Below, one piece after another: positions 1 through 64,000 of a stretch of DNA of 64,000 nucleotides; the stretch's first letter is position 1; each line of letters begins with the position of its first letter. The stretch comes from Armatimonadota bacterium (GTDB taxonomy: Bacteria; Armatimonadota; Hebobacteria; CAIYQO01), in assembly GCA_029553475.1 (NCBI GenBank), contig JAKPKV010000126.1, positions 62,001-126,000 of the forward strand, in the 5' to 3' direction. Below the pieces are notes generated by a model that saw only the letters and a list, made by a program, of their open reading frames with translations, had not been told where the DNA came from and ran no database searches. The position numbers and the translations under genes are program-made.

Positions 1-163
1 TCCGGCGCCAGACGACGATGACGGCGCGCAGGAAGGCCATCGCGCGCAGCAGCAGGAGACCGACGACCGAGGCCAGCACGGCGAGCAGCGCGCCCAGGCC
101 GCCGACCAGCACGTACCCGCTGCCGGGATCAATATAGCCGGGTATGGGCAGGTGCATCAGCAT
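1..163 (-). CDS. Small membrane protein with IDPGSG motif (partial, runs off left edge)
   Basis: The reading frame starts with ATG at 163-161 and overlaps the end of cysN by 7 bases. The 54 visible codons have no stop, so the gene continues past base 1. Near the N-terminus it reads GYIDPGSGY, followed by a strongly hydrophobic segment (about residues 18-40) and then basic residues (VVWRR). Small proteins with a YIDPGSG stretch followed by one membrane helix are common in bacteria and have no assigned function that I know of. The overlap with cysN suggests co-transcription with cysD-cysN, but a role in sulfur metabolism is not shown by the sequence. Confidence 0.6.
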
Positions 164-1401
164 AGCACCACGCCGCCGGCGACGATCGCGCCCTGGCGCT
201 CCAGCACGAAGCGGCCCAGCGCCGGCGTCCGCGCGAACGATTCGACGATAACCGGGCGCTCCGTCGCGATGACCACCTGGCCGATCTCCGTCTCGTAGAG
301 CCGTGGGGCGTCTGCTTCGCAGAAGAGCAGCGACGCGGAATCCATGCGTTGGCGGATGTGGGTGACCCGGCAGGGCGCTTCCTGCGTGGCGCAGCGGAAG
401 GTGAGCGGTTCGCCGCGCTCCAGCGGCGCGCCGGCCAGCCAGCAGAGGGCGCCGCGCACCTCGCGCGTGGCGGCCGGCGCCGGCGCGTCCCGGGCGACGA
501 GCACCTGCCCGCGCCGCACGGCGTCCGGGTCGCCGTCCACCGTCAGGCCGACATTCTCGCCGCACTCCGCCGCGTGGCGCTCCCGTCCAAATTCGTGCAT
601 GCCCGCCACCGTCACCTCGCCCGCGTCGGGCAGCAGGCGCAGGCGGTCGCCGTCCGCCACCCGCCCCGCCGCGAGCTGCCCGACGATCATCCGCGCGCCG
701 CCCACCCGGTAGACGTCCTGCACCGGCAGGCGCAGCGGCGCGTCCGTCAGCGGCGCGGGCTTGGGGAGGCGGTCGAGCGCGTCCAGCAGCGTCGGGCCGG
801 CGTACCAGCGCAGGCGGTCGGACGGCGCGGCGACATTCTCGCCCGTCGCCGCGGCGATGGGGATGGGGGGCGCCGCCGCCAGCTCCAGGGCGCGGAACAC
901 GTCGGCGATCTCCCGGTCAATCGCCGTGTAGGCGTCCTCGCGGAAATCCACCAGGTCCATTTTATTCACCACCACCACCGGCGCGCGCAGGCCGAGGAAC
1001 GCCAGCAGGCAGGCGTGCCGCCGCGTCTGCTCCCGCACGCCCTCCAAGGCGTCAATCACCAGCATCGCCCCTTCCGCCTGCGAGGCGCCGGTGATCATGT
1101 GCTTGAGGAATTCGCGGTGGCCGGGGGCGTCAATGATGGCGTAGTCGCGGCGGGCGGAGCGGAAGAAGATTTGCGTCGTATCCAGGGTGATGCCTTGCAG
1201 GCGCTCCTCGCGAATCTGATCGGTGATGTAGGCGTATTCAAAGGGCTGACCGGCGTCCGCGCAGGCCTGGCGAATCGTCTCTAGCTTATCCGGCGGGATC
1301 GTCCCCGTGTCGGAGAGCAGCCGCCCGATGAGCGTGGATTTGCCGTGGTCCACGTGGCCGACGATGACGACTTTGAAAAATTCGCCGGTGGTGGTCGTCA
1401 T
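157..1401 (-). CDS. cysN: Sulfate adenylyltransferase subunit 1 (GTPase CysN)
   Basis: Large regulatory GTPase subunit of ATP sulfurylase. With CysD it makes adenosine 5'-phosphosulfate from ATP and sulfate in the cytoplasm, coupling the step to GTP hydrolysis. The translation-factor G-motifs are all visible: GHVDHGKST (P-loop, about residue 14), DAPGH (G3) and NKMD (G4), followed by two EF-Tu-like beta-barrel domains. At 414 residues it is a little shorter than E. coli CysN and has no C-terminal APS kinase (CysC) domain. I chose the ATG at 1401 because GGAGG lies 5 bases upstream; a GTG at 1416 overlapping the cysD stop is the alternative. It follows cysD directly and both are probably on one transcript. 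Confidence 0.95.
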
Positions 1402-1412
1402 GCGCGCCTCCG

Positions 1413-2216
1413 TCACATATAGCCGAGCGAACGCAGCTTCTGCATGGTGTAGGTGTCTTCCTTATCCTGCGCGCGGAAGGAGCGCTCGGAGACGGTGGTG
1501 GTCTCCAGCTCGGCGATGATCTCCTCCACCGTCCTCGCCGTTGACGCGCCCGGCGCGCAGCAGCATTCGCAGCCCAGGCTGCGGTAGCGCTGCCCCTGGC
1601 GCGCGAAGTACAGCCCGTTCACCGGGATGCCTTCGCGCTGGAGGTAGCGCCAGATGTCCACCTCCGTCATGTGCAGCATCGGATGCACGCGCACGTGGTC
1701 CGCGCCCTCGCTGGAGGACTTGAACTGGTCCCATAGCTCCGGGGGCTGGTCGTGATACTTCCAGGTGAATTGCTCGTCGCGCGGGGAGAAGTAGCGCTCC
1801 TTCGCGCGGATGCCGTGCTCATCGCGGCGAATCGCCAGCAGGATCGCCGACAGCCGCAGCTCCGCGAGGCAATCTTTCAGCGCCTGCGTCTTCAACTGGT
1901 GGCAGCAGTCCAGTTTGCTGCCGGCGTGAGGGTTCATCCCCGCCGCGATGGCCGCCGTGTTGCGGGCGATGCGCAGGTCGAGGTTCCACTCACGCGCCAG
2001 CCGGTCGCGGAAGGCATACATCTCGGCGAACTTGTAGCCGGTATCTATGTGGATGATGGGGAAGGGGATCTCGCCGAAAAACGCCTTGCGGCACATCCAC
2101 AGCATCGCGGTGGAGTCCTTGCCCATGGACCACAGCATGCCGATCCGCTTGAAGCGGCTGTAGGCTTCGCGGATGATGTAGATGCTGGCGTTCTCCAGTT
2201 CGGCGAGATGATCCAT
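1413..2216 (-). CDS. cysD: Sulfate adenylyltransferase subunit 2 (CysD)
   Basis: Small catalytic subunit of ATP sulfurylase, PAPS-reductase/N-type ATP pyrophosphatase superfamily. The PP-loop SMGKDSTAM is at about residues 30-38, and the family segments [20 protein letters not shown] and [12 protein letters not shown] follow in the expected order. About 267 residues, a normal length. The ATG at 2216 fits other CysD N-termini (MDHLAELE) and has GGGGTG upstream; a GTG at 2225 is possible. It lies just upstream of cysN with touching ends, the standard cysDN arrangement. No APS/PAPS reductase or sulfate transporter is visible here, so the product could serve assimilation or sulfation. A sulfatase lies far away at 60506. 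Confidence 0.95.
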
Positions 2217-2225
2217 CGCGTTCAC

Positions 2226-2478
2226 CCCGAAGATGGCTCACCTGCCCGCGTGCGAGCCCATCGTCGCTATAGTATCTACCGCCGGGGGGGCTGTCAAACA
2301 TCATAAGTGTCCGACAGGCTCTCTGCGCGTACTCGACTCGATACTGGGCCGGCCGGAGGCCGGCGCTCCCAGGCTCTCCGCGCGTGCGCGTACTCGACGG
2401 TTTCCCGCTGTTGGGTCGCCAGGGGTGCGGCGGCGCGCAATGGCGCCGCCGCACACCCCTGAATGCGCGGCCCCCGTC
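2226..2478. other. Intergenic stretch with repeat-derived hairpins
   Basis: No convincing gene. It contains a direct repeat (AGGCTCTCTGCGCGT and AGGCTCTCCGCGCGT, each followed by GCGTACTCGAC or similar), a GC hairpin of the GGGAGCGCCGG type around 2350-2372, and the strong stem-loop at 2421-2460. Confidence 0.5.
2421..2460 (-). terminator. GC-rich stem-loop after the sugar operon
   Basis: AGGGGTGCGGCGGCGC pairs with GCGCCGCCGCACACCCCT across a 6-base loop, with one 2-base bulge. It starts 19 bases after the stop of the isomerase gene that ends at 2479. There is no U-tract, so it may be a transcript-end stabiliser or a Rho-type boundary rather than an intrinsic terminator. Confidence 0.4.
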
Positions 2479-3369
2479 TCACGCGGGATTCGCCACGAAC
2501 GTCCCCCGGCAGCGCTTCAGGTAGTTGAGGCCGTGCACCTGCCCGGTCATCTCCAGCTCGCCGCAGTAGACGGGGTCGTGCCAGCCTTCGATGTCAATGC
2601 TGCCGGTGAATCCGCCCCGGCGCAGCTCGGAGATGATGTCCGTCCAGTTGCTGTCCCCGAAACCCGGCGTGCGGTGGAAGGCGAAGGGATGGGGGCCGAA
2701 GACGCCGTGCCGGCGCACCACGTCTCCGTAGACGGTGGCGTCTTTGCCGTGCACGTGGAAGATCTTCGTCACCCACTGGCGCAGTTGCGGCATCGGGTCA
2801 ATCAGCTTCACCAACTGGTGGCACGGCTCCCATTGCAGGCCGATGTTGTCCAGCGGGATCGCCGCGAACATCAGCTCCCAGGCGGCGGGGGTGTGGGCGA
2901 TGTTCCAGCCGCCGGTGTTCCAGGTGCCGCCCATGTCGCAGTTCTCGAAGGCCAGCCGCACGCCGGCGCCCGCCGCCCGCTCGGCCAGCGGCGTGAAGAC
3001 TTCCGTATACCGTGGAATGCACTGGTCAATCGGCGTATCAATCATCCGGCCGGTGAAGCCGGTGACGATGTCGCAGCCGAAGAGATGGGCGGCGTCAATG
3101 AGTTTCGCCCAGCTCGCGCGCGTCCGCGCGGCGGCCTCGTCGTCCAGCAGCGGGTTGCCGAAGACGCTCAGGCTGCTGATGACGGCGTCGCTGCCCGCCA
3201 GCACCGCCTGCACCTCGTCCGCCAGTTTCCCCAGATCGGCCTCCCCCACCGTCTGCCAGAAGGTGATGGAGAACGATTCGAAGCCGTGGGGCAGAATCTG
3301 CCGGAGGTAATCGGCGGTCGTCGCGCCGCCGTTCACCAGCGTGCCGATGCGAATGGTGTCGTGAAACAT
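2479..3369 (-). CDS. Sugar phosphate isomerase/epimerase (xylose-isomerase-like TIM barrel)
   Basis: A 296-residue cytoplasmic TIM barrel of the AP-endonuclease-2/xylose isomerase-like family, which interconverts ketoses, inosoles or related sugars with a divalent metal. Candidate metal ligands occur in the usual order at barrel strand ends: Glu in FENCDMGG, Glu/His in QWEPCHQL, His in HVHGKDATV and Glu in DIEGWHDP. The start (MFHDTIRIG) has AAGGATC 8 bases upstream. It is the last gene of a minus-strand set with a second TIM-barrel protein and two Gfo/Idh/MocA oxidoreductases, a combination usual for catabolism of inositol-like or oxidised sugars. The exact substrate cannot be read from the sequence. 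Confidence 0.8.
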   Translation of the reverse strand: MFHDTIRIGTLVNGGATTADYLRQILPHGFESFSITFWQTVGEADLGKLADEVQAVLAGSDAVISSLSVFGNPLLDDEAAARTRASWAKLIDAAHLFGCDIVTGFTGRMIDTPIDQCIPRYTEVFTPLAERAAGAGVRLAFENCDMGGTWNTGGWNIAHTPAAWELMFAAIPLDNIGLQWEPCHQLVKLIDPMPQLRQWVTKIFHVHGKDATVYGDVVRRHGVFGPHPFAFHRTPGFGDSNWTDIISELRRGGFTGSIDIEGWHDPVYCGELEMTGQVHGLNYLKRCRGTFVANPA

Positions 3370-3384
3370 GGGGTGATCCTTTCG

Positions 3385-4200
3385 TCAGGTGTGTTCGCGA
3401 ATGAGCGCGTCAAGCCGGCCGGCGCGCTGAGAGGCTTCCGCCAGGAACGCTTCCGCGCTCAATGCCGGCGTCTTATACGGCATCACTTCCAGCATCAACG
3501 GCCCCGCGTAACCGCGCGGCAGCGCCGCCGCGAACGCCGGCCAATCCACCACGCCGTCGCCGGGCAGCCAGTGCCGGTCCAGCCGGCCGTCGGTATCGGA
3601 GAGATGCACGGTGGCCAGCCGGTCGCCGTGCCGCCATAGCAGTCCGGGCGCTTCCGCCGGCCATAGCCGGTCGTGCGAGATGTCGTAGCAGAGCCCCAGC
3701 CGCGGTGACGGGAAGGCCGCCAACAGCGCCGACAGCAGATCCGGCCGCCGGGTATTCTCCAGCGCAAGGGTCACCCCCCGCGCCTCCGCTGCCCGCACGA
3801 GCTGCCGAAAGCTGTCCATCCCCGTCTCGGTCGGCGCCTCCGGCCCATGCCCGCTCACCACGTGCATCACCAGGCGCGGGATGCGATGCACCGCGCAATC
3901 CCCCAGCCAGGCGAGATACTCTTCCAGCACCGGCTGGCGGACGGCCGGGTCGGCAGCCCACAGCGCATTGCTCCGGCTGAAGGGGACGTGGGCGCTCTCC
4001 ACGTATAACCCGGCATCGCGCGCCAGCGCGGGCATGCCGTGGACCGTCGCGCAACGTGTTGGGGCGGGGTCCCACCAGAGCGAGACGGAGCGGAACCCCG
4101 CCGCGCGCACCAGCCGGAAGAGCTCCGGCAACGGCATGCGATAGCCGAACCAGGCGAAGATGCCCGGCCGATGCGCGCTGGGCGGGGCGTCCGCCGCCAT
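3385..4200 (-). CDS. Sugar phosphate isomerase/epimerase family protein (TIM barrel)
   Basis: A 271-residue TIM-barrel protein related to the gene after it (2479-3369). Recognisable segments are FAWFGYRMPLPELFRLVRAAG near the N-terminus, LALENTRRPD, LCYDISHDRLW, HLSDTDGRLDRHWLPGDG and a late LEVM, which supply the Glu, Asp, His and Glu expected for the metal site. Its ATG overlaps the stop of the upstream oxidoreductase in a TAATG junction, so the two are almost certainly translationally coupled. Probably isomerises or epimerises the oxidation product of the neighbouring dehydrogenases (inference from context). Confidence 0.78.
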   Translation of the reverse strand: MAADAPPSAHRPGIFAWFGYRMPLPELFRLVRAAGFRSVSLWWDPAPTRCATVHGMPALARDAGLYVESAHVPFSRSNALWAADPAVRQPVLEEYLAWLGDCAVHRIPRLVMHVVSGHGPEAPTETGMDSFRQLVRAAEARGVTLALENTRRPDLLSALLAAFPSPRLGLCYDISHDRLWPAEAPGLLWRHGDRLATVHLSDTDGRLDRHWLPGDGVVDWPAFAAALPRGYAGPLMLEVMPYKTPALSAEAFLAEASQRAGRLDALIREHT

Positions 4201-5225
4201 TACAGCGCCTTCACTTCGACGCGCTGCCCTTTCGCCGCGCTTTCAATGGCGGCGAAGACCATCGCCAGCGACTGGATGTTGTCGTGGCACTCGCCCTGCG
4301 GCATGGTGCCGTCGTTGAGGTAGGCGAGCAGCTCGCGCACGGCGCCGTGCTGCCCGCCGGCGGGCACCTCCACCGGCGCCGGCCGCACGTCTTCCAGCGG
4401 TTGATGGAAGCCCGCGTGCATCGTCTTGCCCGCCACCGCCTGGCCGAGGGGCTGCTGATCCTTCTCATACAGCAGCGTGCCCCACTGGCCGATGAAGCGC
4501 CAGTCGCCGTTCCAACTGGTGTGGCAGCCCTCGGCGCACCAACTGCCCATGTAGGTGAAGATCACGCCGTCGCTCATCTCGAAGATGCAGCTCGCCGCCA
4601 CGTCGCCCTTGTACCAGGAGCCTCGCGGATTGAACTCTTTGGCGTAGACGGCCAGCGGATCTTTGTCGGTGAAGAAGCGCACCAGATCGAAGTGATGGAT
4701 CGCCATGTCGAGGATGAGCGGGCTGGGCATCTCGTCGCGAAAACCGCCGAAATGCGCGCCGATGTAGAAGGCGCAGTTGGCGGTGGTGAGCTCGCCGACG
4801 GCCCCGCCGCGCAGCGCCTGCCGCACGGTAGCGTGCGTGCCGTTCCAGCGGCGGGATTGGCTCACCATGTAGAGCTTGCCCGTCTCCTCCGCCGTGCGCA
4901 CCATCAGCCGCGCTTCCTCCATGCTATTGGCCATCGGCTTCTCGCCGATCACGTGGCAGCCCGCCTTCAGCGCGGTGGTGGTCACGTGGCAGTGCGCCTC
5001 CGGCACCGTGAGGTCCACCACGACATCCGGCCGCAGCCGCTGCAGCGTGCCGTCCAGATCGGTGGACGCTTCCGCGTTCGGCAGTTCGTGTTGGGCGATA
5101 CGTTCTTGCGCCGCTTCCAGGCGCAAGTCCACCACGCCGACCACATCCACCCCCTCCGCCTTCAGCGGCGGAAACCACGCGCCGGAAATTCCCCCGGCGC
5201 CGACGACGACGGCTCTGTAGGCCAT
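4200..5225 (-). CDS. Gfo/Idh/MocA family NAD(P)-dependent oxidoreductase
   Basis: A 341-residue two-domain dehydrogenase. The Rossmann motif GAGGISG is at about residues 9-15 and the family EKP motif (GEKPMANS) near residue 95, where the Lys is normally catalytic. The C-terminal alpha/beta substrate domain contains DMAIHHFDLVRFF, the usual second active-site segment with His. Members oxidise or epimerise sugars and inositols at a hydroxyl group in the cytoplasm. GGGAGC precedes the ATG. It is coupled to the isomerase at 3385-4200 and lies 163 bases after another oxidoreductase of the same family, so the pair probably act on successive forms of one sugar. Confidence 0.88.
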   Translation of the reverse strand: MAYRAVVVGAGGISGAWFPPLKAEGVDVVGVVDLRLEAAQERIAQHELPNAEASTDLDGTLQRLRPDVVVDLTVPEAHCHVTTTALKAGCHVIGEKPMANSMEEARLMVRTAEETGKLYMVSQSRRWNGTHATVRQALRGGAVGELTTANCAFYIGAHFGGFRDEMPSPLILDMAIHHFDLVRFFTDKDPLAVYAKEFNPRGSWYKGDVAASCIFEMSDGVIFTYMGSWCAEGCHTSWNGDWRFIGQWGTLLYEKDQQPLGQAVAGKTMHAGFHQPLEDVRPAPVEVPAGGQHGAVRELLAYLNDGTMPQGECHDNIQSLAMVFAAIESAAKGQRVEVKAL

Positions 5226-5251
5226 GATATGCTCCCGTGTGTTCAGTGATG

Positions 5252-5380
5252 TGTGAGGGAGTAAGTCAGGGGATTAGGGATTGGGCGCGCGCTACAGACG
5301 GTTGTCCTGATACGCAAACGACAACGTGACGGCCCCCCAACCCCTAATCCCTCACCCCTAATCCCTAACTACTTACTTCC
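5252..5380. repeat. Inverted repeat built on GGGATTAGGG units
   Basis: Between the two oxidoreductase genes, 5252-5285 (GGAGTAAGT then GGGGATTAGGGATTGGG) is answered in inverted order by 5334-5380 (CCCCTAATCCCT twice, then ACTTACTTCC). It is a hairpin-forming intergenic repeat of unknown function that may affect message stability within the operon. Confidence 0.5.
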
Positions 5381-5388
5381 CCCGCCTG

Positions 5389-6498
5389 CTACGCGTCCAG
5401 CACCCCGCGCGGCAAATCCACGGGCATGGGCGCCGGGCGCTCCACCTGGCTGGTCAACGTCTGGTACTGGCCGGCGTCGGCGGCGTCATGGATGGCGTGC
5501 ATGATGTCGAGCACGTGGTAGGCGAGGGCGCCGCTGGCGCGGTGCGGGCGGCCGGTGCGGAGGGCATACGCCATGTCCGCCACCCCCAGGCTGCGGCTGC
5601 GGTCGGCGTAGCCGTGGGTATGCTCGATGGTCTGCCACTCCCGCGTCTCCGTGCGCCACACCTGCACCTCGCCGCCGGAGCCGTTCGGGTCGGGCACGCG
5701 CAGGCTGCCCTCGGTGCCGTAGATTTCAATCGGCGGATGGCTCGCCGCCCACACGTCGAAAGAGGTGGTGAGGGTGACGATGGCGCCGTTGGCGAATTCC
5801 AGCGTGCCCGCCACGTGCGTGGGCACGTCCACCGTCACCACCGTGCCCGCCTTCGGCTGGCTGGTGATGGTGCGGGTGGGGAAGGTGACGCGGGTGGAGG
5901 CGCAGGCGCGGTTGACCGGGCCCAGCAGGTTCACCAGCGCGGTGAGGTAGTAGGGACCCATGTCGAACATCGGCCCGCCGCCGACCTTGTAGTAGAACTC
6001 CGGGTCGGGATGCCAGCTCTCGTGGCCGTGGCAGAGCATGAAGGCCGCCCCCGCCACCGGCGCCCCGATGAGCCCGTCGTCAATGACCTTGCGGCAGGTC
6101 TGGTTGCCGGCGCCCATGAAGGTGTCCGGCGCGCAGCCGACGAGGGCGCCCTTCGCCGCCGCCGCGTCGAGCAGCGCGCGCCCCTCCGCGCGGGTGATGG
6201 TCAGCGGCTTTTCGTTCCACACGCTTTTGCCCGCCTGCACCGCGCGCATCGCCACGTCGAAATGCGCCCGCGGGATGGTCAGGTTGACGACGATCTCGAT
6301 CTCCGGGTCGGCGAGCAGCTCCTCGACCGTGCCGGCCTTCGGAATGTCATACTCCGCCGCTTTGGCCGCCGCCCGCTCGGGCAGCAGATCCGCGCAGGCC
6401 GCCACGCGCAGCAGCGCAAACTCCGGGCACATCGAAAAGTACGCCCCGCTGATGGAGCCGCAGCCGATAATGCCAACGTTCACGGGTCTCAATGACAT
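5389..6498 (-). CDS. Gfo/Idh/MocA family oxidoreductase
   Basis: A 369-residue dehydrogenase of the same family as the gene at 4200-5225 but not a close duplicate. It has GCGSISG as the dinucleotide-binding loop near the N-terminus, NEKPLTIT as the EKP motif, and [17 protein letters not shown] in the substrate domain. I chose the ATG at 6498 (MSLRPVNVG) because the Rossmann fold begins directly after it and GAGG lies upstream; a longer frame would add 17 unlikely residues encoded by the hairpin region. It probably acts with the downstream oxidoreductase and isomerases. The substrate is not identifiable. Confidence 0.87.
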
Positions 6499-6528
6499 GG
6501 TTGGTGCCTCGACCTTTTCTCGAATGAT

Positions 6529-6571
6529 CCGGCGCTTCCCTCTCCCCATTCAGGGGAGAGGGAAGCGCCGG
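6529..6571. repeat. Perfect 19-bp inverted repeat
   Basis: The arms at 6529-6547 and 6553-6571 are perfectly complementary around a 5-base loop. The hairpin lies between the ThuA-like gene (stop at 6589) and the start of the next gene at 6498. It resembles the CCCTCTCCCC...GGGGAGAGGG repeats seen near 50000 and inside ileS. It may end or attenuate transcription; no U-run is present. Confidence 0.6.
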
Positions 6572-6588
6572 GAGAGTCATCGTTGATG

Positions 6589-7230
6589 TTATTTACTCGC
6601 CCACAGCATCCCCCGCTCCACAATGGTGCGCGCTTCGGGGACCTGGAAATCCTTCGCCACGTGGCCGAGGGAGGTGTAGAAGACGCGGCCCGCGCCCCAC
6701 CGGCGCTTCCAGACCACCGGCATCACCGTGCCCGCGATCCACGGGCAGTGCTCGCCGCTGAACGTGGTGGTGGCCAGCACCTCGTTGCCCGGATCGGTGT
6801 GCATGTAGTACTGCTCGGATTCCATCGCGAAATCCCCGAGGCCGGCGACGATGGGATCATCGGACGTGATGTTCACCGTATACGTGATGACGCCGCCGGG
6901 GTGGGCCACCCACTGTCCGCCGGTCATGAACTGATACTCGGTGTTCTGGCGGAAGGCGTCGCACATGCCGCCGTGCCAGCCGGCAATGCCCACGCCGCTC
7001 TGCACCGCGTTCAGCAGCCCGCGCTCCTGCTCGCCGGTGATCGAACCCATCGTCCACACCGGCACGATCAGGCTCAGCGAGCGCAGGTACTCCTCGTCGA
7101 GGTAGACGTCCATCGTGTCGCTCACGCGCACGGCGTACCCCTGTGCTTCGAGGAACGGGTGGAAGACATCTATGCACTGCTTCGGCTCGTGGCCGTCCCA
7201 TCCGCCCCAGACCATCAACGCGTTCTTCAT
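6589..7230 (-). CDS. ThuA-like domain protein (class I glutamine-amidotransferase-like fold)
   Basis: A 213-residue protein of the ThuA (trehalose utilisation) family. Typical segments are [14 protein letters not shown] at the N-terminus, [13 protein letters not shown] (family GWHGG motif) in the middle and [10 protein letters not shown]. ThuA proteins are associated with disaccharide oxidation to 3-keto sugars alongside Gfo/Idh/MocA dehydrogenases. That fits the two oxidoreductases directly downstream. The ATG at 7230 is preceded by AGGGGG, while an upstream in-frame ATG would add five residues. Probably the first gene of the 7230-2479 sugar cluster. The biochemical activity of the family is still poorly defined. 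Confidence 0.85.
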
Positions 7231-7399
7231 CGGTGCCCCCTGCAAACTGGACTTCCGGCGGGAAGTATACCAGAGTCATCGGTGATGGGAAAGGGGAACG
7301 GAGGAGAAAAGATTGAGAAAAATTCTTCGGCGATCGGTGCGGTTCTTTGGGAGCCGATGATGTCTGGCCGTCGGCTGTGAAGCGGAAGCACGCTATCTC

Positions 7400-7564
7400 A
7401 GAAACTGTTTCGAAAGTATTCGCCGCCGCCTCGCGGGTCTCGCTCGCGCCTGACTGCGGCGGAGGGCCTGGCATGTACTTCCCAGTACACTGTCGGTCCT
7501 CCGCCGCAGCCAGCCACGAGCGATCCTCCCCGATCCGACGACGCCGACTTTCGAAACAGTTTCT
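7400..7564. repeat. Dispersed hairpin element, family A, copy 1
   Basis: A 165-bp palindromic element closed by a perfect 18-bp inverted repeat (7400-7417 and 7547-7564). Inside are CGCCGCCTCGCGGGTCTCGC on the left, a central stem made of GCGGCGGAGG and CCTCCGCCGC, and GCCACGAGCGATCCTCC on the right. The same outer blocks recur at 45151-45312. No coding capacity is evident. Confidence 0.75.
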
Positions 7565-7569
7565 CAGTA

Positions 7570-7837
7570 TCACTTCCGTCGGGTATGCCAATATCCTGGC
7601 CTTCGATGCAGGTGCATGATGGCGATAATCAGGATGGCGTCTTGTTCGGTAGCATAGATGATGCCGTAGGGGAAACGCTGAAGTTGACATCGGCGGATGC
7701 CGGTATCGAGTTCGGGCCAAGCGGTAGGGAAACTCAGGATATGCTGAACCGCCGCAAGGCCCGGTTCGCACTCTTCATAAATAATCAATCGCCGCGAAGA
7801 ACTCAACCCTGGCGTCACGGTGAAAGGAGTAGTTCAT
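7570..7837 (-). pseudogene. Frameshifted RelE/ParE-family toxin
   Basis: Translation from the ATG at 7837, which overlaps the antitoxin stop (ATGA), gives MNYSFHRDARVEFFAAIDY and then hits a stop. In the next frame the protein resumes as YEECEPGL and continues through FPTAWPELD and RRCQLQRFPYGIIY to MHLHRRPGYW, the hallmark C-terminus of ParE/RelE-like plasmid-stabilisation toxins. The break is explained by one extra T in GATTATTTATGAA. A normal family member also has about ten more residues between EPGL and AAVQHILS, so a small deletion is likely too. The toxin is therefore probably inactive while its antitoxin is intact. Confidence 0.8.
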
Positions 7838-8058
7838 TTCGTGAACCGGCGACGTATCTCGTCGAATACCTGCTCACCGGGGATGGCATCGCTTGCACCG
7901 GAGCGCATGGCGTGCAGGCGGCGTTTGGCTTCTGCGACCCATACGGCGTCATTGGCCGGATCCGGCACATTCAAGCTGCGCAGGAGCGTATCGGCCAGGA
8001 TCGCCCGATCTTCAACCGGCAGCGAAAGCGCCTCATCGAGCAGTTCTTTCATCGTCAT
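7834..8058 (-). CDS. Putative addiction-module antitoxin
   Basis: A 74-residue acidic protein of the putative addiction-module-component family (TIGR02574 type): MTMKELLDEALSLPVEDRAIL, then ADTLLRSL, and a C-terminus with VAEAKRRLHAMRSG and FDEIRRRF. These short helical proteins neutralise ParE/RelE-like toxins encoded directly downstream. Here the toxin is frameshifted, so the antitoxin is an orphan in effect. GGAG lies 8 bases upstream of the start. A TATAAT box (8116-8121, minus strand) and a 12-bp palindrome (8086-8097) precede it, consistent with an autoregulated promoter. Confidence 0.85.
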   Translation of the reverse strand: MTMKELLDEALSLPVEDRAILADTLLRSLNVPDPANDAVWVAEAKRRLHAMRSGASDAIPGEQVFDEIRRRFTK

Positions 8059-8085
8059 GTCTGTTTCTCCAACTCATGAAGCGAG

Positions 8086-8121
8086 CGTGGTACCACGAGA
8101 CCTCACTCGTTGAATATTATA
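8086..8121 (-). promoter_or_regulatory. Antitoxin promoter -10 box and palindromic operator
   Basis: On the minus strand a perfect TATAAT sits at 8116-8121, and CGTGGTACCACG, a perfect 12-bp palindrome, sits at 8086-8097 between it and the antitoxin start. Antitoxins of this type often repress their own promoter, so the palindrome is the likely operator. No good -35 hexamer is visible. Confidence 0.45.
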
Positions 8122-8215
8122 CCACCATCAGCACGACGCTTGCGTAAGATATTGTTAGGACATCTGAAAAGTCCTGACGCGGAACCCGCGCACGTTTGTG
8201 GCACCGCTTCATCTC

Positions 8216-8244
8216 TTGCCGCGCCGCCGCCGCTCCGCTATCAT
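8216..8244 (+). promoter_or_regulatory. Promoter for a probably leaderless HAD phosphatase mRNA
   Basis: TTGCCG (8216-8221), a 17-base spacer and TATCAT (8239-8244). The predicted start site, about 7-8 bases downstream, coincides with the ATG at 8252, and no Shine-Dalgarno sequence is present. Confidence 0.45.
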
Positions 8245-8251
8245 CGGTATT

Positions 8252-8920
8252 ATGACCGACAGCCCGCCCGCCCCGCTCCTCGTCACCGATTTCGACGGCA
8301 CCATCGCCCGGCGCGATTTTTATGACCTGGTGCGCCAGGAGCTGATGCCGCCCGGCACGCCCGACTTCTGGGGGATGTTTTTAGCGGGGCGGTTGACGCA
8401 TTTTCAGGCGCTCGCCGAGATTTTCCTCCGCATCCGCCAATCGGAGGCAGAGGTGCTGGCGCTGGCCGCGCGCATGGAGGTAGACCCGGCGTTTGGCCCG
8501 GCGGTGCGCCGGCTGCGGGCGGCGGGGTGGCAGGTAGTGGTGGCCTCCGCCGGCTGCGCGTGGTACATCGAGCGCCTGCTGGCGGACGCGGGGGTGACGG
8601 TGACGCTGCACGCCAACCCCGGCGCGTTCGTGGAGGGGCGGGGGCTCGTCATGCGCCTGCCGGAAGACTCGCCGTATGTCACGCCCTCCACCGGCATTGA
8701 CAAGGCGGCGCTGATGGCGGACCTGCGCATGCGGCATCCGGTCATCGCCTTCGCCGGCGACGGGCCGCCCGACCTGCCGCCGGCGCTGATGGTCCCGCCG
8801 GCACGCCGCTTCGCCCGCGCCTGGCTGGCCGACGCCTTGCGCGAGCGCGGCGAGGGGTTTCACCCCTTTGAGCCCTGGGAGGAGATCGCCGACCGGCTGC
8901 TCGACCGTGGGGACCGTTGA
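8252..8920 (+). CDS. HAD-superfamily phosphatase (MtnX/PSP-like)
   Basis: A 222-residue haloacid-dehalogenase-type phosphohydrolase. The nucleophile motif is DFDGT at about residues 12-16. Motif II is VVASAG, motif III the Lys in GIDKAAL and motif IV GDGPPDLPPA. The arrangement matches subclass IB enzymes such as MtnX (methionine salvage) and phosphoserine phosphatase, but no methionine-salvage partner is nearby, so the substrate is open. The ATG at 8252 begins directly before the HAD core; it has no Shine-Dalgarno sequence and lies at the predicted transcription start. An in-frame ATG at 8198 would lie within the promoter. Confidence 0.82.
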   Translation: MTDSPPAPLLVTDFDGTIARRDFYDLVRQELMPPGTPDFWGMFLAGRLTHFQALAEIFLRIRQSEAEVLALAARMEVDPAFGPAVRRLRAAGWQVVVASAGCAWYIERLLADAGVTVTLHANPGAFVEGRGLVMRLPEDSPYVTPSTGIDKAALMADLRMRHPVIAFAGDGPPDLPPALMVPPARRFARAWLADALRERGEGFHPFEPWEEIADRLLDRGDR

Positions 8921-9131
8921 CCCCTGGCCGCTACCGGCGTCCGGTACCACTGGGACTGACTGCGCATGGCCAGATTGGCACGCCGTGGCCCGTGTCGGGC
9001 ACAGTCCACCCGTGCCATGCGTAGTCTGTCCCTTCAGGGATGGGACCAAACTATCAAGTTTTTACCCTGGGATGGTGCCTCCGCCCGGACGGCACGGAGG
9101 CATGGGATGATTGTCCCCAAGCGGATGGGGT
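8921..9131. repeat. Intergenic long imperfect hairpin
   Basis: The 19-base arms GGGACTGACTGCGCATGGC (8952-8970) and GCCATGCGTAGTCTGTCCC (9014-9032) match at 17 of 19 positions. Between them GGCACG and CGTGCC form an inner stem. A second hairpin (GCCTCCG/CGGAGGC) lies near 9078-9103. Both sit between convergent genes. No gene is seen. Confidence 0.45.
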
Positions 9132-9401
9132 CTACGCCGGCTGATCGGGCAAGCCCCGTTCAGCGAGCAGCTTCGCCGCCTCCTCCAGCGTGAGCCAGAC
9201 CTTCGTCTCCATGAAGTGCACCCAGCGCACGTAACCCACCGGCGACATAAAGAGGAGTTCCTTCTTGTAGGCCCGCGCCTGCGGGCCGGGGTCCGCCGCG
9301 CAGTCGCCGGCGTCCTCGCAGGGCACCCCCTGCGCCGCCGCGGGCAGCGCCGCCAGCGCCAATCCGATACAGAGCGTACACCACGTCAACAGTCCGCGCA
9401 T
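9132..9401 (-). CDS. Small secreted protein of unknown function
   Basis: An 89-residue protein with a clear signal peptide: MRGLLTWCTLCIGLALAALPAAAQG, probably cleaved after AAA near residue 22. The mature part has two Cys (PCEDAGDC) that could form a disulfide and ends with MSPVGYVRWVHFMETKVWLTLEEAAKLLAERG. I do not recognise the family. GGAGG lies 8 bases upstream of the ATG at 9401, which is why I prefer it to an upstream in-frame start. It stands alone between the phosphatase and the alpha-2-macroglobulin gene. Confidence 0.55.
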   Translation of the reverse strand: MRGLLTWCTLCIGLALAALPAAAQGVPCEDAGDCAADPGPQARAYKKELLFMSPVGYVRWVHFMETKVWLTLEEAAKLLAERGLPDQPA

Positions 9402-9539
9402 CACGATAACCTCCGACATCAAGAGGGTGAGGGGAGATGATCTTCCCGGTTTCCACAGGTTACCCCGCCGGCACTGGCAAGGAAACCTGCCGCTGCCCGC
9501 GCAGCGGATGATCCGGTACGACAACACCGTCCCCACCCC

Positions 9540-12500
9540 TCACAGCACCTCCATCTTCCCCGGCGCGCTCTGGTAGCGGGTCTGCGGCTCATAATACGGA
9601 TACACCGTCGAGGGCCGCACGGTGGCGGTCACCGGGAAGAGGGCGCGCAGGCGATAGCGGAACTGCGCCGGCGTGCCCGCCGGCAGCGCGCGCAGGTAGA
9701 AGATGAGCTGCGGGCCGGCCATCTCGTAGCGCTCGATCCGTCCCGCGTCCTTCATGCGCTCCAGGTCCTCGACGAAGGGCAGGAAGCCGGGCGGGATGGC
9801 GAGGTCCACCATCGCCATGTCGGCGCGCGCGGGCAGCAGCACCGTCACGTTCGCCGTCGCCACGTCGCCGCTCTTCAACAGCGTCTTGTCGTATGTCACC
9901 GTCACCGGGTTGCGCGCGGCCGCCGCCCGCCACGGGCGCTCGCTGTAGTAGCGCGCCACCACCTGGCAGGCGGGCGAGACGCCGTCGTCGGCGGTGAGGG
10001 TGACGGTATTCGCGCCGTGGCGCAGGTAGCGGCTCAGTTTCGAGGCCGCCACCACGCCGTCGCCGGCCAGCGTCACCGTGTCGGCACGCGCGCCGTTCAC
10101 CGTCACCGTGACGTCACCGCGGCTGGCGGCCTGATTCACCGCCAGCAGCGCGCGCAGCGCCTGCACGGTGGACTGCGTGCCGTTCCAGCCGCCGTTGGCA
10201 TCGCGGCTGGCGACGAGGAAGTCGCACCCCTTGCGCACCAGCGCGTCCTGCGCGCGGTCGGTCGCCAGCGCCTGCACCGCGAGGCCGGTGGTTTCCACGT
10301 CGTTCCAGCCGAACCAGAGCTCGCGGTGCGCCAGCCCGCCGTGATAATTTCCTTCGGCGCGCGACCAGTGGGCGCCGTCCGCATCCGTCGTCGCGCGGGC
10401 GGTCAGCTCTTCCACGAAGCGGTACGCCTCCTGGTGGGACAATTTCGCCGCCGCCTGCGCCAGCACCGCCAGCTCATAGGTGGGCAGCGTCTTCACCCGC
10501 GCCGCGCGCTCAGACAGCCACAACCCCGCGAGCGCCCCCTCACCCGCCTGCGCCAGCGGCAGCGCGGCGATGGAGCGGGCGATGGGGTCCGCTTTGCCCC
10601 AGTTCGCCTTCAGCCAGCCGGCGGTACGCGCCAGCATCGCTTCGTCCACCGCCTGCACCGTCGCCATATCCTGGAACTCCGCCAGCCCGAGCGCGGTGAG
10701 GCCGAATTCCGCCGGCGCCGCGCCGAACAGCGAGAAGCCGCCCCCCTTCACCTCGAAACTGAGCAGCCGCTGATAGCCGAGCATGACGTAGCGCTGCGCC
10801 TTCGCGATGGCCTCGACGTTTTGCGATGTGCTCTCCCGCAGGTAGCGCAGCACCATGATGTTCGGGTAGGTGGTGGCGGTGGTCTGCTCGAAGCAGCCGT
10901 AGGGCTGCTGCAGCAGGCCCTCCAGCCCACCGAGCACCTGGCTCACCGGGCCGGGATACAGGCGCAGGGCCAGGTCGCTGGTGGCGACATCCGCCTCCGC
11001 GGGCAGGTTCACCGTGAAGGTCGCCGACCCGCGCAGCACGCCGTTGCGGGTGATGGCGATGCGCTCGCCGCGCGGCACGATGGGGATGGTGCGCGTGACG
11101 GCATCACCCTGACTGGCGCCGTGCGCGCGCACCGTGACGGCGCCCGTCCCGGCGGCGTCCGCGCGGAGCGGGAAGCGCACCGTGCCCACCGCGCCGGCGT
11201 CCAGGGTGATGCCGGCGGTCTCCTCCCCGGCGGGGAGCAGGCCGTCCGCCGTCTCCAGCGTCAGCGCGATGGTCTGGCGCGTCTTCGCGTAGTTATGCAC
11301 CGCCACCGGCAGCGTGAAGCGGTCGCCCACCGTCAACTGCACCGGCACGTCCAGCTCCACGAAGAACTCCTGGAAGACGGTGTAGGGGATGTCCGCGCTG
11401 CCCATGCGGCCGTCTTTGGTGTGCGCCAGCAGGCTCAGCCGCCAGGTGGTGATGCTGTCCGCCGCCGGCAGCGTCACCGCCGCCTCCCCCTTGCCGTCGG
11501 TGACGATCTCCGGCAGCCACGCCAGCGTCTCCGGAAAATATTCGCGCACGCGGATGGACGCCGGCGAGACGCCGCTCCGCGCGGCGGGCGGGTTATCCTG
11601 TTGCGCCATATCCATAGCAGCCTGCAACTGGCGCACGCTCGTTGCCGACGATTGCCGCGCTTTCTCCCGCGCTTTCGCGAAGACGGGGAAGAGGATGGCG
11701 GCGATGATGGCGAGAATCGCCATCGTCAGCGCCACGCTGATAAGATCTATGCGCATACTCACCCGACGGATGAAAATCAGCAGCAATGCCCATATCCCAC
11801 CGAAGATAAGGAAGAGTGTAAATGGGCCGGGATCGTATTCTATATCTTGCGCGGTGCTGATAAGCCCTGTAAGAATGGCAAGCGATCCGATGGAGAGGAA
11901 GAGGCCAAGCGGCACCAGGCAGCCCAGCGAGGTTTCATGCTGGGGCGAGGTCGCATTGTGCAACCAGCGCCGGACGAGGTAGGTAGCCATCATCGTCACG
12001 CCGAGGACGAGTATAATGACCCAGGTGGCTACTGTGCGCTTCTCCCGTTCACTCGCGCGCGCCCACTCCGCCTCGCGCTCGCCAAAACGGTTCACCTGCA
12101 GCAGCGGGAGCATGTCGTAGGCGGCCATCGCCACCTTCGCCGCCGCGGGGTGGTCGGGGATGGTCTCGTCCACGCGGCAGCGCGCGGGGAGGCCCTCGTC
12201 ATGCACCTCGATGGTGGGCGCGTTGAGCTGCTGGCGCAGCAGGAAGAAGACGCGGGCGAGGCCGGGGTGCTGGTCTTCGAGGGCGAAGACGGCCTCATCC
12301 ACGCCGCTCAATCCCACCGCCGCCGGCACGCCCCTGCCGTCGGGGTCGGTCACCTTCAGCGTCACCGGCTGGTCCTCGCCGGGGCGGGCGGTCTGCAAAT
12401 CGGCGATGGCGACCGTCAACTCCTCCGCGGGCTGCACGACGATGGTGCGGCTGCCTTGCGCGGCGAGTACGGGCGTCATGTAGCGCGAGCCGCCGCCGTC

Positions 12501-14429
12501 TTCGCCGCCGGTCATCAGCGCGCCGGGCAGGAAGGCGTGCAGCGCCAGCAGGCCCGCGCAGTCGGCGGTGATGGGCACCGACACCCGCGCCCGGCCGTCC
12601 ACCAGGTCCGCCGTGCGGGTGAGCACCGGCTGCTTGTCGCGGGTCAGCTCCAGCAAGAGCGGCCCCTGCTGCCCCGGCGCGCGGATCAGGATGTCCGCGG
12701 TGTCGCCCACGCGATACACGGGCTGATCCGTGCGGATGAGGATGGTGGGCGCGGCCACCTCCAGCAGGCCCGTTTCCGCCAGGTATTCGGTCTTCCCCAG
12801 GCGCGCGCCCACCGAGGTGAGGGTGCCGGTGAAGCGGCCCGTGCGCCCGGCGGCGTCTTCGGCGGTCGCCATGACCTGTACCGCGCCATCGCGCGGGGTG
12901 TAGCGGATGACGCCGATGCCCTGCTCGTCGGTGCGCACCGTCGCCGGCAGGGGCTGCGTCGCGTGGATGGTGGCCCGCGCCGGCGAGCCGTCGGGATAGG
13001 AGGCGACCAGGTAGAACTCGTTCTCCACCCCCACCACCGGCGCGCCCGCTTCCGGCAGCGCGCTCAGCAGGATGGCCTCCTTCGACACCGGGTAGGCGCG
13101 CGAGATTTCCCGCGTGTGCCCGCCGGCGTCCGTCACCCGCGCCTTCAGCAGCACGGCGGCGTTGCCGCCGTGCTCCGGGGAGCCGTGCAGCTTCGCCGGC
13201 AGCGGGATGGCGAAGGCGAAGCGGCCCTGCGCGTCCGCCGTGCCGGCGCGGGTGGCGAACGCGTCTTCGTCAAGCCCGGTGGCGGGCAGCGCCTCCAGGC
13301 GCACCGACGCCCCCGCGCACGGCTTGCCGAAGAAGTAGTTGGCATCCACCGTGCCGCGCAGCGTCTCGCCGGGGAGATACCAGCCGCGCGAGGTGGCCAG
13401 CGCCGCGTTGAATTTTGGCAGCGTGTAGCGGGAGACGGTGATGGTGCGGGTGTAGGATTCCTCGCCCGCCGTCGCCTCGATGGTATAGTCGCCGGTCTCC
13501 ACCTCGCTGTCCAGCGGCAGGTCCGCCGTGGCAACGCCCCACGCGGAGGTTGTTTCGGTCGTTTTGAAGAGCAGGGTATCGCGCCCATCACGCACGGCGA
13601 TGGTCACCTCGCGCCCGGCGATGGGCGTGGTGGCGGTGCGGTGCAGGCAGAGGACGCGCATGTGCACCGTCTGCCCCGGCTGATAGAGCGGCTTGTCGGT
13701 GGAGAGATGCAGCGTCTCCGCCGGCTCCGCCATGATGGGCACCTTGAGGGTATTCGCGCCGCGCGGGGTGGTGACGGCGATGTCGAGGGTGCGGTAGGTG
13801 TTGCCGGAGTTCGATGACGCGACCGTCAGCTTCGCCGCGCACAGGCCCTCGTCATTGGTGCGGCCGCGGTAGACGACGCGCGTGGTGTTGGCGGCGCCAT
13901 CGCGGGCGCGAATGACCACGCGGCTGTTCGGCGACGGCCGGCCCTGAGCGTCGGTGACGATGACCGGCAGCACGAAGGGGCCGTCCGCGTAAACGGACAG
14001 CGGCGCGGCGACGACGATGCGGTTGTTGCCCGCCTGCCCCGGCCACAGCCAGATGCCGAGGATGAGCAGCGCGGCGAGGGCGGGAATGCCCCACGCCATC
14101 ACCCGGCCGACGGGCGGCCACCAGCGCGGCCAGCGGATGACGGGGCGTTTCGCCCGCGCCAGCACGGCAGCGGTGAACTCCGCGCCGGGGTCGGCGGGCA
14201 GCTCCTCGCCCAGCGTCGCCAGCGCCCGCCCCGCGTCGGTCAGCTCCGCGCGGCAGGCGGCGCAGACGCGCAGGTGTTCGCGAATAAAAACGTATTCAGC
14301 GTCGCTTAACGGCGAGTCGAAATCCGGCGCGTGGCGGGAAGGCGCCTCGCGCGACTCAGTATCCGCCGGATCGCCGACCTGCTGCATGGCGTAGAGGTGG
14401 AGGAGTTCGCGGGATGGGCAGGCGCTCAT
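9540..14429 (-). CDS. Anti-sigma zinc-finger / alpha-2-macroglobulin fusion membrane protein
   Basis: A 1629-residue protein. The N-terminus is a cytoplasmic anti-sigma-type zinc finger (His-x3-Cys-x2-Cys as HLRVCAAC, about residues 55-65). A membrane helix follows at about 110-128. Then come macroglobulin domains (DKPLYQPGQTVHMRV is the MG2 signature), the A2M core (REYFPETLAWLPEIV), and a thioester-type site PYGCFEQTT at about residue 1178 (Cys-x-Glu-Gln). The ATG at 14429 overlaps the sigma-factor stop (ATGA) and has AAGGAGG upstream. Unusually, four hydrophobic helices (about 800-915) sit at the place where the bait region lies in other members; the last reads ILFPVFAKAREKARQSS, like Armatimonadota pilin N-termini. 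Probably binds the adjacent sigma factor inside and senses or traps proteases outside (inference). Confidence 0.88.
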   Translation of the reverse strand: MSACPSRELLHLYAMQQVGDPADTESREAPSRHAPDFDSPLSDAEYVFIREHLRVCAACRAELTDAGRALATLGEELPADPGAEFTAAVLARAKRPVIRWPRWWPPVGRVMAWGIPALAALLILGIWLWPGQAGNNRIVVAAPLSVYADGPFVLPVIVTDAQGRPSPNSRVVIRARDGAANTTRVVYRGRTNDEGLCAAKLTVASSNSGNTYRTLDIAVTTPRGANTLKVPIMAEPAETLHLSTDKPLYQPGQTVHMRVLCLHRTATTPIAGREVTIAVRDGRDTLLFKTTETTSAWGVATADLPLDSEVETGDYTIEATAGEESYTRTITVSRYTLPKFNAALATSRGWYLPGETLRGTVDANYFFGKPCAGASVRLEALPATGLDEDAFATRAGTADAQGRFAFAIPLPAKLHGSPEHGGNAAVLLKARVTDAGGHTREISRAYPVSKEAILLSALPEAGAPVVGVENEFYLVASYPDGSPARATIHATQPLPATVRTDEQGIGVIRYTPRDGAVQVMATAEDAAGRTGRFTGTLTSVGARLGKTEYLAETGLLEVAAPTILIRTDQPVYRVGDTADILIRAPGQQGPLLLELTRDKQPVLTRTADLVDGRARVSVPITADCAGLLALHAFLPGALMTGGEDGGGSRYMTPVLAAQGSRTIVVQPAEELTVAIADLQTARPGEDQPVTLKVTDPDGRGVPAAVGLSGVDEAVFALEDQHPGLARVFFLLRQQLNAPTIEVHDEGLPARCRVDETIPDHPAAAKVAMAAYDMLPLLQVNRFGEREAEWARASEREKRTVATWVIILVLGVTMMATYLVRRWLHNATSPQHETSLGCLVPLGLFLSIGSLAILTGLISTAQDIEYDPGPFTLFLIFGGIWALLLIFIRRVSMRIDLISVALTMAILAIIAAILFPVFAKAREKARQSSATSVRQLQAAMDMAQQDNPPAARSGVSPASIRVREYFPETLAWLPEIVTDGKGEAAVTLPAADSITTWRLSLLAHTKDGRMGSADIPYTVFQEFFVELDVPVQLTVGDRFTLPVAVHNYAKTRQTIALTLETADGLLPAGEETAGITLDAGAVGTVRFPLRADAAGTGAVTVRAHGASQGDAVTRTIPIVPRGERIAITRNGVLRGSATFTVNLPAEADVATSDLALRLYPGPVSQVLGGLEGLLQQPYGCFEQTTATTYPNIMVLRYLRESTSQNVEAIAKAQRYVMLGYQRLLSFEVKGGGFSLFGAAPAEFGLTALGLAEFQDMATVQAVDEAMLARTAGWLKANWGKADPIARSIAALPLAQAGEGALAGLWLSERAARVKTLPTYELAVLAQAAAKLSHQEAYRFVEELTARATTDADGAHWSRAEGNYHGGLAHRELWFGWNDVETTGLAVQALATDRAQDALVRKGCDFLVASRDANGGWNGTQSTVQALRALLAVNQAASRGDVTVTVNGARADTVTLAGDGVVAASKLSRYLRHGANTVTLTADDGVSPACQVVARYYSERPWRAAAARNPVTVTYDKTLLKSGDVATANVTVLLPARADMAMVDLAIPPGFLPFVEDLERMKDAGRIERYEMAGPQLIFYLRALPAGTPAQFRYRLRALFPVTATVRPSTVYPYYEPQTRYQSAPGKMEVL

Positions 14430-14962
14430 TGGGCCACCTCCTTCGTCAGGCGCAGGTAGGCGTCTTTCAGCGCGATGCGGGCGTGCGCCAGCCGGGAGCG
14501 GACGGTGCCGATGGGCACGTGGAAGTAGAGGGCGAGCTCCTCGTAACTCAACCCGGCCAGCTCGCGCAGCACGAGGATGGCGCGCTGCTGCGGTGAGAGC
14601 GTGGCGAGGAGGCCCTGCACGAAGAGGTCGCTGTCGGGATTGCCGCCGGTCGGCGCGTCCGGGCATGCTTCGACGGTCGCGCCGCCGACCCGCACCTGGT
14701 CAATGAACAGCCTGCCGAGGATGCGAAAGAGCCAGGGGCGGAAGGGGAGATCGGTGTTGTACCGGCCGATCTTCGACAGCGCGCGCAGGAAGGCGTCCTG
14801 CGCCAAGTCCTCCGCCCGGTCGCGGTTGCCGCACAGCCGCAGCGCCAGCCCGAAGGCGGCGGCGCGGTGGCGGTCCACCAGGGCGCGCAGCGCCTCGTTG
14901 TCGCCGCGCTGCCAGGCGAGCACCAGCGCGCCGTCCGACAGCGCCGTCATATCCGGACTCAC
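14426..14962 (-). CDS. ECF-type RNA polymerase sigma factor
   Basis: A 178-residue sigma-70 family, extracytoplasmic-function factor. Region 2 covers LVDRHRAAAFGLALRLCGNRDRAEDLAQDAFLRAL (shown by GNRDRAEDLAQDAF) and FRPWLFRIL; region 4 contains LSPQQRAILVLRELAGLSYEE and the recognition helix HVPIGTVRSRLAHAR. I chose the GTG at 14962 because AAAGGAG lies just upstream; the ATG at 14950 is the alternative. The gene overlaps the downstream anti-sigma/alpha-2-macroglobulin gene by 4 bases, the standard layout for an ECF factor and its cognate regulator. It should direct transcription of an envelope-stress or defence regulon, perhaps including its own operon. Confidence 0.92.
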   Translation of the reverse strand: MSPDMTALSDGALVLAWQRGDNEALRALVDRHRAAAFGLALRLCGNRDRAEDLAQDAFLRALSKIGRYNTDLPFRPWLFRILGRLFIDQVRVGGATVEACPDAPTGGNPDSDLFVQGLLATLSPQQRAILVLRELAGLSYEELALYFHVPIGTVRSRLAHARIALKDAYLRLTKEVAQ

Positions 14963-15189
14963 GGCACGCTCCTTTCCCCGCCCGCCGATCCCGGCGGCCG
15001 TCCCGCCCGCCCTCATCCGCGGGCGCGGGTCCTGCTCCAGCGTCAATGGACAAATCATCGGCGTCCCCCCGCATGCTTTTCGACAGTACGGCGGAGGGCG
15101 CGAAAAAGTTCACCGGGGTTTCCAATGATTTCGCGCCCCAAGAGGAACTTCCTCGCGGGCAGCCAAGAATCACCGGCGGAGGTGGCGCC

Positions 15190-17019
15190 ATGACGATCCC
15201 CGATCCCCGGCATATCGGCAACGGTTGCGAAATCCCGACCGAGCGCTATGCCGATCAGCCGTACATCGTCCGGACGGATGACGGGGCGTGGCTGTGCGTC
15301 TTGACCACCAGCGGCAGCGTGGAGGGTGCCAGCGGGCAGCACATCATCAGCATGCGCAGCACCGACCGGGGCACAACGTGGTCGGCGCCGGTGGACGTGG
15401 AGCCGGCGGACGGGCCGGAAGCCTCCTACGCGGTGCTGCTGAAGACGCCGTATGGGCGCATCTACGCCTTTTACACCCATAATACCGACCGGGTGGCGGC
15501 GGTGAAGACGGAGGACGGCGGCGTTTTCACCCGCGTGGATTCGCTGGGCCACTATGTCTTCAAGTACAGTGACGACGGCGGGCGAAGCTGGTCGGCGGAG
15601 CGCTACGACGTGCCGGTGCGCGCGTTCGCCTGCGACCGCGAGAACGTCTACGGCGGCGCGCTGCGCTTCTTCTGGAACGTCGGCCGCCCGCTCATCCTCG
15701 GCGACGCCGTCTACCTAGTGCTGCACAAGGTGGGGGCGATGGGCGCGGGCTTTTTTGCGCAGTCGGAGGGGGCGTTCATGCGCAGCGACAACCTCCTCAC
15801 CGAGCGCGACCCGGCGCGGATTCGCTTTGCAACGCTCCCGGACGGCGAGATCGGCCTGCGCGCCCCCGCCGGCGGCTTCCGCGTCGCCGAGGAGCAGAGC
15901 CTCTCCGCGCTGAGCGACGGCACGCTGTTTTGCGTCTACCGCACCATCGCCGGCTGGCCCGCCTGCGCCTACAGCCGCGACGGCGGGCACACCTGGACCG
16001 AGCCGGCCTTCCTGACCTACGCGCCCGCCGGGGGCCGCGGAGATCACGATGTCGCCGCGTCACTCCGTCGCGTCAAGCATCCGCGCGCGGCAAACTTCGC
16101 CTGGCGCTGCCCGAACGGGATGTTCCTCTACTGGTTCCACAACCACGGCGGGGCGTTCATCCAGGCGAATCACGACTGGCTGCCCTACGAGGACCGCAAT
16201 CCCGCCTGGCTGATGGCCGGGCGGGAGGTGGAGACGCCCGCGGGGCGGATGCTGGCGTGGTCGCAGCCGGAAATCCTCCTCTACGACGACGATCCCTACG
16301 TGCGCATGAGCTACCCCGACTTGGTGGTTGAGGACGACCGCTACTACCTCACCGAGACGCAGAAACACACCGCGCGCGTGCATGCCATTGCGCCGGCCCT
16401 GCTGGACGGCCTTTTTGGACAATGGGAAAACCGGACGGTGGCGCGGGAGGGCCTGCTGCTGGAGGTGGACGGGCCGGCGGATACGGCGCCGATGCCGGCG
16501 CTGCCGCGTTTTCTGGAGCGCGACTACGCCAGCCCCACCCACGGCGCGCGGGATGTGCGCGCCGGCTTCAGCCTCGATCTCTGGCTGGAATTGCCCGCCC
16601 TCGCGCCCGGCCAGGCGCTCCTCGACACCCGCGCGCCGTGGGGACAGGGGCTGTGCCTGCGCACGGCGGAGGCGGGCGCGGCGGAGCTTCTCCTCAATGA
16701 CGGCCGGCAGGAGTGCCGGTGGGCCGGCGATCCCGGCCTGCTGACCGCGGGCGCGCGCCACCACCTCGTCGTCACCGTGGATGGCGGGCCGAAGATCATC
16801 ACCGTCGTCATTGACGGCCTGCTCAACGACGGCGGCGCGGCGCGGCAGTTCGGCTGGGGGCGCTTCAGCCCCACGCTGCGCGAGGCCAACGGCGGCGACA
16901 CGCTCCATCTTGCCCCGGCGGTCCGCCACCTGCGCGTCTACGGCCGCGCCCTGCGCACCAGCGAGGCGGTCGGCAACTGGCGGGCGGGCCTCTCATCCCC
17001 GGAAGATGGGGACAGGTGA
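15190..17019 (+). CDS. Sialidase-like BNR-repeat protein with LamG domain
   Basis: A 609-residue protein. The first about 430 residues form a six-bladed-propeller type sialidase/neuraminidase-like domain with at least three Asp-boxes (RSTDRGTTWS, YSDDGGRSWS, YSRDGGHTWTEP). The last about 170 residues look like a concanavalin/LamG domain (SLDLWLELPALAPGQAL, HHLVVTVDGGPK, LRVYGRALRTSEAVGNW). Such proteins bind or cleave glycans, but the catalytic Arg triad cannot be assigned here, so true sialidase activity is uncertain. No signal peptide follows the chosen ATG at 15190 (GGAGG 8 bases upstream), which suggests a cytoplasmic location or an unrecognised export route. It is divergent from the sigma-factor operon. 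Confidence 0.75.
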   Translation: MTIPDPRHIGNGCEIPTERYADQPYIVRTDDGAWLCVLTTSGSVEGASGQHIISMRSTDRGTTWSAPVDVEPADGPEASYAVLLKTPYGRIYAFYTHNTDRVAAVKTEDGGVFTRVDSLGHYVFKYSDDGGRSWSAERYDVPVRAFACDRENVYGGALRFFWNVGRPLILGDAVYLVLHKVGAMGAGFFAQSEGAFMRSDNLLTERDPARIRFATLPDGEIGLRAPAGGFRVAEEQSLSALSDGTLFCVYRTIAGWPACAYSRDGGHTWTEPAFLTYAPAGGRGDHDVAASLRRVKHPRAANFAWRCPNGMFLYWFHNHGGAFIQANHDWLPYEDRNPAWLMAGREVETPAGRMLAWSQPEILLYDDDPYVRMSYPDLVVEDDRYYLTETQKHTARVHAIAPALLDGLFGQWENRTVAREGLLLEVDGPADTAPMPALPRFLERDYASPTHGARDVRAGFSLDLWLELPALAPGQALLDTRAPWGQGLCLRTAEAGAAELLLNDGRQECRWAGDPGLLTAGARHHLVVTVDGGPKIITVVIDGLLNDGGAARQFGWGRFSPTLREANGGDTLHLAPAVRHLRVYGRALRTSEAVGNWRAGLSSPEDGDR

Positions 17020-17421
17020 CGCCCGGACGCGGGCCGCACCGCCGCGCGCAAAATGGGCGGGCGATCCCGATGCCATCGGGACGACTCCGGGAGGAAGTGA
17101 TGGAAGTCGTGTTCGTCAGATAGGCTCTCTCGCGAGCACGACGGATGAGACTTCCTACCGGAGTCGGCTCGCGGGGACGCTCGCCCGCCCATTTCGGGAT
17201 CGCCCGCCCGGAGCATCGTCACGTCCGTGCCGCGGTCAGGGCCAGGCTGTGCGGAGTGCAACTCCGCGGCCCCGGTACGGGCATTGCCGGATGCCGACGG
17301 CCGCGCCTGGTTGCGGTGTGCCAGCACTTCCCCTGGCGTCGGCGCGCGGGCGTCCGGCCAATTACCGTGAAAAATTTCTCAACAATTCTCGTTCTTTCGT
17401 TCACGAAGTTAGCGAAAAGTG
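17020..17421. other. Intergenic region with family B repeat
   Basis: About 400 bases without a convincing gene. It contains the hairpin element at 17054-17190 and then an AT-richer stretch (17370-17420, including TTCGT/ACGAA) leading to the etfB promoter. Confidence 0.5.
17054..17190. repeat. Dispersed hairpin element, family B, copy 1
   Basis: Shares with 25555-25688 the blocks GACTCCGGGAGGAAGTGATGG, GAGCACGACGGATRAGACTTCC and CGGAGTCGGCTC followed by GGGGACGCTCGCCCGCCC. In this copy part of the left arm is replaced by the small palindrome TCCCGATGCCATCGGGA, so the outer stem is interrupted. No coding potential. Confidence 0.75.
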
Positions 17422-17450
17422 TTGCCCCGCCCCGGTGTTTGTATTAGAAT
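17422..17450 (+). promoter_or_regulatory. Sigma-70-type promoter of the etf operon
   Basis: TTGCCC (17422-17427), 17-base spacer, TAGAAT (17445-17450), located 63 bases upstream of the etfB start. Spacing and position fit a housekeeping promoter driving etfB, etfA and the downstream oxidoreductase. Confidence 0.5.
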
Positions 17451-17512
17451 AGACCGGCAATTTTGAAATCACCGCGCCGGCGGATGCGCGCGGCGGCGGG
17501 AGAGGTAGTTCC

Positions 17513-18325
17513 ATGCTCGTGGTGGCCTGCATCAAACAGGTACCGGATACCACCCAGGTCAGCATTGACCCGGTGACCAATACCCTCATTCGCGAAGGCG
17601 TGCCGTTCATCATGAACCCGTATGACACGCACGCGCTGGAAGAGGCGTTGCGGTTGAAAGACCGCTACGGCTTCCGCGTGGCGGCCATCTCTATGGGCCC
17701 GCCCAACGCGGAGGTGACGCTGCGCAAGGCGCTGGCGGCCGGCGCCGACGAGGTGGTGCTGCTCTCCGACCGTGCCTTCGGCGGCGCGGATACCCTCGCC
17801 ACCAGCCAGGTGCTCTCCGCGGCCATCACACGCCTGAACGAACGGGAAGAGGTGGCCGTCGTGCTCTGCGGCAAGCAGACCATTGACGGCGACACCGCGC
17901 AGGTGGGGCCGGGCATCGCCACCCGCCTCGGCTACACCCAGCTCACGCTGGTGGACCAGATCCAGCACCTCGACCTGGCGGCGCGCCGGGTGCGCGTGCG
18001 CCGCAAGCTCGAAGGCCGGCATGAGATCGTCGAGGCGCCGATGCCCGCCGTGCTCACCGTGGTGCGCGAAATCAATCGCCCGCGCTATCCCACCGTGCCG
18101 ATGCGCCTCGCCGCCGAGCAGGCGGAGATCCCCGTCTGGAGCAATGCGGTGATGACCATTGCCCCCGAGACCATCGGGCTGAAAGGCTCCCCGACGAAGG
18201 TGAACCGCATCTTCTCGCCGGAGCGCGACAAAGGCGAGATACTCGGCGACGGCGCGCACGACCCCGACGGCGCCGCCGAGCTGTTGATCGCGCGTCTGAT
18301 GAGCAAAGACCTGCTGCCCCTGTAG
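17513..18325 (+). CDS. etfB: Electron transfer flavoprotein beta subunit
   Basis: A 270-residue EtfB/FixA family protein. It starts MLVVACIKQVPDTTQVSIDP, a near-universal EtfB opening, and contains NPYDTHALEEALRLKD, the nucleotide-loop segment CGKQTIDGDTAQVGPGIA, and LTVVREINRPRYP. EtfB binds AMP, or FAD in bifurcating types, and pairs with EtfA to pass electrons from acyl-CoA or other dehydrogenases to a quinone reductase or ferredoxin. GGGAGAGG lies upstream of the ATG. It is followed after about 24 bases by etfA, then by a membrane Fe-S oxidoreductase, so the three form an electron-transfer module. Confidence 0.95.
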   Translation: MLVVACIKQVPDTTQVSIDPVTNTLIREGVPFIMNPYDTHALEEALRLKDRYGFRVAAISMGPPNAEVTLRKALAAGADEVVLLSDRAFGGADTLATSQVLSAAITRLNEREEVAVVLCGKQTIDGDTAQVGPGIATRLGYTQLTLVDQIQHLDLAARRVRVRRKLEGRHEIVEAPMPAVLTVVREINRPRYPTVPMRLAAEQAEIPVWSNAVMTIAPETIGLKGSPTKVNRIFSPERDKGEILGDGAHDPDGAAELLIARLMSKDLLPL

Positions 18326-18349
18326 TGGCGCGTGAGTGAAGGACACGGC

Positions 18350-19702
18350 ATGGAACAGAAGAAACCGAAGCGGCCGCGCGGCAAGGCCCGGCTGATCCCC
18401 AATACCTGTATCGCGTGCGGCGCGCGCTGCGAGAGCGCCTGCCCGGTGACGGCCATCGTGATGGACGATGCCGGCGCGCCGATCATTGACCTCGCGAAGT
18501 GTATCGGCTGCGTCAAGTGCGTGAAGGTCTGCCCGGCGTCCGCGCTTGAGATGTTCTTCACCCCGGAAGAGCAAAAGATCCTCGACGAGCTGGCCGCGCA
18601 GGCCGCCGGTGAGGCCGCGCCCGCCGAGGAGGTGGACCCCGAAGAGGCGCAACTCGCGGCGATGCTGAAGCAGTATCGCGGCGTGTGGGTCTTCGTCGAG
18701 CAGACCGAAGGCCAGGCCGCCGGCGTCTCCTGGGAGCTGCTGGGCAAAGGCGCCGAGCTGGCGGGGACGCTGGACGTCGAGCTGTGCGCGGTGGTCATCG
18801 GCCACGCGGTCGCGCACCTGGCGGAGGAAGCCTTCGCCTACGGCGCGGAGAAGGTCTACCTGCTCGACCATCCCGTCTATCAATGCTACCGCACCGAGCC
18901 GTACCTGCGGGCCATCTGCCACCTGACTGAGACCTACAAGCCGGAAGTGATCCTCATGGGCGCCACCGGCCTGGGGCGCGACCTGGCGGGCGCCGTCGCC
19001 ACCCGGCTGGCCACCGGTCTCACCGCCGACTGCACCGGCCTCGCCATTGACGACCAGCGCAACCTGATGCAGACCCGCCCGGCCTTCGGCGGCAACATCA
19101 TGGCCACTATTCTCTGCGACCGCAACCGCCCGCAGATGGCCACTGTGCGCCCGCACGTGATGCCGACGCCGCCGCGGCTGGCGGGGCGCGCGGGCGAAAT
19201 CATCCGCGACGATTTCGCGCCGAACGAGGACGACCTCACCGTGAAGGTGCTGGACGTGCTGCTCGACGCGAAGCACAAGGAGTCCATTGACATCGCCGCC
19301 GCCGAGATCATCGTCGCCGGCGGGCGCGGGCTGATGAATAAGGAGAATTTCGCCATCGTCCGCGAGCTGGCGGACGAGATCGGCGGCGTGGTCGGCGCCT
19401 CGCGCAGCGCGGTGGACGCCGGCTGGATGTCGCAGGATCGCCAGGTGGGACAGACCGGCAAAACCGTGCGCCCGAAGATCTACATCGCCTGCGGCATCTC
19501 CGGCGCCATCCAGCACCTGGTGGGCATGCAGGACTCCGATATCGTCATTGCCATCAACCGCGACAAGGATGCCCCCATCTTCGAGGTGGCGACCTACGGC
19601 ATCGTCGGCGACCTGTTCAAAATCGTCCCCGCGCTCACCCGCAAAATCCGGGAGATCAAGCAGCAGCGCGGCATCCCGCTGGCCAACGGCGCGGAGGGGT
19701 AG
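18350..19702 (+). CDS. etfA: Electron transfer flavoprotein alpha subunit with N-terminal ferredoxin domain
   Basis: A 450-residue EtfA/FixB family protein. The first about 70 residues are a ferredoxin-like domain with two Cys clusters, [13 protein letters not shown] and [12 protein letters not shown], probably one or two 4Fe-4S centres. The EtfA N-domain follows ([11 protein letters not shown]), then the FAD domain with [19 protein letters not shown] and [20 protein letters not shown]. Ordinary EtfA is about 310-330 residues; the ferredoxin extension is typical of anaerobe-type Etfs. The ATG at 18350 has GAAGGA upstream; a GTG at 18332 is possible. The fusion provides an Fe-S route from the flavin, perhaps to the membrane oxidoreductase downstream. 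Confidence 0.93.
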
Positions 19703-19711
19703 GGGAATTTC

Positions 19712-19745
19712 AAATTGACAATTGTGAATTGTGAATTGTCAATTT
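19712..19745. repeat. AT-rich palindrome in the etf operon
   Basis: AAATTGACAATT (19712-19723) and AATTGTCAATTT (19734-19745) are perfect inverted copies around TGTGAATTGTG-like DNA, inside a very GC-rich neighbourhood and directly before the next gene. It may be a repeat insertion or a processing/attenuation hairpin. Confidence 0.6.
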
Positions 19746-19762
19746 CGCTAAATGAGGGTGAC

Positions 19763-21769
19763 ATGGGCTATCCGCAGATTTTCGCCGCGGTCCTCGCGGT
19801 CAGCGTGGTGCTGTTTATCGTCAGTTGCATCCGCCGTTTCCGGCTGGTGGCGCTGGGCAAGCCGGAAGACCGGCTGAGCCACGTCTGGACGCGCGTGGGG
19901 AACATGCTGCTCTTCGCCTTCGGCCAGAAGCGCGTGGTGGCGCGTCCCTTCGGCCTCAACCACTTCGTCATCTTCTGGTGCTTTTTGGTGCTGGCCGTCG
20001 CCAACGCCGACTTCGTCATCGCCGGGCTGAATACGCAGTGGGGCATCGCCGCCTGGCTGCCGACTTCGATCTCCGGCCCCATCTTCGGACTGTTTGACCT
20101 TGTCTCGCTGCTCACGCTCGTCGTCATCGGCATCGCCATCGCCCGCCGCCTCTTCTTCCCGCCGGATTACATCGAGGCGCGCAGCAAGGACGCCTTCGTC
20201 ATCCTGACAATGATCGCGCTGCTCATGGTCGCCTTCTTCGGCTCGCACGCGGCGGAGAACGCCCCACACCTTGGTTTCCAGACCGGATTTAACTACCTGC
20301 CGCCTATGCCGGTGTCAAACGCTATCGCTCACTTGTTGGTTGGCCTTCCGGAGGCGACCATCCATGTGCTGGCCACCGGCTTCTGGTGGGCACATGCCAT
20401 CATCTTGCTCGCCTTCCTCAACTACCTGCCGTTCAGCAAGCACATGCACATCCTCGCCGCCATCCCGAACTGCTTTTTCAAGCGGCTCGGCAGGGCGAAC
20501 ACGCTGCCCACCGAGACCTTTGAAGTGGGCGCGGAGTACGGCGTGGGGCGCGTGGACCGCTTCACCTGGAAAGACCTCTTCGACTCCTACTCCTGCACCG
20601 AATGCGGGCGCTGCACCGACGTGTGCCCGGCCTTCCGCACCGGCAAGCCGCTGAACCCGCGCGAGGTGGTGCATGACATCAAGGTGAACCTGCTGGCGAA
20701 CGGGGAGCGCATCGCCGCCGGCCAGCAGCCCGGCCTCGCGCTCATCGGCCCGCACGCCGAGGGCACCATCGCCGAGGACACCATCTGGTCCTGCACGAGC
20801 TGCGGCGCGTGCATGGAAGTCTGCCCGGTCTTCATCGAGCAGATGCCGAAAATCCTCCAGCTGCGCCGCACGCTGGTGGAGGAAGAGGCGCGCTTCCCCG
20901 AAGAGGTCATCACCTTCTTCGAGAACATGGAGCAGCGCGGCAACCCGTGGGGCATCGCGCCCTCCGAGCGCACGAAGTGGTGCGCGCACATCGAGGCGAA
21001 GCCCTTCTCGGACGAGACCGAATACCTCTTCTTCGTCGGCTGCGCGGGGGCGTTCGACGCGCGCAACAAGCAGGTGTCGCTGGCCGTCGCCGCCATCCTC
21101 GACGCCGCCGGCATCTCTTGGGGCATCCTCGGCAAGGACGAGATGTGCTGCGGCGACAGCCTGCGGCGGCTGGGCAACGAATATGCCTTCGACCGCATGG
21201 TGCGCCACAACATCGAGCTCTTCCGCCGGCGCGGCGTGGTGAAGATCATCACCCAGTGCCCGCACTGCTTCTCGACGCTGAAGAACGACTACCGCCAGTT
21301 CGGCATCGAGCTGGACGTGATCCACCACACCGAGCTCATCCAGCGGCTCATCGCCGAGGGGCGGCTGCCGGTGAACGCGGCGGCCATCGGCCGCGTGGTC
21401 TTCCACGACTCCTGCTACCTGGGCCGCCACAACGGCATCTACGACGCCCCGCGCGCCGTCATCCGGGCCGCGACCGGCCAGGCCCCGGCGGAGATGGCGC
21501 GCCATCGGGAAAACTCCTTCTGCTGCGGCGCCGGCGGCGGCCGCATGTGGATGGAAGAGCACCTGGGCACGCGCATCAACATCGCCCGCGTGCACGAGGC
21601 GCTGGAAACGCGGCCCGACACCATCTGCGTCTCCTGCCCCTACTGCCTGACGATGTTCGAGGACGGCCTCAAAGACGTGGACGCCGACCCGCGCGTCGGC
21701 GTGAAGGACATTGCCGAGGTGGTGGCGGCGGCGCTGCCGGCGCAGGCGGGAGAAGAGGCGAAGGCGTAA
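19763..21769 (+). CDS. Membrane Fe-S oxidoreductase, Etf:menaquinone oxidoreductase type
   Basis: A 668-residue protein. The N-terminal about 260 residues contain five hydrophobic helices, resembling a NarI/HdrE-type cytochrome b domain, with conserved-looking His in the helices. Then come two 4Fe-4S clusters, CTECGRCTDVCP and CTSCGACMEVCP, and two CCG-type domains (MCCGDSLRRLGN, FCCGAGGGRMWMEE) as in heterodisulfide reductase HdrD. This architecture next to etfBA matches the Etf:menaquinone oxidoreductases (EMO) described in syntrophic and Fe-reducing bacteria. It would take electrons from EtfAB and reduce the quinone pool at the membrane. The ATG at 19763 follows a GAGGG; an upstream GTG-type extension would run through the palindrome. 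Confidence 0.85.
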   Translation: MGYPQIFAAVLAVSVVLFIVSCIRRFRLVALGKPEDRLSHVWTRVGNMLLFAFGQKRVVARPFGLNHFVIFWCFLVLAVANADFVIAGLNTQWGIAAWLPTSISGPIFGLFDLVSLLTLVVIGIAIARRLFFPPDYIEARSKDAFVILTMIALLMVAFFGSHAAENAPHLGFQTGFNYLPPMPVSNAIAHLLVGLPEATIHVLATGFWWAHAIILLAFLNYLPFSKHMHILAAIPNCFFKRLGRANTLPTETFEVGAEYGVGRVDRFTWKDLFDSYSCTECGRCTDVCPAFRTGKPLNPREVVHDIKVNLLANGERIAAGQQPGLALIGPHAEGTIAEDTIWSCTSCGACMEVCPVFIEQMPKILQLRRTLVEEEARFPEEVITFFENMEQRGNPWGIAPSERTKWCAHIEAKPFSDETEYLFFVGCAGAFDARNKQVSLAVAAILDAAGISWGILGKDEMCCGDSLRRLGNEYAFDRMVRHNIELFRRRGVVKIITQCPHCFSTLKNDYRQFGIELDVIHHTELIQRLIAEGRLPVNAAAIGRVVFHDSCYLGRHNGIYDAPRAVIRAATGQAPAEMARHRENSFCCGAGGGRMWMEEHLGTRINIARVHEALETRPDTICVSCPYCLTMFEDGLKDVDADPRVGVKDIAEVVAAALPAQAGEEAKA

Positions 21770-21796
21770 GTTGCCCACTGCACATGGTGATGGTCG

Positions 21797-21832
21797 CGGC
21801 GCGCGGATTCATACTCCGCGCGCCGTTTTTTC
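21797..21832 (+). terminator. Rho-independent terminator of the etf operon
   Basis: An 11-bp perfect stem (CGGCGCGCGGA with TCCGCGCGCCG) around a 7-base loop, followed by TTTTTT, 28 bases after the oxidoreductase stop. It is the clearest intrinsic terminator in the window besides the ileS attenuator. Confidence 0.9.
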
Positions 21833-21867
21833 TCAAACCTTTCCCCCTTCCGCGTGTCGAAGAGGAC

Positions 21868-24800
21868 ATGCGGCGCTCACTCTGGTGCTGGTTGTCCTTT
21901 CTTCTCCTGACGATCCCCGGCGTAGGGATCGCGGTCGAGCCATTCACCGATGAGCTGGAGGCGGCGGCGTATGACTGCGCCGTCACCCTCACCCCGGCAA
22001 AGACGGGCGCGGCGCGGATTACCCTGGAAACCGACGCGGGCGGGCAACGCGGCATCCGCGTCACGCTCATCAGGCAGGCGGTGCGGATCGAAGGGAAAGG
22101 CGAGAATCGCCGGATCAACCTGCCCGTCCCCCTCACGCCCGGCGAAGCCTGCCGCCTGCAACTGCTGCGCCGCGACACCGACCTGTACCTGTTGCTGAAT
22201 GAGGCGCGCGTCACCCGCGTCACCGTGCCCCGCGGCCCCGGCGGTTTCGGCGCCGTGGCCGCCGACGCGGGCTGGCGGGTGGGGGAACTCCGCGCCCAGC
22301 GGCTGGAGCCCGTGGTCTTCGCCGACAACTTCATGCGCACGGCGAACGAGAGCGGCGGCTGGACGGTGCGGAGCGGCCGCTGGGGCCTGCTCTCCGCCTG
22401 GGACCGCGACCCGAAAGGCGGCTATCTCCGCTTCAAAACGGTCGAGTATGCGCAAAACCCCTTCGCCTGGGCAGGGAGCGCGGAGCTGCACCCCGCACCT
22501 CCTGGGAGCGCCGGTGTCCCCACCGGTACCGCAATCTGCACCGCCGGCCAGCCCCACTGGGAAGATTACACTTTCACCGTCGCCGTGTGCCCGCCCGCCG
22601 GCGGCGCCGCCGGGGTGCTGGTGAATATGCCGGACCCCGACCGCGGCCTGCTGGTGCGCTGGAGCCCGGTGAATGATCGCTCCCCAACCGGCGACCGGCT
22701 GCGGCTGTACCGTGTCGCCGGTGAAAAGCGCGAGCTGCTCGCCGAAGCGCGCGGCGGCTACCTCCCCGGCCAGTGGTACAAACTCGCCGTCACCAGCACG
22801 CTGGAGGGCGTGACCGTCAGCATTGACAACCGGGAGCGCCTGGCCGCGAAAGCCGTCGCCCCCTGGCGCGGCGGCGTCGGCCTCTACGCGGAAGGCGCCG
22901 GCGACACCATGTTCGACGACGTGACCGTCTACGGCCGCGGCCTGCAGCGCGACCTGCTGGACGAGCACCACACCGTACAGCTCTCCGCGCGCTATCAGCA
23001 GGACGAGAAGGGCATGGCGGAATGGGCGGCCAGCGCCAATGACTGGCTCCCGCACCCCGCCGCGCCCGCGCTGCGCCTGCACCGCTGGGAATATTTCGGC
23101 GATCACCGGCTGTCGCTCACCCTCACCCCCGCCGGCGACGGCGCGCTGGAGCTGATCCTCAATGGCGACGGCGCGGACGCGGCCGGCGGCGTCCACGCGC
23201 GGGTGGTGCAAGCGGGCGACACGCTATCCTGCGCGCTGCGGCACGGCGGCAAGATGCTGGCAACACAGACCCTCCCCGCGCTGGAGGCGAAGACGGCCTA
23301 CGGCGTGCGCCTGCGCCGTGAGGGCGGCCGCGTGACGCTGGAGCTGGACGGCGAGACCATCCTCGCCGCCAATGCCCCGGCCGATGGCCTGCGCCCCGCC
23401 TACCGCGCGGAGGGCGCGTTCGCGGTGAGCGACGTCGCCGTCGTGGGCCGTCAGGTCCTCGACGAGACCTTCGCCGACGCCCCGGCCGACTGGCTCTCCG
23501 ACGGCACGTGGATGCCCACCACCCGCTGGGCGTGCAGCCCGCAGTGGTCCTTCCTGGGCGGGTGGAGCCGCGGCGACGCCGTCCTCTGGCACAAAATGCG
23601 CTTCACCGGCGACCAGTCCTTCGAGGTGTACCTGGCGCCGAAGATGGAATACCCGCGCGAGCGCGAAACCTACGAGCACCATTTTCGCGATCTCGGGGTC
23701 ACCATCTGCGGCGACGGGCGGGACCCGCGCAGCGGGTATGCCGCCGTCTACGGGCAGGGCGGCACGCGCACCGTGCTGCTGCGCAACGGCGTCGAGGTGG
23801 CGGCGGCGAATGGCGTCGCCCCCTTCTGGAACCAGGGGGGCCACACGGCCTGGTACGGCCTGGCGCTGCACAAGCGCGGCGCGCGCGTCGAGCTGGCGAT
23901 CAACCGCAAAACGGTGCTCACCTTCACCGATCCGCGCCCCCTTGACGGCGGCGTGCCGGCGGTCTGGACGACGGACAACGGCATCGCCGTCGCCCGCGCG
24001 CGGCTGCATTTTGCCAATCCGCCCATCCCGCGCGCGGACCCGCAGGTGGCGCTGGACAGCCCCTGGCACCCGGATTGGGCGGAGGTCGGCAGCCCGCTGA
24101 CGCTGGCCTTCCCCGGCGCGATGGCGACCTCCGGCAAGCCGGTGCGGCTGGTCGTCACCCCGCGCGCGGCGCCCGCCGGTGAGGCCGCGCCCGCGGTGAA
24201 CGGCATGGCCGTCACCGTCACCCCGAACGCCGCCGGCGAGCACTGGTATCGGATTCAGGCGACGGATGGCGAGACCACCTCGCCGTCGTATCACCTCTCG
24301 CTGCCCGTCTTCGACCCGGCGCTGGGGCGCGACGACTCCCGCGCGGTGGTGCTGTACCGTTTCGACGAGGGGCAGGGGCACGTCATCCACGACCGCGCCG
24401 CCGCCACGCCCGCCGCCGACCTGCGCATCCCCGCCGACGCGGCCGCACAGTGGCTCCCCGGCCGGGGGCTGGCGCTGCGCGGGGTGAATCACCTCCGCAC
24501 CGCGGAGAAGGTGGACAAACTGCTGGCGCTGGCGAAGAGCCGCGCCGCCACCTTCGAGTTCTGGATCGCTGCCGACACCATCTACCCGCCGTCCGACTGG
24601 CACGGTTACCTGCTCACCTGGGAGAAGCCCGGCGACCCCGCGCGCAACCTCGCCGTCGCGCAGATCAGCTCCAAGGTGATGCTCATCCCCACCGGCGTCC
24701 CCTTCATCCCGCGCGGCCGCTTCCATCAGGACACGCTGCAGAGCGGCGCGGTCTTCTCCGGCTACCGTACCGGCCTGCAGCACATCGTCTTCACCTGGGA

Positions 24801-25098
24801 CGGCCGCCTCACCCGCTGCTACCTGAACGGCGCCAAGGTGGGCGAGCGCGCCACCCCCTGGAAGCCCGACGCCTGGAGCCCGGACGCCGTCCTCACCCTG
24901 GGCAACCACCTCAACCCGCAACCGCGCAACTTCGATCAATACATCTACTATCTGCAGGTCGCCCCGTACATCCTGAAAGATCAAGGCACCGGCGAGCACG
25001 CCTTCCTCGGCGCCTTCTACCTGGCCGCCATTCACGACCGCTGCTTCACCGACGCGGATGTGGCGCGGCATTACGGGGCGGGGCCGGGGGCGAAGTAG
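21868..25098 (+). CDS. Secreted LamG / concanavalin-like multidomain protein
   Basis: A 1076-residue exported protein. The ATG at 21868 is followed by MRRSLWCWLSFLLLTIPGVG, a signal peptide, and AGAGG lies upstream. The body has several beta-sandwich units of the concanavalin/3-keto-disaccharide-hydrolase type (for example VFADNFMRTAN, WYKLAVTSTLEGVTVSIDNRE, MFDDVTVYGRGLQ). A LamG domain occupies about residues 810-1070 (VLYRFDEGQGHVIHDRA, HIVFTWDGRLTRCYLNGAKVG, LGAFYLAAIHDRCFTDADVARHY). No catalytic domain is obvious; it probably binds glycans at the surface. Around residue 210 the stretch PGSAGVPTGT is encoded by a GGGAGCGCCGGT-type repeat, apparently inserted in frame. Confidence 0.78.
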   Translation: MRRSLWCWLSFLLLTIPGVGIAVEPFTDELEAAAYDCAVTLTPAKTGAARITLETDAGGQRGIRVTLIRQAVRIEGKGENRRINLPVPLTPGEACRLQLLRRDTDLYLLLNEARVTRVTVPRGPGGFGAVAADAGWRVGELRAQRLEPVVFADNFMRTANESGGWTVRSGRWGLLSAWDRDPKGGYLRFKTVEYAQNPFAWAGSAELHPAPPGSAGVPTGTAICTAGQPHWEDYTFTVAVCPPAGGAAGVLVNMPDPDRGLLVRWSPVNDRSPTGDRLRLYRVAGEKRELLAEARGGYLPGQWYKLAVTSTLEGVTVSIDNRERLAAKAVAPWRGGVGLYAEGAGDTMFDDVTVYGRGLQRDLLDEHHTVQLSARYQQDEKGMAEWAASANDWLPHPAAPALRLHRWEYFGDHRLSLTLTPAGDGALELILNGDGADAAGGVHARVVQAGDTLSCALRHGGKMLATQTLPALEAKTAYGVRLRREGGRVTLELDGETILAANAPADGLRPAYRAEGAFAVSDVAVVGRQVLDETFADAPADWLSDGTWMPTTRWACSPQWSFLGGWSRGDAVLWHKMRFTGDQSFEVYLAPKMEYPRERETYEHHFRDLGVTICGDGRDPRSGYAAVYGQGGTRTVLLRNGVEVAAANGVAPFWNQGGHTAWYGLALHKRGARVELAINRKTVLTFTDPRPLDGGVPAVWTTDNGIAVARARLHFANPPIPRADPQVALDSPWHPDWAEVGSPLTLAFPGAMATSGKPVRLVVTPRAAPAGEAAPAVNGMAVTVTPNAAGEHWYRIQATDGETTSPSYHLSLPVFDPALGRDDSRAVVLYRFDEGQGHVIHDRAAATPAADLRIPADAAAQWLPGRGLALRGVNHLRTAEKVDKLLALAKSRAATFEFWIAADTIYPPSDWHGYLLTWEKPGDPARNLAVAQISSKVMLIPTGVPFIPRGRFHQDTLQSGAVFSGYRTGLQHIVFTWDGRLTRCYLNGAKVGERATPWKPDAWSPDAVLTLGNHLNPQPRNFDQYIYYLQVAPYILKDQGTGEHAFLGAFYLAAIHDRCFTDADVARHYGAGPGAK

Positions 25099-25135
25099 TC
25101 TCCGCCAGCGCCATTGGCGCTGGTGTCGTCCCGCC

Positions 25136-25318
25136 TCCCCGGCCCCATATGCGTCACGCTAGGGTTCGCGTATCCTTCGTCCTCGTGCTCGTACTCGAAA
25201 CGGTTATGCTGCAGCCGTGCGCTGTGGTACCGCGCGTCGGGCAGTCCGGGACGTGGCGATCCGACACGCTGCGAAGAAGCGAAGCCCGTATTCAAGTACG
25301 AGTACGAAAAGAGCACTG
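25136..25318. repeat. Dispersed hairpin element, family C, copy 1
   Basis: Shares long near-identical stretches with 35995-36290, including CCCCATATGCGTCAC, GGGTTCGCGTATCCTTCGT, CTCGTACTCGAAACGGTT, CGGGCAGTCCGGGAC and GAAGAAGCGAAGCCCGTATTC. The left arm (TCGTGCTCGTACTCGAA) and right arm (TTCAAGTACGAGTACGA) form an inverted repeat. The arms are short in this copy. An open frame through it encodes a Tyr/Glu-rich tail but is best read as a by-product of the repeat. Confidence 0.8.
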
Positions 25319-25404
25319 ACGCTATGATGATGCATATGCTCCCCGGCCCTCCCCCCGTGCCAGTGGGCACAGGGGGAGGGAGGGAGCGGTAGGGCATTTG
25401 GTCG

Positions 25405-25500
25405 GCTTCCGTCCCCCGGATTGAAATCCGGGGCTGGAGCCACGAAGTCCACCGGCGTGGACTGGCCGGATCAGGCCGACGGACCGAATACCGGGCATCG
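25405..25500. repeat. Paired-hairpin intergenic repeat
   Basis: Two compact hairpins in tandem: CCCCGGATTGAAATCCGGGG and GTCCACCGGCGTGGAC, separated by GCTGGAGCCACGAA. This combination resembles dispersed repeats I have seen in other GC-rich genomes; only one copy is in this window. Confidence 0.5.
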
Positions 25501-25554
25501 CGGGAGGAATTTGGCAAAGAGCATTACTCCGCAGCAGGCGGGCGCTCCCGATAT

Positions 25555-25688
25555 GGGCGGGCGAGCGTCCCCGCGAGCCGACTCCGGGAGGAAGTGATGG
25601 TCTGTCGTGTTCGATAGATTGACTCCCTCGTGAGCACGACGGATAAGACTTCCGCCCGGAGTCGGCTCACGGGGACGCTCGCCCGCCC
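25555..25688. repeat. Dispersed hairpin element, family B, copy 2
   Basis: A complete copy whose ends, GGGCGGGCGAGCGTCCCCGC (25555 on) and GGGGACGCTCGCCCGCCC (to 25688), form a near-perfect stem of about 38 bp. The loop contains GTCGTG...CACGAC, a second inverted pair. See copy 1 at 17054-17190. Confidence 0.8.
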
Positions 25689-25753
25689 AGGCTGTCGGCA
25701 TCCTGTACATCGTACCTGCCGCCGTGCAGCCGAAAGCTGCTCACGGCGCGCCC

Positions 25754-27181
25754 CTACTTCACCAGTGTTTCCACCTTGACGTGCCGCGCGCGCCGCATCC
25801 CGCGGTACACTTCGGTGTAGCCGATGGTATCTGCCGTCTGCCACCAGTAGTCGCCGAGCGCCACCGCGAATCCCGGGGGGCCGGCGCCGACTTGAATGGG
25901 GCGAAAGCGCCGGTCGGCCCGCAGATCGAAGGCCGCCAGCGAGTGGCCCGGATGCAGATGCATACGCATACGCTCTCCACCCTGCAACAACCGTGTCAAC
26001 AGGTAGCGGCCGTCGGGAGACAGGCGCGCGGTGAAGAGGTGGAATCCCCTGTCTATGACGCGCTCGCGCCATTGCCGGTGATGGGGGTCGAACATCCGCA
26101 CGGCAGTATCATACGGTTGATGGTAAAACGCCGTATCATCCGGCGCCCACCACCAGTGGTAGAAGATTTCCCGGGGATCGCCCCCATACGCCGGCACGGG
26201 CGCGACGACGGACGCGCTATCCAGCGCCACGACCGTGCCCCAGGAACCGAACGTGTCCGCCGACAGATCATTCGCCGTGCCGAGCGGATTGAAGCGCCGC
26301 TGGTGCACGACGAAGGCATATTGACCGCTGGGGCTCACCGCGGCCACGGTCATCTCGGTACGCAGCAGCGCCGGTGCCAGCCAGCGGACGGGCAGCAGCG
26401 CGCCGGCCAGCCATAGCCCGGCATAGATCGGCAGGAAAGCGCCGACGAAGCGTTTGATGCGCTCGCCGGTGTCCAGCGTCAATCCCACACGCGCCAGCGG
26501 CGCCGCGGCCGCGATGACCGCGATCACCCCGCCGAGCGCCACCGCCACCAGCAACGCGAGCGCCCGCGCTTCGTGCGTGAACGCAGCCTGGGGATCCACC
26601 GCGGAAGAAGTCGGCGCAAACGGGTGGATATACGCAAACTGGTGGGCAGAGAGGTATAGTTGTGACAGGATGGCGGCCGCGAAGGCGACGATGAAGACCG
26701 AACTCAGCGTGAGCAGGCTGCCCAGCACCCCCGGCACCACCAGCGAGCTGGCCAGCCCCAGCAGGTAGCAGGCGCCCATCTTCCCGCCGATATCCCCCAC
26801 GCCGGCGAGCACGTGCGGCAGGGTGACGAAGGGACGATAGACCGCATCGCAGGTGCCGTAGAAGATGGCCGCCGCCAGCAGCGGCACGCCGAAGGCCACC
26901 AGCGCGCCGAACAGCAGCTTGCCGCCCAAGATCTGCCAGGGCGACACCGGGCGCGCGCACAGGAATCCCGCCCGCCCGTGCGCCGTGTCGCTGGCATAGC
27001 CGCCGGCGCCCGTCAGCAATGCCAGCGTCAGCGGCAGCAGGTACCAGGGGAGCGCCATCTCCGCCCGGTCGCCCACGAACGCCTGCCCGTGCGCGAACAG
27101 CGCGACGCCGAGGATGGCCGCCGCCCAGGCCAGCCCCCACCAGCCGCGCTCCCGCAGCTCCTTCCACAGCAGCCGCCTCAT
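25754..27181 (-). CDS. ABC exporter permease with extracytoplasmic C-terminal domain (2)
   Basis: A 475-residue protein. The first about 240 residues have six or so membrane helices of the ABC-2 type (MRRLLWKELRERGWWGLAWAA opening, YLLPLTLALLTGAGGYASD, SSLVVPGVLGSLLTL). The remaining about 200 residues are soluble and contain SPSGQYAFVVHQRR, YHWWWAPDDTAFYH and LSPDGRYLLTRLL, which look like WD40/PD40 propeller strands. It overlaps the upstream permease gene by 4 bases. It probably forms a heterodimeric exporter with that permease and the ATPase at 28430-29329. The substrate is unknown; regulation by the GntR protein at the head of the operon is likely. Confidence 0.75.
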   Translation of the reverse strand: MRRLLWKELRERGWWGLAWAAAILGVALFAHGQAFVGDRAEMALPWYLLPLTLALLTGAGGYASDTAHGRAGFLCARPVSPWQILGGKLLFGALVAFGVPLLAAAIFYGTCDAVYRPFVTLPHVLAGVGDIGGKMGACYLLGLASSLVVPGVLGSLLTLSSVFIVAFAAAILSQLYLSAHQFAYIHPFAPTSSAVDPQAAFTHEARALALLVAVALGGVIAVIAAAAPLARVGLTLDTGERIKRFVGAFLPIYAGLWLAGALLPVRWLAPALLRTEMTVAAVSPSGQYAFVVHQRRFNPLGTANDLSADTFGSWGTVVALDSASVVAPVPAYGGDPREIFYHWWWAPDDTAFYHQPYDTAVRMFDPHHRQWRERVIDRGFHLFTARLSPDGRYLLTRLLQGGERMRMHLHPGHSLAAFDLRADRRFRPIQVGAGPPGFAVALGDYWWQTADTIGYTEVYRGMRRARHVKVETLVK

Positions 27182-28428
27182 GGCATCACCTCCGGGGGCG
27201 GCGGCAGCGTCTCCCGCCGCGCCCGCATCGTGCGCAAATCCACCGCCAGCATCAACTCCACGCCGGACAGCCGCACCCGCTCATCATCCGTCCAGCCGGT
27301 CTGCCAGGTGGTGCAGGGGTGGTCGAGGGATACCGAGCGAATATTCGGCATCACCAGCGTCACCGCCCGGCGTTCCAGGTCGGCGATCCACAGGTCGTGC
27401 CCGCGGCCCACTTTCGCACGCGTGGACAGCAGCAGATAGCGGCCATCCGGCCGCACGGAGGCGTATTCGATCACATTGATGGTCGCGTATGCCGCCGGCA
27501 GGCGCCCGACCTCGCGCACCGTCGCCGCGCGCACATCCCAGATGGACAGCGTGATGCGCCTCGTCGCCGGCTCGTGTTCCGCCACCACCACCCGCGTCTC
27601 TCGGAACAGCGCGAGCGGCAGCACGCCGTCCGCGAAGTCGTGGACCCGTTGGAATTTGGTGCGGATATCACGATAGGCGAGGGCGCCTCCGCGCGACCGG
27701 ACAAAGCCGACGCTGACGGCGCCGTCGGATGAGCCGGAGCAGAAATACGGGTGATACGTCGGGAGCTGCGCGTCAGGGGAGATGGAGCGGAGATGCTCGA
27801 CCAGCGCCTGGCCGAAGACCGCTCCCAGCAACAGCACGCCGACGGCCAGACGCCCGCTCACCAGCCGGCGCCGCCGCAGAAACGGCGCCCAGAGCAGCGA
27901 TCCGGCCAGCGCGGCGCCGCTGATCCACAGGAAACGGCGCTCGGCGCCGACCATGATGAGCGGATCAAAATGCGCGTAGAGGAAGAGCGTCCCGAGCATG
28001 ATGGCCGGGATGGCCGAGTAGACGAGGGTGAGCGTGGTGCAGAGGGCGAAAAGCGCGAGCATGAACAGGGCGGCCGAGGTGAGAACGGCGCCCAGCGCTC
28101 CCTGGGTCGCGTCGAAGGCATAGATTGCCGCGCCGACGCAGGCCCCGGCGAAGAGGGGCACCGGCAGCGGCAGTAGGTACAGCGCCAGCCAGCCGGTGGC
28201 CGGCGCGATGGGCAGCAGCGTGCGGGAGCGGTCGCTGCCGCGCTGGGCACGGTACGTCGCCCATAGCGTGATCAGCAGAGAGGCCAGCGCGATGCCGGTG
28301 TAGAGCAGCCACGCGTGCGCGCGGTAGATGACCGGCAGCAGCGCGCAGAGTCCCCCCGCCGCCAGCACCACGCCGCTCTCGCGAAACTCCTTCCACAGCA
28401 GCCGTCCCCACACGCGCCGGCCATCCAT
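27178..28428 (-). CDS. ABC exporter permease with extracytoplasmic C-terminal domain (1)
   Basis: A 416-residue protein, similar in layout to the next gene: an N-terminal membrane region of about 245 residues (LLWKEFRESGVVLAAGGLCAL opening, ALFMLALFALCTTLTL, LAVGVLLLGAVFGQALVEHL), then a soluble part with RPDGRYLLLSTRAKVGRGHD and LWIADLERRAVTLV, resembling WD40/PD40 beta-propeller repeats. It begins 1 base after the ATPase gene and overlaps the second permease by 4 bases, so all are translationally coupled. The pair of permeases with propeller-like domains is unusual and suggests a sensing or periplasmic docking function. Confidence 0.75.
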   Translation of the reverse strand: MDGRRVWGRLLWKEFRESGVVLAAGGLCALLPVIYRAHAWLLYTGIALASLLITLWATYRAQRGSDRSRTLLPIAPATGWLALYLLPLPVPLFAGACVGAAIYAFDATQGALGAVLTSAALFMLALFALCTTLTLVYSAIPAIMLGTLFLYAHFDPLIMVGAERRFLWISGAALAGSLLWAPFLRRRRLVSGRLAVGVLLLGAVFGQALVEHLRSISPDAQLPTYHPYFCSGSSDGAVSVGFVRSRGGALAYRDIRTKFQRVHDFADGVLPLALFRETRVVVAEHEPATRRITLSIWDVRAATVREVGRLPAAYATINVIEYASVRPDGRYLLLSTRAKVGRGHDLWIADLERRAVTLVMPNIRSVSLDHPCTTWQTGWTDDERVRLSGVELMLAVDLRTMRARRETLPPPPEVMP

Positions 28429-28429
28429 G

Positions 28430-29329
28430 TCACGCCTCCTCCGCCCGTCCGACGAGGGCGACGAAGATGTCTTCCAGGCTCAAGTCGCCGACTGCCAGCG
28501 CCGTCGGATGCAGCGCGCGGGCGGCGGCGAGGGTGGCCTCGGAGCAATCGTTGACGATCATCCCCACCCGGCGGCCGCCGCCCTCCATCGCCAGCACGGC
28601 GGGCAGGCGCGCCCGCAGGTCGGCGGGCGGGTCGTCAAAGGTGAGGGTGAGGCGTTTCACCCGCGCCTTCAGCTCCTCCAGCGGGCGGCAGCAGATGAGC
28701 CTGCCTCGGTCAATGATGCCCACCCAGTCGGCCACGCGCTCCACCTCGTGCACCAGGTGCGAGGAGAAGAACACCGTGCGCCCCTCTTCCTGGATGAGTT
28801 CGATGACGCCCTCCAGGAAATCGCGCCGCACCACCACGTCGAGGCCGGCCGTGGGCTCATCGAGGATGAGCAGCTCCGGCCGATAGGCCATCGCCAGCAG
28901 CAGCGCCAGCTTCGCCTGCTCGCCCCGGCTGAGCCCGCGCACTTTCGCCCGCCCAGGCAGCTCCAGCTTCCCTTTCATCTCGCCGGCGACGGCATCATCC
29001 CATCCGGGATAAAAGCCCTTGCAGAACCAGAGCAGCTCGTCCACCGACATCCAGTCGTACAGCACTTGCCCGTCGCCGACGAACCCCACCCGCCGCTTGA
29101 TGGCCAGCGCGTCGCGCACGCTGTCCATCCCCAGCACGCGGGCGGTGCCGGCGGTCTTGTCCAGCAGGTGCAGCAGCATGCGGATGGTGGTGGTCTTCCC
29201 CGCGCCGTTGCGCCCGAGGAAGGCGAAGACGCTGCCGCGCGGCACCATCAGCGTGAGCGCATCCACCGCCGTCTGCCGGCCGAAACGCTTCGTCAGCTTC
29301 GTCGTCTCAATGACCGCCGTCGTCCCCAT
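28430..29329 (-). CDS. ABC transporter ATP-binding protein
   Basis: A 299-residue ATPase of the drug/lipid exporter (CcmA/YtrB-like) type. Visible motifs: Walker A GRNGAGKTTT at about residue 38, signature LSRGEQAK (a variant of LSGGQ), Walker B LLILDEPTAGLD and the H-loop region FFSSHLVHEVE. The C-terminal about 80 residues (VKRLTLTFDDPPADL) are the usual accessory part. It drives the two membrane partners encoded immediately downstream. The start lies 4 bases after the GntR gene, with GGGAGTG as ribosome site, as in ytrAB-type operons where the regulator is the first gene. Confidence 0.93.
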   Translation of the reverse strand: MGTTAVIETTKLTKRFGRQTAVDALTLMVPRGSVFAFLGRNGAGKTTTIRMLLHLLDKTAGTARVLGMDSVRDALAIKRRVGFVGDGQVLYDWMSVDELLWFCKGFYPGWDDAVAGEMKGKLELPGRAKVRGLSRGEQAKLALLLAMAYRPELLILDEPTAGLDVVVRRDFLEGVIELIQEEGRTVFFSSHLVHEVERVADWVGIIDRGRLICCRPLEELKARVKRLTLTFDDPPADLRARLPAVLAMEGGGRRVGMIVNDCSEATLAAARALHPTALAVGDLSLEDIFVALVGRAEEA

Positions 29330-29333
29330 GAGA

Positions 29334-29735
29334 TCACTCCCCCGGCGCGGGCGCCGGTTCCGCGCTCGCCCGCATGCGCGCCGCCAGGACGGCCCAGACC
29401 TCGTCCGGCGACGCCCCCATCTGCGCCGCCTCCGCCAGCAGGCGGTTCACCGCCGCCTCCAGCGCCTCACGGCGGAAGGCCGCGCGCTCCGCCGCCGCCC
29501 GCGGGCTGACGCAGCTTCCCCGCCCGTGCTCGGTGACGATGATCCCCCCCGCCTCCAACGCGCGATACGCGCGCGCCACCGTCAGCGGGTTCACCCGCAA
29601 CTGCCCGGCCAGCTCGCGCAGCGACGGCAGGCTCTCCCCCGGCCGCAGCACCCCAGCGGCAATCGCCTCCTTCACCTGCGCCACCAACTGCGCGTACACC
29701 GGCATCGCGCTGGTTGTATCAACGGAAAAACGCAT
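29334..29735 (-). CDS. GntR-family transcriptional regulator (YtrA type)
   Basis: A 133-residue repressor-like protein. An N-terminal winged helix-turn-helix is clear: PVYAQLVAQVKEAIAAGVLRPGE, LPSLRELAGQLRVNPLTVARAYRALEAGGI. A short helical C-terminus follows instead of a ligand-binding domain, the mark of the YtrA subfamily, whose members control the ABC exporter encoded behind them, often in response to envelope stress or antibiotics. I chose ATG 29735 (GGAG 5 bases upstream) over the ATG at 29747, which lies in the operator-like palindrome. Confidence 0.9.
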   Translation of the reverse strand: MRFSVDTTSAMPVYAQLVAQVKEAIAAGVLRPGESLPSLRELAGQLRVNPLTVARAYRALEAGGIIVTEHGRGSCVSPRAAAERAAFRREALEAAVNRLLAEAAQMGASPDEVWAVLAARMRASAEPAPAPGE

Positions 29736-29745
29736 GGAACTCCGC

Positions 29746-29769
29746 ACTGTATTATTGTATTAACACAGT
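29746..29769 (-). promoter_or_regulatory. Operator-like palindrome before the GntR gene
   Basis: A 24-bp imperfect palindrome, ACTGT...TTA...TAA...ACAGT on either strand, in an AT-rich island just upstream of the ATG at 29735. Its position and symmetry fit autoregulation by the GntR protein; it probably overlaps the promoter. Confidence 0.5.
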
Positions 29770-29903
29770 AACACGCAACGGGCGGGCTGTCAAGGGGAAG
29801 ATAGGGGAGAACATCCGCCCGCCGCTTCCGCCCCAACATGTCCGGCGTCATGGGGCAGCGGGGGACGCGCGGGCGCCGATGACGCCCCGCCCCCCAACAG
29901 GGG

Positions 29904-30983
29904 TCACTCCCACGCGCAGCCGATGAGCATCGGTTCCGGCACGAGGCTGACGCCGAAGCGGTCGTGGACGGCGTCGCGGATGGCGCGGGCGAGGGCCAGG
30001 ACGTCGCGGGCGGTGGCGCCGCCGCGGTTGATGATGGCGAGGGCGTGGTTGGTGGAGAGGCCGACGGGGCCGGCGCAATGGCCGCGCGCGAAGCCGGCGC
30101 GCTCGATGAGCCAGGCGGCGGGGGCTTTGTAATTCCCCTCCGGCTGCCGGAAGCGCGGGATGCGCGCGCCGGGCAGCTCGCGGGCGATGGCCTCATCCAG
30201 CGCCTGCATCTGCGCCGCGGTGAGCTGCACGTTGGTGAAGAAGGAGCCGGCGCTGCGCGTGTTGGGGTCGCCTTCGCGCAGCACCATGGACTTGCCGCGG
30301 CGAATCTCCCACACCGCGCGGTAGACATCTTGAATCGTCGGGTCCTTGATCGCCCACGCGGCGAGCGTGCGCTCCAGCTCCACATAATTGATATACGGCG
30401 CGCCGCCGGGGATGAGGCGGTAGGTGACGGAGAGGATGAGGTAGCGGCCGGGCTCGTCGCGTCGGAAACGGCTGGTGCGATAGCCGAAACGGCACTCCGC
30501 GTTATTGAAGGTGACCGTCTGCCGGGTGTGCAGGTCGAGCGCCTCCACGCGGAGGATGGTCTCGCAGACCTCTTGCCCATACGCGCCGATATTCTGCACC
30601 GGGCCGGCGCCCACGAGGCCGGGAATGCCCGCCAGGCACTCGATGCCCGCCCAGTCGCGCGCCACGGCGTAGCGCACCAGCGCCGCCCAGGAGACGCCCG
30701 CGCCGACGGTGACCTCCACTGCGCCGCCGGTCTCCACCACCCGGGCGCCGGGAATGCCGACGCGCAGCACCAGCCCCGGAAAGCCATCATCGCCGATGAG
30801 CATATTGCTGCCGCGCCCCAGCGCCATCAGCGGCACGCCGGCGTCCGCCGCCCAGGTGACGGCGGCCCGCACGCCCGCGCGCCCGCGCACCCGCGCCAAG
30901 TAGCGCGCGGCGCCCCCCACGCCGATGGTGGTCAGCGGGGCCAGCGGCACATGTTCATCCATCACCAGGTTTGCCACGTCCAT
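29904..30983 (-). CDS. murB: UDP-N-acetylenolpyruvoylglucosamine reductase
   Basis: A 359-residue MurB. It reduces UDP-GlcNAc-enolpyruvate to UDP-MurNAc with NADPH and FAD in peptidoglycan synthesis. The FAD-domain elements are TTIGVGGAARYL, LGRGSNMLIGDDGFPGLVLR, GIPGLVGAGPVQNIGAYGQE and CRFGYRTSRFR (the type I tyrosine loop). The catalytic serine region is NTRSAGSFFTNV, and the C-terminal VPEPMLIG supplies the last acidic residue. Full length, no defects. It stands apart from other mur genes, as a single gene between the exporter operon and the lyase gene. Confidence 0.95.
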   Translation of the reverse strand: MDVANLVMDEHVPLAPLTTIGVGGAARYLARVRGRAGVRAAVTWAADAGVPLMALGRGSNMLIGDDGFPGLVLRVGIPGARVVETGGAVEVTVGAGVSWAALVRYAVARDWAGIECLAGIPGLVGAGPVQNIGAYGQEVCETILRVEALDLHTRQTVTFNNAECRFGYRTSRFRRDEPGRYLILSVTYRLIPGGAPYINYVELERTLAAWAIKDPTIQDVYRAVWEIRRGKSMVLREGDPNTRSAGSFFTNVQLTAAQMQALDEAIARELPGARIPRFRQPEGNYKAPAAWLIERAGFARGHCAGPVGLSTNHALAIINRGGATARDVLALARAIRDAVHDRFGVSLVPEPMLIGCAWE

Positions 30984-31058
30984 CCTTCACCATCATTCCC
31001 AGAACACCGCCGCGGGCGCCCCGCGCCAGGGTCCAACGCCGCGCAACGGGCATCGCCC

Positions 31059-34000
31059 TCATTCCGCCGGCACTTCTTCCATCATGATGTCATCCAGATA
31101 CACCGTCGCGCCGGCGTCGCCGGCCATCCAGAAGCCGAAATTGATGGAGACGACATCCGCCGGCCAGCTATACGGCGCGCCGGAACCCGCCGGACCGATG
31201 ACGCAGGAGAGCGTCTGCCAGCCCGCGGTGGGGCCGGTCGGCCCCTGACGCGGCCCGGAGGTCAGATTCCACTGCCAGACGCCGCCGGCGTCGTTCTTGC
31301 ACTGCTGCCCCCCCGCGTTCCACCCGTACCCCGCGATGCTGCCGCTGAATTTCGCGGCGGTGAAAAATTTGCAATGCAGGCGATACGTTTTCGTCGGGTC
31401 CACGTAGATCGGCTCCCGCGATCCCATGATGCCGTTGGTCCCCGTCATGGTGAGCGCGGCGCAGAACGTATTCGCGTCATCCCCCGGCACCGGGCTGCCG
31501 GCGTGAAGGCGCGCCGCGGTGCCGTAATTCGGCATGTCGGCGACGAAGAAGCGCTGCGCGCCGTCCTCGAAATCCCCGCCGGGGATGAGATTGTTCGACG
31601 CCGGGGCGACCGTGCCCTCTTTCAGCTCTTTGCCGCCGGCGGCGATGTGCCCGGGCGCGCCCAGCGTCAGCGTGTATTGTCCGTCGCGCACGCGCACCAT
31701 GCCGGCGGTGCCGGTGAACTGCACCCCGCCCTCATCATAGGTGAACGGCGACGATGACAGGAAGATGAGATCCGTGCCGGCGGGCGTCTCCACCCGCACC
31801 CCCTTGCCGCCGGCGAGCGGCGTCACCGTCGGCGCGGCCTCCGCTTTCAGGCGCGGATACAGCACCACCAGGTAGCCGTTCTCGCGGGCGACGGGCGCCT
31901 CCAGGCCGATCTGCGTCATATCCATGACGCCCATGCGGCCATCCGGGTGCAGCGCGCAGTTCGCCCGGCGGGTGGCGGCGCGGGTGGCCAGCGCCAGCCC
32001 GGCGGGGGCGGCGAAGATGACGTCCATATCCACGTCCTCTTTGCCCACCACCAGCGCGGCGTTCCCCCGCGTCCGTACCGTTTCGGCGTAGCACCACAGC
32101 CGCCAGGTGGCGCTGGTGGGCACGCGCAGGCTGTCGGCCAGCACGAAATAGTTCGGCCCCAGCGGGTCGGCATCCTTCACCAGCGCGATCTGCCGCGTCC
32201 AGCCGCCGCGCTCGCCCAGCGTGTAATCCATCTGCGGGCGCGTGGTGAGCCCTTTCAGCGTCATGACGCCGCCGCCGGACACCGGCGAGGTGAGCATGCT
32301 GTGATCCTCGCGCGCCGGGTTGTAGTACCCAAAATCATCCGCCAGGATGCGCCCCTTGCCGTAAATCGTGATGCTGCCGGAGTCATCGTCGTAATGCGCG
32401 TGGTTCGTGCCGCCGATCAGGTAGAGCTGCGTCTCGCGCGGGTCGGGGAAGCCGGTGCGCAGGATGACGCCGGTCTCCGGGAAGAGTTCGCTGCCCCACG
32501 CCGGCGCCCGCTCGGGGATGGCCGGGTCAATCATCAGCGCGCGATAGCCGGCGAAGGCCGGGTACCCGCCGCCGATGCCGGGGTAGGGGAAGGATTTGTG
32601 CTGCCGGTGCATCCACTGCATCTGCGCGGCGAACTCCGGGTCGCGGTCGCGGAAGAGGAAGGCGACGATGCCGAACTCGCCGGTGGGCTCCTGCAGGTAG
32701 GTGTTGCCCGCCGGCGGCAGGTGGCGGAAGCCGCCGATGCGGGAATCCGGCGGGGTGGAGATCTTGCTGAACCAGTTGATGACCGTCTTCATCTTCGGCT
32801 CGTCAAGATAGGTGTTGAAGCCGGCGTTGTGCGCCATGACGAAGGCGCCGAGAATCTGATCGTAGGAGACCATCGCGTAGTGCGGCGCTTCCAGCCAGCC
32901 GCCGTTGGCGTCCGACCAGCCGTTGATCTGCCCCTTCAGCTCCTCCATCGCGTCCCGCGCCCACTCCTTCGCCAGCGGGTGCGAGGGGATGGCGCAGGCG
33001 ATGACCGCCTTGTAGCCGTAGACGGAGGTCGTCATATTCGGATTGGCGGCATACCCCCGTGCCGGCGACCAGTACTCCGGCCGGCTCACCGTGTAGCCGA
33101 GGAAGGCCAACTGCGCGAGCAGGCGCTCGCGTGTCCGGGGGTCCAGCGTCGGATGGCTCAGCACGGCGTCCGCCAGCAGCGCGGCACAGCCGATCTCCTG
33201 GAAATGATGCGGCGCGGTGCCCAGCGCTTCCCGATGCTGCACCACCAGCCGGTCCACGCAGCCCTGGAGCAACTGGGTGACGCCCTTCGCCAGATACTCA
33301 GCCAGTTTCTCATCGCCGGTGGCGAAATAGGCGGTGATCCGCTCTTCCATGTTGAACTGCCCCAGCGGATTCGGATCGGCGAGGTAGCGCGGAATCGCTT
33401 TCTCATACGGCGTCGGGTCTTTCACCGACGCCGTGAAGCGCGCGACATCCTTCCGCGTCACCAGCACCCGCGGGTAGTTCTCGTGATCGCCCGCCCAGCT
33501 CAGCACGTAGTCCTTCACCAGGTCCAGCGGGAAGTGGCCGTATTTGATGAGCGTCTGGTTCGGCAGCGGGGAGTGATACCCGTCGCGCGTATCGAGATCC
33601 TTCAGGCTGGCGGCGCGATCCAGCGCCATATACATCCACTTGCGCTGCCCGGTTTTCAACCCCATCGCCATGAAGATGCCGGCGTCGTCTTTGGTCACGA
33701 GGGCGCGATTCGGCATCTGGTCGTCCCGCTTGAGCTGCGGGTCTACCCAGGCGCCCGCCTCGCGCGCGCCCACCGCCAGCAGATCCGCGCTCTCCGGTTT
33801 GTACAGGCTGAAGGTGTTCCCCTGGTTGATCTGCTCCGACCAGCGCAGCCACGGCTCCAGCGTGAAGATGCGTCCGTGCCCGATATCCACCGTCTCGTTC
33901 TTGCCGAGTGAGCCGTTGGGAACCTGTTTGCCGTAGCGGTAGAGGATTTTCGTCGGCGCAAAACCGCGGTCCAGGTTCACGGTGAACGTCGCCGTCCCCT

Positions 34001-34640
34001 TCACCGCGGCGATTTCATCAATGAGCACCACCGGCTCGTTGGCGATGACCTGCGCGCGCAGCGTCCAGGTGGAGCCATCGGCGAATTCCGCGCGGGCGAC
34101 CACTTCGGCGTAGACCGGGCCGCGGGCCGTCACGCGCGCCTCATAGCTGGCCACCGGCGGGTCGCTGGTGAGCGTCGAGCCGCCCGCCCAGACGCCGGAG
34201 TTCAGCTTCACGCCGGCAATGGGGCCGGCGCCGCCGTCCAGCTTCGCATTGATGGCGATGCCGGTCAGCCGGTTGCTGAGGACGATGCCTTCCGGGCGTT
34301 CCTCGACCCGCAGATCGCTCTCCACGTTCGCGACGTTCTCGGCGAACGCGTAGGTCCGCGTCTCGAACGGATCGAGATGGGCGAGAAAGACGAGCGATGA
34401 CTGCTGCGTCGCGCCGTCGGTGATGACCTGGTACGGCACGGGCGCGCCGTCCGGGCCGGCCAGCGCCTGCCCCGCCCGCGCGGCCGTGAGCTGTGCCGCC
34501 GTCAGCGGGAAGGTGACGCGCTCATTGCGCCACGTGCGGTTGAGCCAGTCCCGCAGCACGAACGACTCCGCCGCCCCTGCGGGCAGGGCCGGGAGTCCCA
34601 ACACGGCGCAGGCCAGCAGGCCGAACAGCCATCTTCGCAT
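31059..34640 (-). CDS. Secreted heparinase II/III-like polysaccharide lyase
   Basis: An 1193-residue exported protein. Signal peptide MRRWLFGLLACAVLGLPALP, cleaved near AGAAE; GGAGGT lies upstream of the ATG at 34640. An N-terminal beta-rich part is followed by an alpha-toroid region (about 400-700) and a beta-sandwich with TNHAHYDDDSGSITIYGKG then RILADDFGYY, matching the His/Tyr-rich heparinase II/III signature. The last about 160 residues (NNLIPGGDFEDGAQRFFV to VYLDDIMMEE) form a carbohydrate-binding-module-like jelly roll. It probably cleaves a uronic-acid polysaccharide by beta-elimination. The AraC/PocR-type regulator gene sits 49 bases upstream on the same strand. The exact PL family cannot be fixed by eye. 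Confidence 0.8.
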   Translation of the reverse strand: MRRWLFGLLACAVLGLPALPAGAAESFVLRDWLNRTWRNERVTFPLTAAQLTAARAGQALAGPDGAPVPYQVITDGATQQSSLVFLAHLDPFETRTYAFAENVANVESDLRVEERPEGIVLSNRLTGIAINAKLDGGAGPIAGVKLNSGVWAGGSTLTSDPPVASYEARVTARGPVYAEVVARAEFADGSTWTLRAQVIANEPVVLIDEIAAVKGTATFTVNLDRGFAPTKILYRYGKQVPNGSLGKNETVDIGHGRIFTLEPWLRWSEQINQGNTFSLYKPESADLLAVGAREAGAWVDPQLKRDDQMPNRALVTKDDAGIFMAMGLKTGQRKWMYMALDRAASLKDLDTRDGYHSPLPNQTLIKYGHFPLDLVKDYVLSWAGDHENYPRVLVTRKDVARFTASVKDPTPYEKAIPRYLADPNPLGQFNMEERITAYFATGDEKLAEYLAKGVTQLLQGCVDRLVVQHREALGTAPHHFQEIGCAALLADAVLSHPTLDPRTRERLLAQLAFLGYTVSRPEYWSPARGYAANPNMTTSVYGYKAVIACAIPSHPLAKEWARDAMEELKGQINGWSDANGGWLEAPHYAMVSYDQILGAFVMAHNAGFNTYLDEPKMKTVINWFSKISTPPDSRIGGFRHLPPAGNTYLQEPTGEFGIVAFLFRDRDPEFAAQMQWMHRQHKSFPYPGIGGGYPAFAGYRALMIDPAIPERAPAWGSELFPETGVILRTGFPDPRETQLYLIGGTNHAHYDDDSGSITIYGKGRILADDFGYYNPAREDHSMLTSPVSGGGVMTLKGLTTRPQMDYTLGERGGWTRQIALVKDADPLGPNYFVLADSLRVPTSATWRLWCYAETVRTRGNAALVVGKEDVDMDVIFAAPAGLALATRAATRRANCALHPDGRMGVMDMTQIGLEAPVARENGYLVVLYPRLKAEAAPTVTPLAGGKGVRVETPAGTDLIFLSSSPFTYDEGGVQFTGTAGMVRVRDGQYTLTLGAPGHIAAGGKELKEGTVAPASNNLIPGGDFEDGAQRFFVADMPNYGTAARLHAGSPVPGDDANTFCAALTMTGTNGIMGSREPIYVDPTKTYRLHCKFFTAAKFSGSIAGYGWNAGGQQCKNDAGGVWQWNLTSGPRQGPTGPTAGWQTLSCVIGPAGSGAPYSWPADVVSINFGFWMAGDAGATVYLDDIMMEEVPAE

Positions 34641-34689
34641 GGTGATACCTCCCACGATGATACGCGGTGCGGGCAGAATGCCTGCCCTC

Positions 34690-35889
34690 TCACCTTACCG
34701 CCCGGTGCAGCCGCCGAAACTCGCCCGGTGGGCGGCCGATGTAGCGCTGGAAGACTTTGGTAAAATAACTCTGCTCGCTGAAGCCGCATTCCAGGCAGAT
34801 CTGGATGAGGCTCTTCTCCGTGCGGATGAGCAGCTCCCGCGCCTTCTCCACGCGCATTTTGTTCAGCAGCTCGGTGAACGATTGGCCGAAATGGCCCTTG
34901 ATGACGCGGCTGAAGTGCGACGGCGAGAGACAGGCGACCGCCGCCGCGTCGTCGCGGGAGATGTCCTCGTGCAGGTGCTCCTGCATGTAGGCGATGGCGC
35001 GGCCCAGCAGCACGCTCACCGGGTAGCGCTCGTTCGCGCGGATGGCGTCCATCACCCGCTCCAGCATCGCCACCAGCCAGGTGCAGAGCTCCTCCTCGCC
35101 CGCGATCCGCGCCAGCTCGGAGAAGGCGGAGTAATTCGTGCCGAGCAGCTCGGTGGGGTCGCCGCCCGCTTCCACCGCGCTGCGCGACATCATCACGATC
35201 AGTTCGAGCAGAAAACTCTTCAGCAGCAGCGGACGGTCGCGGCCGAGGAAGTAGATGCCGACCAGGATGCGGTTGAGGATTTCGCGCGCCGCCGCCTTGT
35301 CGCCGCCTTTGATGGCCGCGATGAGCGCCGGCTCCTCCACCAGGTAGACGTCACGGATGGTGCCGTAGCTCTGCCCTTTCAGCTCGTGGATGGCCTCGGC
35401 GCGCTGCGATTCCCGCTCCGCCGCTCGCCGGCGCAGCTCCAGCAGCGCCAGATTCGTCAGGTTCGCGCGCGCGGCGGCGGCCAGCAGGTCGGCGACCGCC
35501 CGGCGGATGTCCCGCGCGGGCAGCGGCGCGGCCGCGTCGTCGCCGGCGCTGTCCACGTTCACCGACACCAGGCCGCCCAACACCCGGGCGTTCTCCATCA
35601 CCGGCACCGCCCAGAGGACGTGATGCGCCGGACAGAGCAGGATGGACGGCTCGCCCCAGCGCACCGCCTCCGCGCAGGCGCGCCGGCGCGTCGCCGCGCA
35701 ATCGGGCCGGGCCGCGCAGTGCGCCGTGCACGGCAGCGCGCCCGCCACCAGCGCGCCCTCCACGTCTGCCAGCGCCACCGACAATCGCCAGGTCTGGCGA
35801 TATGCCGCCGCCAGCGGCGCGAAGCGCGCCGCCTGGTCCTCCAGCGATGTCAGGAGAAAAACTGCCTGATCGGGGAGCGGGGTGGGCAT
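34690..35889 (-). CDS. AraC-family regulator with PocR-type sensory domain
   Basis: A 399-residue regulator. Residues about 1-150 are a PocR-like domain: the Cys-rich LPCTAHCAARPDCAATRRRACAEA stretch (seen as CTAHCAARPDC) and LLCPAHHVLWAVPVMENARVLGG are typical. A helical linker follows. The last about 100 residues hold two AraC helix-turn-helices (DDAAAVACLSPSHFSRVIKGHFG and LIQICLECGFSEQSYFTKVFQRYIG). PocR domains bind small hydrocarbon or sugar-derived ligands. It is upstream of, and on the same strand as, the lyase gene 49 bases away, so it probably activates that gene in response to the polysaccharide or a breakdown product (inference). Confidence 0.88.
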   Translation of the reverse strand: MPTPLPDQAVFLLTSLEDQAARFAPLAAAYRQTWRLSVALADVEGALVAGALPCTAHCAARPDCAATRRRACAEAVRWGEPSILLCPAHHVLWAVPVMENARVLGGLVSVNVDSAGDDAAAPLPARDIRRAVADLLAAAARANLTNLALLELRRRAAERESQRAEAIHELKGQSYGTIRDVYLVEEPALIAAIKGGDKAAAREILNRILVGIYFLGRDRPLLLKSFLLELIVMMSRSAVEAGGDPTELLGTNYSAFSELARIAGEEELCTWLVAMLERVMDAIRANERYPVSVLLGRAIAYMQEHLHEDISRDDAAAVACLSPSHFSRVIKGHFGQSFTELLNKMRVEKARELLIRTEKSLIQICLECGFSEQSYFTKVFQRYIGRPPGEFRRLHRAVR

Positions 35890-35994
35890 ACATCAGTATT
35901 CCCCATGTACCGGGGGTTCTCCTCCCCGCCCCGCGGGCCACCACGATGCCATCGGGGCAGGCAGGTGGGCGAGCTGATCGGCGCTGGCCTCGTC

Positions 35995-36290
35995 CCCCCG
36001 GCCCCATATGCGTCACACTAGGGTTCGCGTATCCTTCGTACTCGTAGTCGTAGTCGTCATCGTAGTCGTACTCGAAATCAGCTACGGGCGGACAGGATGT
36101 CCGCGTTCCCCTGCACGGTGCGGACAGGATGTCCACGCTCCGACTCATACTCGTACTCGAAACGGTTCTGCTGCAGCCGAGCGCTGTGTTACCGCGCATC
36201 GGGCAGTCCGGGACATGGAAGTCCGACAGGCTGTGAAGAAGCGAAGCCCGTATTCGAGTACGAGTACGATTACGACTACGAGTACGAGCA
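35995..36290. repeat. Dispersed hairpin element, family C, copy 2 (expanded)
   Basis: Homologous to 25136-25318 at both ends. Both arms are much longer, built from TCGTAGTCGTACTCG-type hexamers on the left (36035-36080) and the complementary TACGAGTACGAT series on the right (36255-36290). An extra block with two GCGGACAGGATGTCCGC hairpins lies within the left half. It occupies most of the gap before the transketolase promoter. Confidence 0.8.
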
Positions 36291-36327
36291 CGATTGGCGA
36301 GGCGGGCTACCCCTTCGCCGAATTTTT

Positions 36328-36336
36328 TGCTATACT
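36328..36336 (+). promoter_or_regulatory. Extended -10 promoter of the transketolase operon
   Basis: TGCTATACT (36328-36336) is an extended -10 element, 55 bases upstream of the ATG at 36391. No good -35 hexamer is visible. AAGGAG lies 10 bases before the start codon. Confidence 0.45.
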
Positions 36337-36390
36337 ACCTCGGCATCGCGGTACGCCGGGTGCTCACCTGTGTAAGGAGACGTTCACTCC

Positions 36391-37224
36391 ATGTCCGTGC
36401 CATCACCTGTCCGTTCCCTTGACGAGCTGCGCTGCCTGGCGAAGCGGCTGCGCTGTCACGTGGTGCGCATGATCACCGCGGCGAAGTCGGGGCATCCCGG
36501 CGGATCGCTGTCGGCGGCTGAGCTCATCACCGCGCTGTATTTCGGCGGCGTGCTGCGCCACGACCCGGCGGCGCCGCGAGACCCGAACCGCGACCGCTTC
36601 ATCATGAGCAAGGGGCACGCGGTGCCGATTCTCTACGCGGCGCTGGCGGAGGCCGGCTACTTCCCGGTCGAGCAGCTCCTCACCCTGCGCAAGCTGGGCA
36701 GCCCGCTGCAGGGCCACCCGTCCAAGGCGGACATGCCGATCATGGAAGCCTCCACCGGCTCGCTGGGCCAGGGCCTGTCAGTGGGCATCGGGCTGGCGCT
36801 GGCGGCGAAGCTCGACGGCGCGGATTACCGTACCTACGTGATGGTGGGCGACGGCGAAGCGGAGGAAGGCCAGGTCTGGGAGGCGGCGATGAGCGCCGCC
36901 GCGCGCAAGCTGGACAACCTGGTCTGCATCCTCGACTACAACAAGTGCCAGCTCGACGGCCCCATCTGCGAGATTCTGAACTGGGAGCCGGTGCCCGACA
37001 AGTGGGCCGCCTTCGGCTGGCACGTCATCGAAGTGGACGGCCACGATCTTGCAGCCGTGCTCGCCGCCTTCGCCGACGCGAAAACTGTCACCGGCAAGCC
37101 CGTCTGCCTCGTCGCCCATACCGTGAAGGGGGAAGGCGTCTCCTTCATGGCCGGCAACAACGAGTGGCACGGCAAGGCGCCGACGCCGGAGGAGTGCGCG
37201 GCGGCGGTGTGCGAGTTGGCGTAG
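36391..37224 (+). CDS. Transketolase, N-terminal (thiamine-diphosphate) subunit
   Basis: A 277-residue subunit of a split transketolase. It carries the ThDP half: SGHPGGSLSAAELITALYF, KGHAVPILYAALAEAGYF, GSLGQGLSVGIGLALA and the ThDP/Mg motif GDGEAEEGQVWEAA ending with the Asn of LDYNKCQ. With the C-terminal subunit at 37829 it transfers two-carbon ketol groups in the pentose phosphate pathway. Split transketolases are common in archaea and many bacteria. The two halves are normally adjacent; here a four-helix-bundle gene flanked by inverted repeats is inserted between them. Confidence 0.93.
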   Translation: MSVPSPVRSLDELRCLAKRLRCHVVRMITAAKSGHPGGSLSAAELITALYFGGVLRHDPAAPRDPNRDRFIMSKGHAVPILYAALAEAGYFPVEQLLTLRKLGSPLQGHPSKADMPIMEASTGSLGQGLSVGIGLALAAKLDGADYRTYVMVGDGEAEEGQVWEAAMSAAARKLDNLVCILDYNKCQLDGPICEILNWEPVPDKWAAFGWHVIEVDGHDLAAVLAAFADAKTVTGKPVCLVAHTVKGEGVSFMAGNNEWHGKAPTPEECAAAVCELA

Positions 37225-37288
37225 GGGTGACGGGGTGAAGAGGTGAAGAGGTGAAGAGGTGAAGAGGTGAAGAGGTGACGGGGTGAAG
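37224..37288 (+). repeat. Short tandem repeat (AGGTGAAG units), left flank of inserted gene
   Basis: About seven imperfect 8-base units (RGGTGAAG) directly after the transketolase stop. The same unit in inverted orientation forms the right flank at 37756-37815. The intervening four-helix-bundle gene therefore sits between inverted repeats. Confidence 0.75.
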
Positions 37289-37304
37289 CATCGGGGGAGA
37301 TTCG

Positions 37305-37694
37305 ATGGCTGATAAGATCACCACGCATAAGGAACTGGACGTTTATGCGCGAGCATTCGCGATCTCGATGCGTATCTTTCATCTCTCCAGGCAGTTCCCC
37401 AGGGAAGAGATGTATGCACTCACCGATCAGCTTCGGCGCTCTTCACGTTCGGTGTGCGCCAATCTTGCTGAAGCCTGGCGCAAACGTCGGTATGAAGCCG
37501 CATTTATCGCGAAGCTCAGCGATGTCGAGGCGGAAGCTGCCGAAACGCAGGTCTGGTTGGAGTTCTGCGGTGCGTGTGAGTATCTTCCGCGGGAGATCTG
37601 CGATGAGTTATCACAAGCCTACGATGGCGTGCTCCGCACCATAGTCGGTATGATCTCGCACCCGGATTCCTGGGTGCTTCGTGCAAAACAATAG
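37305..37694 (+). CDS. Four-helix-bundle protein (23S rRNA intervening-sequence type)
   Basis: A 129-residue helical protein of the S23/IVS family (TIGR02436 type): THKELDVYARAFAIS, FPREEMYALTDQLRRSSRSVCANLAEAW, and KLSDVEAEAAETQVWLEF. Family members were first found encoded in intervening sequences of 23S rRNA and are widely scattered as small stand-alone cassettes; they probably form pentamers, and their function is unclear. Its codon use is less GC-extreme than that of its neighbours. It interrupts the transketolase operon and is flanked by inverted GGTGAAG/CTTCACC arrays, so I read it as a mobile or formerly mobile cassette. Confidence 0.9.
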   Translation: MADKITTHKELDVYARAFAISMRIFHLSRQFPREEMYALTDQLRRSSRSVCANLAEAWRKRRYEAAFIAKLSDVEAEAAETQVWLEFCGACEYLPREICDELSQAYDGVLRTIVGMISHPDSWVLRAKQ

Positions 37695-37755
37695 TAGGGT
37701 TGACCAGGGGGAGACATCAGAAAGGGGTTGGATGCGAAGAAGGTCGGCGTGAAGA

Positions 37756-37815
37756 TCACCTCATCACCCGTCACCTCTTCACCCCTTCACCGCTTCATCC
37801 CTCGTCACCTCATCA
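37756..37815 (+). repeat. Short tandem repeat (CTTCACCT units), right flank of inserted gene
   Basis: Imperfect CACCTC/TTCACC units, the inverted counterpart of 37224-37288, ending just before the second transketolase subunit. Units are more diverged than on the left. Confidence 0.65.
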
Positions 37816-37828
37816 AGGGGTAACACAC

Positions 37829-38770
37829 ATGCAACTGGGTAAAGCAACGCGGGAAGCCTACGGGGAAGCGCTGGCGGCGCTGGGCGCGGAGATGCCGGAG
37901 CTGGTGGTGTTGGACGCCGACCTGTCCAAGTCCACCATGAGCAAGAAGTTCGCGGACAAGTTCCCCGATCGCTTCTTCAACATGGGCATCGCCGAGGCGA
38001 ACATGGTGGGGGTGGCCGCGGGGCTGGCGGCGGGCGGGAAAATTCCCTTCGCCTCCTCCTTCGCCTCCTTCCTCATCTGCAAGGGGTTCGATCAACTCCG
38101 CATGGCGGTGGCCTACCAGGGCGAGAACGCGAAGTTCTGCGGCACCCACGCCGGCATCAGCATCGGCGAAGACGGCGTCTCGCAGCAGGGGATCGAAGAC
38201 GTGGCGCTGGCCTGCACGCTGAACGGTTTTGTGGTGCTGGTGCCCGCCGATGAGCATGAGATGCGCGCCGCCGTGCGCGCCGCCGCCCATCATCACGGCC
38301 CGGTCTACCTCCGCGCCGGCCGCCCGAAAGCGCCCGTCGTCTATCCGGGAGGCAAAGACGTCTTCACCATCGGCAAGGCGGACACCGTGCGCGACGGCAA
38401 GGACGTGACGATCATCGCCTGCGGGCTGATGACCGGCGCCGCGCTGGAAGCGGCCGAGGCGCTGGCCGCGCAGGGCATCAGCGCCCGCGTGCTGAACATG
38501 GCCAGCGTGAAGCCGCTGGACGATGACGCCGTGCGCAACGCCGCGCGGCAGACCGGCGCGCTGGTGGTAGCGGAAGAGCACATCGCCCACGGCGGGCTGG
38601 GCAGCCTGGTCGCGATGACCGTCGCCGCCGCCGTGCCGGTGCCCGTCGAGTTCGTCAACATGGGCAACCGCTACGCCGAATCCGGCACCCCGGAGGAGCT
38701 GCTGGCGAAATACGGCCTGACGGCGGCGGATATCGCCGCGGCGGCCAAGCGGGCGATGGCGCGGAAGTAA
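37829..38770 (+). CDS. Transketolase, C-terminal subunit
   Basis: A 313-residue partner of the subunit at 36391. It has the pyrimidine-binding domain (LDADLSKSTMSKKFADKFPDRF, then NMGIAEANMVGVAAGLA with the catalytic Glu of GIAE, FASFLICKGFDQLR) and the transketolase C-terminal domain (ARVLNMASVKPLDDDAV). AGGGG precedes the ATG at 37829; longer frames run through the repeat and lack a ribosome site. The downstream gene ileS has its own promoter, so the operon probably ends here. Confidence 0.92.
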   Translation: MQLGKATREAYGEALAALGAEMPELVVLDADLSKSTMSKKFADKFPDRFFNMGIAEANMVGVAAGLAAGGKIPFASSFASFLICKGFDQLRMAVAYQGENAKFCGTHAGISIGEDGVSQQGIEDVALACTLNGFVVLVPADEHEMRAAVRAAAHHHGPVYLRAGRPKAPVVYPGGKDVFTIGKADTVRDGKDVTIIACGLMTGAALEAAEALAAQGISARVLNMASVKPLDDDAVRNAARQTGALVVAEEHIAHGGLGSLVAMTVAAAVPVPVEFVNMGNRYAESGTPEELLAKYGLTAADIAAAAKRAMARK

Positions 38771-38803
38771 GGATTTCGCCATGCCCGCGGCGCGCATGTC
38801 CAC

Positions 38804-38833
38804 TTGACAGGCGTTCAGCGCGCCTCGTATACT
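38804..38833 (+). promoter_or_regulatory. Consensus sigma-70 promoter of the ileS leader
   Basis: TTGACA at 38804-38809, an 18-base spacer, and TATACT at 38828-38833. The predicted start is near 38840. It drives a leader RNA of about 150 bases before ileS. Confidence 0.85.
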
Positions 38834-38852
38834 GCTGCTGGAGAACCATTTT

Positions 38853-38906
38853 ATGACGCGCGCGCAGCGCCAGCCGATAATTATTGGCATCACCTGGGGG
38901 CCATGA
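38853..38906 (+). CDS. Isoleucine-rich leader peptide of ileS (17 residues)
   Basis: ATG at 38853 to TGA at 38904-38906 encodes MTRAQRQPIIIGITWGP. Four of residues 9-13 are Ile, in codons ATA, ATT, ATT and ATC; ATA is unusual in this GC-rich genome. GGAG lies 9 bases upstream, at the predicted 5' end of the RNA. The peptide ends exactly where the antiterminator arm begins (38907). It therefore looks like a regulatory leader whose translation measures charged Ile-tRNA, as leader peptides of amino-acid biosynthetic operons do in enterobacteria. It is too short to have a function as a protein. Confidence 0.8.
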   Translation: MTRAQRQPIIIGITWGP

Positions 38907-38964
38907 GCATCCGGGACGCGCGCGCGTGACCTGTACCCCTCCCGGATGCCGGGAGGGGTTTTCT
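38907..38964 (+). terminator. ileS transcription attenuator (terminator with competing antiterminator)
   Basis: Terminator: CCCCTCCCGG (38936-38945), loop ATG, CCGGGAGGGG (38949-38958), then TTTTCTGT. Antiterminator: GCATCCGGGA (38907-38916) is perfectly complementary to TCCCGGATGC (38940-38949), which uses the same bases as the terminator stem. A third pairing, ACGCGCGCGC (38856-38865) with GCGCGCGCGT (38918-38927), would enclose the antiterminator arm when the leader is untranslated. Confidence 0.85.
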
Positions 38965-38990
38965 GTGTCGCCGTAATAAGGAGTACCGTC

Positions 38991-41900
38991 GTGTTTCGTG
39001 CCGTTGATCCGCGGGTGTCGTTTCCGAAGCTGGAAGAGTCGTTGATCGCCTGGTGGCGGGAGAGCGACGTACTGCGGCGCGCCATTCCCGGGCGCGAGGG
39101 CGGGCCGGACTTCGTCTTTTTCGAGGGGCCGCCGACGGCGAACGGGAAGCCGGGGGTGCACCACGTCCTCTCGCGGGCGTTCAAGGACATCATCCTCCGC
39201 TACAAGCGCATGCGCGGCTACCGCATCATCGGCGCGCGCGGCGGCTGGGACACCCAGGGCCTGCCGGTGGAGCTGGAGATCGAAAAAGAGCTGGGGCTCT
39301 CCGGCAAGCGCGACATCGAGCGCTACGGCATCGCGCCGTTCAATCAACAGTGCCGCGACAGCGTCTTCCGCTACGTCAAGGATTGGGAGCGGATGACGGA
39401 CCGCATCGCCTACTGGGTGGACCTCGACGACGCGTACGTCACCTATACCAACGACTACATCGAGTCGGGCTGGTGGATTCTGCGGCAATTGTGGGACCAG
39501 GGGCTGCTGTTTCGCGACTACAAAGTGACCATGCACTGCCCGCGCTGTGTGACCACGCTGGCCGACCACGAGGTGGCGCAGGGCTACGAGGACGATACGG
39601 ACGACCCGTCGGTGTGGCCGAAGTTCCGGGTGCAGGACGTGGACGGCGCGCTGCCCGGCGTGCTGAACGGTCTGCCCGGTCCCGCCTATTTCCTCGCCTG
39701 GACCACCACCCCATGGACGCTGGCGGCCAATACCGCGGTGGCGGTGAAGCCGGACGGCGACTACGTGGCCGCGCGCGTCAACGACGAGACCTACATCCTC
39801 GCGGAGTCGCTGGTGGAGGCGAACCTGGGCGCGGAGGGCGTGGAAATCCTGCGCCGCTTCGCCGGCGCCGAGCTGGCGGGCATCGCCTACGAGCCGCTGT
39901 ATCGCGGCATCCCCGGCGCGGGGGACGCCGTGGAGTGGGATGCGGCCTGGCACTGCATCGCCGATGAATTCGTCTCGCTGGAAGACGGCACCGGCGTGGT
40001 GCATATCGCCCCCGCCTACGGCGACTTGGAGATCGGCCGCCGCCACGGCCTGCCCACCCTTTTCTCGGTAGACTTGAACGGCCTGGTGCTGCCGGGGCTG
40101 CCCTGTGCCGGCACGTTCTTCAAGGAGGCGGACCCATCCATCATCCGCGACCTGCAGGCGCGCAACCTGCTGCTGCGCAGCGGGCGGGTGCGGCACACCT
40201 ACCCCTTCTGCTGGCGCTGCAAGACGCCGCTGCTCTTCTACGCGAAGTCAAGCTGGTATATCCGCACCACCGCGCGCAAGGACGGGCTGGTGGCCGGCAA
40301 CCGGCAGATTGCCTGGGTGCCCGAACATATCCAGACCGGGCGCTTCGGCAACTGGCTGGAAAACAACGTGGACTGGGCGATCAGCCGCGAGCGCTACTGG
40401 GGCACGCCGCTGCCCATCTGGGAGTGCGCCTGCGGGCACCAGCACTGCATCGGCAGCGTGGCGGAGCTGAGCGAGAAGGCGGGGCGCGACCTGCGCGACC
40501 TCGACCTGCACCGGCCCCACGTGGACGAGGTGACTTTTCCCTGCGAAAAATGCGGGGGCGAGATGCGCCGCCTGCCCGACGTGCTGGACGCCTGGTTCGA
40601 CAGCGGCGCGATGCCGGTGGCGCAGTGGCACTACCCCTTCGAGCGCAAAGCGTGGACGGAGGAGAACCGCGCCCACTACGCCGACTACATCTCGGAGGCG
40701 GTGGACCAGACGCGCGGGTGGTTCTACAGCCTGCACGCGCTGGCCACGCTGCTCTTCGACCGCCCGGCCTTCCAGCACGTCATCTGCCTGGGCCACATCC
40801 TGGACGAGAAGGGCGCCAAGATGTCCAAGTCCAAGGGGAACGTGGTGGACCCGTGGGACGTGCTGGACGAGCACGGCGCCGACGCGCTGCGCTGGTACAT
40901 GTATACCTGCACCACCCCCGGCAATCCCCGCCGCTTCTCCAGCCACCTGGTGGGCGAGAGCGTGCGAAAATTCCTGCTGACGCTGTGGAATACCTACAGC
41001 TTTTTCACGACGTATGCGGCGCTGGATGGCTGGACCCCATCCCCCGGCCCCCTCCCCCAAGGGGAGAGGGGGGGTGAGTTGGCGCTGATTGATCGCTGGG
41101 CGCTGTCGCGGCTGCAGGCGCTGGTGCGCACGGTGACGGATCACCTGGAGCGCTACGAGGTGACGGAGGCGGGGCGGGCCATCGAGGGGTTCGTGGACCT
41201 GCTCTCCAACTGGTATCTGCGCCGCAATCGCCGCCGCTTCTGGAAGAGCGAGGGGGACGCCGACAAGCGCGCCGCCTATTCCACGCTGCACACCTGCCTG
41301 GTGACGGTGGCGAAGCTGCTGGCGCCCTTCGCGCCCTTCGTCAGCGAGGAAATCTACCGCAACCTGGCCGCCTCGACCGACCCGGGCCTGCCGGAGAGCG
41401 TGCACCTCGCCGACTGGCCGGCGGTGGATGAGCGCCTCATCGAGCCGCAGCTCGATCGCGACATGGCGGTGCTGCTGCAGGTGGTGGAGCTGGGACGCTC
41501 GGCGCGCGCGGAAAGCGGCCTGAAGGTGCGCCAGCCGCTCGCGGAGATGCTGGTACACCTGCCCGGACCGGCGGAGAAAGACGCCCTCTCGCGCTTCCTG
41601 GACGAGCTGCGCGAGGAGCTGAACGTGAAGGCCGTGCGTCCCGATACCATCGGGAGCTCCGGCGGGCTGGTGCAGTATCGCCTGAAGCCGAACCTGCCGG
41701 TGGTGGGGCGGAAATATGGGAAATTGGTGCCGGCGCTGCGCGCCGCGCTGGAAAACCTGCCGGGGGCGGACGCCGCCGCCATCGCGGAGCGGGCGAAGGC
41801 CGGCGAGACGTTCACGCTGACCGTGGCCGACCAGACGCTGGAGATGACCGGCGCGGAGATCCTCGTCGAGTCCTTTTCACCGGAAGGCTTCGCGATGGCG

Positions 41901-42206
41901 GAAGCGGGCGGCTACGTGGTGGCGCTGAATACCGCGCTGACGCCGGCGCTCATCAGCGAGGGCCTGGCGCGCGACCTGGTGCGGGCCGTGCAGGACGCCC
42001 GCAAAGACGCTGGCCTGCGGATCAGCGACCACATCGCGCTGTTTTTGCGGATGCCGGACGCCCTCGCCGCGCAGCTCCAGCCCTTCCTCGACTACGTGCA
42101 GGCGGAGACGCTGGCGGACGCGGTGACCTTCGCCGACGGCGGCACCTACACGACGACGGCGGAGCTTGGCGGCGCGGAGGTTGTCGTCGGCATCACGAAG
42201 GCGTAG
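38991..42206 (+). CDS. ileS: Isoleucyl-tRNA synthetase (IleS2-like, GxHH variant)
   Basis: A 1071-residue class I synthetase that charges tRNA-Ile. It starts at GTG 38991 with AAGGAG 9 bases upstream. EGPPTANGKPGVHHVLSRAF (about residues 45-64) holds the HIGH-equivalent, here GVHH rather than HxGH. The editing domain follows (WTTTPWTLAANTAVAV), then KMSKSKGN near 610 and Zn-type Cys pairs (CPRC, CWRC, CACGHQHC, CEKC). The N-terminal signature resembles Thermus-type IleRS2. Residues about 682-697 (TPSPGPLPQGERGGEL) are encoded by a copy of an intergenic repeat lying in the linker before the anticodon-binding domain. Expression is probably controlled by the upstream leader-peptide attenuator. 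Confidence 0.95.
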   Translation: MFRAVDPRVSFPKLEESLIAWWRESDVLRRAIPGREGGPDFVFFEGPPTANGKPGVHHVLSRAFKDIILRYKRMRGYRIIGARGGWDTQGLPVELEIEKELGLSGKRDIERYGIAPFNQQCRDSVFRYVKDWERMTDRIAYWVDLDDAYVTYTNDYIESGWWILRQLWDQGLLFRDYKVTMHCPRCVTTLADHEVAQGYEDDTDDPSVWPKFRVQDVDGALPGVLNGLPGPAYFLAWTTTPWTLAANTAVAVKPDGDYVAARVNDETYILAESLVEANLGAEGVEILRRFAGAELAGIAYEPLYRGIPGAGDAVEWDAAWHCIADEFVSLEDGTGVVHIAPAYGDLEIGRRHGLPTLFSVDLNGLVLPGLPCAGTFFKEADPSIIRDLQARNLLLRSGRVRHTYPFCWRCKTPLLFYAKSSWYIRTTARKDGLVAGNRQIAWVPEHIQTGRFGNWLENNVDWAISRERYWGTPLPIWECACGHQHCIGSVAELSEKAGRDLRDLDLHRPHVDEVTFPCEKCGGEMRRLPDVLDAWFDSGAMPVAQWHYPFERKAWTEENRAHYADYISEAVDQTRGWFYSLHALATLLFDRPAFQHVICLGHILDEKGAKMSKSKGNVVDPWDVLDEHGADALRWYMYTCTTPGNPRRFSSHLVGESVRKFLLTLWNTYSFFTTYAALDGWTPSPGPLPQGERGGELALIDRWALSRLQALVRTVTDHLERYEVTEAGRAIEGFVDLLSNWYLRRNRRRFWKSEGDADKRAAYSTLHTCLVTVAKLLAPFAPFVSEEIYRNLAASTDPGLPESVHLADWPAVDERLIEPQLDRDMAVLLQVVELGRSARAESGLKVRQPLAEMLVHLPGPAEKDALSRFLDELREELNVKAVRPDTIGSSGGLVQYRLKPNLPVVGRKYGKLVPALRAALENLPGADAAAIAERAKAGETFTLTVADQTLEMTGAEILVESFSPEGFAMAEAGGYVVALNTALTPALISEGLARDLVRAVQDARKDAGLRISDHIALFLRMPDALAAQLQPFLDYVQAETLADAVTFADGGTYTTTAELGGAEVVVGITKA
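41034..41085 (+). repeat. Intergenic-type hairpin repeat embedded in ileS
   Basis: CCGGCCCCCTCCCCCAAGGGG followed by AGAGGGGGGGTGAGTTGG matches the repeat before the gene at 50119 (CCGGCCCCCTCCCC...GGGGAGGGGG and GTGAGTTG at 49990-50028). It keeps the ileS frame open and adds about 16 residues. Confidence 0.7.
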
Positions 42207-42208
42207 CG

Positions 42209-42440
42209 ATGAAAGGCCCCAAGCCTCTTCGGGTTTGATTGCGTCCCGAAGGGGCCAAAACCGTCAGCCACGGGTGGCGCGCCAGCGGACCCCGCGGGCA
42301 GCATCCGGCCGCGACTCATCCCTATGTCCCGAAGGGACCGAAGCCGTTAGCCACGGGTGGAGCGATAGCGGAACCCGTGGTACCCGGCCCCGAAAAACAC
42401 TCAAGCCCCGAAGGGGCGACAGCAGCTACAACCAGATATA
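42209..42440. repeat. REP-like palindromes, left flank of the transposase
   Basis: Tandem palindromic blocks: CCCGAAGGGRCC (twice), AGCCACGGGTGG (twice), GGAACCCGTGGTACCCGG and GCCCCGAAGGGGCGACAGCAG. The last about 90 bases recur in inverted order on the other side of the transposase gene at 42885-42970. Confidence 0.8.
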
Positions 42441-42878
42441 CCGCGGATCATACGGAATCTGATGATGATGGAGAAAATCTAAAAACTCCTCCTGGAATGT
42501 TACCGTCCGATGATGCTCCTCCTGATGCTCGATATACCGTTTCATGGAATCTAATCCGGTCACGCTGATCGAAAATGCCCCATATCCCTCCTGCCAGGCG
42601 AAGTCCCGAAGTGCCGGGAACGTTTTATGAATCCATTTTGACGAATCGGCCTTTAGATCACGGATCGCTGAGGCGAGCGCCATAGTTTTACTTATCGAAC
42701 CCAAGGCATGAATATGATTGGCCGCGCCACCGACTTTGATCGAGATGCCGCCCATCCCATGAATAATTCCGCCAAGATATTCGTGGATACGCGGAGCGAT
42801 TTCGGGATGAAGAAGGAGGCGGCGGTCTTTTGTGCTGAAGACGATGTGGTAGAACAACGCGGTAAATGAGCCGGACAT
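42426..42878 (-). CDS. IS200/REP-associated (Y1, HUH) transposase
   Basis: A 150-residue single-strand transposase of the Y1 family. It opens MSGSFTALFYHIVFSTKDRR, has the HUH-type metal motif NHIHAL (His-x-His) at about residue 52, and a candidate catalytic Tyr in MKRYIEHQEEHH near 114. TFQEEFLDFLHHHQIPYDPRYIWL is a typical C-terminus. It is intact. Unlike classical IS200, it lies between inverted REP-like palindromes, as RAYT genes do. It may mobilise or maintain those repeats. It is convergent to ileS. Confidence 0.92.
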   Translation of the reverse strand: MSGSFTALFYHIVFSTKDRRLLLHPEIAPRIHEYLGGIIHGMGGISIKVGGAANHIHALGSISKTMALASAIRDLKADSSKWIHKTFPALRDFAWQEGYGAFSISVTGLDSMKRYIEHQEEHHRTVTFQEEFLDFLHHHQIPYDPRYIWL

Positions 42879-42884
42879 GGTATC

Positions 42885-43045
42885 CTCCTGCTGTCGCCCC
42901 TTCGGGGCTTTGATTTATGTATCGGCCGGATACCACGGGTTCCGCTATCGCTCCACCCGTGGCTAACGGCTGTGATCCCTTCGGGATTGGAAGGCGCTTC
43001 ACCCGTGGCTGGCGGGGTTGATCCCTACGGGATGGCGTAATATCC
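42885..43045. repeat. REP-like palindromes, right flank of the transposase
   Basis: CTGCTGTCGCCCCTTCGGGGC, GGATACCACGGGTTCC, GCTATCGCTCCACCCGTGGC, then GATCCCTTCGGGATTGG and CACCCGTGGCTGG. It is the inverted counterpart of 42209-42440. Confidence 0.8.
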
Positions 43046-43060
43046 TCTCCTCCCGATCTC

Positions 43061-44320
43061 CTACCCCAACGCCTCATCCACGATCTCGCTCAGGTGGCGC
43101 ACTGTCCAGGTATCTTCCGGGGTTTTGCCGGCGATGAGCTGCAGCAGGCAGCCGGGGTTGGCGGTGGCGACGGTGCGAGCACCGGTGGCGCGGATGTTGG
43201 CGAGTTTGCGCGCCAGCGCGTTGTCGCTGATCTCCGGGTAGAGCATCCAATACATGCCGGCGCTGCCGCAGCAGCGGTCGTGCTCGGGCAGCTCCACGTA
43301 GCCGGGACAGAGGCGTTTCAACAGCGCTTTCGGCGGCTTGCAGACGCCCTGGGCGTGGGCGAGGTGGCAGGGGGCGTGGTAGGTGATGGCGCCGACGTCG
43401 GCGGTGACGTCGGGTACCAGCGGCTCGACGAACTCGGCGAAATCGCGCACGCGGCGCGAAAACGTCTCCACCGACGGGTCGTCGAGCAGCGACGCGTAGT
43501 GCTTCAACTCCGCCCCGCAGGCGGCGCAGTCGGTGAGGATCACATCCAGCCCGTCGAAACAGCCGATGTTATGCCGGGCCATCTTGCGTGCCAGGTCCAA
43601 TTCGCCCAGCGACACCTGTGGCGCCCCGCAGCAGATCACCTGCTTCGGCATCACCACCTCGTAGCCGAGTTTCCCCAGCGCGCTGATGGAGCGGCGGGTG
43701 ACATCGGCGAAGACGGTGTTCATCGCGCAGCCGAGGAAGAAGCCGACACGGCCTTTCGTCTCGCCCCGCGCGGGGATGATTTCCGGCAGGCGCTGACGCA
43801 CCGATTTCCGTGGGATGGGCGGCAGGTAGCGCTCGCCGCGCGCCACGTTAGGGGCGATCTTCAGCAGGCCGGCGGAGCGCACGAGGTGCTGCAGGCCGGT
43901 GCGCTGATAGGCCAGGCGCATCAGGCCAAAACCCGTCTCCAGCAGGCCGGGGGAGGAGAGCAGCGGGCCGAGGATGAGCCGTTTCAGCCAGCGGCCCAGC
44001 GAGGTGCCCGCGTACAGGTCGGCGCGCACGTGCGTGGCCAGCGTGCCGGGGGTGATGCCGTTCGGGCAGACCGTCTCGCACGCCCGGCAGTCCAGACAGG
44101 TCCACAGCGACTCGCGCAGCTGTTCGGAATTCGTCAGCCGGCCTTCCTCCAGCGCGCGCACGAGCTGCACCCGCCCGCGCGGCGACTGCGTCTCCCGCAC
44201 GGTGGCGGCGTAGGACGGGCACGCCGGCAGGCAGGTGGCGCATTTACTGCACGTCAACAGCATATCGTACACCGGCGACTCTCCCGCCGGATGGGCATAG
44301 CTCTGTTCGGGCAACCGCAT
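43061..44320 (-). CDS. Glycolate-oxidase-type iron-sulfur subunit (GlcF-like)
   Basis: A 419-residue Fe-S protein. Two 4Fe-4S motifs are near the N-terminus: CSKCATCLPACP and CLDCRACETVCP. Two CCG domains follow (ICCGAPQVSLGELDLARKMA and RCCGSAGMYWMLYPEISDNALARKLA, shown by their CCG cores). This matches GlcF, which passes electrons from 2-hydroxyacid oxidation, also LutA/HdrD relatives. No GlcD/GlcE flavoprotein is in the window, so the partner is unknown. The start is uncertain: no ribosome site precedes the ATG at 44320, and starts at 44356 or GTG 44455 are possible. I prefer 44320 because family members begin about 30 residues before the first Cys cluster. Confidence 0.85.
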   Translation of the reverse strand: MRLPEQSYAHPAGESPVYDMLLTCSKCATCLPACPSYAATVRETQSPRGRVQLVRALEEGRLTNSEQLRESLWTCLDCRACETVCPNGITPGTLATHVRADLYAGTSLGRWLKRLILGPLLSSPGLLETGFGLMRLAYQRTGLQHLVRSAGLLKIAPNVARGERYLPPIPRKSVRQRLPEIIPARGETKGRVGFFLGCAMNTVFADVTRRSISALGKLGYEVVMPKQVICCGAPQVSLGELDLARKMARHNIGCFDGLDVILTDCAACGAELKHYASLLDDPSVETFSRRVRDFAEFVEPLVPDVTADVGAITYHAPCHLAHAQGVCKPPKALLKRLCPGYVELPEHDRCCGSAGMYWMLYPEISDNALARKLANIRATGARTVATANPGCLLQLIAGKTPEDTWTVRHLSEIVDEALG

Positions 44321-44547
44321 AGGGGTAGTGTACCCAAAAGGAAGGCACTCGTCCATGTCGGCATTGCGAACAGCGTCGGCGAACCTCGAATTCCCCGGCG
44401 CGTCGTGCGGATACCGGTGTCGCCATTGCGCGACAATTGCGGGCTCATGCGGCACCTGGTAGTCTAGTATCCGGGAAAACCGGCAATTTCGCCGATAAAA
44501 TATGCGCTAAGTATGGAAAAAACAACTGAGGCACCGGGAGTTAGCCC

Positions 44548-44576
44548 TTGACAGAGCGGGGATTGAGGGGGATAAT
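44548..44576 (+). promoter_or_regulatory. Orphan near-consensus promoter
   Basis: TTGACA (44548-44553), 17-base spacer, GATAAT (44571-44576). No plus-strand gene follows for more than 3 kb, so it may drive a non-coding or antisense RNA opposite the small ORFs. Confidence 0.4.
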
Positions 44577-44720
44577 ACTTTATCTGGCCAGTTTGGGGGC
44601 TGCGCGATAATGCGAGCGATCCTGATTCGGTCGATCTCCAAGACGATCCCCTGTGCGGACGCACTCCGACGGTAGTTTGTCGTTGACTTGTAATGAGAGA
44701 AAGATTGTCGTTTAAAATAG

Positions 44721-44861
44721 TTATCCGCAGGCAATAAGCCTGATACGGAAGGATAAGGTCCCATGTGAGAGGGGAATGGAGAAAAGGAGGCCATGAGGTT
44801 CGTCCATGAACCCCATGGCCGACAGAACGGCTATTGCCGAGCCGCCTGTCAGGTTGAGCAC
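44721..44861 (-). CDS. Candidate 46-residue small protein
   Basis: GTG at 44861 with GGAGG 8 bases upstream opens 46 codons to a TAA at 44723-44721. It begins VLNLTGGSAIAVLSAMGFMD, a mildly hydrophobic stretch, and ends FRIRLIACG. It lies 42 bases after the small ORF at 44904-44993 on the same strand. I do not recognise it. The ribosome site is the main support, so the call is tentative. Confidence 0.3.
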   Translation of the reverse strand: MLNLTGGSAIAVLSAMGFMDEPHGLLFSIPLSHGTLSFRIRLIACG

Positions 44862-44903
44862 CTCCTTTTCCTCCGGAAGGCGCCCTGCTGAACCGATCAT
44901 CGG

Positions 44904-44993
44904 CTAGTGTATAAACAGCACCGTCAGATCGATCAGCACTGCGATCATCGTTGAGACGATGACCCGCCGCGTCCATTTTTCCCCGCCTTTCAT
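44904..44993 (-). CDS. Candidate 29-residue membrane peptide
   Basis: ATG at 44993 preceded by AAAGGAGAAGGCCCC opens 29 codons ending in TAG. The peptide begins MKGGEKWTRRVIVSTMIAVL and finishes IDLTVLFIH: a basic N-terminus followed by one hydrophobic helix of about 18 residues, the usual form of bacterial small membrane proteins. No homologue is recognised. A second candidate ORF follows at 44861. Confidence 0.42.
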   Translation of the reverse strand: MKGGEKWTRRVIVSTMIAVLIDLTVLFIH

Positions 44994-45150
44994 GGGGCCT
45001 TCTCCTTTCTACCGGGCCGCGGTTTTCCCGATGCTGCCCCGTGTTCTCGATGGCCAGTGCTCACCGGAGAAGTCGTCGTGGGGAGGGAGAAGGTATCTCC
45101 CCGCGAGTACGGGCGTTATAATTCGCTGTCAATCTCCTTTCCGCCTTATA

Positions 45151-45312
45151 AACTGTTTTTCACCGTCGGCGCCGCCGCCTCGCGGGTCTCGCTCGCGCCT
45201 GACCGCGATGGATGGCCGGGCATCCCGATGCTATCGGGACTCTCGGCCATCCGCCGTGCCCGCCACGAGCGATCCTCCGCGATCCGACGGCGCCGACTTC
45301 CGACACAGGCTC
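45151..45312. repeat. Dispersed hairpin element, family A, copy 2
   Basis: Shares CGCCGCCTCGCGGGTCTCGCTCGCGCCTGAC-type left block (first 20 bases identical) and the right block GCCACGAGCGATCCTCC...CGATCCGACG with 7400-7564. The inner stem differs but still pairs (GGATGGCCG with CGGCCATCC). The outermost stem has decayed. Confidence 0.75.
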
Positions 45313-45342
45313 TAAATTCGTCATAGACGTTATCCAATGCAA

Positions 45343-45760
45343 ACACGCGCACAAGCTATTGCTCGTGCGCGTGTCATGCGAGTGTATTCCTCACGGATTT
45401 CCCATCCTGGTCGCAGGCCGCCATGCTCATCCCATGGCGTTCGTGCCTGCAGCCGGCAGGAACTCCGGATGGAGGTCTATGGGCATCGGTCAGTTCATAG
45501 CCAGTATTCCCCATAGGAATATCCCCCCAGGCCGGCGAACCTTCGCCGGCCTTTGTGAGTGGTCACCCCAAACCTGTGTTTCGATAGTGCCATCTCGTGC
45601 CTCAACAAATGGTGGGGGTATCCCTGGCTTCAGATGCCTGCCATGCTTTGGCATTCGCCGAACCGGCATGCGTGCTGTAAAGGGCTTTCCATCAAGCCCC
45701 CCACGGATTAAATACTACTATCAGTATAAGCGCTTCTGCTGAAGATGGTATCAGACGATG
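45343..45760 (+). ncRNA. Candidate structured RNA region
   Basis: A 13/14-bp hairpin at 45343-45374 is followed by a closing pair TATTCCT (about 45391) with AGGAATA (about 45516), which encloses CGCCAT/ATGGCG within GCAGGC/GCCTGC. A perfect 10-bp stem then follows at 45530-45551 with TTTGT behind it. A second module (about 45612-45703) is closed by GTGGGGG with CCCCCAC and GGCTT with AAGCC. No known family (6S, SRP, tmRNA, RNase P, common riboswitches) is recognised, and the strand is a guess from the T-rich end. Confidence 0.3.
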
Positions 45761-45803
45761 TTGCCATTTTATGGTATTATCTTGCCAGTCTTTAAACGGT
45801 TAA

Positions 45804-46949
45804 TCACGCCGGTGATGCGCTGTCTTTCGGCAATGCGCCGGCCACCTCCAGCACCAGGCGGGCGGTGTTTTCGACCGCGCCGCCGTCGCCCAGGCTGTCG
45901 CGGATGCGCGCGAAGGCGGCTAATTGCGCGTGTCGGGCGGGGGCGTCGGCCAGCAGCGGCGTCAGCGCCGCGGCCAGCGCGTCGGGGGTGGCGTCATCTT
46001 GCAGCAGCTCCGGCACCACCGGCGCGTCGGCGAGGATATTTGGTAAAGCGATATGCCCCAGCCGCCCGCGCAGCAGCAGCAGGTACTGGAGATACGCGGC
46101 GACCGAGGCGCGGTAGGCGACCACCATCGGCACGCCGGCGCAGGCGACCTCCAGCGTGGCGGTGCCGGAGGTGACGAGCGCGGCGTCGGCGGCCTGCAGG
46201 CGGTCGTAATCCATGCCGTCGAGATAGCGCACGTCGAGATCGGACGGCACGGCGGCGCGCACCGCCGCTTCGCCCAGGCTGGGCGCCACGGTGAGCAGGA
46301 CGTGCGGCGCGGGCAGCCGGCGGGCCGCCGCCAGGAAGACCGGCAGCAGGTGGCGCAGCTCGGCGCGGCGGCTGCCGGGGACGATGGCGACCGTCGGCCG
46401 GCGGTCATCCAGGCCGAGCGCGCGCCGCGCCTCCTCGCGGAAGATCGTCAGCCGGCAGTAGTCGCGAATGGGGTGGCCCACCCACTCGGCGCGCATCCCC
46501 GCCGCGCGCAGCGTCGCGGCGGACCAGGGAAAAGGGGTGGCGACGGCATCCACCAGTGACGGCAGGTCGCCGGCGGGCCGCGTCCGCGACCAACAGCCGG
46601 GCGGGATGTAGTAGACGGTCTTCAGGCCCGCGCCGCGCAGGCCGCGCAGCAGGCGCACGTTGAAGGCGCCGAAGTCAACCGTCACCAGCACGTCCGGCGG
46701 GTCGGCGGTGAGCAGTCGCGTCAGCCGCGCCTTGTGCCACAGCAGCCCGGGCACCTTGCGCAGCGCTTCCGGGATGCCCATCGCCCCCCAGTGCTCGCTG
46801 CGGGCCACCAGCTCCACGCCCGCCGCCGCCATGCGCGGCCCGCCGGCGCCGCGGAGGCGGCAGTCCGGCGCCAGCGCGCGCAGCGCCGCCGCCAGGTGGG
46901 CGCCGTGCAGATCGCCGGACGGCTCGCCGGTTACCAGGAAGATATACAT
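45804..46949 (-). CDS. lpxB: Lipid-A-disaccharide synthase
   Basis: A 381-residue GT19 glycosyltransferase that joins UDP-2,3-diacylglucosamine and lipid X to make the lipid A disaccharide at the inner membrane. Its hallmarks are FLVTGEPSGDLHGAHLAAAL at the N-terminus, RLRGAGGPRMAAAG, VTVDFGAFNVRL, PGSRRAELRHLLPVFL, SGTATLEVACAGVPMVVAYR and LPNILADAPVVPELLQ. Full length. It implies an outer membrane with lipid A or a related lipid, although no other lpx gene is in the window. It starts 6 bases after the stop of the upstream gene, without a clear ribosome site, so translation is probably coupled. Confidence 0.93.
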   Translation of the reverse strand: MYIFLVTGEPSGDLHGAHLAAALRALAPDCRLRGAGGPRMAAAGVELVARSEHWGAMGIPEALRKVPGLLWHKARLTRLLTADPPDVLVTVDFGAFNVRLLRGLRGAGLKTVYYIPPGCWSRTRPAGDLPSLVDAVATPFPWSAATLRAAGMRAEWVGHPIRDYCRLTIFREEARRALGLDDRRPTVAIVPGSRRAELRHLLPVFLAAARRLPAPHVLLTVAPSLGEAAVRAAVPSDLDVRYLDGMDYDRLQAADAALVTSGTATLEVACAGVPMVVAYRASVAAYLQYLLLLRGRLGHIALPNILADAPVVPELLQDDATPDALAAALTPLLADAPARHAQLAAFARIRDSLGDGGAVENTARLVLEVAGALPKDSASPA

Positions 46950-46955
46950 GGCGGA

Positions 46956-47405
46956 TCAGTCAAGGGCGACATCGTCGTCGTTGGGTTCGGCATCATCCGC
47001 GGGCGGCGCCGGCGCCGCATCGGGGGGGGCGGATGGCCGCGTGGTGGCGGCGGACGTCGCCGGGGCGGGCGTCTCGCCGCGGGGACGGCGGCGCGGGCGT
47101 TCGGATTCCGGCCGCTCGAGTTCGGGGATATCCTCTTTCTTCACCCCTTCCGTCCAGACCGGCGAGGCTTCGTCGCGGGCGACGGCGCGCGCCTCCTCCG
47201 GGGTGAGGATGCGGATCGGCTCCGGGCGCGGCGACCGCACCTCGGAGGGTTTCAGCATCCGTTTCGCCAGCATCTCGCGGCCGAGAAAAAAGCCTCCCGC
47301 GCCCATCACCGCCATGCCCAGCAGCACCAGCAGCGCCGCCGCGAGCGGATTCGACCGCCGGCGCGGCGACGGTGGGGTCAGGATGCGGCTCCGTCGTTCG
47401 TTCAT
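46956..47405 (-). CDS. Membrane-anchored Pro-rich protein of unknown function
   Basis: A 149-residue protein with a basic N-terminus (MNERRSRILTPPSPRRRSNP), one membrane helix at about residues 20-45 (LAAALLVLLGMAVMGAGGFF), and a charged, Pro/Ala/Glu-rich tail (PESERPRRRPRGETPAP) ending in acidic DDDVALD. The tail looks disordered and probably extends outside the membrane. I do not recognise the family. It lies directly upstream of lpxB, 6 bases apart, and may be co-transcribed with it. Confidence 0.6.
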   Translation of the reverse strand: MNERRSRILTPPSPRRRSNPLAAALLVLLGMAVMGAGGFFLGREMLAKRMLKPSEVRSPRPEPIRILTPEEARAVARDEASPVWTEGVKKEDIPELERPESERPRRRPRGETPAPATSAATTRPSAPPDAAPAPPADDAEPNDDDVALD

Positions 47406-47436
47406 GCCTGTAGTATACCCCGGATTTTCCCGCGCG

Positions 47437-47958
47437 TCATCGCCGGTAGCGCGGCATGCCCGTCGCCATCAGCACCTCGCCGAAAAAGAGCCCGTGGTAG
47501 TCCTCCTGCGGATAGAGCGGCAGCAGCGCGGCATCGCGGAACTGCTCGGGCTTCAGGTCGGTATGGCAGAGGGTGCGGCACTCCAGCGTCAGCTCGCTCT
47601 GCGCGATGACGGGGGCGGTGACGCGCGCGGCGGGGGAGGGGGTGAGGCCGGTGGCGGCGAATTTGTCCAGGTCGCGGCCGGATTGCGTGCCGCAGATGCG
47701 CACGGCGTCCGCCCATTCGGCGTGCATCCAGTTCACCGAAAAATCCGGCGCGGTGCGGATGAAGTCCCACGTGTGGCGGGTGGGGCGCACCATCACCATC
47801 ATCACCGGCTTGCCCCACATGATGCCGAAGGCGCCCCAACTGATGGTCATCACGTTCGCGCGCTCGTGCGTGCCCGCTACCAGCAACACGCCGTCCGGAT
47901 CGAATGCCGTGAACGGCTGCAGCGCCAGCTCGTTCACCGGAAGGGAAATTTTGTCCAT
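47437..47958 (-). CDS. Flavin reductase family (FMN-binding split barrel) protein
   Basis: A 173-residue flavin-reductase-domain protein. GVLLVAGTHERANVMTISWGAFGIMWGKP and VMVRPTRHTWDFIRTAPDFSVNW (recognised by ANVMTISWGAFG and RPTRHTW) are typical of the FMN-binding split-barrel family that includes DIM6/NTAB-type reductases. Such proteins bind FMN and reduce it with NAD(P)H or act as small flavoproteins in the cytoplasm. It precedes the anchored protein and lpxB on the same strand but shows no functional link to lipid A. The partner enzyme is unknown. Confidence 0.85.
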   Translation of the reverse strand: MDKISLPVNELALQPFTAFDPDGVLLVAGTHERANVMTISWGAFGIMWGKPVMMVMVRPTRHTWDFIRTAPDFSVNWMHAEWADAVRICGTQSGRDLDKFAATGLTPSPAARVTAPVIAQSELTLECRTLCHTDLKPEQFRDAALLPLYPQEDYHGLFFGEVLMATGMPRYRR

Positions 47959-48505
47959 CTCGCGCTCCTATCGTATGCTCTCCCGTATCTTACCGCCGCA
48001 GGGATTGCTCAGTAAAGCCGGCAATGACCGACGCGGGAACATTGGCGCACGGCCGGTAGCCATATCGGTCACACGCGCGCGGCGCGACGGCGTCTCGCCC
48101 TCCAGGGGGGAGCCGCACGCGGAGGGGCCGTGGACGCCTCTTCACCGACCGGTGACCGGGTGCCCCGGTGGGGATGTGTGGTGGCGGAGCGGTGTGGCTT
48201 CACCACGAAGTCAGGAAGAATGGAAGACGCGAAGGTTGGTAGGACAGGGGTGAGGTGACGCGCGGGAGGGGTGTCGAGAGGCGGCCGCGGCCCCTACGCG
48301 CTGCCGATGACAGCGCCGGCCCCCGCCAGGGGAGGAATCCGTCACCGACATTCCTCTCCCGTTCCCCCACGCGCGCGGCGCGACGGCGTCTCGCCCGCCA
48401 GTATGCCCTGATGCTGTTGAAGCGCGGCGGTGCCCGCCGCCCTATTGACAGTTCTCCGTTCAGGCGTTATGCTCTTTGCAAAGCGCTTATATAAAGGTGG
48501 GCGAC
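47959..48505. other. Intergenic region with a 29-base direct repeat
   Basis: About 550 bases between divergent genes. No gene is supported. CACGCGCGCGGCGCGACGGC continuing with GTCTCGCCC occurs identically at 48072-48100 and 48368-48396. The rest is GC-rich and featureless apart from short palindromes. Confidence 0.5.
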
Positions 48506-49972
48506 ATGGGCACGGCGGCGGGAACGGCGACATATCTGGAGCAGATGCGCGCGGCGAGCGGGTGGGCGCCGCCGGCGCGCGCGCATACGCCCGCGTGGCG
48601 GGTGGTGGAGGGCGATGCCCGTTTCCGCTGGATCATGGACGGCGATCGCGCGGTGGGGCTGCTCGATGACGCTGAGGATAATTTCGAGCTGCGCGTCGGC
48701 GACCCGTGGAGCCCCTGCCCACCGGCGGTCGTCCCGAAGCATTACCATATCTACAGCTACGAGGGCCTGCGCGTCATCAACAAGTGGCGCCTGCGGGGCT
48801 GGAACGTCCCGAAAACCTCCCGCCGGCTCACCTGGGCGGTGCGCGATGGCGTCGCCGGCTTCACCCTTGAGGAGGAATGGAAGGACGGTTCGCGTGGCAC
48901 CCATGCCGGCCGCCTGATTTATGACCCCGCCTGGGGCGGCTACGCGGCGGAGATGAGCGCCGATCTCACCGCGCGCAAGGTCATCACCGCGCAGGAATTC
49001 TGCAATCTCATCCCTCCGCGCATCGGCGACACCCGCCCCGGGCGCGAGAAATATCAGCAAACGATCTGGCTTGACCCCGCCGGCGTGCTGCGCGGCATGG
49101 AAAAAAACCCCCTCTGGTTCAACAGCGTCGGCGCGCAGGACATGCTGGGCCGGCGCGGCATCCCCGCCGGCGGTTTTCTCGGCTGGGTCGCCGAGCCGGA
49201 TTTCAACCCGGTCATCGAGATCGTCGAGGCCGACCCCGCCGCCGGCGCCTGCACCTGCGATAATCTGATGGACGAGCACCTGATGATCGGCGCGCCGGAC
49301 CTGCGCCAGTGTCCCGACGGCTGGTATCACCTGCGCGTCACGTACCGCCTTTTTTCGCTGCCGGCGCCGCTGGCCGCGGCGCTCGCCGCGCGGACCACGC
49401 CGCTGGAGACCGGCCCCATGCTGGCCTGGAAGTTCCAATACGCGCCGTGTGAAGGCGCGATTGGCGCCGACCTGCATCGCGTGGAGCTGCCCGGCATGCC
49501 GCCGTACGGCGTCGCCGATTTCAATACCCCTGTCTCCTGGGACGCCCCCTTCTTCGGGAAAATCTGGACGGCGTCGAATCAGCCGGACGCCGATTTGTAC
49601 TACGACCCGCACATGGGCCACACCGGGACCCGCTCGGTGCGGATCACCGTGCGCGGGAAGGAGAAAAAATTCTCGCCCGGCTCCGGGCCCACCGTGCACA
49701 CCGAGGCGGGGGCGCGCTATCGGGTGGGGGCGTGGATTCGCACCGCGGGCGCCGTGCGCGCCTGGGTGGAGGGGCATGAGATCCTCTTCAGCATCGGCAA
49801 GCCGGTCGCGGTGCATGCCACCCCCGCCGTCGGCGCGGAGACGGAGTGGACCTGGGTGGAAACCAGCTATGTCGCCCGCGGCGAGGATGCTCCCTTCATG
49901 GGCCTGTTCCTCTGCGCCGACGGCACGGGGAAGGCCTGGTTTGACGAAGTGACGTTTGTGCCGGAGGAGTAG
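48506..49972 (+). CDS. Protein of unknown function with C-terminal carbohydrate-binding-like domain
   Basis: A 488-residue protein without a clear signal peptide. The first about 310 residues contain WRLRGWNVPKTSRRLTWAV, QTIWLDPAGVLRGME and MDEHLMIGAPDL and look like a beta-rich domain I do not recognise. The last about 140 residues (YYDPHMGHTGTRSVRITVRG, ARYRVGAWIRTAGAVRAWVEG, GKAWFDEVTFVPEE) have the pattern of a CBM4/9-like jelly roll. AAAGGTGG precedes the ATG at 48506. It heads a same-strand run of large carbohydrate-related genes and probably belongs to the same polysaccharide programme (inference from position). Confidence 0.65.
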   Translation: MGTAAGTATYLEQMRAASGWAPPARAHTPAWRVVEGDARFRWIMDGDRAVGLLDDAEDNFELRVGDPWSPCPPAVVPKHYHIYSYEGLRVINKWRLRGWNVPKTSRRLTWAVRDGVAGFTLEEEWKDGSRGTHAGRLIYDPAWGGYAAEMSADLTARKVITAQEFCNLIPPRIGDTRPGREKYQQTIWLDPAGVLRGMEKNPLWFNSVGAQDMLGRRGIPAGGFLGWVAEPDFNPVIEIVEADPAAGACTCDNLMDEHLMIGAPDLRQCPDGWYHLRVTYRLFSLPAPLAAALAARTTPLETGPMLAWKFQYAPCEGAIGADLHRVELPGMPPYGVADFNTPVSWDAPFFGKIWTASNQPDADLYYDPHMGHTGTRSVRITVRGKEKKFSPGSGPTVHTEAGARYRVGAWIRTAGAVRAWVEGHEILFSIGKPVAVHATPAVGAETEWTWVETSYVARGEDAPFMGLFLCADGTGKAWFDEVTFVPEE

Positions 49973-49979
49973 GATCCAC

Positions 49980-50100
49980 CTCTCCCTCCGGCCCCCTCCC
50001 CTACACGGGGAGGGGGAGTGAGTTGAGATGCGAAAACGTGTTGTTTTCTCTCCCCGTTTCTCCCCCTCCCCATGTAGGGGAGGGGGCCGGGGGGAGAGGT
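49980..50100. repeat. Inverted pair of CTCCGGCCCCCTCCCC hairpin repeats
   Basis: CTCTCCCTCCGGCCCCCTCCCC with GGGGAGGGGG (49981-50020) is mirrored by CCCTCCCC with GGGGAGGGGGCCGGGGGGAGAGG (50065-50099). The same repeat is embedded in ileS at 41034-41085. Confidence 0.75.
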
Positions 50101-50118
50101 GAACCGGAGGTAACGCAC

Positions 50119-53100
50119 ATGCGCACTGCGCTCATCCTGCTCCTGTTCGGCCTGCTGGCCGCCGGTATCGCCGCGGAGAAACCTGCCGTGCTCTTCGTCG
50201 GCGATATCCACGCGAAGTATGTCGCAAAGCCGCTACGGGAGCTGGGCATCGAAGTGGATACCTGCGGGGTGGGGGAGCTGGCGGCGAAGCTGGCCACCAA
50301 GCGCTACAACGTGGTGGTGCCGCTGGCGAATTCGCCCGACGTGCGGCCACCGCTGGAAGCGTTTCTGGCGGCGGGCGGCGGGGTCTTCATGCCGATGCCG
50401 TTCGGGCACATCAGTCAGCAGCACAATTGGTTCCCCAACCCCGAATGGGCGGCCCAACACGGCGCGCGCCTGCGCTGGGAGCTGCTGACCGAGACGGACA
50501 AGGACAACGGTTTCACGGACTTCATGGCCGCGCCGCTCTCCTGGAGCACGCAGATCAGCGCGCCGGTGAGCCAGGGCGCCGCGCAGGTCCTCACCCTGGT
50601 GGGGCGGTTGGGCATGTGGCCGCCGGTCACCTATGACTTCAGCAAGGACTGGACGGTGGTGGTGCGTCTCGCCCCGTCGGTGAAGGGGGCGACGCCGGAT
50701 ATCATCCCCGAGCGCCTGCGCGCCTACGTGCCCCAGGAGGTCTCGGCGGGCTCGCCGGCGCTGCTGGCGCTGCGCCGGCTGGGCCCGGGCCGGCTGGCGC
50801 TGTCCGGCATCGGCGGAAGCTGGAGCTTCGCGCCGCCGGAGGTCTGCCCCACGGTCGAGGCGATGCTCTCCGCGGGGGCTGATGGGCGAAAGAGCGACTG
50901 GCTGCGCGTCTACGCCAATACCTTCCGCTGGCTGGCCGAACCCTCGATGAAAGCCGGCTTCGGCGGCGCCGTCACCCCGGCGCGGGTGTTGAATCCGGCG
51001 CAGCAGTGGCCGGACCACCCGCCCATCATCTGGGGCAGCGACAGGCGCGAAGGCAACCTGCTGCCGCTCAACAGCGTCATGCCGCAGTTTCGCGGCCTCA
51101 TCGGCGCGCGCACCGCGCTCTCCAGCGGCACCGGCACGGTGGCCGACTACGCGAAAGCCGCCCGCGCCGCCGGGCTGGACTACCTCATCTTCCTGGAAGA
51201 CGCGTTGAAGATGGATGCGGCGAAGTTCGCGACGTTGGTCGAAGCCTGCAACGCCAACTCGGATGCGACATTTGCCGCCATCCCCGGCCTGACGTATGAA
51301 GACGCCCAGGGCAATCACCTCTACTCGCTGGGCGACAACACCAAATTCCCGCGCCCGGAGATGGTGCTGCCCGACGGCCGCATCAAGACGACGACGGTGA
51401 GCCGCACCGAGGGGATGTTCAAGTATATTTTCGAGTACCAGAACTACCGCAACGCCTTCGGGTTCTGGAACCATAAAAAGAACTTCCTGCCCATCGCCGA
51501 TTACAAGCTGTACAACTCCTTCCCCGTCTATACCTTTGAGGACGGCAAGCCCATTGACGACGCCTTCGCCGACTATCAATACCTGATGGGGTGGGGCGGC
51601 TGCCACGCCATCTTCGCCTTCGAGATGATGACCGCGCCGGCGCAGGTGGCGACGCGCGCCCGCGACGGCTGGCAGGTGGTGGCCACGCTGGCGTCGGAGG
51701 TGGGCGACGGCACCTACGTCTTCGCGATCCCGCCCGGCCTGGAGGGCTTCCGCAAGAAATACATCGGCTCGCTGGGCTGGTGGCCGCCGTTCCAGTACAT
51801 CACCAACGGGCCGCAGATCCTCGCCTGGGACTGCCAGAATATCTGCGTCATCCCCAGCGGCGAGTGGTGGCGGCCCGACCTCTGGCAGTACCGCGCGCGG
51901 CTCAACGTCGCGTCGGAGGCGGGGTTGAAGTCGGTCACCATTTTTGACGGCGACCGCGGGGTCTTCCGCCGCTGGCTGCCGAACGGCGCGAAATCCTTCA
52001 CCCACGACCTCGTGCTCGCCCACGACCGCCAGCGCGACCTGTACCTGGTGGTCGAGGACCGGGAAGGCCGGCGCGCCATCAGCATGGAAGTGTGGAACCG
52101 CAACACCATCAACAACCAGGTGATCTGCGGCGACCGCTGCAACTTCCTCGGCGACCGCCGCCTGCGCCGCGCGGACGGCTCCGCCTTCTGGCTGCCCGTC
52201 GGCATGCGCCCGAACATGGGCCTCACCCCCAGCAAAGGCTCCATGGGCGACGCCCTCTGGGTGGAGCCGGCGACCGCCCTCACGCCCGGCGCGCCCACGC
52301 TGCCCATTGACGGCAGACCGTTGAGCTGGCCCAGCCCGCGCATCGAGCTGCTGTCCGTCGTGCCGGGGGAATACCGCGAAGTCCATTCGTATCCCTCGAC
52401 CTACCTGATGTCGCCGGAAATCGGCATCGGGCAGGGCAACTATACGCTGGCCTACGATCCCGCGGAGTACGGCGCGACGAAGACGCCGCTTGGGCACGAC
52501 TACCAGGTGACCGAGCAGACGCTGCCGGATGGTCGCGTGAATATCGTCCCGCAGGGGCAGATCGGGAAAAACGCCTGGACGAGCTGGTACCGCCTCATCC
52601 CGACGAAAGTGCTCGGCGGCTGGAGCCGCCTCATCTCCGGCAGCGTGAAAGAGGAGGTGCGCTTCGGCGGATATCAGGCGCACCTCGTCTTCAAGCAGCA
52701 CACGGCCTTTGATCCCGGCAAGGGGTTTCAGGTGATGGCGGCCGCCGGCGAATGGGAGATCTACGCGCAGGGCGTGCCGGTCGAGGTGAACGCGGCCGGA
52801 GAGGCGAGCGGCGCCTTCGGGCGCGGCGTGGTGGCGGTGCGGATGAGCCCCGGCGGCTCGGTCGCCCTCGCCGGCGAGGACGGCCGCTTGCGCTTCACCC
52901 GCACGAAGCGCGCCCTCACCCTCGCCTATCTCCCCGCGCGTGACGCGATGGCGGCCGGCGACGCCGCCGACATGACGATCTGGTGGGCGGGCTGCTCCGG
53001 CATCCTCACGAAAGCGCAGGTGCTGGGGGTGATGCGTGATTTCGGCATGCTGGTGCCCGGCACGGTCGGGTATCGGCCGAAGGTGGGCCGCGGCACATCG

Positions 53101-53550
53101 CGGGATACTTATTATTGTTGGGAGGCCGCCGCGCGCGACGGTGCGCTGGAAGCCCGCCTGCCGAAAGCCGATCTCCTGAACTTCATCCCGCTGCGAGTGT
53201 CCGACATGCAGAGCAACTGGTCCGCCTTTTTGGTGGACCGAAAACGCCCCGCGGGCAGGAACTTCCGCGCCATCCCGGTGCAGGACGGCGTCGCGTATGG
53301 CCAGGTGGACGTGACGGACGGCGACGTGGACTTGTTCGTCGGCCATCCGGTGGTCTGCGATCAGCCCGACGCGAAACTGCTCGTCTCCTGGATGTCGCCC
53401 GGCAAGTGGTTCGTGGAAGCCCACAATCCCACCGACAACCCGATGACCGTGAAACTGAACACCAATAAAGGCTGGTCGTTCTTCAGCCTGAAAGCGACCG
53501 TCACCCTCGCCCCCGGCGCCAGCAAGGTGTGGGAGGTGAAGGGGAAATAG
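50119..53550 (+). CDS. Secreted multidomain protein with ThuA/GATase-like and PHP-like regions
   Basis: A 1143-residue exported protein; signal peptide MRTALILLLFGLLAAGIAAE, with GGAGG before the ATG at 50119. Residues about 20-250 resemble a class I amidotransferase/ThuA-like fold (AVLFVGDIHAKYV, NVVVPLANSPDVRPPLEAFLAAGGGVFMP). Residues about 290-480 have a PHP-like pattern (IIWGSDRREG, GLDYLIFLEDALKMD, AAIPGLTYEDAQGNHLYSLG), though the full PHP metal ligands are not evident. The remainder is beta-rich with no clear family. It lies between the CBM-like protein and the LamG glycosidase-like genes and probably acts in the periplasm on the same glycan. A catalytic role is not shown. Confidence 0.68.
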   Translation: MRTALILLLFGLLAAGIAAEKPAVLFVGDIHAKYVAKPLRELGIEVDTCGVGELAAKLATKRYNVVVPLANSPDVRPPLEAFLAAGGGVFMPMPFGHISQQHNWFPNPEWAAQHGARLRWELLTETDKDNGFTDFMAAPLSWSTQISAPVSQGAAQVLTLVGRLGMWPPVTYDFSKDWTVVVRLAPSVKGATPDIIPERLRAYVPQEVSAGSPALLALRRLGPGRLALSGIGGSWSFAPPEVCPTVEAMLSAGADGRKSDWLRVYANTFRWLAEPSMKAGFGGAVTPARVLNPAQQWPDHPPIIWGSDRREGNLLPLNSVMPQFRGLIGARTALSSGTGTVADYAKAARAAGLDYLIFLEDALKMDAAKFATLVEACNANSDATFAAIPGLTYEDAQGNHLYSLGDNTKFPRPEMVLPDGRIKTTTVSRTEGMFKYIFEYQNYRNAFGFWNHKKNFLPIADYKLYNSFPVYTFEDGKPIDDAFADYQYLMGWGGCHAIFAFEMMTAPAQVATRARDGWQVVATLASEVGDGTYVFAIPPGLEGFRKKYIGSLGWWPPFQYITNGPQILAWDCQNICVIPSGEWWRPDLWQYRARLNVASEAGLKSVTIFDGDRGVFRRWLPNGAKSFTHDLVLAHDRQRDLYLVVEDREGRRAISMEVWNRNTINNQVICGDRCNFLGDRRLRRADGSAFWLPVGMRPNMGLTPSKGSMGDALWVEPATALTPGAPTLPIDGRPLSWPSPRIELLSVVPGEYREVHSYPSTYLMSPEIGIGQGNYTLAYDPAEYGATKTPLGHDYQVTEQTLPDGRVNIVPQGQIGKNAWTSWYRLIPTKVLGGWSRLISGSVKEEVRFGGYQAHLVFKQHTAFDPGKGFQVMAAAGEWEIYAQGVPVEVNAAGEASGAFGRGVVAVRMSPGGSVALAGEDGRLRFTRTKRALTLAYLPARDAMAAGDAADMTIWWAGCSGILTKAQVLGVMRDFGMLVPGTVGYRPKVGRGTSRDTYYCWEAAARDGALEARLPKADLLNFIPLRVSDMQSNWSAFLVDRKRPAGRNFRAIPVQDGVAYGQVDVTDGDVDLFVGHPVVCDQPDAKLLVSWMSPGKWFVEAHNPTDNPMTVKLNTNKGWSFFSLKATVTLAPGASKVWEVKGK

Positions 53551-53587
53551 GCGATACCCGCTCGGTACAGAAAAAAGGAGCACACCC

Positions 53588-56500
53588 ATGCGTACGATCC
53601 TATTCATACTGTTGATGCTCACCATCCCCGCCCTTGCCCTTGACGGCCTGGTCGGCTACTGGCCGATGGACGAAGGTGCGGGGGGCATCGTGGATGAGTG
53701 CTCCGGCGCGAGCATGGGCGGCGAGGGCCGCGTGCTGGGGCAGGTCATCTGGGAAGAGGCCGCGCGCGGCCCGGCGCTGGCCTTCGACGGCAAATCCACC
53801 ACGGTGAAAATCCCCGGCAGCCCGGATTGGGATTTCGGCGAGGGCACGCTCACCATCAGCCTCTGGGTGAAGCTGAATCCCGGCAACGGCGGCATGATTT
53901 TGGATCACTACTTCAGCGGCACTCCCGGCGTGTGGGGCATCGTCAACGAAGGCGGGCCGACCTTCGCCCTCTATGATGACGCGCGCAAACCGCACAAGCT
54001 CCGCTTCCCCGGCTTCCGCGCCGGCCAGTGGCACCAGCTGACCGTGGTCTGGAAGCGCGCGAAGGACGGCTGGCTGAAAGGCTACCTCGACGGCAAGCCG
54101 GTCAGCGAGCTTCCCACGGTCGCCTGCACCGCGAAATATCCCTTCGACCTCTACGTCGGCAGTCGCCAGGGTACGGATCAGTTCTTCGCCGGCCATCTGC
54201 GCGATCTCGCCATCGTCAACCGCGCCCTCACCGGCGAGGAAATCGGCGCGCTCTACCTCGACGGCATGGGCGTGGACACCCCCGTCGTCATCTCCTCGCT
54301 GAAGACGGATAAGCTGCTCTACGGCCCGACGGAAGCGGGCACGGCCACCGTGCGCGTGAAGAATTTGACCGACAAGCCGCAGACCGTGCAACTGACACTC
54401 GTGCTCACCTCCGGGCTGAACACGGCGCGCGACCTCGTCCGCCAGGCGCTGGACCTGCCGGCGAAGGCGACGAAGCGCGTCACGGTGCCGCTGGCCTTTG
54501 CCGGCGAAGACTATGGCTGTGACGTACAAGCGTTTGTCATGCAGGGGGAGAACGTGCTGGCGGCGAAACGCGAGTATTTCTCCGTCTCCGACAGCTTCAT
54601 CAAGGTCGGCATCGGCTCCGACTGGGGGGGCGGGCTGCACACCGCCAACGGGCAGTACACCGTCATCCCCGAGATGGCGCGAAAAATCTATTCCAACTAC
54701 TTCGAGCTGTTCTTCTGGTCGCCGTGCGACTGGGCGCTGCACGTGGCGCCGCAGAAACGCTGGTGGAGCGGCCAGGCGAGTTACCCGGAGGACGAGGACA
54801 ATCTCACCGACCTCATTAAGAAGAGCCACGCCGAAGGCATCAGGGTGATGATGTATGCCTCCGGCAACCCCGCCGGTCCCTTCGGCTGGGAGGCGGCGCG
54901 CAAACGCCCGGAATGGTTCGGCGGCGGGGGCTTCGGCCGCCGGGGCAACTACAACGTGGAAGCGCTGGAGCAGTGGAATGACGCTGAGTGGCGTAAAGGC
55001 GTGAAGGGCAATCCCGGCTGGTTCACTGCGCCGGTGGACCTGCGTCACGAGGGCGCCCTCCACTACGGCATTGACCGCATCATTGACAGCGCGAAAACAT
55101 ACCGGTGGGACGGCGTGCGCTTTGACGGCCACTACACCATCGTCGGCAGCGATGCCCTCTCCACGCGCAACATGCGCCGGCTGAAGGAGCGGGTGGGGGC
55201 GGCGCTGCCCGACTTCAAGTTCGGCTACAACTACGGCCGCGCGCCGGAGTGGCTGGGCGGCGTCAGCCACGAGATGCGCGAGGCGATGGCCGGCGGCGGC
55301 CTCTACCTGCAGGAAGGCATCCGCAATTGGCGCTATACCAGTGACCAGTACCAGAGCTGGCGGCATTACGCGACCAACGAGCTGCGCATCGCCAAGCTCA
55401 TCCAGGGCCTGGGCGGCTTTTACCACTGCATGTGGGAAGGCGGCCGCCTGCCCGCGCCGCAGGCGTACTATAAATTCGTCTACGGCCTCATCGCCGGCGG
55501 CCATCCGGCGGACGCGAATTCCTACGCCAACCTCCCCGGCTCCCCGAGCTGGGGCGCCTTCATGACCCGCTGGTCGGGCCTCCTCTGGCACCCCGGCATC
55601 ACCGCCGCGCCGCACGAAGCGGAGGCGTTCACCGTGCAGGGCGACGGCCTGTGGTGGAAGGAGCTGCTGCAGGAGCGCGTGATCTCTCCCACGCGGAAAT
55701 ACGTCATCCTCCACCTGGTCCATCCCTCGCCGGCGGACGAGATCGCGAAGACCGCTTTCCCGGAGCCGCGGGCGCAGTGCGTCGTTAGCTACGCGCCGAA
55801 AGGTCAGCAGGTGGTGAGCGCCCGCCTCATCCGCCCGGACGCGCTGCCCTTCGATACGCCGCTGAAGGCCGACGGCGCGGTGACGCTGCCCTGGCCGCGG
55901 CAGTGGATGATCGTCGTCTACGAGGTGGAAGGCGCCTTCACCATGCCGAAGACCCCGCCGGCTTTCACCGAGCCGCCCGACCCGGCGAAACTCGTCTGGT
56001 CGCCGGACGACGTGGTGACGCACCGTGCCGACCCGAACCAGGAGGCGACCGAGTCCGCCGCCGGCCCGAACGACATCGTCGTCTCGCTGGCCACCGGCGG
56101 GGTGAATATCGGCCGCGTCACCACCATTGACCCCGGCTCCCCGCAGGGGTCGGTGCAGTGGCGCGCGACGGATAAAGCCGCCGAGAACATCGGCAAGTGG
56201 TGGACCGGCCCCTACGCGCCCGGACGCTATCGCGCCACGATCCGCGTGAAGTGGACCGACCCCAGCGCCGATCCGGCGCCGCAGATGCTCACCATGCGCG
56301 TGCTGCCGGAAAAGGACCAGGACCCCGTCTTGCTGCCTACCGTCACGTTCGTCACCCCCGGCTATCCGAACGCGCCGGCGGGGGCGGTGACCTTCGGCGA
56401 GCGCGGCGCCTATCGCGATTACGTCATCGGCGAGTTCGACACGAAGAAGCCGGAATATTTCACCTTCGCCGGCCAGGCGAGCACGCCGACGGCCGGCGAG

Positions 56501-57205
56501 CACACCCTCTACGCCGAGCGCATCGTCGTCACCCTCCTCGAACGCTACACCGACACGCAACTGGAAGCGTGGAACGCGAATACGAAGCCGGAAGGTCTGC
56601 GCGCCCCGCGGGGGCGGGCGCCGGAATCGGTGCTCGTGGTGCGCGGGCTCTTCACCGGCCTCTATGGCCTGGATGCCCTCCCCGGCGCGACACCGGCCTA
56701 CGCGCTGCCGGCGAAGTACGAGGAGTTATACGCGTATGACGCGGTGGTGCTCAGCAATCTCGACTTCACCACCTCCAGCTACGCCGCGCGGCGCATGTTG
56801 AACGATTATGTCGAGGACGGCGGCCGGCTGGTGCTCCTCGGCGGCAACCGCGCCCTCGGCGAGGGCGGCCTCACAGGCACCTATCTGGAGGCGCTGTCCC
56901 CCTTCGCGCTGCGCGGCGCCGGCGAAGTGGTGCGCTGCGCGCCGCCGCTCCTCCTCGGCGGGAAGGCCAATGTCGCCTATCCGGACAAGCCAGCCATTTT
57001 CTGGCGCCATGATGTGACGCTGAAACCCGGCGCCTTCGCCGTGGCGTACGCCGGCCCGCACCCCATCGCCGCCCGCGTCGCCCGCGGCAACGGCCTGGCT
57101 GTCGCCTTCGCCGGCACCGTTCTCGGCGAGGGGGGCGCCAATGGGAAACCGTTTTGGGAGACAGGAAGCTGGGCGGCGCTGGCGAAACGATTGATACTGG
57201 AGTGA
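53588..57205 (+). CDS. Secreted LamG / glycosidase-like TIM-barrel protein
   Basis: A 1205-residue exported protein (signal MRTILFILLMLTIPALALDG; AAGGAG upstream). Domains in order: LamG (about 20-235: GLVGYWPMDEGAGG, LTISLWVKLNPGNGGMI, WHQLTVVWKRAKDGWLKGYL), an Ig-like spacer (to about 335), a TIM-barrel glycosidase-like domain (about 335-780) with WDGVRFDGHY near 507-516, which gives a candidate catalytic Asp, an Ig/CBM-like region, and a C-terminal Rossmann-like domain (ESVLVVRGLFTGLYGLDAL, YDAVVLSNLD, VEDGGRLVLLGG). The next two enzymes of this type, at 57341 and 62017, are related in the barrel. Probably hydrolyses a sugar polymer; the GH family is not assigned. Confidence 0.78.
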   Translation: MRTILFILLMLTIPALALDGLVGYWPMDEGAGGIVDECSGASMGGEGRVLGQVIWEEAARGPALAFDGKSTTVKIPGSPDWDFGEGTLTISLWVKLNPGNGGMILDHYFSGTPGVWGIVNEGGPTFALYDDARKPHKLRFPGFRAGQWHQLTVVWKRAKDGWLKGYLDGKPVSELPTVACTAKYPFDLYVGSRQGTDQFFAGHLRDLAIVNRALTGEEIGALYLDGMGVDTPVVISSLKTDKLLYGPTEAGTATVRVKNLTDKPQTVQLTLVLTSGLNTARDLVRQALDLPAKATKRVTVPLAFAGEDYGCDVQAFVMQGENVLAAKREYFSVSDSFIKVGIGSDWGGGLHTANGQYTVIPEMARKIYSNYFELFFWSPCDWALHVAPQKRWWSGQASYPEDEDNLTDLIKKSHAEGIRVMMYASGNPAGPFGWEAARKRPEWFGGGGFGRRGNYNVEALEQWNDAEWRKGVKGNPGWFTAPVDLRHEGALHYGIDRIIDSAKTYRWDGVRFDGHYTIVGSDALSTRNMRRLKERVGAALPDFKFGYNYGRAPEWLGGVSHEMREAMAGGGLYLQEGIRNWRYTSDQYQSWRHYATNELRIAKLIQGLGGFYHCMWEGGRLPAPQAYYKFVYGLIAGGHPADANSYANLPGSPSWGAFMTRWSGLLWHPGITAAPHEAEAFTVQGDGLWWKELLQERVISPTRKYVILHLVHPSPADEIAKTAFPEPRAQCVVSYAPKGQQVVSARLIRPDALPFDTPLKADGAVTLPWPRQWMIVVYEVEGAFTMPKTPPAFTEPPDPAKLVWSPDDVVTHRADPNQEATESAAGPNDIVVSLATGGVNIGRVTTIDPGSPQGSVQWRATDKAAENIGKWWTGPYAPGRYRATIRVKWTDPSADPAPQMLTMRVLPEKDQDPVLLPTVTFVTPGYPNAPAGAVTFGERGAYRDYVIGEFDTKKPEYFTFAGQASTPTAGEHTLYAERIVVTLLERYTDTQLEAWNANTKPEGLRAPRGRAPESVLVVRGLFTGLYGLDALPGATPAYALPAKYEELYAYDAVVLSNLDFTTSSYAARRMLNDYVEDGGRLVLLGGNRALGEGGLTGTYLEALSPFALRGAGEVVRCAPPLLLGGKANVAYPDKPAIFWRHDVTLKPGAFAVAYAGPHPIAARVARGNGLAVAFAGTVLGEGGANGKPFWETGSWAALAKRLILE

Positions 57206-57340
57206 CCGCGTCAAGTATAGGGGGCGGATGACGCCGGGCCGATGTCCGCGCCGCGATGACAGGCGGACGGGCGGCGGGATACCGCGGGCCGCCCTGGTCC
57301 CCATGCCGCGGCGCGCCATCGGCAGTACAAGGAGCCAATC

Positions 57341-60300
57341 ATGCGCATCACCATCCCGTGTCTCCTGCTGTGTCTGGGCGCCGTCCTGCACGCCGCCGGG
57401 CCCTGGAAGCAGGTCTTCACCCCGGCGGACCTGCGGGGCGCGCTCTCCGGCGGCGGCACGGTCGAAGAGGGGACGTATCGGGACGAACCGGTGCTGCTCG
57501 CGACGCTCGACGGCCAGCGGGGGCAGAGCGCCTTCGGCGAGGCGACGCTCTTCACCGTCATCCCCGGCAAGTATCGCGTCACCGTGCGCTTGAGCCTCGA
57601 CAGGCCGGAGCGCTGGACGGCGCAGCGCTTGCAGTGCAGCGTGGTGCAGGACGGCCTGCCCGGCGCGCAGCGCGAGCGCGCCGTCATCGCCATATCGCCG
57701 GCGCGCTTCCCGGCCGATGGCTCCCCGGTGACGCTGGCCGCCGCCTTCACCGTCCCCGAGGGGAATCTGGAGGGCGGCGGGAAGCAGGTGCGCTGCTTCG
57801 TGAGTTGGGCCGACCGCGGCACGCTGACCGTTCTCCGCCACCACGGCGTCACCGTCGAGCGCCTCACCGACAGCCTGGTCATCGAGGAGACGCGCAACGA
57901 CAAGCTGCTGTATGCGCCCGGCGAGCGCGGCGTGGCCCGCGCGACGATCCGCAACCTGGCGAAGGAAGCGGTCGCCGGCACCGTTCGGTTCACGCTGGAG
58001 CGCGAGCTCGCCGACCGCATCCCCCTGCCGCCGGTGGAGGTGACCGTGGAGGCCGGCGAATCGCGCGCCGTGGAGGTGCCCTTCACCGCGCCGGAGGAGG
58101 AATACGGCTACCGCCTGGGCGCCGTCGTGCGCGCGGCGGGCGGCGAAGATGCCGGCGAGGATTTTTTTAACGTCGCCGACAACCTCTGGAAGGTCTGCAT
58201 CGGCGGGCAGGACATGCTGTCGCAGAGCGCGCTGGTGAGCAAAGAGCGCATCACCGCCGACATCGAGCGCGCGCGCATGCAGTACTGCAACTGGCTGGAA
58301 AAGTTCTTCTGGGCGCCCGACGACTGGGGCGACATGACCCCCGAGCCGGGCGCCACCTGGCTGAGCGGGCAGACGGGCCGTTACGAGAATTTCGACAATT
58401 TGCGGCATTGCATTGCCGAGATGCGGAAGCGCGGCATGAAGGCCATCACCTACGGCAAGGCGATGGCCTACGGCACCGTCGCCTTCGAGCTGAACCGCCG
58501 CCGCCCCGACTGGTTCACGCTGGACGCGGTGGGCCGCCCCATCGGCATGTGGAACGACGTGAGCGCCCTCGACCGCTGGCGCGATTACGATGTCCTGGCC
58601 GACCTGCGCGACAAGACCTACCACAAAGGCTACGCCGTGCCGCGCATCTATCCGGACCACCGCCGGGATGACGTGCTGGAGTACGCCATCAACGAAGTCA
58701 TCGGCTCGGCGCAGCTGCTGGGCTGGGACGGCGTGCGTTTTGACTCCAGCGGCTTCCGCGCCTATTACATTGACGGCACCAAAGATGGCCGCGACGAGGT
58801 GAATACCTATGCCATGAAGCGGCTGAAGGAGCGGCTGTGGGGGTGGAATCCCGATTTCCTCATCGGCCACAATACCCGCGTGCCCGCCTACCTGACGAAG
58901 GACGGGCGCGCGTATCCCCTGTCGCCGACCGATCCCGCCGGGCACGAGTACCGCGAGACGCTGGCCGGCGGCGTCATCTACATGAACGAATCCATCCGCG
59001 AGCAGCCGATGAAAAACGGCTCGGTGGCCTATACCAGTTGGCAGCGCTATGCCGCCGACGAGGCGCGGGCGGTGCGCACCGCCCGCGGCTTCGGCGGGCA
59101 TATTTTCTACTCCTACGGCGTGGGGCCGTTCAGCGCCGGCAAGCTGGGCCGCGCGCACGACGTGTACAAATTCGTCATCGGCACCATGATCGGCGCGCAT
59201 GAATACGCCGGCGCGCACCTGGCGGTGGACGGCTCCGAGCACTGGGGGAAATTCCTCACCCGCTGGTCCGGCTTCCTCTGGGATACCCGCCTGCGGCCGC
59301 TCGGCGCGGGCGAGCAGGCGCTGGCGGTGGAAGCGAAAACGCCGCTCTGGTGGCGGGACTTCGCCAATTCGCGCGTGGTCAGCCCCACGCGGCGCTTCGT
59401 CATCGTTCACCTGCTCAATCCGCCGCCGACGGATGAGATCGAAAAGACCGGCGACGCGCTGCCCCCGCCGGTGACCGATGCCCGCGTGCGCTTCATCGTG
59501 CCGCGCGGCCAGACGCTGGCGCGGGCGTATGTCATCGCCCCCGGCTACCCCGACCGCGCCGAGGAGCTGCCCATCACGCGCGGGCGGGGGGGCGCGAGCG
59601 TCGCCGTGCCCGCCTTCCCGGTGTGGGCTATGGTGGTGTGGGAGCTCACCGGCAACTACACCGTGCCCGCGGCGCCGCCGAAATTCAGCGAGCCGATGAC
59701 CGCCGACGAAGAGCGAGAGCGCCAGGCGTGGATCGCCAAAACCGTGCGCATCACTGTCGCCGATGACCTGCTGAATCCGACGCCGCACGCCCCCGACGCC
59801 GCGCCGCGCGACTGGGGCACCCCGACGGTCCAGGCGCCGGCGGACCTGCGCCCGGGCGGCGAGCCGGGGATGGATATCCTGGTGATACGCGGGCTGCACC
59901 ATGAAGCCTATCGCATCCCCGCGGCGCTGCCCGCGACGGCGCGCGTCACCGCCTGCACGGCGGCGCAGGTGCCCAAAACCCACGCCGATCTCTACCAATA
60001 CGACATTATCGTGCTGGCGGGCATCGGCGCGGAGGCGTGGGACGTGAACGGCCTGGGGGCGCTGGCCGACTTCGTCCGCGCCGGCGGCCGCCTGGTGGTG
60101 CTGGGCGGGCAGGCGACGCTGGGCCAGGGGTTTTTCAGAGGCTCGCCGCTGGAGGCGGTGCTGCCCGTCGCGGTGCGCCCCGCCCGTGATATTTATCAGG
60201 CGCCGCACCCGCTGGCGCTCGGTGAAAAGCCGAATCACCCCTTCCCCGATACACCCGTGCTGAAATATTTCCACGCCGTGCACCCCCGTCCCGAAGCGCG

Positions 60301-60475
60301 GGCCACCCTCTGGGGCGGCGATCTGCCGCTGGTGCATGACTGGACAGTCGGCGCCGGCCGCGCTCGCGTCTTCGTCGGCACCCCGCTTGGGGAAGGCAAA
60401 CCCGGCGAATCCGCGTTCTACCTGGAGTGGCCGGGCTGGCCGGCGCTGCTTGGCAAGATCATCCTGGGCGACTAG
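57341..60475 (+). CDS. Secreted glycosidase-like TIM-barrel protein (paralogue of 53588 gene)
   Basis: A 1044-residue exported protein (signal MRITIPCLLLCLGAVLHAAG; AAGGAG upstream). It lacks the LamG domain of its neighbour. An N-terminal beta-sandwich (about 20-180) and an Ig-like domain (DKLLYAPGERGVARATIRN) precede a TIM barrel (about 270-720) with GWDGVRFDSSGFRAYY near 462-477. Next come MNESIREQPMKNGSVAYTSW and FLTRWSGFLWDTRL, and a C-terminal Rossmann-like domain (MDILVIRGLHHEAYRIP, YDIIVLAGIGAEAWD, VRAGGRLVVLGG). The same order of spacer, barrel and C-terminal domain as in the gene before shows duplication and divergence. It is followed 30 bases later by a sulfatase gene. Confidence 0.78.
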   Translation: MRITIPCLLLCLGAVLHAAGPWKQVFTPADLRGALSGGGTVEEGTYRDEPVLLATLDGQRGQSAFGEATLFTVIPGKYRVTVRLSLDRPERWTAQRLQCSVVQDGLPGAQRERAVIAISPARFPADGSPVTLAAAFTVPEGNLEGGGKQVRCFVSWADRGTLTVLRHHGVTVERLTDSLVIEETRNDKLLYAPGERGVARATIRNLAKEAVAGTVRFTLERELADRIPLPPVEVTVEAGESRAVEVPFTAPEEEYGYRLGAVVRAAGGEDAGEDFFNVADNLWKVCIGGQDMLSQSALVSKERITADIERARMQYCNWLEKFFWAPDDWGDMTPEPGATWLSGQTGRYENFDNLRHCIAEMRKRGMKAITYGKAMAYGTVAFELNRRRPDWFTLDAVGRPIGMWNDVSALDRWRDYDVLADLRDKTYHKGYAVPRIYPDHRRDDVLEYAINEVIGSAQLLGWDGVRFDSSGFRAYYIDGTKDGRDEVNTYAMKRLKERLWGWNPDFLIGHNTRVPAYLTKDGRAYPLSPTDPAGHEYRETLAGGVIYMNESIREQPMKNGSVAYTSWQRYAADEARAVRTARGFGGHIFYSYGVGPFSAGKLGRAHDVYKFVIGTMIGAHEYAGAHLAVDGSEHWGKFLTRWSGFLWDTRLRPLGAGEQALAVEAKTPLWWRDFANSRVVSPTRRFVIVHLLNPPPTDEIEKTGDALPPPVTDARVRFIVPRGQTLARAYVIAPGYPDRAEELPITRGRGGASVAVPAFPVWAMVVWELTGNYTVPAAPPKFSEPMTADEERERQAWIAKTVRITVADDLLNPTPHAPDAAPRDWGTPTVQAPADLRPGGEPGMDILVIRGLHHEAYRIPAALPATARVTACTAAQVPKTHADLYQYDIIVLAGIGAEAWDVNGLGALADFVRAGGRLVVLGGQATLGQGFFRGSPLEAVLPVAVRPARDIYQAPHPLALGEKPNHPFPDTPVLKYFHAVHPRPEARATLWGGDLPLVHDWTVGAGRARVFVGTPLGEGKPGESAFYLEWPGWPALLGKIILGD

Positions 60476-60505
60476 CATTGGCGCGGCCCACCAAGGAGCA
60501 TGCCC

Positions 60506-62017
60506 ATGCCGACACGTGTAACCCGCCGCCGATTTCTCGGCGATGTCGCGAAAGGCGCGGCGGCGCTGGCGCTGACCATGCTGCCCTCCTGGGCGCGGGC
60601 CGCCGCCGGCGCCGCCGGGGGGATGGACCGCCCGAACTTCCTCTTCATCAACACCGACCAGCAGCGCGTTGATACCCTGCGCGCGTATGGCTGCGACTTC
60701 GCCCTCACCCCCAATATTGATCAACTGGCGGCGGAAGGGGTGCGCTTCGACCGCTGCTATATCTCCCATCCCGTCTGCATGCCGTCGCGCGCGTCCTGGG
60801 TCACCGGGCAGTACCCCAGCCACCACGGCGTGTGGCACAACGGCGTGCCGCTGCATCCCCATGCCGACATGATCCACACGCACCTGCAGGCGGCGGGCTA
60901 CCACACCGCCTGCATCGGCAAGCTGCACCTGGACAACATCGTCGAGCGGAAATCGCCGCACCCGCCGTATGGCTTCGATCTCCTCCTCGACGCCCAGGGC
61001 GATCCCTACTACAAGGACGCCTACTTCGAGTGGCTGGAAGCGCACGGCCTCTACGAGGAGTATCTCGCGCAGTTCCGCAAGGGCGGGCACCGCAAGGGCT
61101 ACACCCGCGACATTGACGAAGACCGGCACATGAATAACTGGATGACCGGCCACGCGGAGACCTACCTGGCCGACCGCGCCCGCGACGGCCGGCCCTTCTT
61201 CCTGCATCTGGGCTTTTTCGATCCGCACCATCCCTTCGATCCCTGCGAGCCCTACGCCTCGCTCTTCGACCCGGCGGACATGCCGCTGCCGCGCTACGCG
61301 GAGGGCGAGGTGGAGCGCATGACGCCGCCGGCGAAAGCCATGGTGCGCCCGGACACCCGCGATCCCGCCTTCATACGCCACACCATCGCCGCCTATCACG
61401 CCAAGGTCGCCCATATTGATGCCATGGTGGGCCGCGTGCTGGCCGCGCTGCGCCGCTTTCACCTGGAAGACAATACCGTCATCATCTTCACCAGCGACCA
61501 CGGCGAGATGCTCGGTGATCACGGCCTGCTGCTCAAAGGCCCGCTTTTTTACGATTGCGCGCTGCGCGTGCCGCTCATCTATCGCTTCCCGCGGCGCTGT
61601 AACGTGCGCGGGGTGGACGGCGGCTTCGCCTCGCACGTGGACCTGGCGCCCACCGTGGCGGCGCTGGCCGGCGTTGACGGCCCCAGCCGCGCCCAGGGCG
61701 CGCCGCTCTTCGACCGGCACTTGCGCCCGCGGCCCGTGCCCGCCCGCGACGCCGCGCTGACCGAGTGGTGCGACCGCGCGGTGAACGGCTCCGGCCGGCA
61801 CCTCGTCGGCCGCTGCCTCGTCACCGATCGTTGGAAACTCGTCTACTACCCTGGACAGCCCTTCGGCGAGCTCTACGACCGGGCCAACGACCCGGACGAA
61901 TACCGCAACCTGTGGGCTGACCCGGCCTACCAGGGCACGGTGGCTGAAATGCGCGACCGCCTCGCCGCCTTCCTCATGGACAACGAACCGCGCCCCCAGC
62001 GCACGAGGGATTTTTGA
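60506..62017 (+). CDS. Tat-exported type I sulfatase
   Basis: A 503-residue arylsulfatase-family enzyme that removes sulfate esters, here probably from a polysaccharide. TRRRFLGD near the N-terminus and the following hydrophobic stretch form a twin-arginine signal. The active-site motif CMPSRASWVTGQ (Cys-x-Pro-Ser-Arg) would be matured to formylglycine. Metal ligands appear in FINTDQQR and in TSDHGEMLGDHG, and IGKLHLDN and FDPHHPF are typical. The second ATG (60506) is better spaced from AAGGAG than the one at 60500. The final TGATG overlaps the next gene. Its place between glycosidase-like genes suggests the target glycan is sulfated. No formylglycine-generating enzyme is seen in the window. 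Confidence 0.92.
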   Translation: MPTRVTRRRFLGDVAKGAAALALTMLPSWARAAAGAAGGMDRPNFLFINTDQQRVDTLRAYGCDFALTPNIDQLAAEGVRFDRCYISHPVCMPSRASWVTGQYPSHHGVWHNGVPLHPHADMIHTHLQAAGYHTACIGKLHLDNIVERKSPHPPYGFDLLLDAQGDPYYKDAYFEWLEAHGLYEEYLAQFRKGGHRKGYTRDIDEDRHMNNWMTGHAETYLADRARDGRPFFLHLGFFDPHHPFDPCEPYASLFDPADMPLPRYAEGEVERMTPPAKAMVRPDTRDPAFIRHTIAAYHAKVAHIDAMVGRVLAALRRFHLEDNTVIIFTSDHGEMLGDHGLLLKGPLFYDCALRVPLIYRFPRRCNVRGVDGGFASHVDLAPTVAALAGVDGPSRAQGAPLFDRHLRPRPVPARDAALTEWCDRAVNGSGRHLVGRCLVTDRWKLVYYPGQPFGELYDRANDPDEYRNLWADPAYQGTVAEMRDRLAAFLMDNEPRPQRTRDF

Positions 62018-64000
62018 TGCGAAAGCTGTCCCCGCTGTTACTGCTCGTCGTCGCGCTTGCCGCGCACGCCGCCCCCACCGACTTTCCCGGCCTGGCGCTC
62101 TGGCTGCGCGCGGACGCCGGGGTGACGCTGGACGAGACGGGCCATGTGTCCGCCTGGCTCGACGCCGACCGCGACAACGGTTTCATCCAGGAGGCCGCGG
62201 AGAGCCGTCCCAGCCTCGCCGAGAACGTGGTGAACGGCCACCCGGCGCTCCGCTTCGACGGACCGAACGGTTACATGCGCCTCACGCAGCCCATCAAGGC
62301 CAGCGACGGCGCCGTCTTCCTCGTCGCGCGCTGGGACCAAAAGTGCCTCGATGGCTCGGCGCGTTATCTGCTCGGGAATGACACCGGCACCAACGGGTAT
62401 CTGATCAGCGATGGCCGCGGAAAGGTGATCGGCAGCGGCGGCGCGCGGCACTACCAGAACGGCGTGCGCGTCTTGCCCGGTCATGTCGGCGCCGACCCGC
62501 GCATCTTCCCGCTGGCGAACGCCCCGCTCCACGCGTGCAATATCATCACCATCATCGGCGACACTCGGCCCAACCTGCTGCTCGCGTATCTCGGGCAGAA
62601 CGGTCAAAACCGCTCGCGCAGCCCTTTCCTCGGCGACGTGGCGGAGATGCTGGTCTTCACGCAGCCGCTCACCGCCGCGCAGGTGCGCGCGGTCGAGAGC
62701 TACCTGGGCGGCAAGTATTTCAACTGGCCGGCGCCGAAAACGGTGGCCATCGCCCACACCGCGGCCGAGATGCGCGCGCTCGCCATGCAGGCCCAGCCGT
62801 CGCCCGGTTGGGACGCCGTCTCGCCCGCGCGCGTCCCGCATGGCGTGCTCTGGACGGGTTCCGGCCGGCAGCCGCTGGCGCCGGGCCGCTACCGCCTGCA
62901 TGTCAGCCTGACGCTGCCGCGCGGCGTGCCCCACCTGCGCGTGCTGGCGCGGGTGAACAACACCGTGCGCGTCATCTCCCCGCGCGAGCAGGGCGGCGGC
63001 GCCAGCACCGCGTTCACCCTTGACTTCACCCAGGACGCGGCCCGCGCGGCGGAGCTGCCGCTGGTGCGCCTGTCCTGGACCACCGACCCCGACCCGGACG
63101 CCCTCGATCCGGCGCAGCGCGGGGATACGCTCGCCGGCGCCGTGCGCCTGACCCCGCTGCGCGAGATCGCCGCCAATCCCGGCCTGCTCGCGGCCGGCGA
63201 ACCGCGTATCGAGCGCCTCTGCCCCATCGCCATCACCGGCGTGACGGCGGACAAGGTGCGCTACGCGCCCGGCGAGAAAGGCCGGCTGAGCGTGCAGGTG
63301 CTGAACCTGGGGGCCGACGTGACGGGCGAGGTGACCGCGAAACTGCTGCGCAACGTCGCCGACGTGGAGATCATCCTTCCCGCGGCGCCGCTGGCGCTCA
63401 AGGCCGGCGCAGCGCACACGCTGGACGTGCCGTTCACCGCGCGGGGCCGCTGGGGCGCCGGCGCCCGCGTCACGGTGACCGCCGACGGCCTGCGCGAGAG
63501 CGCCGACGAAGCTTTCACCGTCTCCGACAATCCTTTCGAAGCGGGCCTGGGCGTGGACTTCGGCAGCGCGCTGCACACCGGCCTGAAGCGCTATCCCGCT
63601 GCCATCGCCCGCGCGCGCGCCCGCTACGCCACCTGGCTGGACCTTCCCGGATGGTCGCCCGGCGAGTGCGCGCAGTTGGTGCCGGACGCGCCGGCCTGGT
63701 ACAGCGCCGCCAGTAGCGCTCGCCAGGATGACGCCGGTTTGCAGGAGCTGGTGACACTGGCGCACGCCCGCGGCATCGCCGTCGTCGCCGGCGTCTCGCT
63801 CAACCCCGCTGGCCCGCCCGCGCGGGCGCTGGCGACCGCCCATCCGGAGTGGTTCGTCAAAGGGCCGGATGGCGCTCCGCGTCCCCTGGGTCCGTGGGAT
63901 CCCGTCGCCCTCGATGGCTGGAATGATCCCGCCTGGCGCAAGCGCAACGTCCACCCCGGCGCGATGGCGCTGGAAGCGGACTGGACGCGGCACGATCTGG
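62017..64000 (+). CDS. Secreted glycosidase-like protein, third paralogue (partial, runs off right edge)
   Basis: The frame opens at ATG 62017, overlapping the sulfatase stop (TGATG) with GAGGG upstream, and is open to the window end (661 codons seen). Signal peptide MRKLSPLLLLVVALAAHAAP. Residues about 18-240 form a concanavalin-like domain (GLALWLRADAGVTLDETGHV, GDVAEMLVFTQPL, ESYLGGKYFNWP). A beta-sandwich follows, then an Ig-like spacer (DKVRYAPGEKGRLSVQVLNLG) and the start of a TIM barrel (AGLGVDFGSALHTGLKRYP, LAHARGIAVVAGVSLNP, AHPEWFVKGPDG). The spacer and barrel match those of the genes at 53588 and 57341. The catalytic half lies outside the window. Confidence 0.8.
   Translation, partial: MRKLSPLLLLVVALAAHAAPTDFPGLALWLRADAGVTLDETGHVSAWLDADRDNGFIQEAAESRPSLAENVVNGHPALRFDGPNGYMRLTQPIKASDGAVFLVARWDQKCLDGSARYLLGNDTGTNGYLISDGRGKVIGSGGARHYQNGVRVLPGHVGADPRIFPLANAPLHACNIITIIGDTRPNLLLAYLGQNGQNRSRSPFLGDVAEMLVFTQPLTAAQVRAVESYLGGKYFNWPAPKTVAIAHTAAEMRALAMQAQPSPGWDAVSPARVPHGVLWTGSGRQPLAPGRYRLHVSLTLPRGVPHLRVLARVNNTVRVISPREQGGGASTAFTLDFTQDAARAAELPLVRLSWTTDPDPDALDPAQRGDTLAGAVRLTPLREIAANPGLLAAGEPRIERLCPIAITGVTADKVRYAPGEKGRLSVQVLNLGADVTGEVTAKLLRNVADVEIILPAAPLALKAGAAHTLDVPFTARGRWGAGARVTVTADGLRESADEAFTVSDNPFEAGLGVDFGSALHTGLKRYPAAIARARARYATWLDLPGWSPGECAQLVPDAPAWYSAASSARQDDAGLQELVTLAHARGIAVVAGVSLNPAGPPARALATAHPEWFVKGPDGAPRPLGPWDPVALDGWNDPAWRKRNVHPGAMALEADWTRHDL

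Follow-up and report, generated by a model that had tools for sequence, protein, structure and literature searches.

The segment 38804–38963 of the window (the whole stretch of 64,000 nucleotides of Armatimonadota DNA analysed here) is very probably a ribosome-mediated transcription attenuator of the leader-peptide type that controls ileS2, a gene for a type 2 isoleucyl-tRNA synthetase (IleRS), and we put the probability of this reading at roughly 0.87. Within about 160 bp it holds a promoter, a short open reading frame (ORF) with a run of Ile codons and an intrinsic terminator, it is conserved in a second species, and in folding models it forms alternative pairings that depend on the position of a ribosome. 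The first-pass annotation had proposed such an attenuator on ileS, and the proposal is supported both by folding, which gave the three states required, and by the retention of the device in a congener. The mechanism is classical; ileS is apparently a new target gene for it, with an instructive history of switch replacement.

Anatomy of the leader region and its counterpart in a congener

The promoter, the 17-codon ORF with its Ile codons and the terminator with its T run were all present as first annotated (Table 1). The number of promoter matches expected in shuffles was 0.0, and the same TTGACA-18-TATACT arrangement was present 5′ of the leader in the sole other genome of the genus examined (G001; the window's own genome is G000). 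Four of the 17 codons of the ORF are for Ile, namely ATA ATT ATT (38877–38885) and ATC (38889–38891), and its stop codon is at 38904. The Ile codons of four neighbouring genes were 71 ATC, 8 ATT and 0 ATA (n = 79), whereas the leader uses ATA; the GC content of the window is 68%. The terminator is placed between the leader ORF and the GTG of ileS2 at 38991, and the terminator scan gave it a stem of 11 pairs (38935–38959) followed by TTTT. The leader RNA would be only about 120 nt long. One detail counts against the attenuator: the GGAG that would serve the leader ORF sits at the predicted 5′ end of the transcript.

Table 1. Features of the ileS2 leader region, in window positions
Feature	Position	Strand	Basis or remark
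Sigma-70 type promoter TTGACA-18-TATACT	38804–38833	+	11/12 matches; TTGACA 38804–38809, TATACT 38828–38833
Predicted transcription start	about 38837–38841	+	predicted from promoter
Shine-Dalgarno-like GGAG for leader ORF	38840–38843	+	sequence; GGAG at matching site in G001
Leader peptide ORF, 17 codons, MTRAQRQPIIIGITWGP-stop	38853–38906	+	sequence; G001 counterpart
Segment A, second lock when untranslated	38856–38865	+	pairs with 38918–38927 in folding; helix with wobble pairs in G001
Region 1 ACCTGGGGGC, codons Thr-Trp-Gly, protector 1:2	38892–38901	+	folding; identical in G001
Region 2 GCATCCGGGA, common to protector 1:2 and antiterminator 2:3	38907–38916	+	starts directly after stop codon
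Segment B, partner of segment A	38918–38927	+	folding
Intrinsic terminator, regions 3:4, with T run	38935–38963	+	scan and folding, −23.1 kcal/mol
Region 3 TCCCGGATGC, pairs with region 2; terminator 5′ side plus loop	38940–38949	+	sequence and folding
ileS2, isoleucyl-tRNA synthetase type 2, 1071 aa, GTG start	38991–42206	+	TIGR00392, 887 bits (cut-off 621.4)

Chance occurrence was evaluated in 20,000 dinucleotide shuffles of 38834–38990, of which 16 contained a terminator, 1 a terminator together with an antiterminator of at least 9 bp, 7 an Ile-rich mini-ORF and 0 the full combination.

A search for IIIGITWGP across 121 genomes from the phylum found this motif only in G000 and G001, in both cases before ileS2. 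The G001 leader reads MPCALSQTIIIGITWGP-stop. In the first half of the leader all differences between the two genomes change amino acids; in the second half only synonymous differences occur (ATT/ATC, ATC/ATT and TGA/TAA) and IIIGITWGP-stop is kept. Regions 1, 2 and 3 and the terminator are identical. Covariation between the two genomes was minimal because the device could be compared in only two sequences. The first-pass annotation had named the conservation of Ile codons and stems among relatives as the test of its reading, and both were retained in this sole same-genus genome.

The sequence 5′ of the promoter differs in G001, without the transketolase coding of the window, and a repeat lies there between the terminator and ileS. 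These data bear on an alternative explanation, in which the terminator merely ends transcription of the upstream transketolase while the mini-ORF and the alternative pairings are incidental. The transketolase subunit gene of the window does end at 38770, which leaves 34 nt to the promoter; however, a near-consensus promoter stands between this gene and the terminator, the shuffles never gave the full combination, and the promoter-leader-terminator block stays with ileS2 in spite of the different upstream sequence, indicating that the block belongs to ileS. We consider this explanation most improbable.

Alternative pairings and the proposed attenuation

Region 2 is the exact reverse complement of region 3, which confirms the antiterminator originally proposed, and by folding the antiterminator 2:3 had an energy of −20.0 kcal/mol in G000 and −17.6 kcal/mol in G001. 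Region 2 is shared with the protector hairpin 1:2 (38893–38898 and 38900–38901 paired with 38907–38908 and 38910–38915, −9.6 kcal/mol by folding), whose loop contains the stop codon and which hides region 2. The first-pass annotation had ascribed the blocking of the antiterminator in an untranslated leader to the pairing of segments A and B; this pairing also formed in the untranslated fold, where it acts as a second lock, but the main protector is a pairing that had not been listed, 38892–38901 with 38907–38915.

Partition-function folding of the RNA with region 3 just complete gave a probability of 2:3 of 0.00 with no ribosome (1:2 = 0.84), 0.75–0.98 when a ribosome occupied any of the Ile codons and again 0.00 when it stood at the stop codon, a pattern that was the same in both genomes and for ribosome footprints of 10–16 nt, the footprint and the folding parameters being approximations. 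The protector and antiterminator pairings were mutually exclusive in these models and were selected by ribosome position. When transcription was modelled with the ribosome at an Ile codon, 2:3 formed about 5–12 nt before 3:4 took over. In the full-length RNA the terminator was always the most stable fold, so that antitermination must be kinetic; a kinetic choice of fold is usual for attenuators. One result counts against the attenuator: with pairing allowed for the RNA upstream of the stalled ribosome, A:B prevented 2:3 when the stall was at the second Ile codon, although stalls at the other three Ile codons (first, third and fourth) still left 2:3 unblocked.

The device would operate as follows. 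The ribosome would follow RNA polymerase through the leader ORF and, with ample Ile-tRNA(Ile), would arrive at the stop codon and cover regions 1 and 2, by which the antiterminator would be prevented and the terminator 3:4 would end transcription ahead of ileS2. Under a shortage of charged Ile-tRNA, the ribosome would wait at the Ile codons, the rare ATA first, covering region 1 and leaving region 2 free; the free region 2 would pair with region 3 before region 4 exists, and transcription would enter ileS2. In an untranslated leader, 1:2 and A:B would lock region 2, leading to termination. From this arrangement we infer leader translation, stalling at the Ile codons, the efficiency of termination and a rise of read-through on Ile starvation. 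In the enterobacterial pheST (pheM) and ilv attenuators, regions 1–4 likewise let ribosome position select antiterminator or terminator, and the ilv leaders carry Ile runs as here, but target gene, sequence and lineage differ. No Ile/Val/Leu leader was found before valS, leuS or ilvB of the window's genus, which counts against the attenuator reading.

The leader could also be read as a nascent-peptide arrest or ligand-sensing device, acting for example via TWGP-stop, and not as a sensor of Ile-tRNA charging. A terminal Pro before a stop codon can slow release, and IIIGITWGP-stop is the same in both genomes, the non-Ile residues included. However, the conservation of the Thr-Trp-Gly codons is explained at the RNA level, since they double as region 1 of the hairpin 1:2. 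Ile is indicated by the codon run, by the rare ATA and by what the gene encodes, and a second leader found in class-mates (described below) has an Ile run without TWGP. Peptide arrest or ligand sensing is, in our estimation, very improbable.

T-boxes, the origin of ileS2 and a second Ile leader

Isoleucyl-tRNA synthetase genes are known T-box targets. Since the cut-off of the T-box model RF00230 is 93 bits, gathering scores report no T-box even where T-boxes exist, and T-boxes were detected by E-value searches. There was no match at the window region even with E up to 5 and none in locus L002, and genome-wide searches of family f1, to which the window belongs (G000, G001 and G002), gave none at E ≤ 0.01. 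At the same threshold, 1–4 T-boxes were found in each of the other class genomes (11/11), including one 5′ of ileS2 in G006 (E = 2e-15). In a neighbouring Chloroflexota group, 7 of the 9 tested members had a T-box (Rfam, E = 1e-12 to 1e-22) and an eighth had one by motif. In most of the gene's closest known relatives, switching on ileS2 when charged Ile-tRNA is short would be the task of a T-box. Given how many relatives carry a T-box 5′ of ileS2, one might imagine that the window too has a T-box that escaped recognition, or a different leader that binds tRNA, but the lack of any T-box match at the window, in L002 and in the family's three genomes, and a leader of such short length, make this practically negligible. 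The proposed attenuator shares with ileS T-box leaders the same gene and the same physiological input, uncharged tRNA(Ile); T-box leaders bind the tRNA directly, whereas the window's leader, without a T-box, would rely on a translated ORF.

In G002, which belongs to the same family but another genus, ileS2 had neither the leader device nor a T-box, and this counts against the attenuator. A generic scan for Ile leaders before ileS2 at 80 genome-contig loci, and likewise before IleRS1 genes, gave nothing convincing.

The ileS2 product carries the motifs GVHH, replacing HXGH, and KMSKS. GXHH in place of HXGH in IleRS2 gives mupirocin hyper-resistance (PMC10485003); by its motif, ileS2 would be of the non-canonical GXHH class, the mupirocin-hyper-resistant type, the resistance being predicted only from this motif. 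In a tree of 107 sequences, ileS2 of the window's family fell inside a clade of Chloroflexota (SH-aLRT 99), distant from the ileS2 of its class-mates. This position is most simply read as horizontal acquisition, and ileS2 was apparently acquired in this way. At about codon 700, ileS2 contains an in-frame insert, PSPGPLPQGERGG, that resembles a palindromic intergenic repeat copied into the gene and translated; the repeat between terminator and ileS in G001, CCCCTCTCCC...GGGAGAGGGG, resembles this insert.

Other leaders with Ile runs were found before ileS2 in G003 and G010 (family f2) and G004 (family f3), beginning MNRRAILIASIIIIIDPAVSRERCW..., MNRMAILIASIIIIDPAVSRERCW... and MSQSVFPITSIIIIITPAVSRGRCW..., respectively, with runs of IIII or IIIII (loci L115, L114 and L020 for G003, G010 and G004). 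The ileS2 proteins of these three genomes form their own clade (support 100). In this second leader, known from three sequences, CCAGCATC 5′ of the Ile run pairs with GATGCTGG (1:2 hairpin), a GGCGGTG segment that follows the run can pair with the terminator's 5′ arm (folding at intermediate lengths), and the terminator is GCCCACCGCC...GGCGGTGGGC-TTTT. Across 291 genomes of the phylum its motif had no further occurrence, and the three genomes retain T-boxes elsewhere. Because sequence, peptide and pairing differ from those of the window and the genes are distant, we read the second leader as an independent origin; Ile-leader control of ileS2 probably arose at least twice.

A fuller history, to which we give an even chance, is that ileS2 passed from a clade of Chloroflexota with T-boxes into a lineage lacking them, where it gained a new Ile attenuator, and that class-mates evolved the second Ile leader. 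If this is true, ribosome-sensing and tRNA-sensing switches repeatedly took each other's place at a single gene in one bacterial class, and the replacement accompanied loss of a catalytic motif from the resident IleRS1. Two unrelated Ile leaders and T-box-bearing relatives in and around one class would make a natural experiment on switch replacement after gene transfer. An apparent split of IleRS2 in G006 into parts 1.16 Mb apart (G006:C1:3665000-3667600, L202, and 4829600-4834000, L201) was rejected as an assembly artefact, with unreadable runs and duplicated edges. The IleRS2 pieces of G004 are located at contig ends.

The paralogous synthetase and related systems

Both congeners also encode an IleRS1-like paralogue of about 941 aa (L130, G000:C94:31793-34135; L200, G001:C4). 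KMSKS is missing from this protein in both (ARAEDGPDARDPGPDPQ in G000) and its HXGH is HLGR or HLGQ; IleRS1 of G002 keeps HLGH and KQSKS. Purifying selection acts on this gene (dN/dS 0.23, 935 codons), indicating that some role is retained. Judging from its motifs, the IleRS1-like protein of the congeners probably has no tRNA charging activity, and since it is without KMSKS, ileS2 probably encodes the working IleRS of the window's genus. A division of labour with IleRS1 as housekeeping enzyme and ileS2 as inducible backup is unlikely for this genus, KMSKS being missing in both congeners. With ileS2 as the working IleRS, the attenuator is likely a demand-driven supply control, like that of pheST. 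The same response would be expected with a synthetase inhibitor, and resistance could possibly be the main purpose.

The first-pass annotation knew of no such ileS attenuator in this type of bacterium, and we found no leader-peptide attenuator of ileS in the open-access literature, older subscription papers being a possible source of one. The nearest parallel, as cited in PMC4787780 (Vecchione and Sello 2010), is the auxiliary indolmycin-resistant TrpRS of Streptomyces coelicolor, which is under ribosome-mediated attenuation. On that account, both systems place the gene of an antibiotic-resistant-type aminoacyl-tRNA synthetase under ribosome-mediated transcription attenuation, but here the codons are Ile instead of Trp, the enzyme is IleRS2 and the phylum is different; moreover, because the sister synthetase has lost KMSKS, ileS2 is probably no mere auxiliary. 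Candidate classical attenuators have also been predicted 5′ of Streptomyces trpS and leuS, in a study where the T-boxes of ileS were translational and ileS had no leader peptides (PMC1262725). The trpS and leuS candidates likewise have a short leader ORF rich in cognate codons, with antiterminator and terminator before the synthetase gene, but the amino acid here is Ile. In bacilli, histidine leader peptides occur 5′ of hisS paralogues (PMC2965389), which is similar in that one synthetase paralogue has a leader peptide and related genes have T-boxes, and different in that those leaders concern His and Firmicutes, whereas here the amino acid is Ile, the gene apparently came from a T-box clade and one class holds two unrelated Ile leaders.

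A resistant-type IleRS is seemingly under ribosome-stalling control here, and the lineage is not among the groups for which we found descriptions of such attenuators. The parallel with the indolmycin-resistant TrpRS of Streptomyces, as far as the citing paper describes it, suggests that the design recurs: when charged tRNA is lost, by starvation or by a synthetase inhibitor, a resistant-type synthetase would be turned on.

Two further ORFs of the window may be mentioned. The two halves of a split transketolase are separated by a small ORF (37305–37694), whose 129-aa product has the look of a four-helix-bundle protein of the 23S intervening-sequence type. On the minus strand, the ORF at 42426–42878 resembles an IS200-like or REP-associated transposase and has short repeats on its flanks, with PEGTEAVSHGW-like translations.
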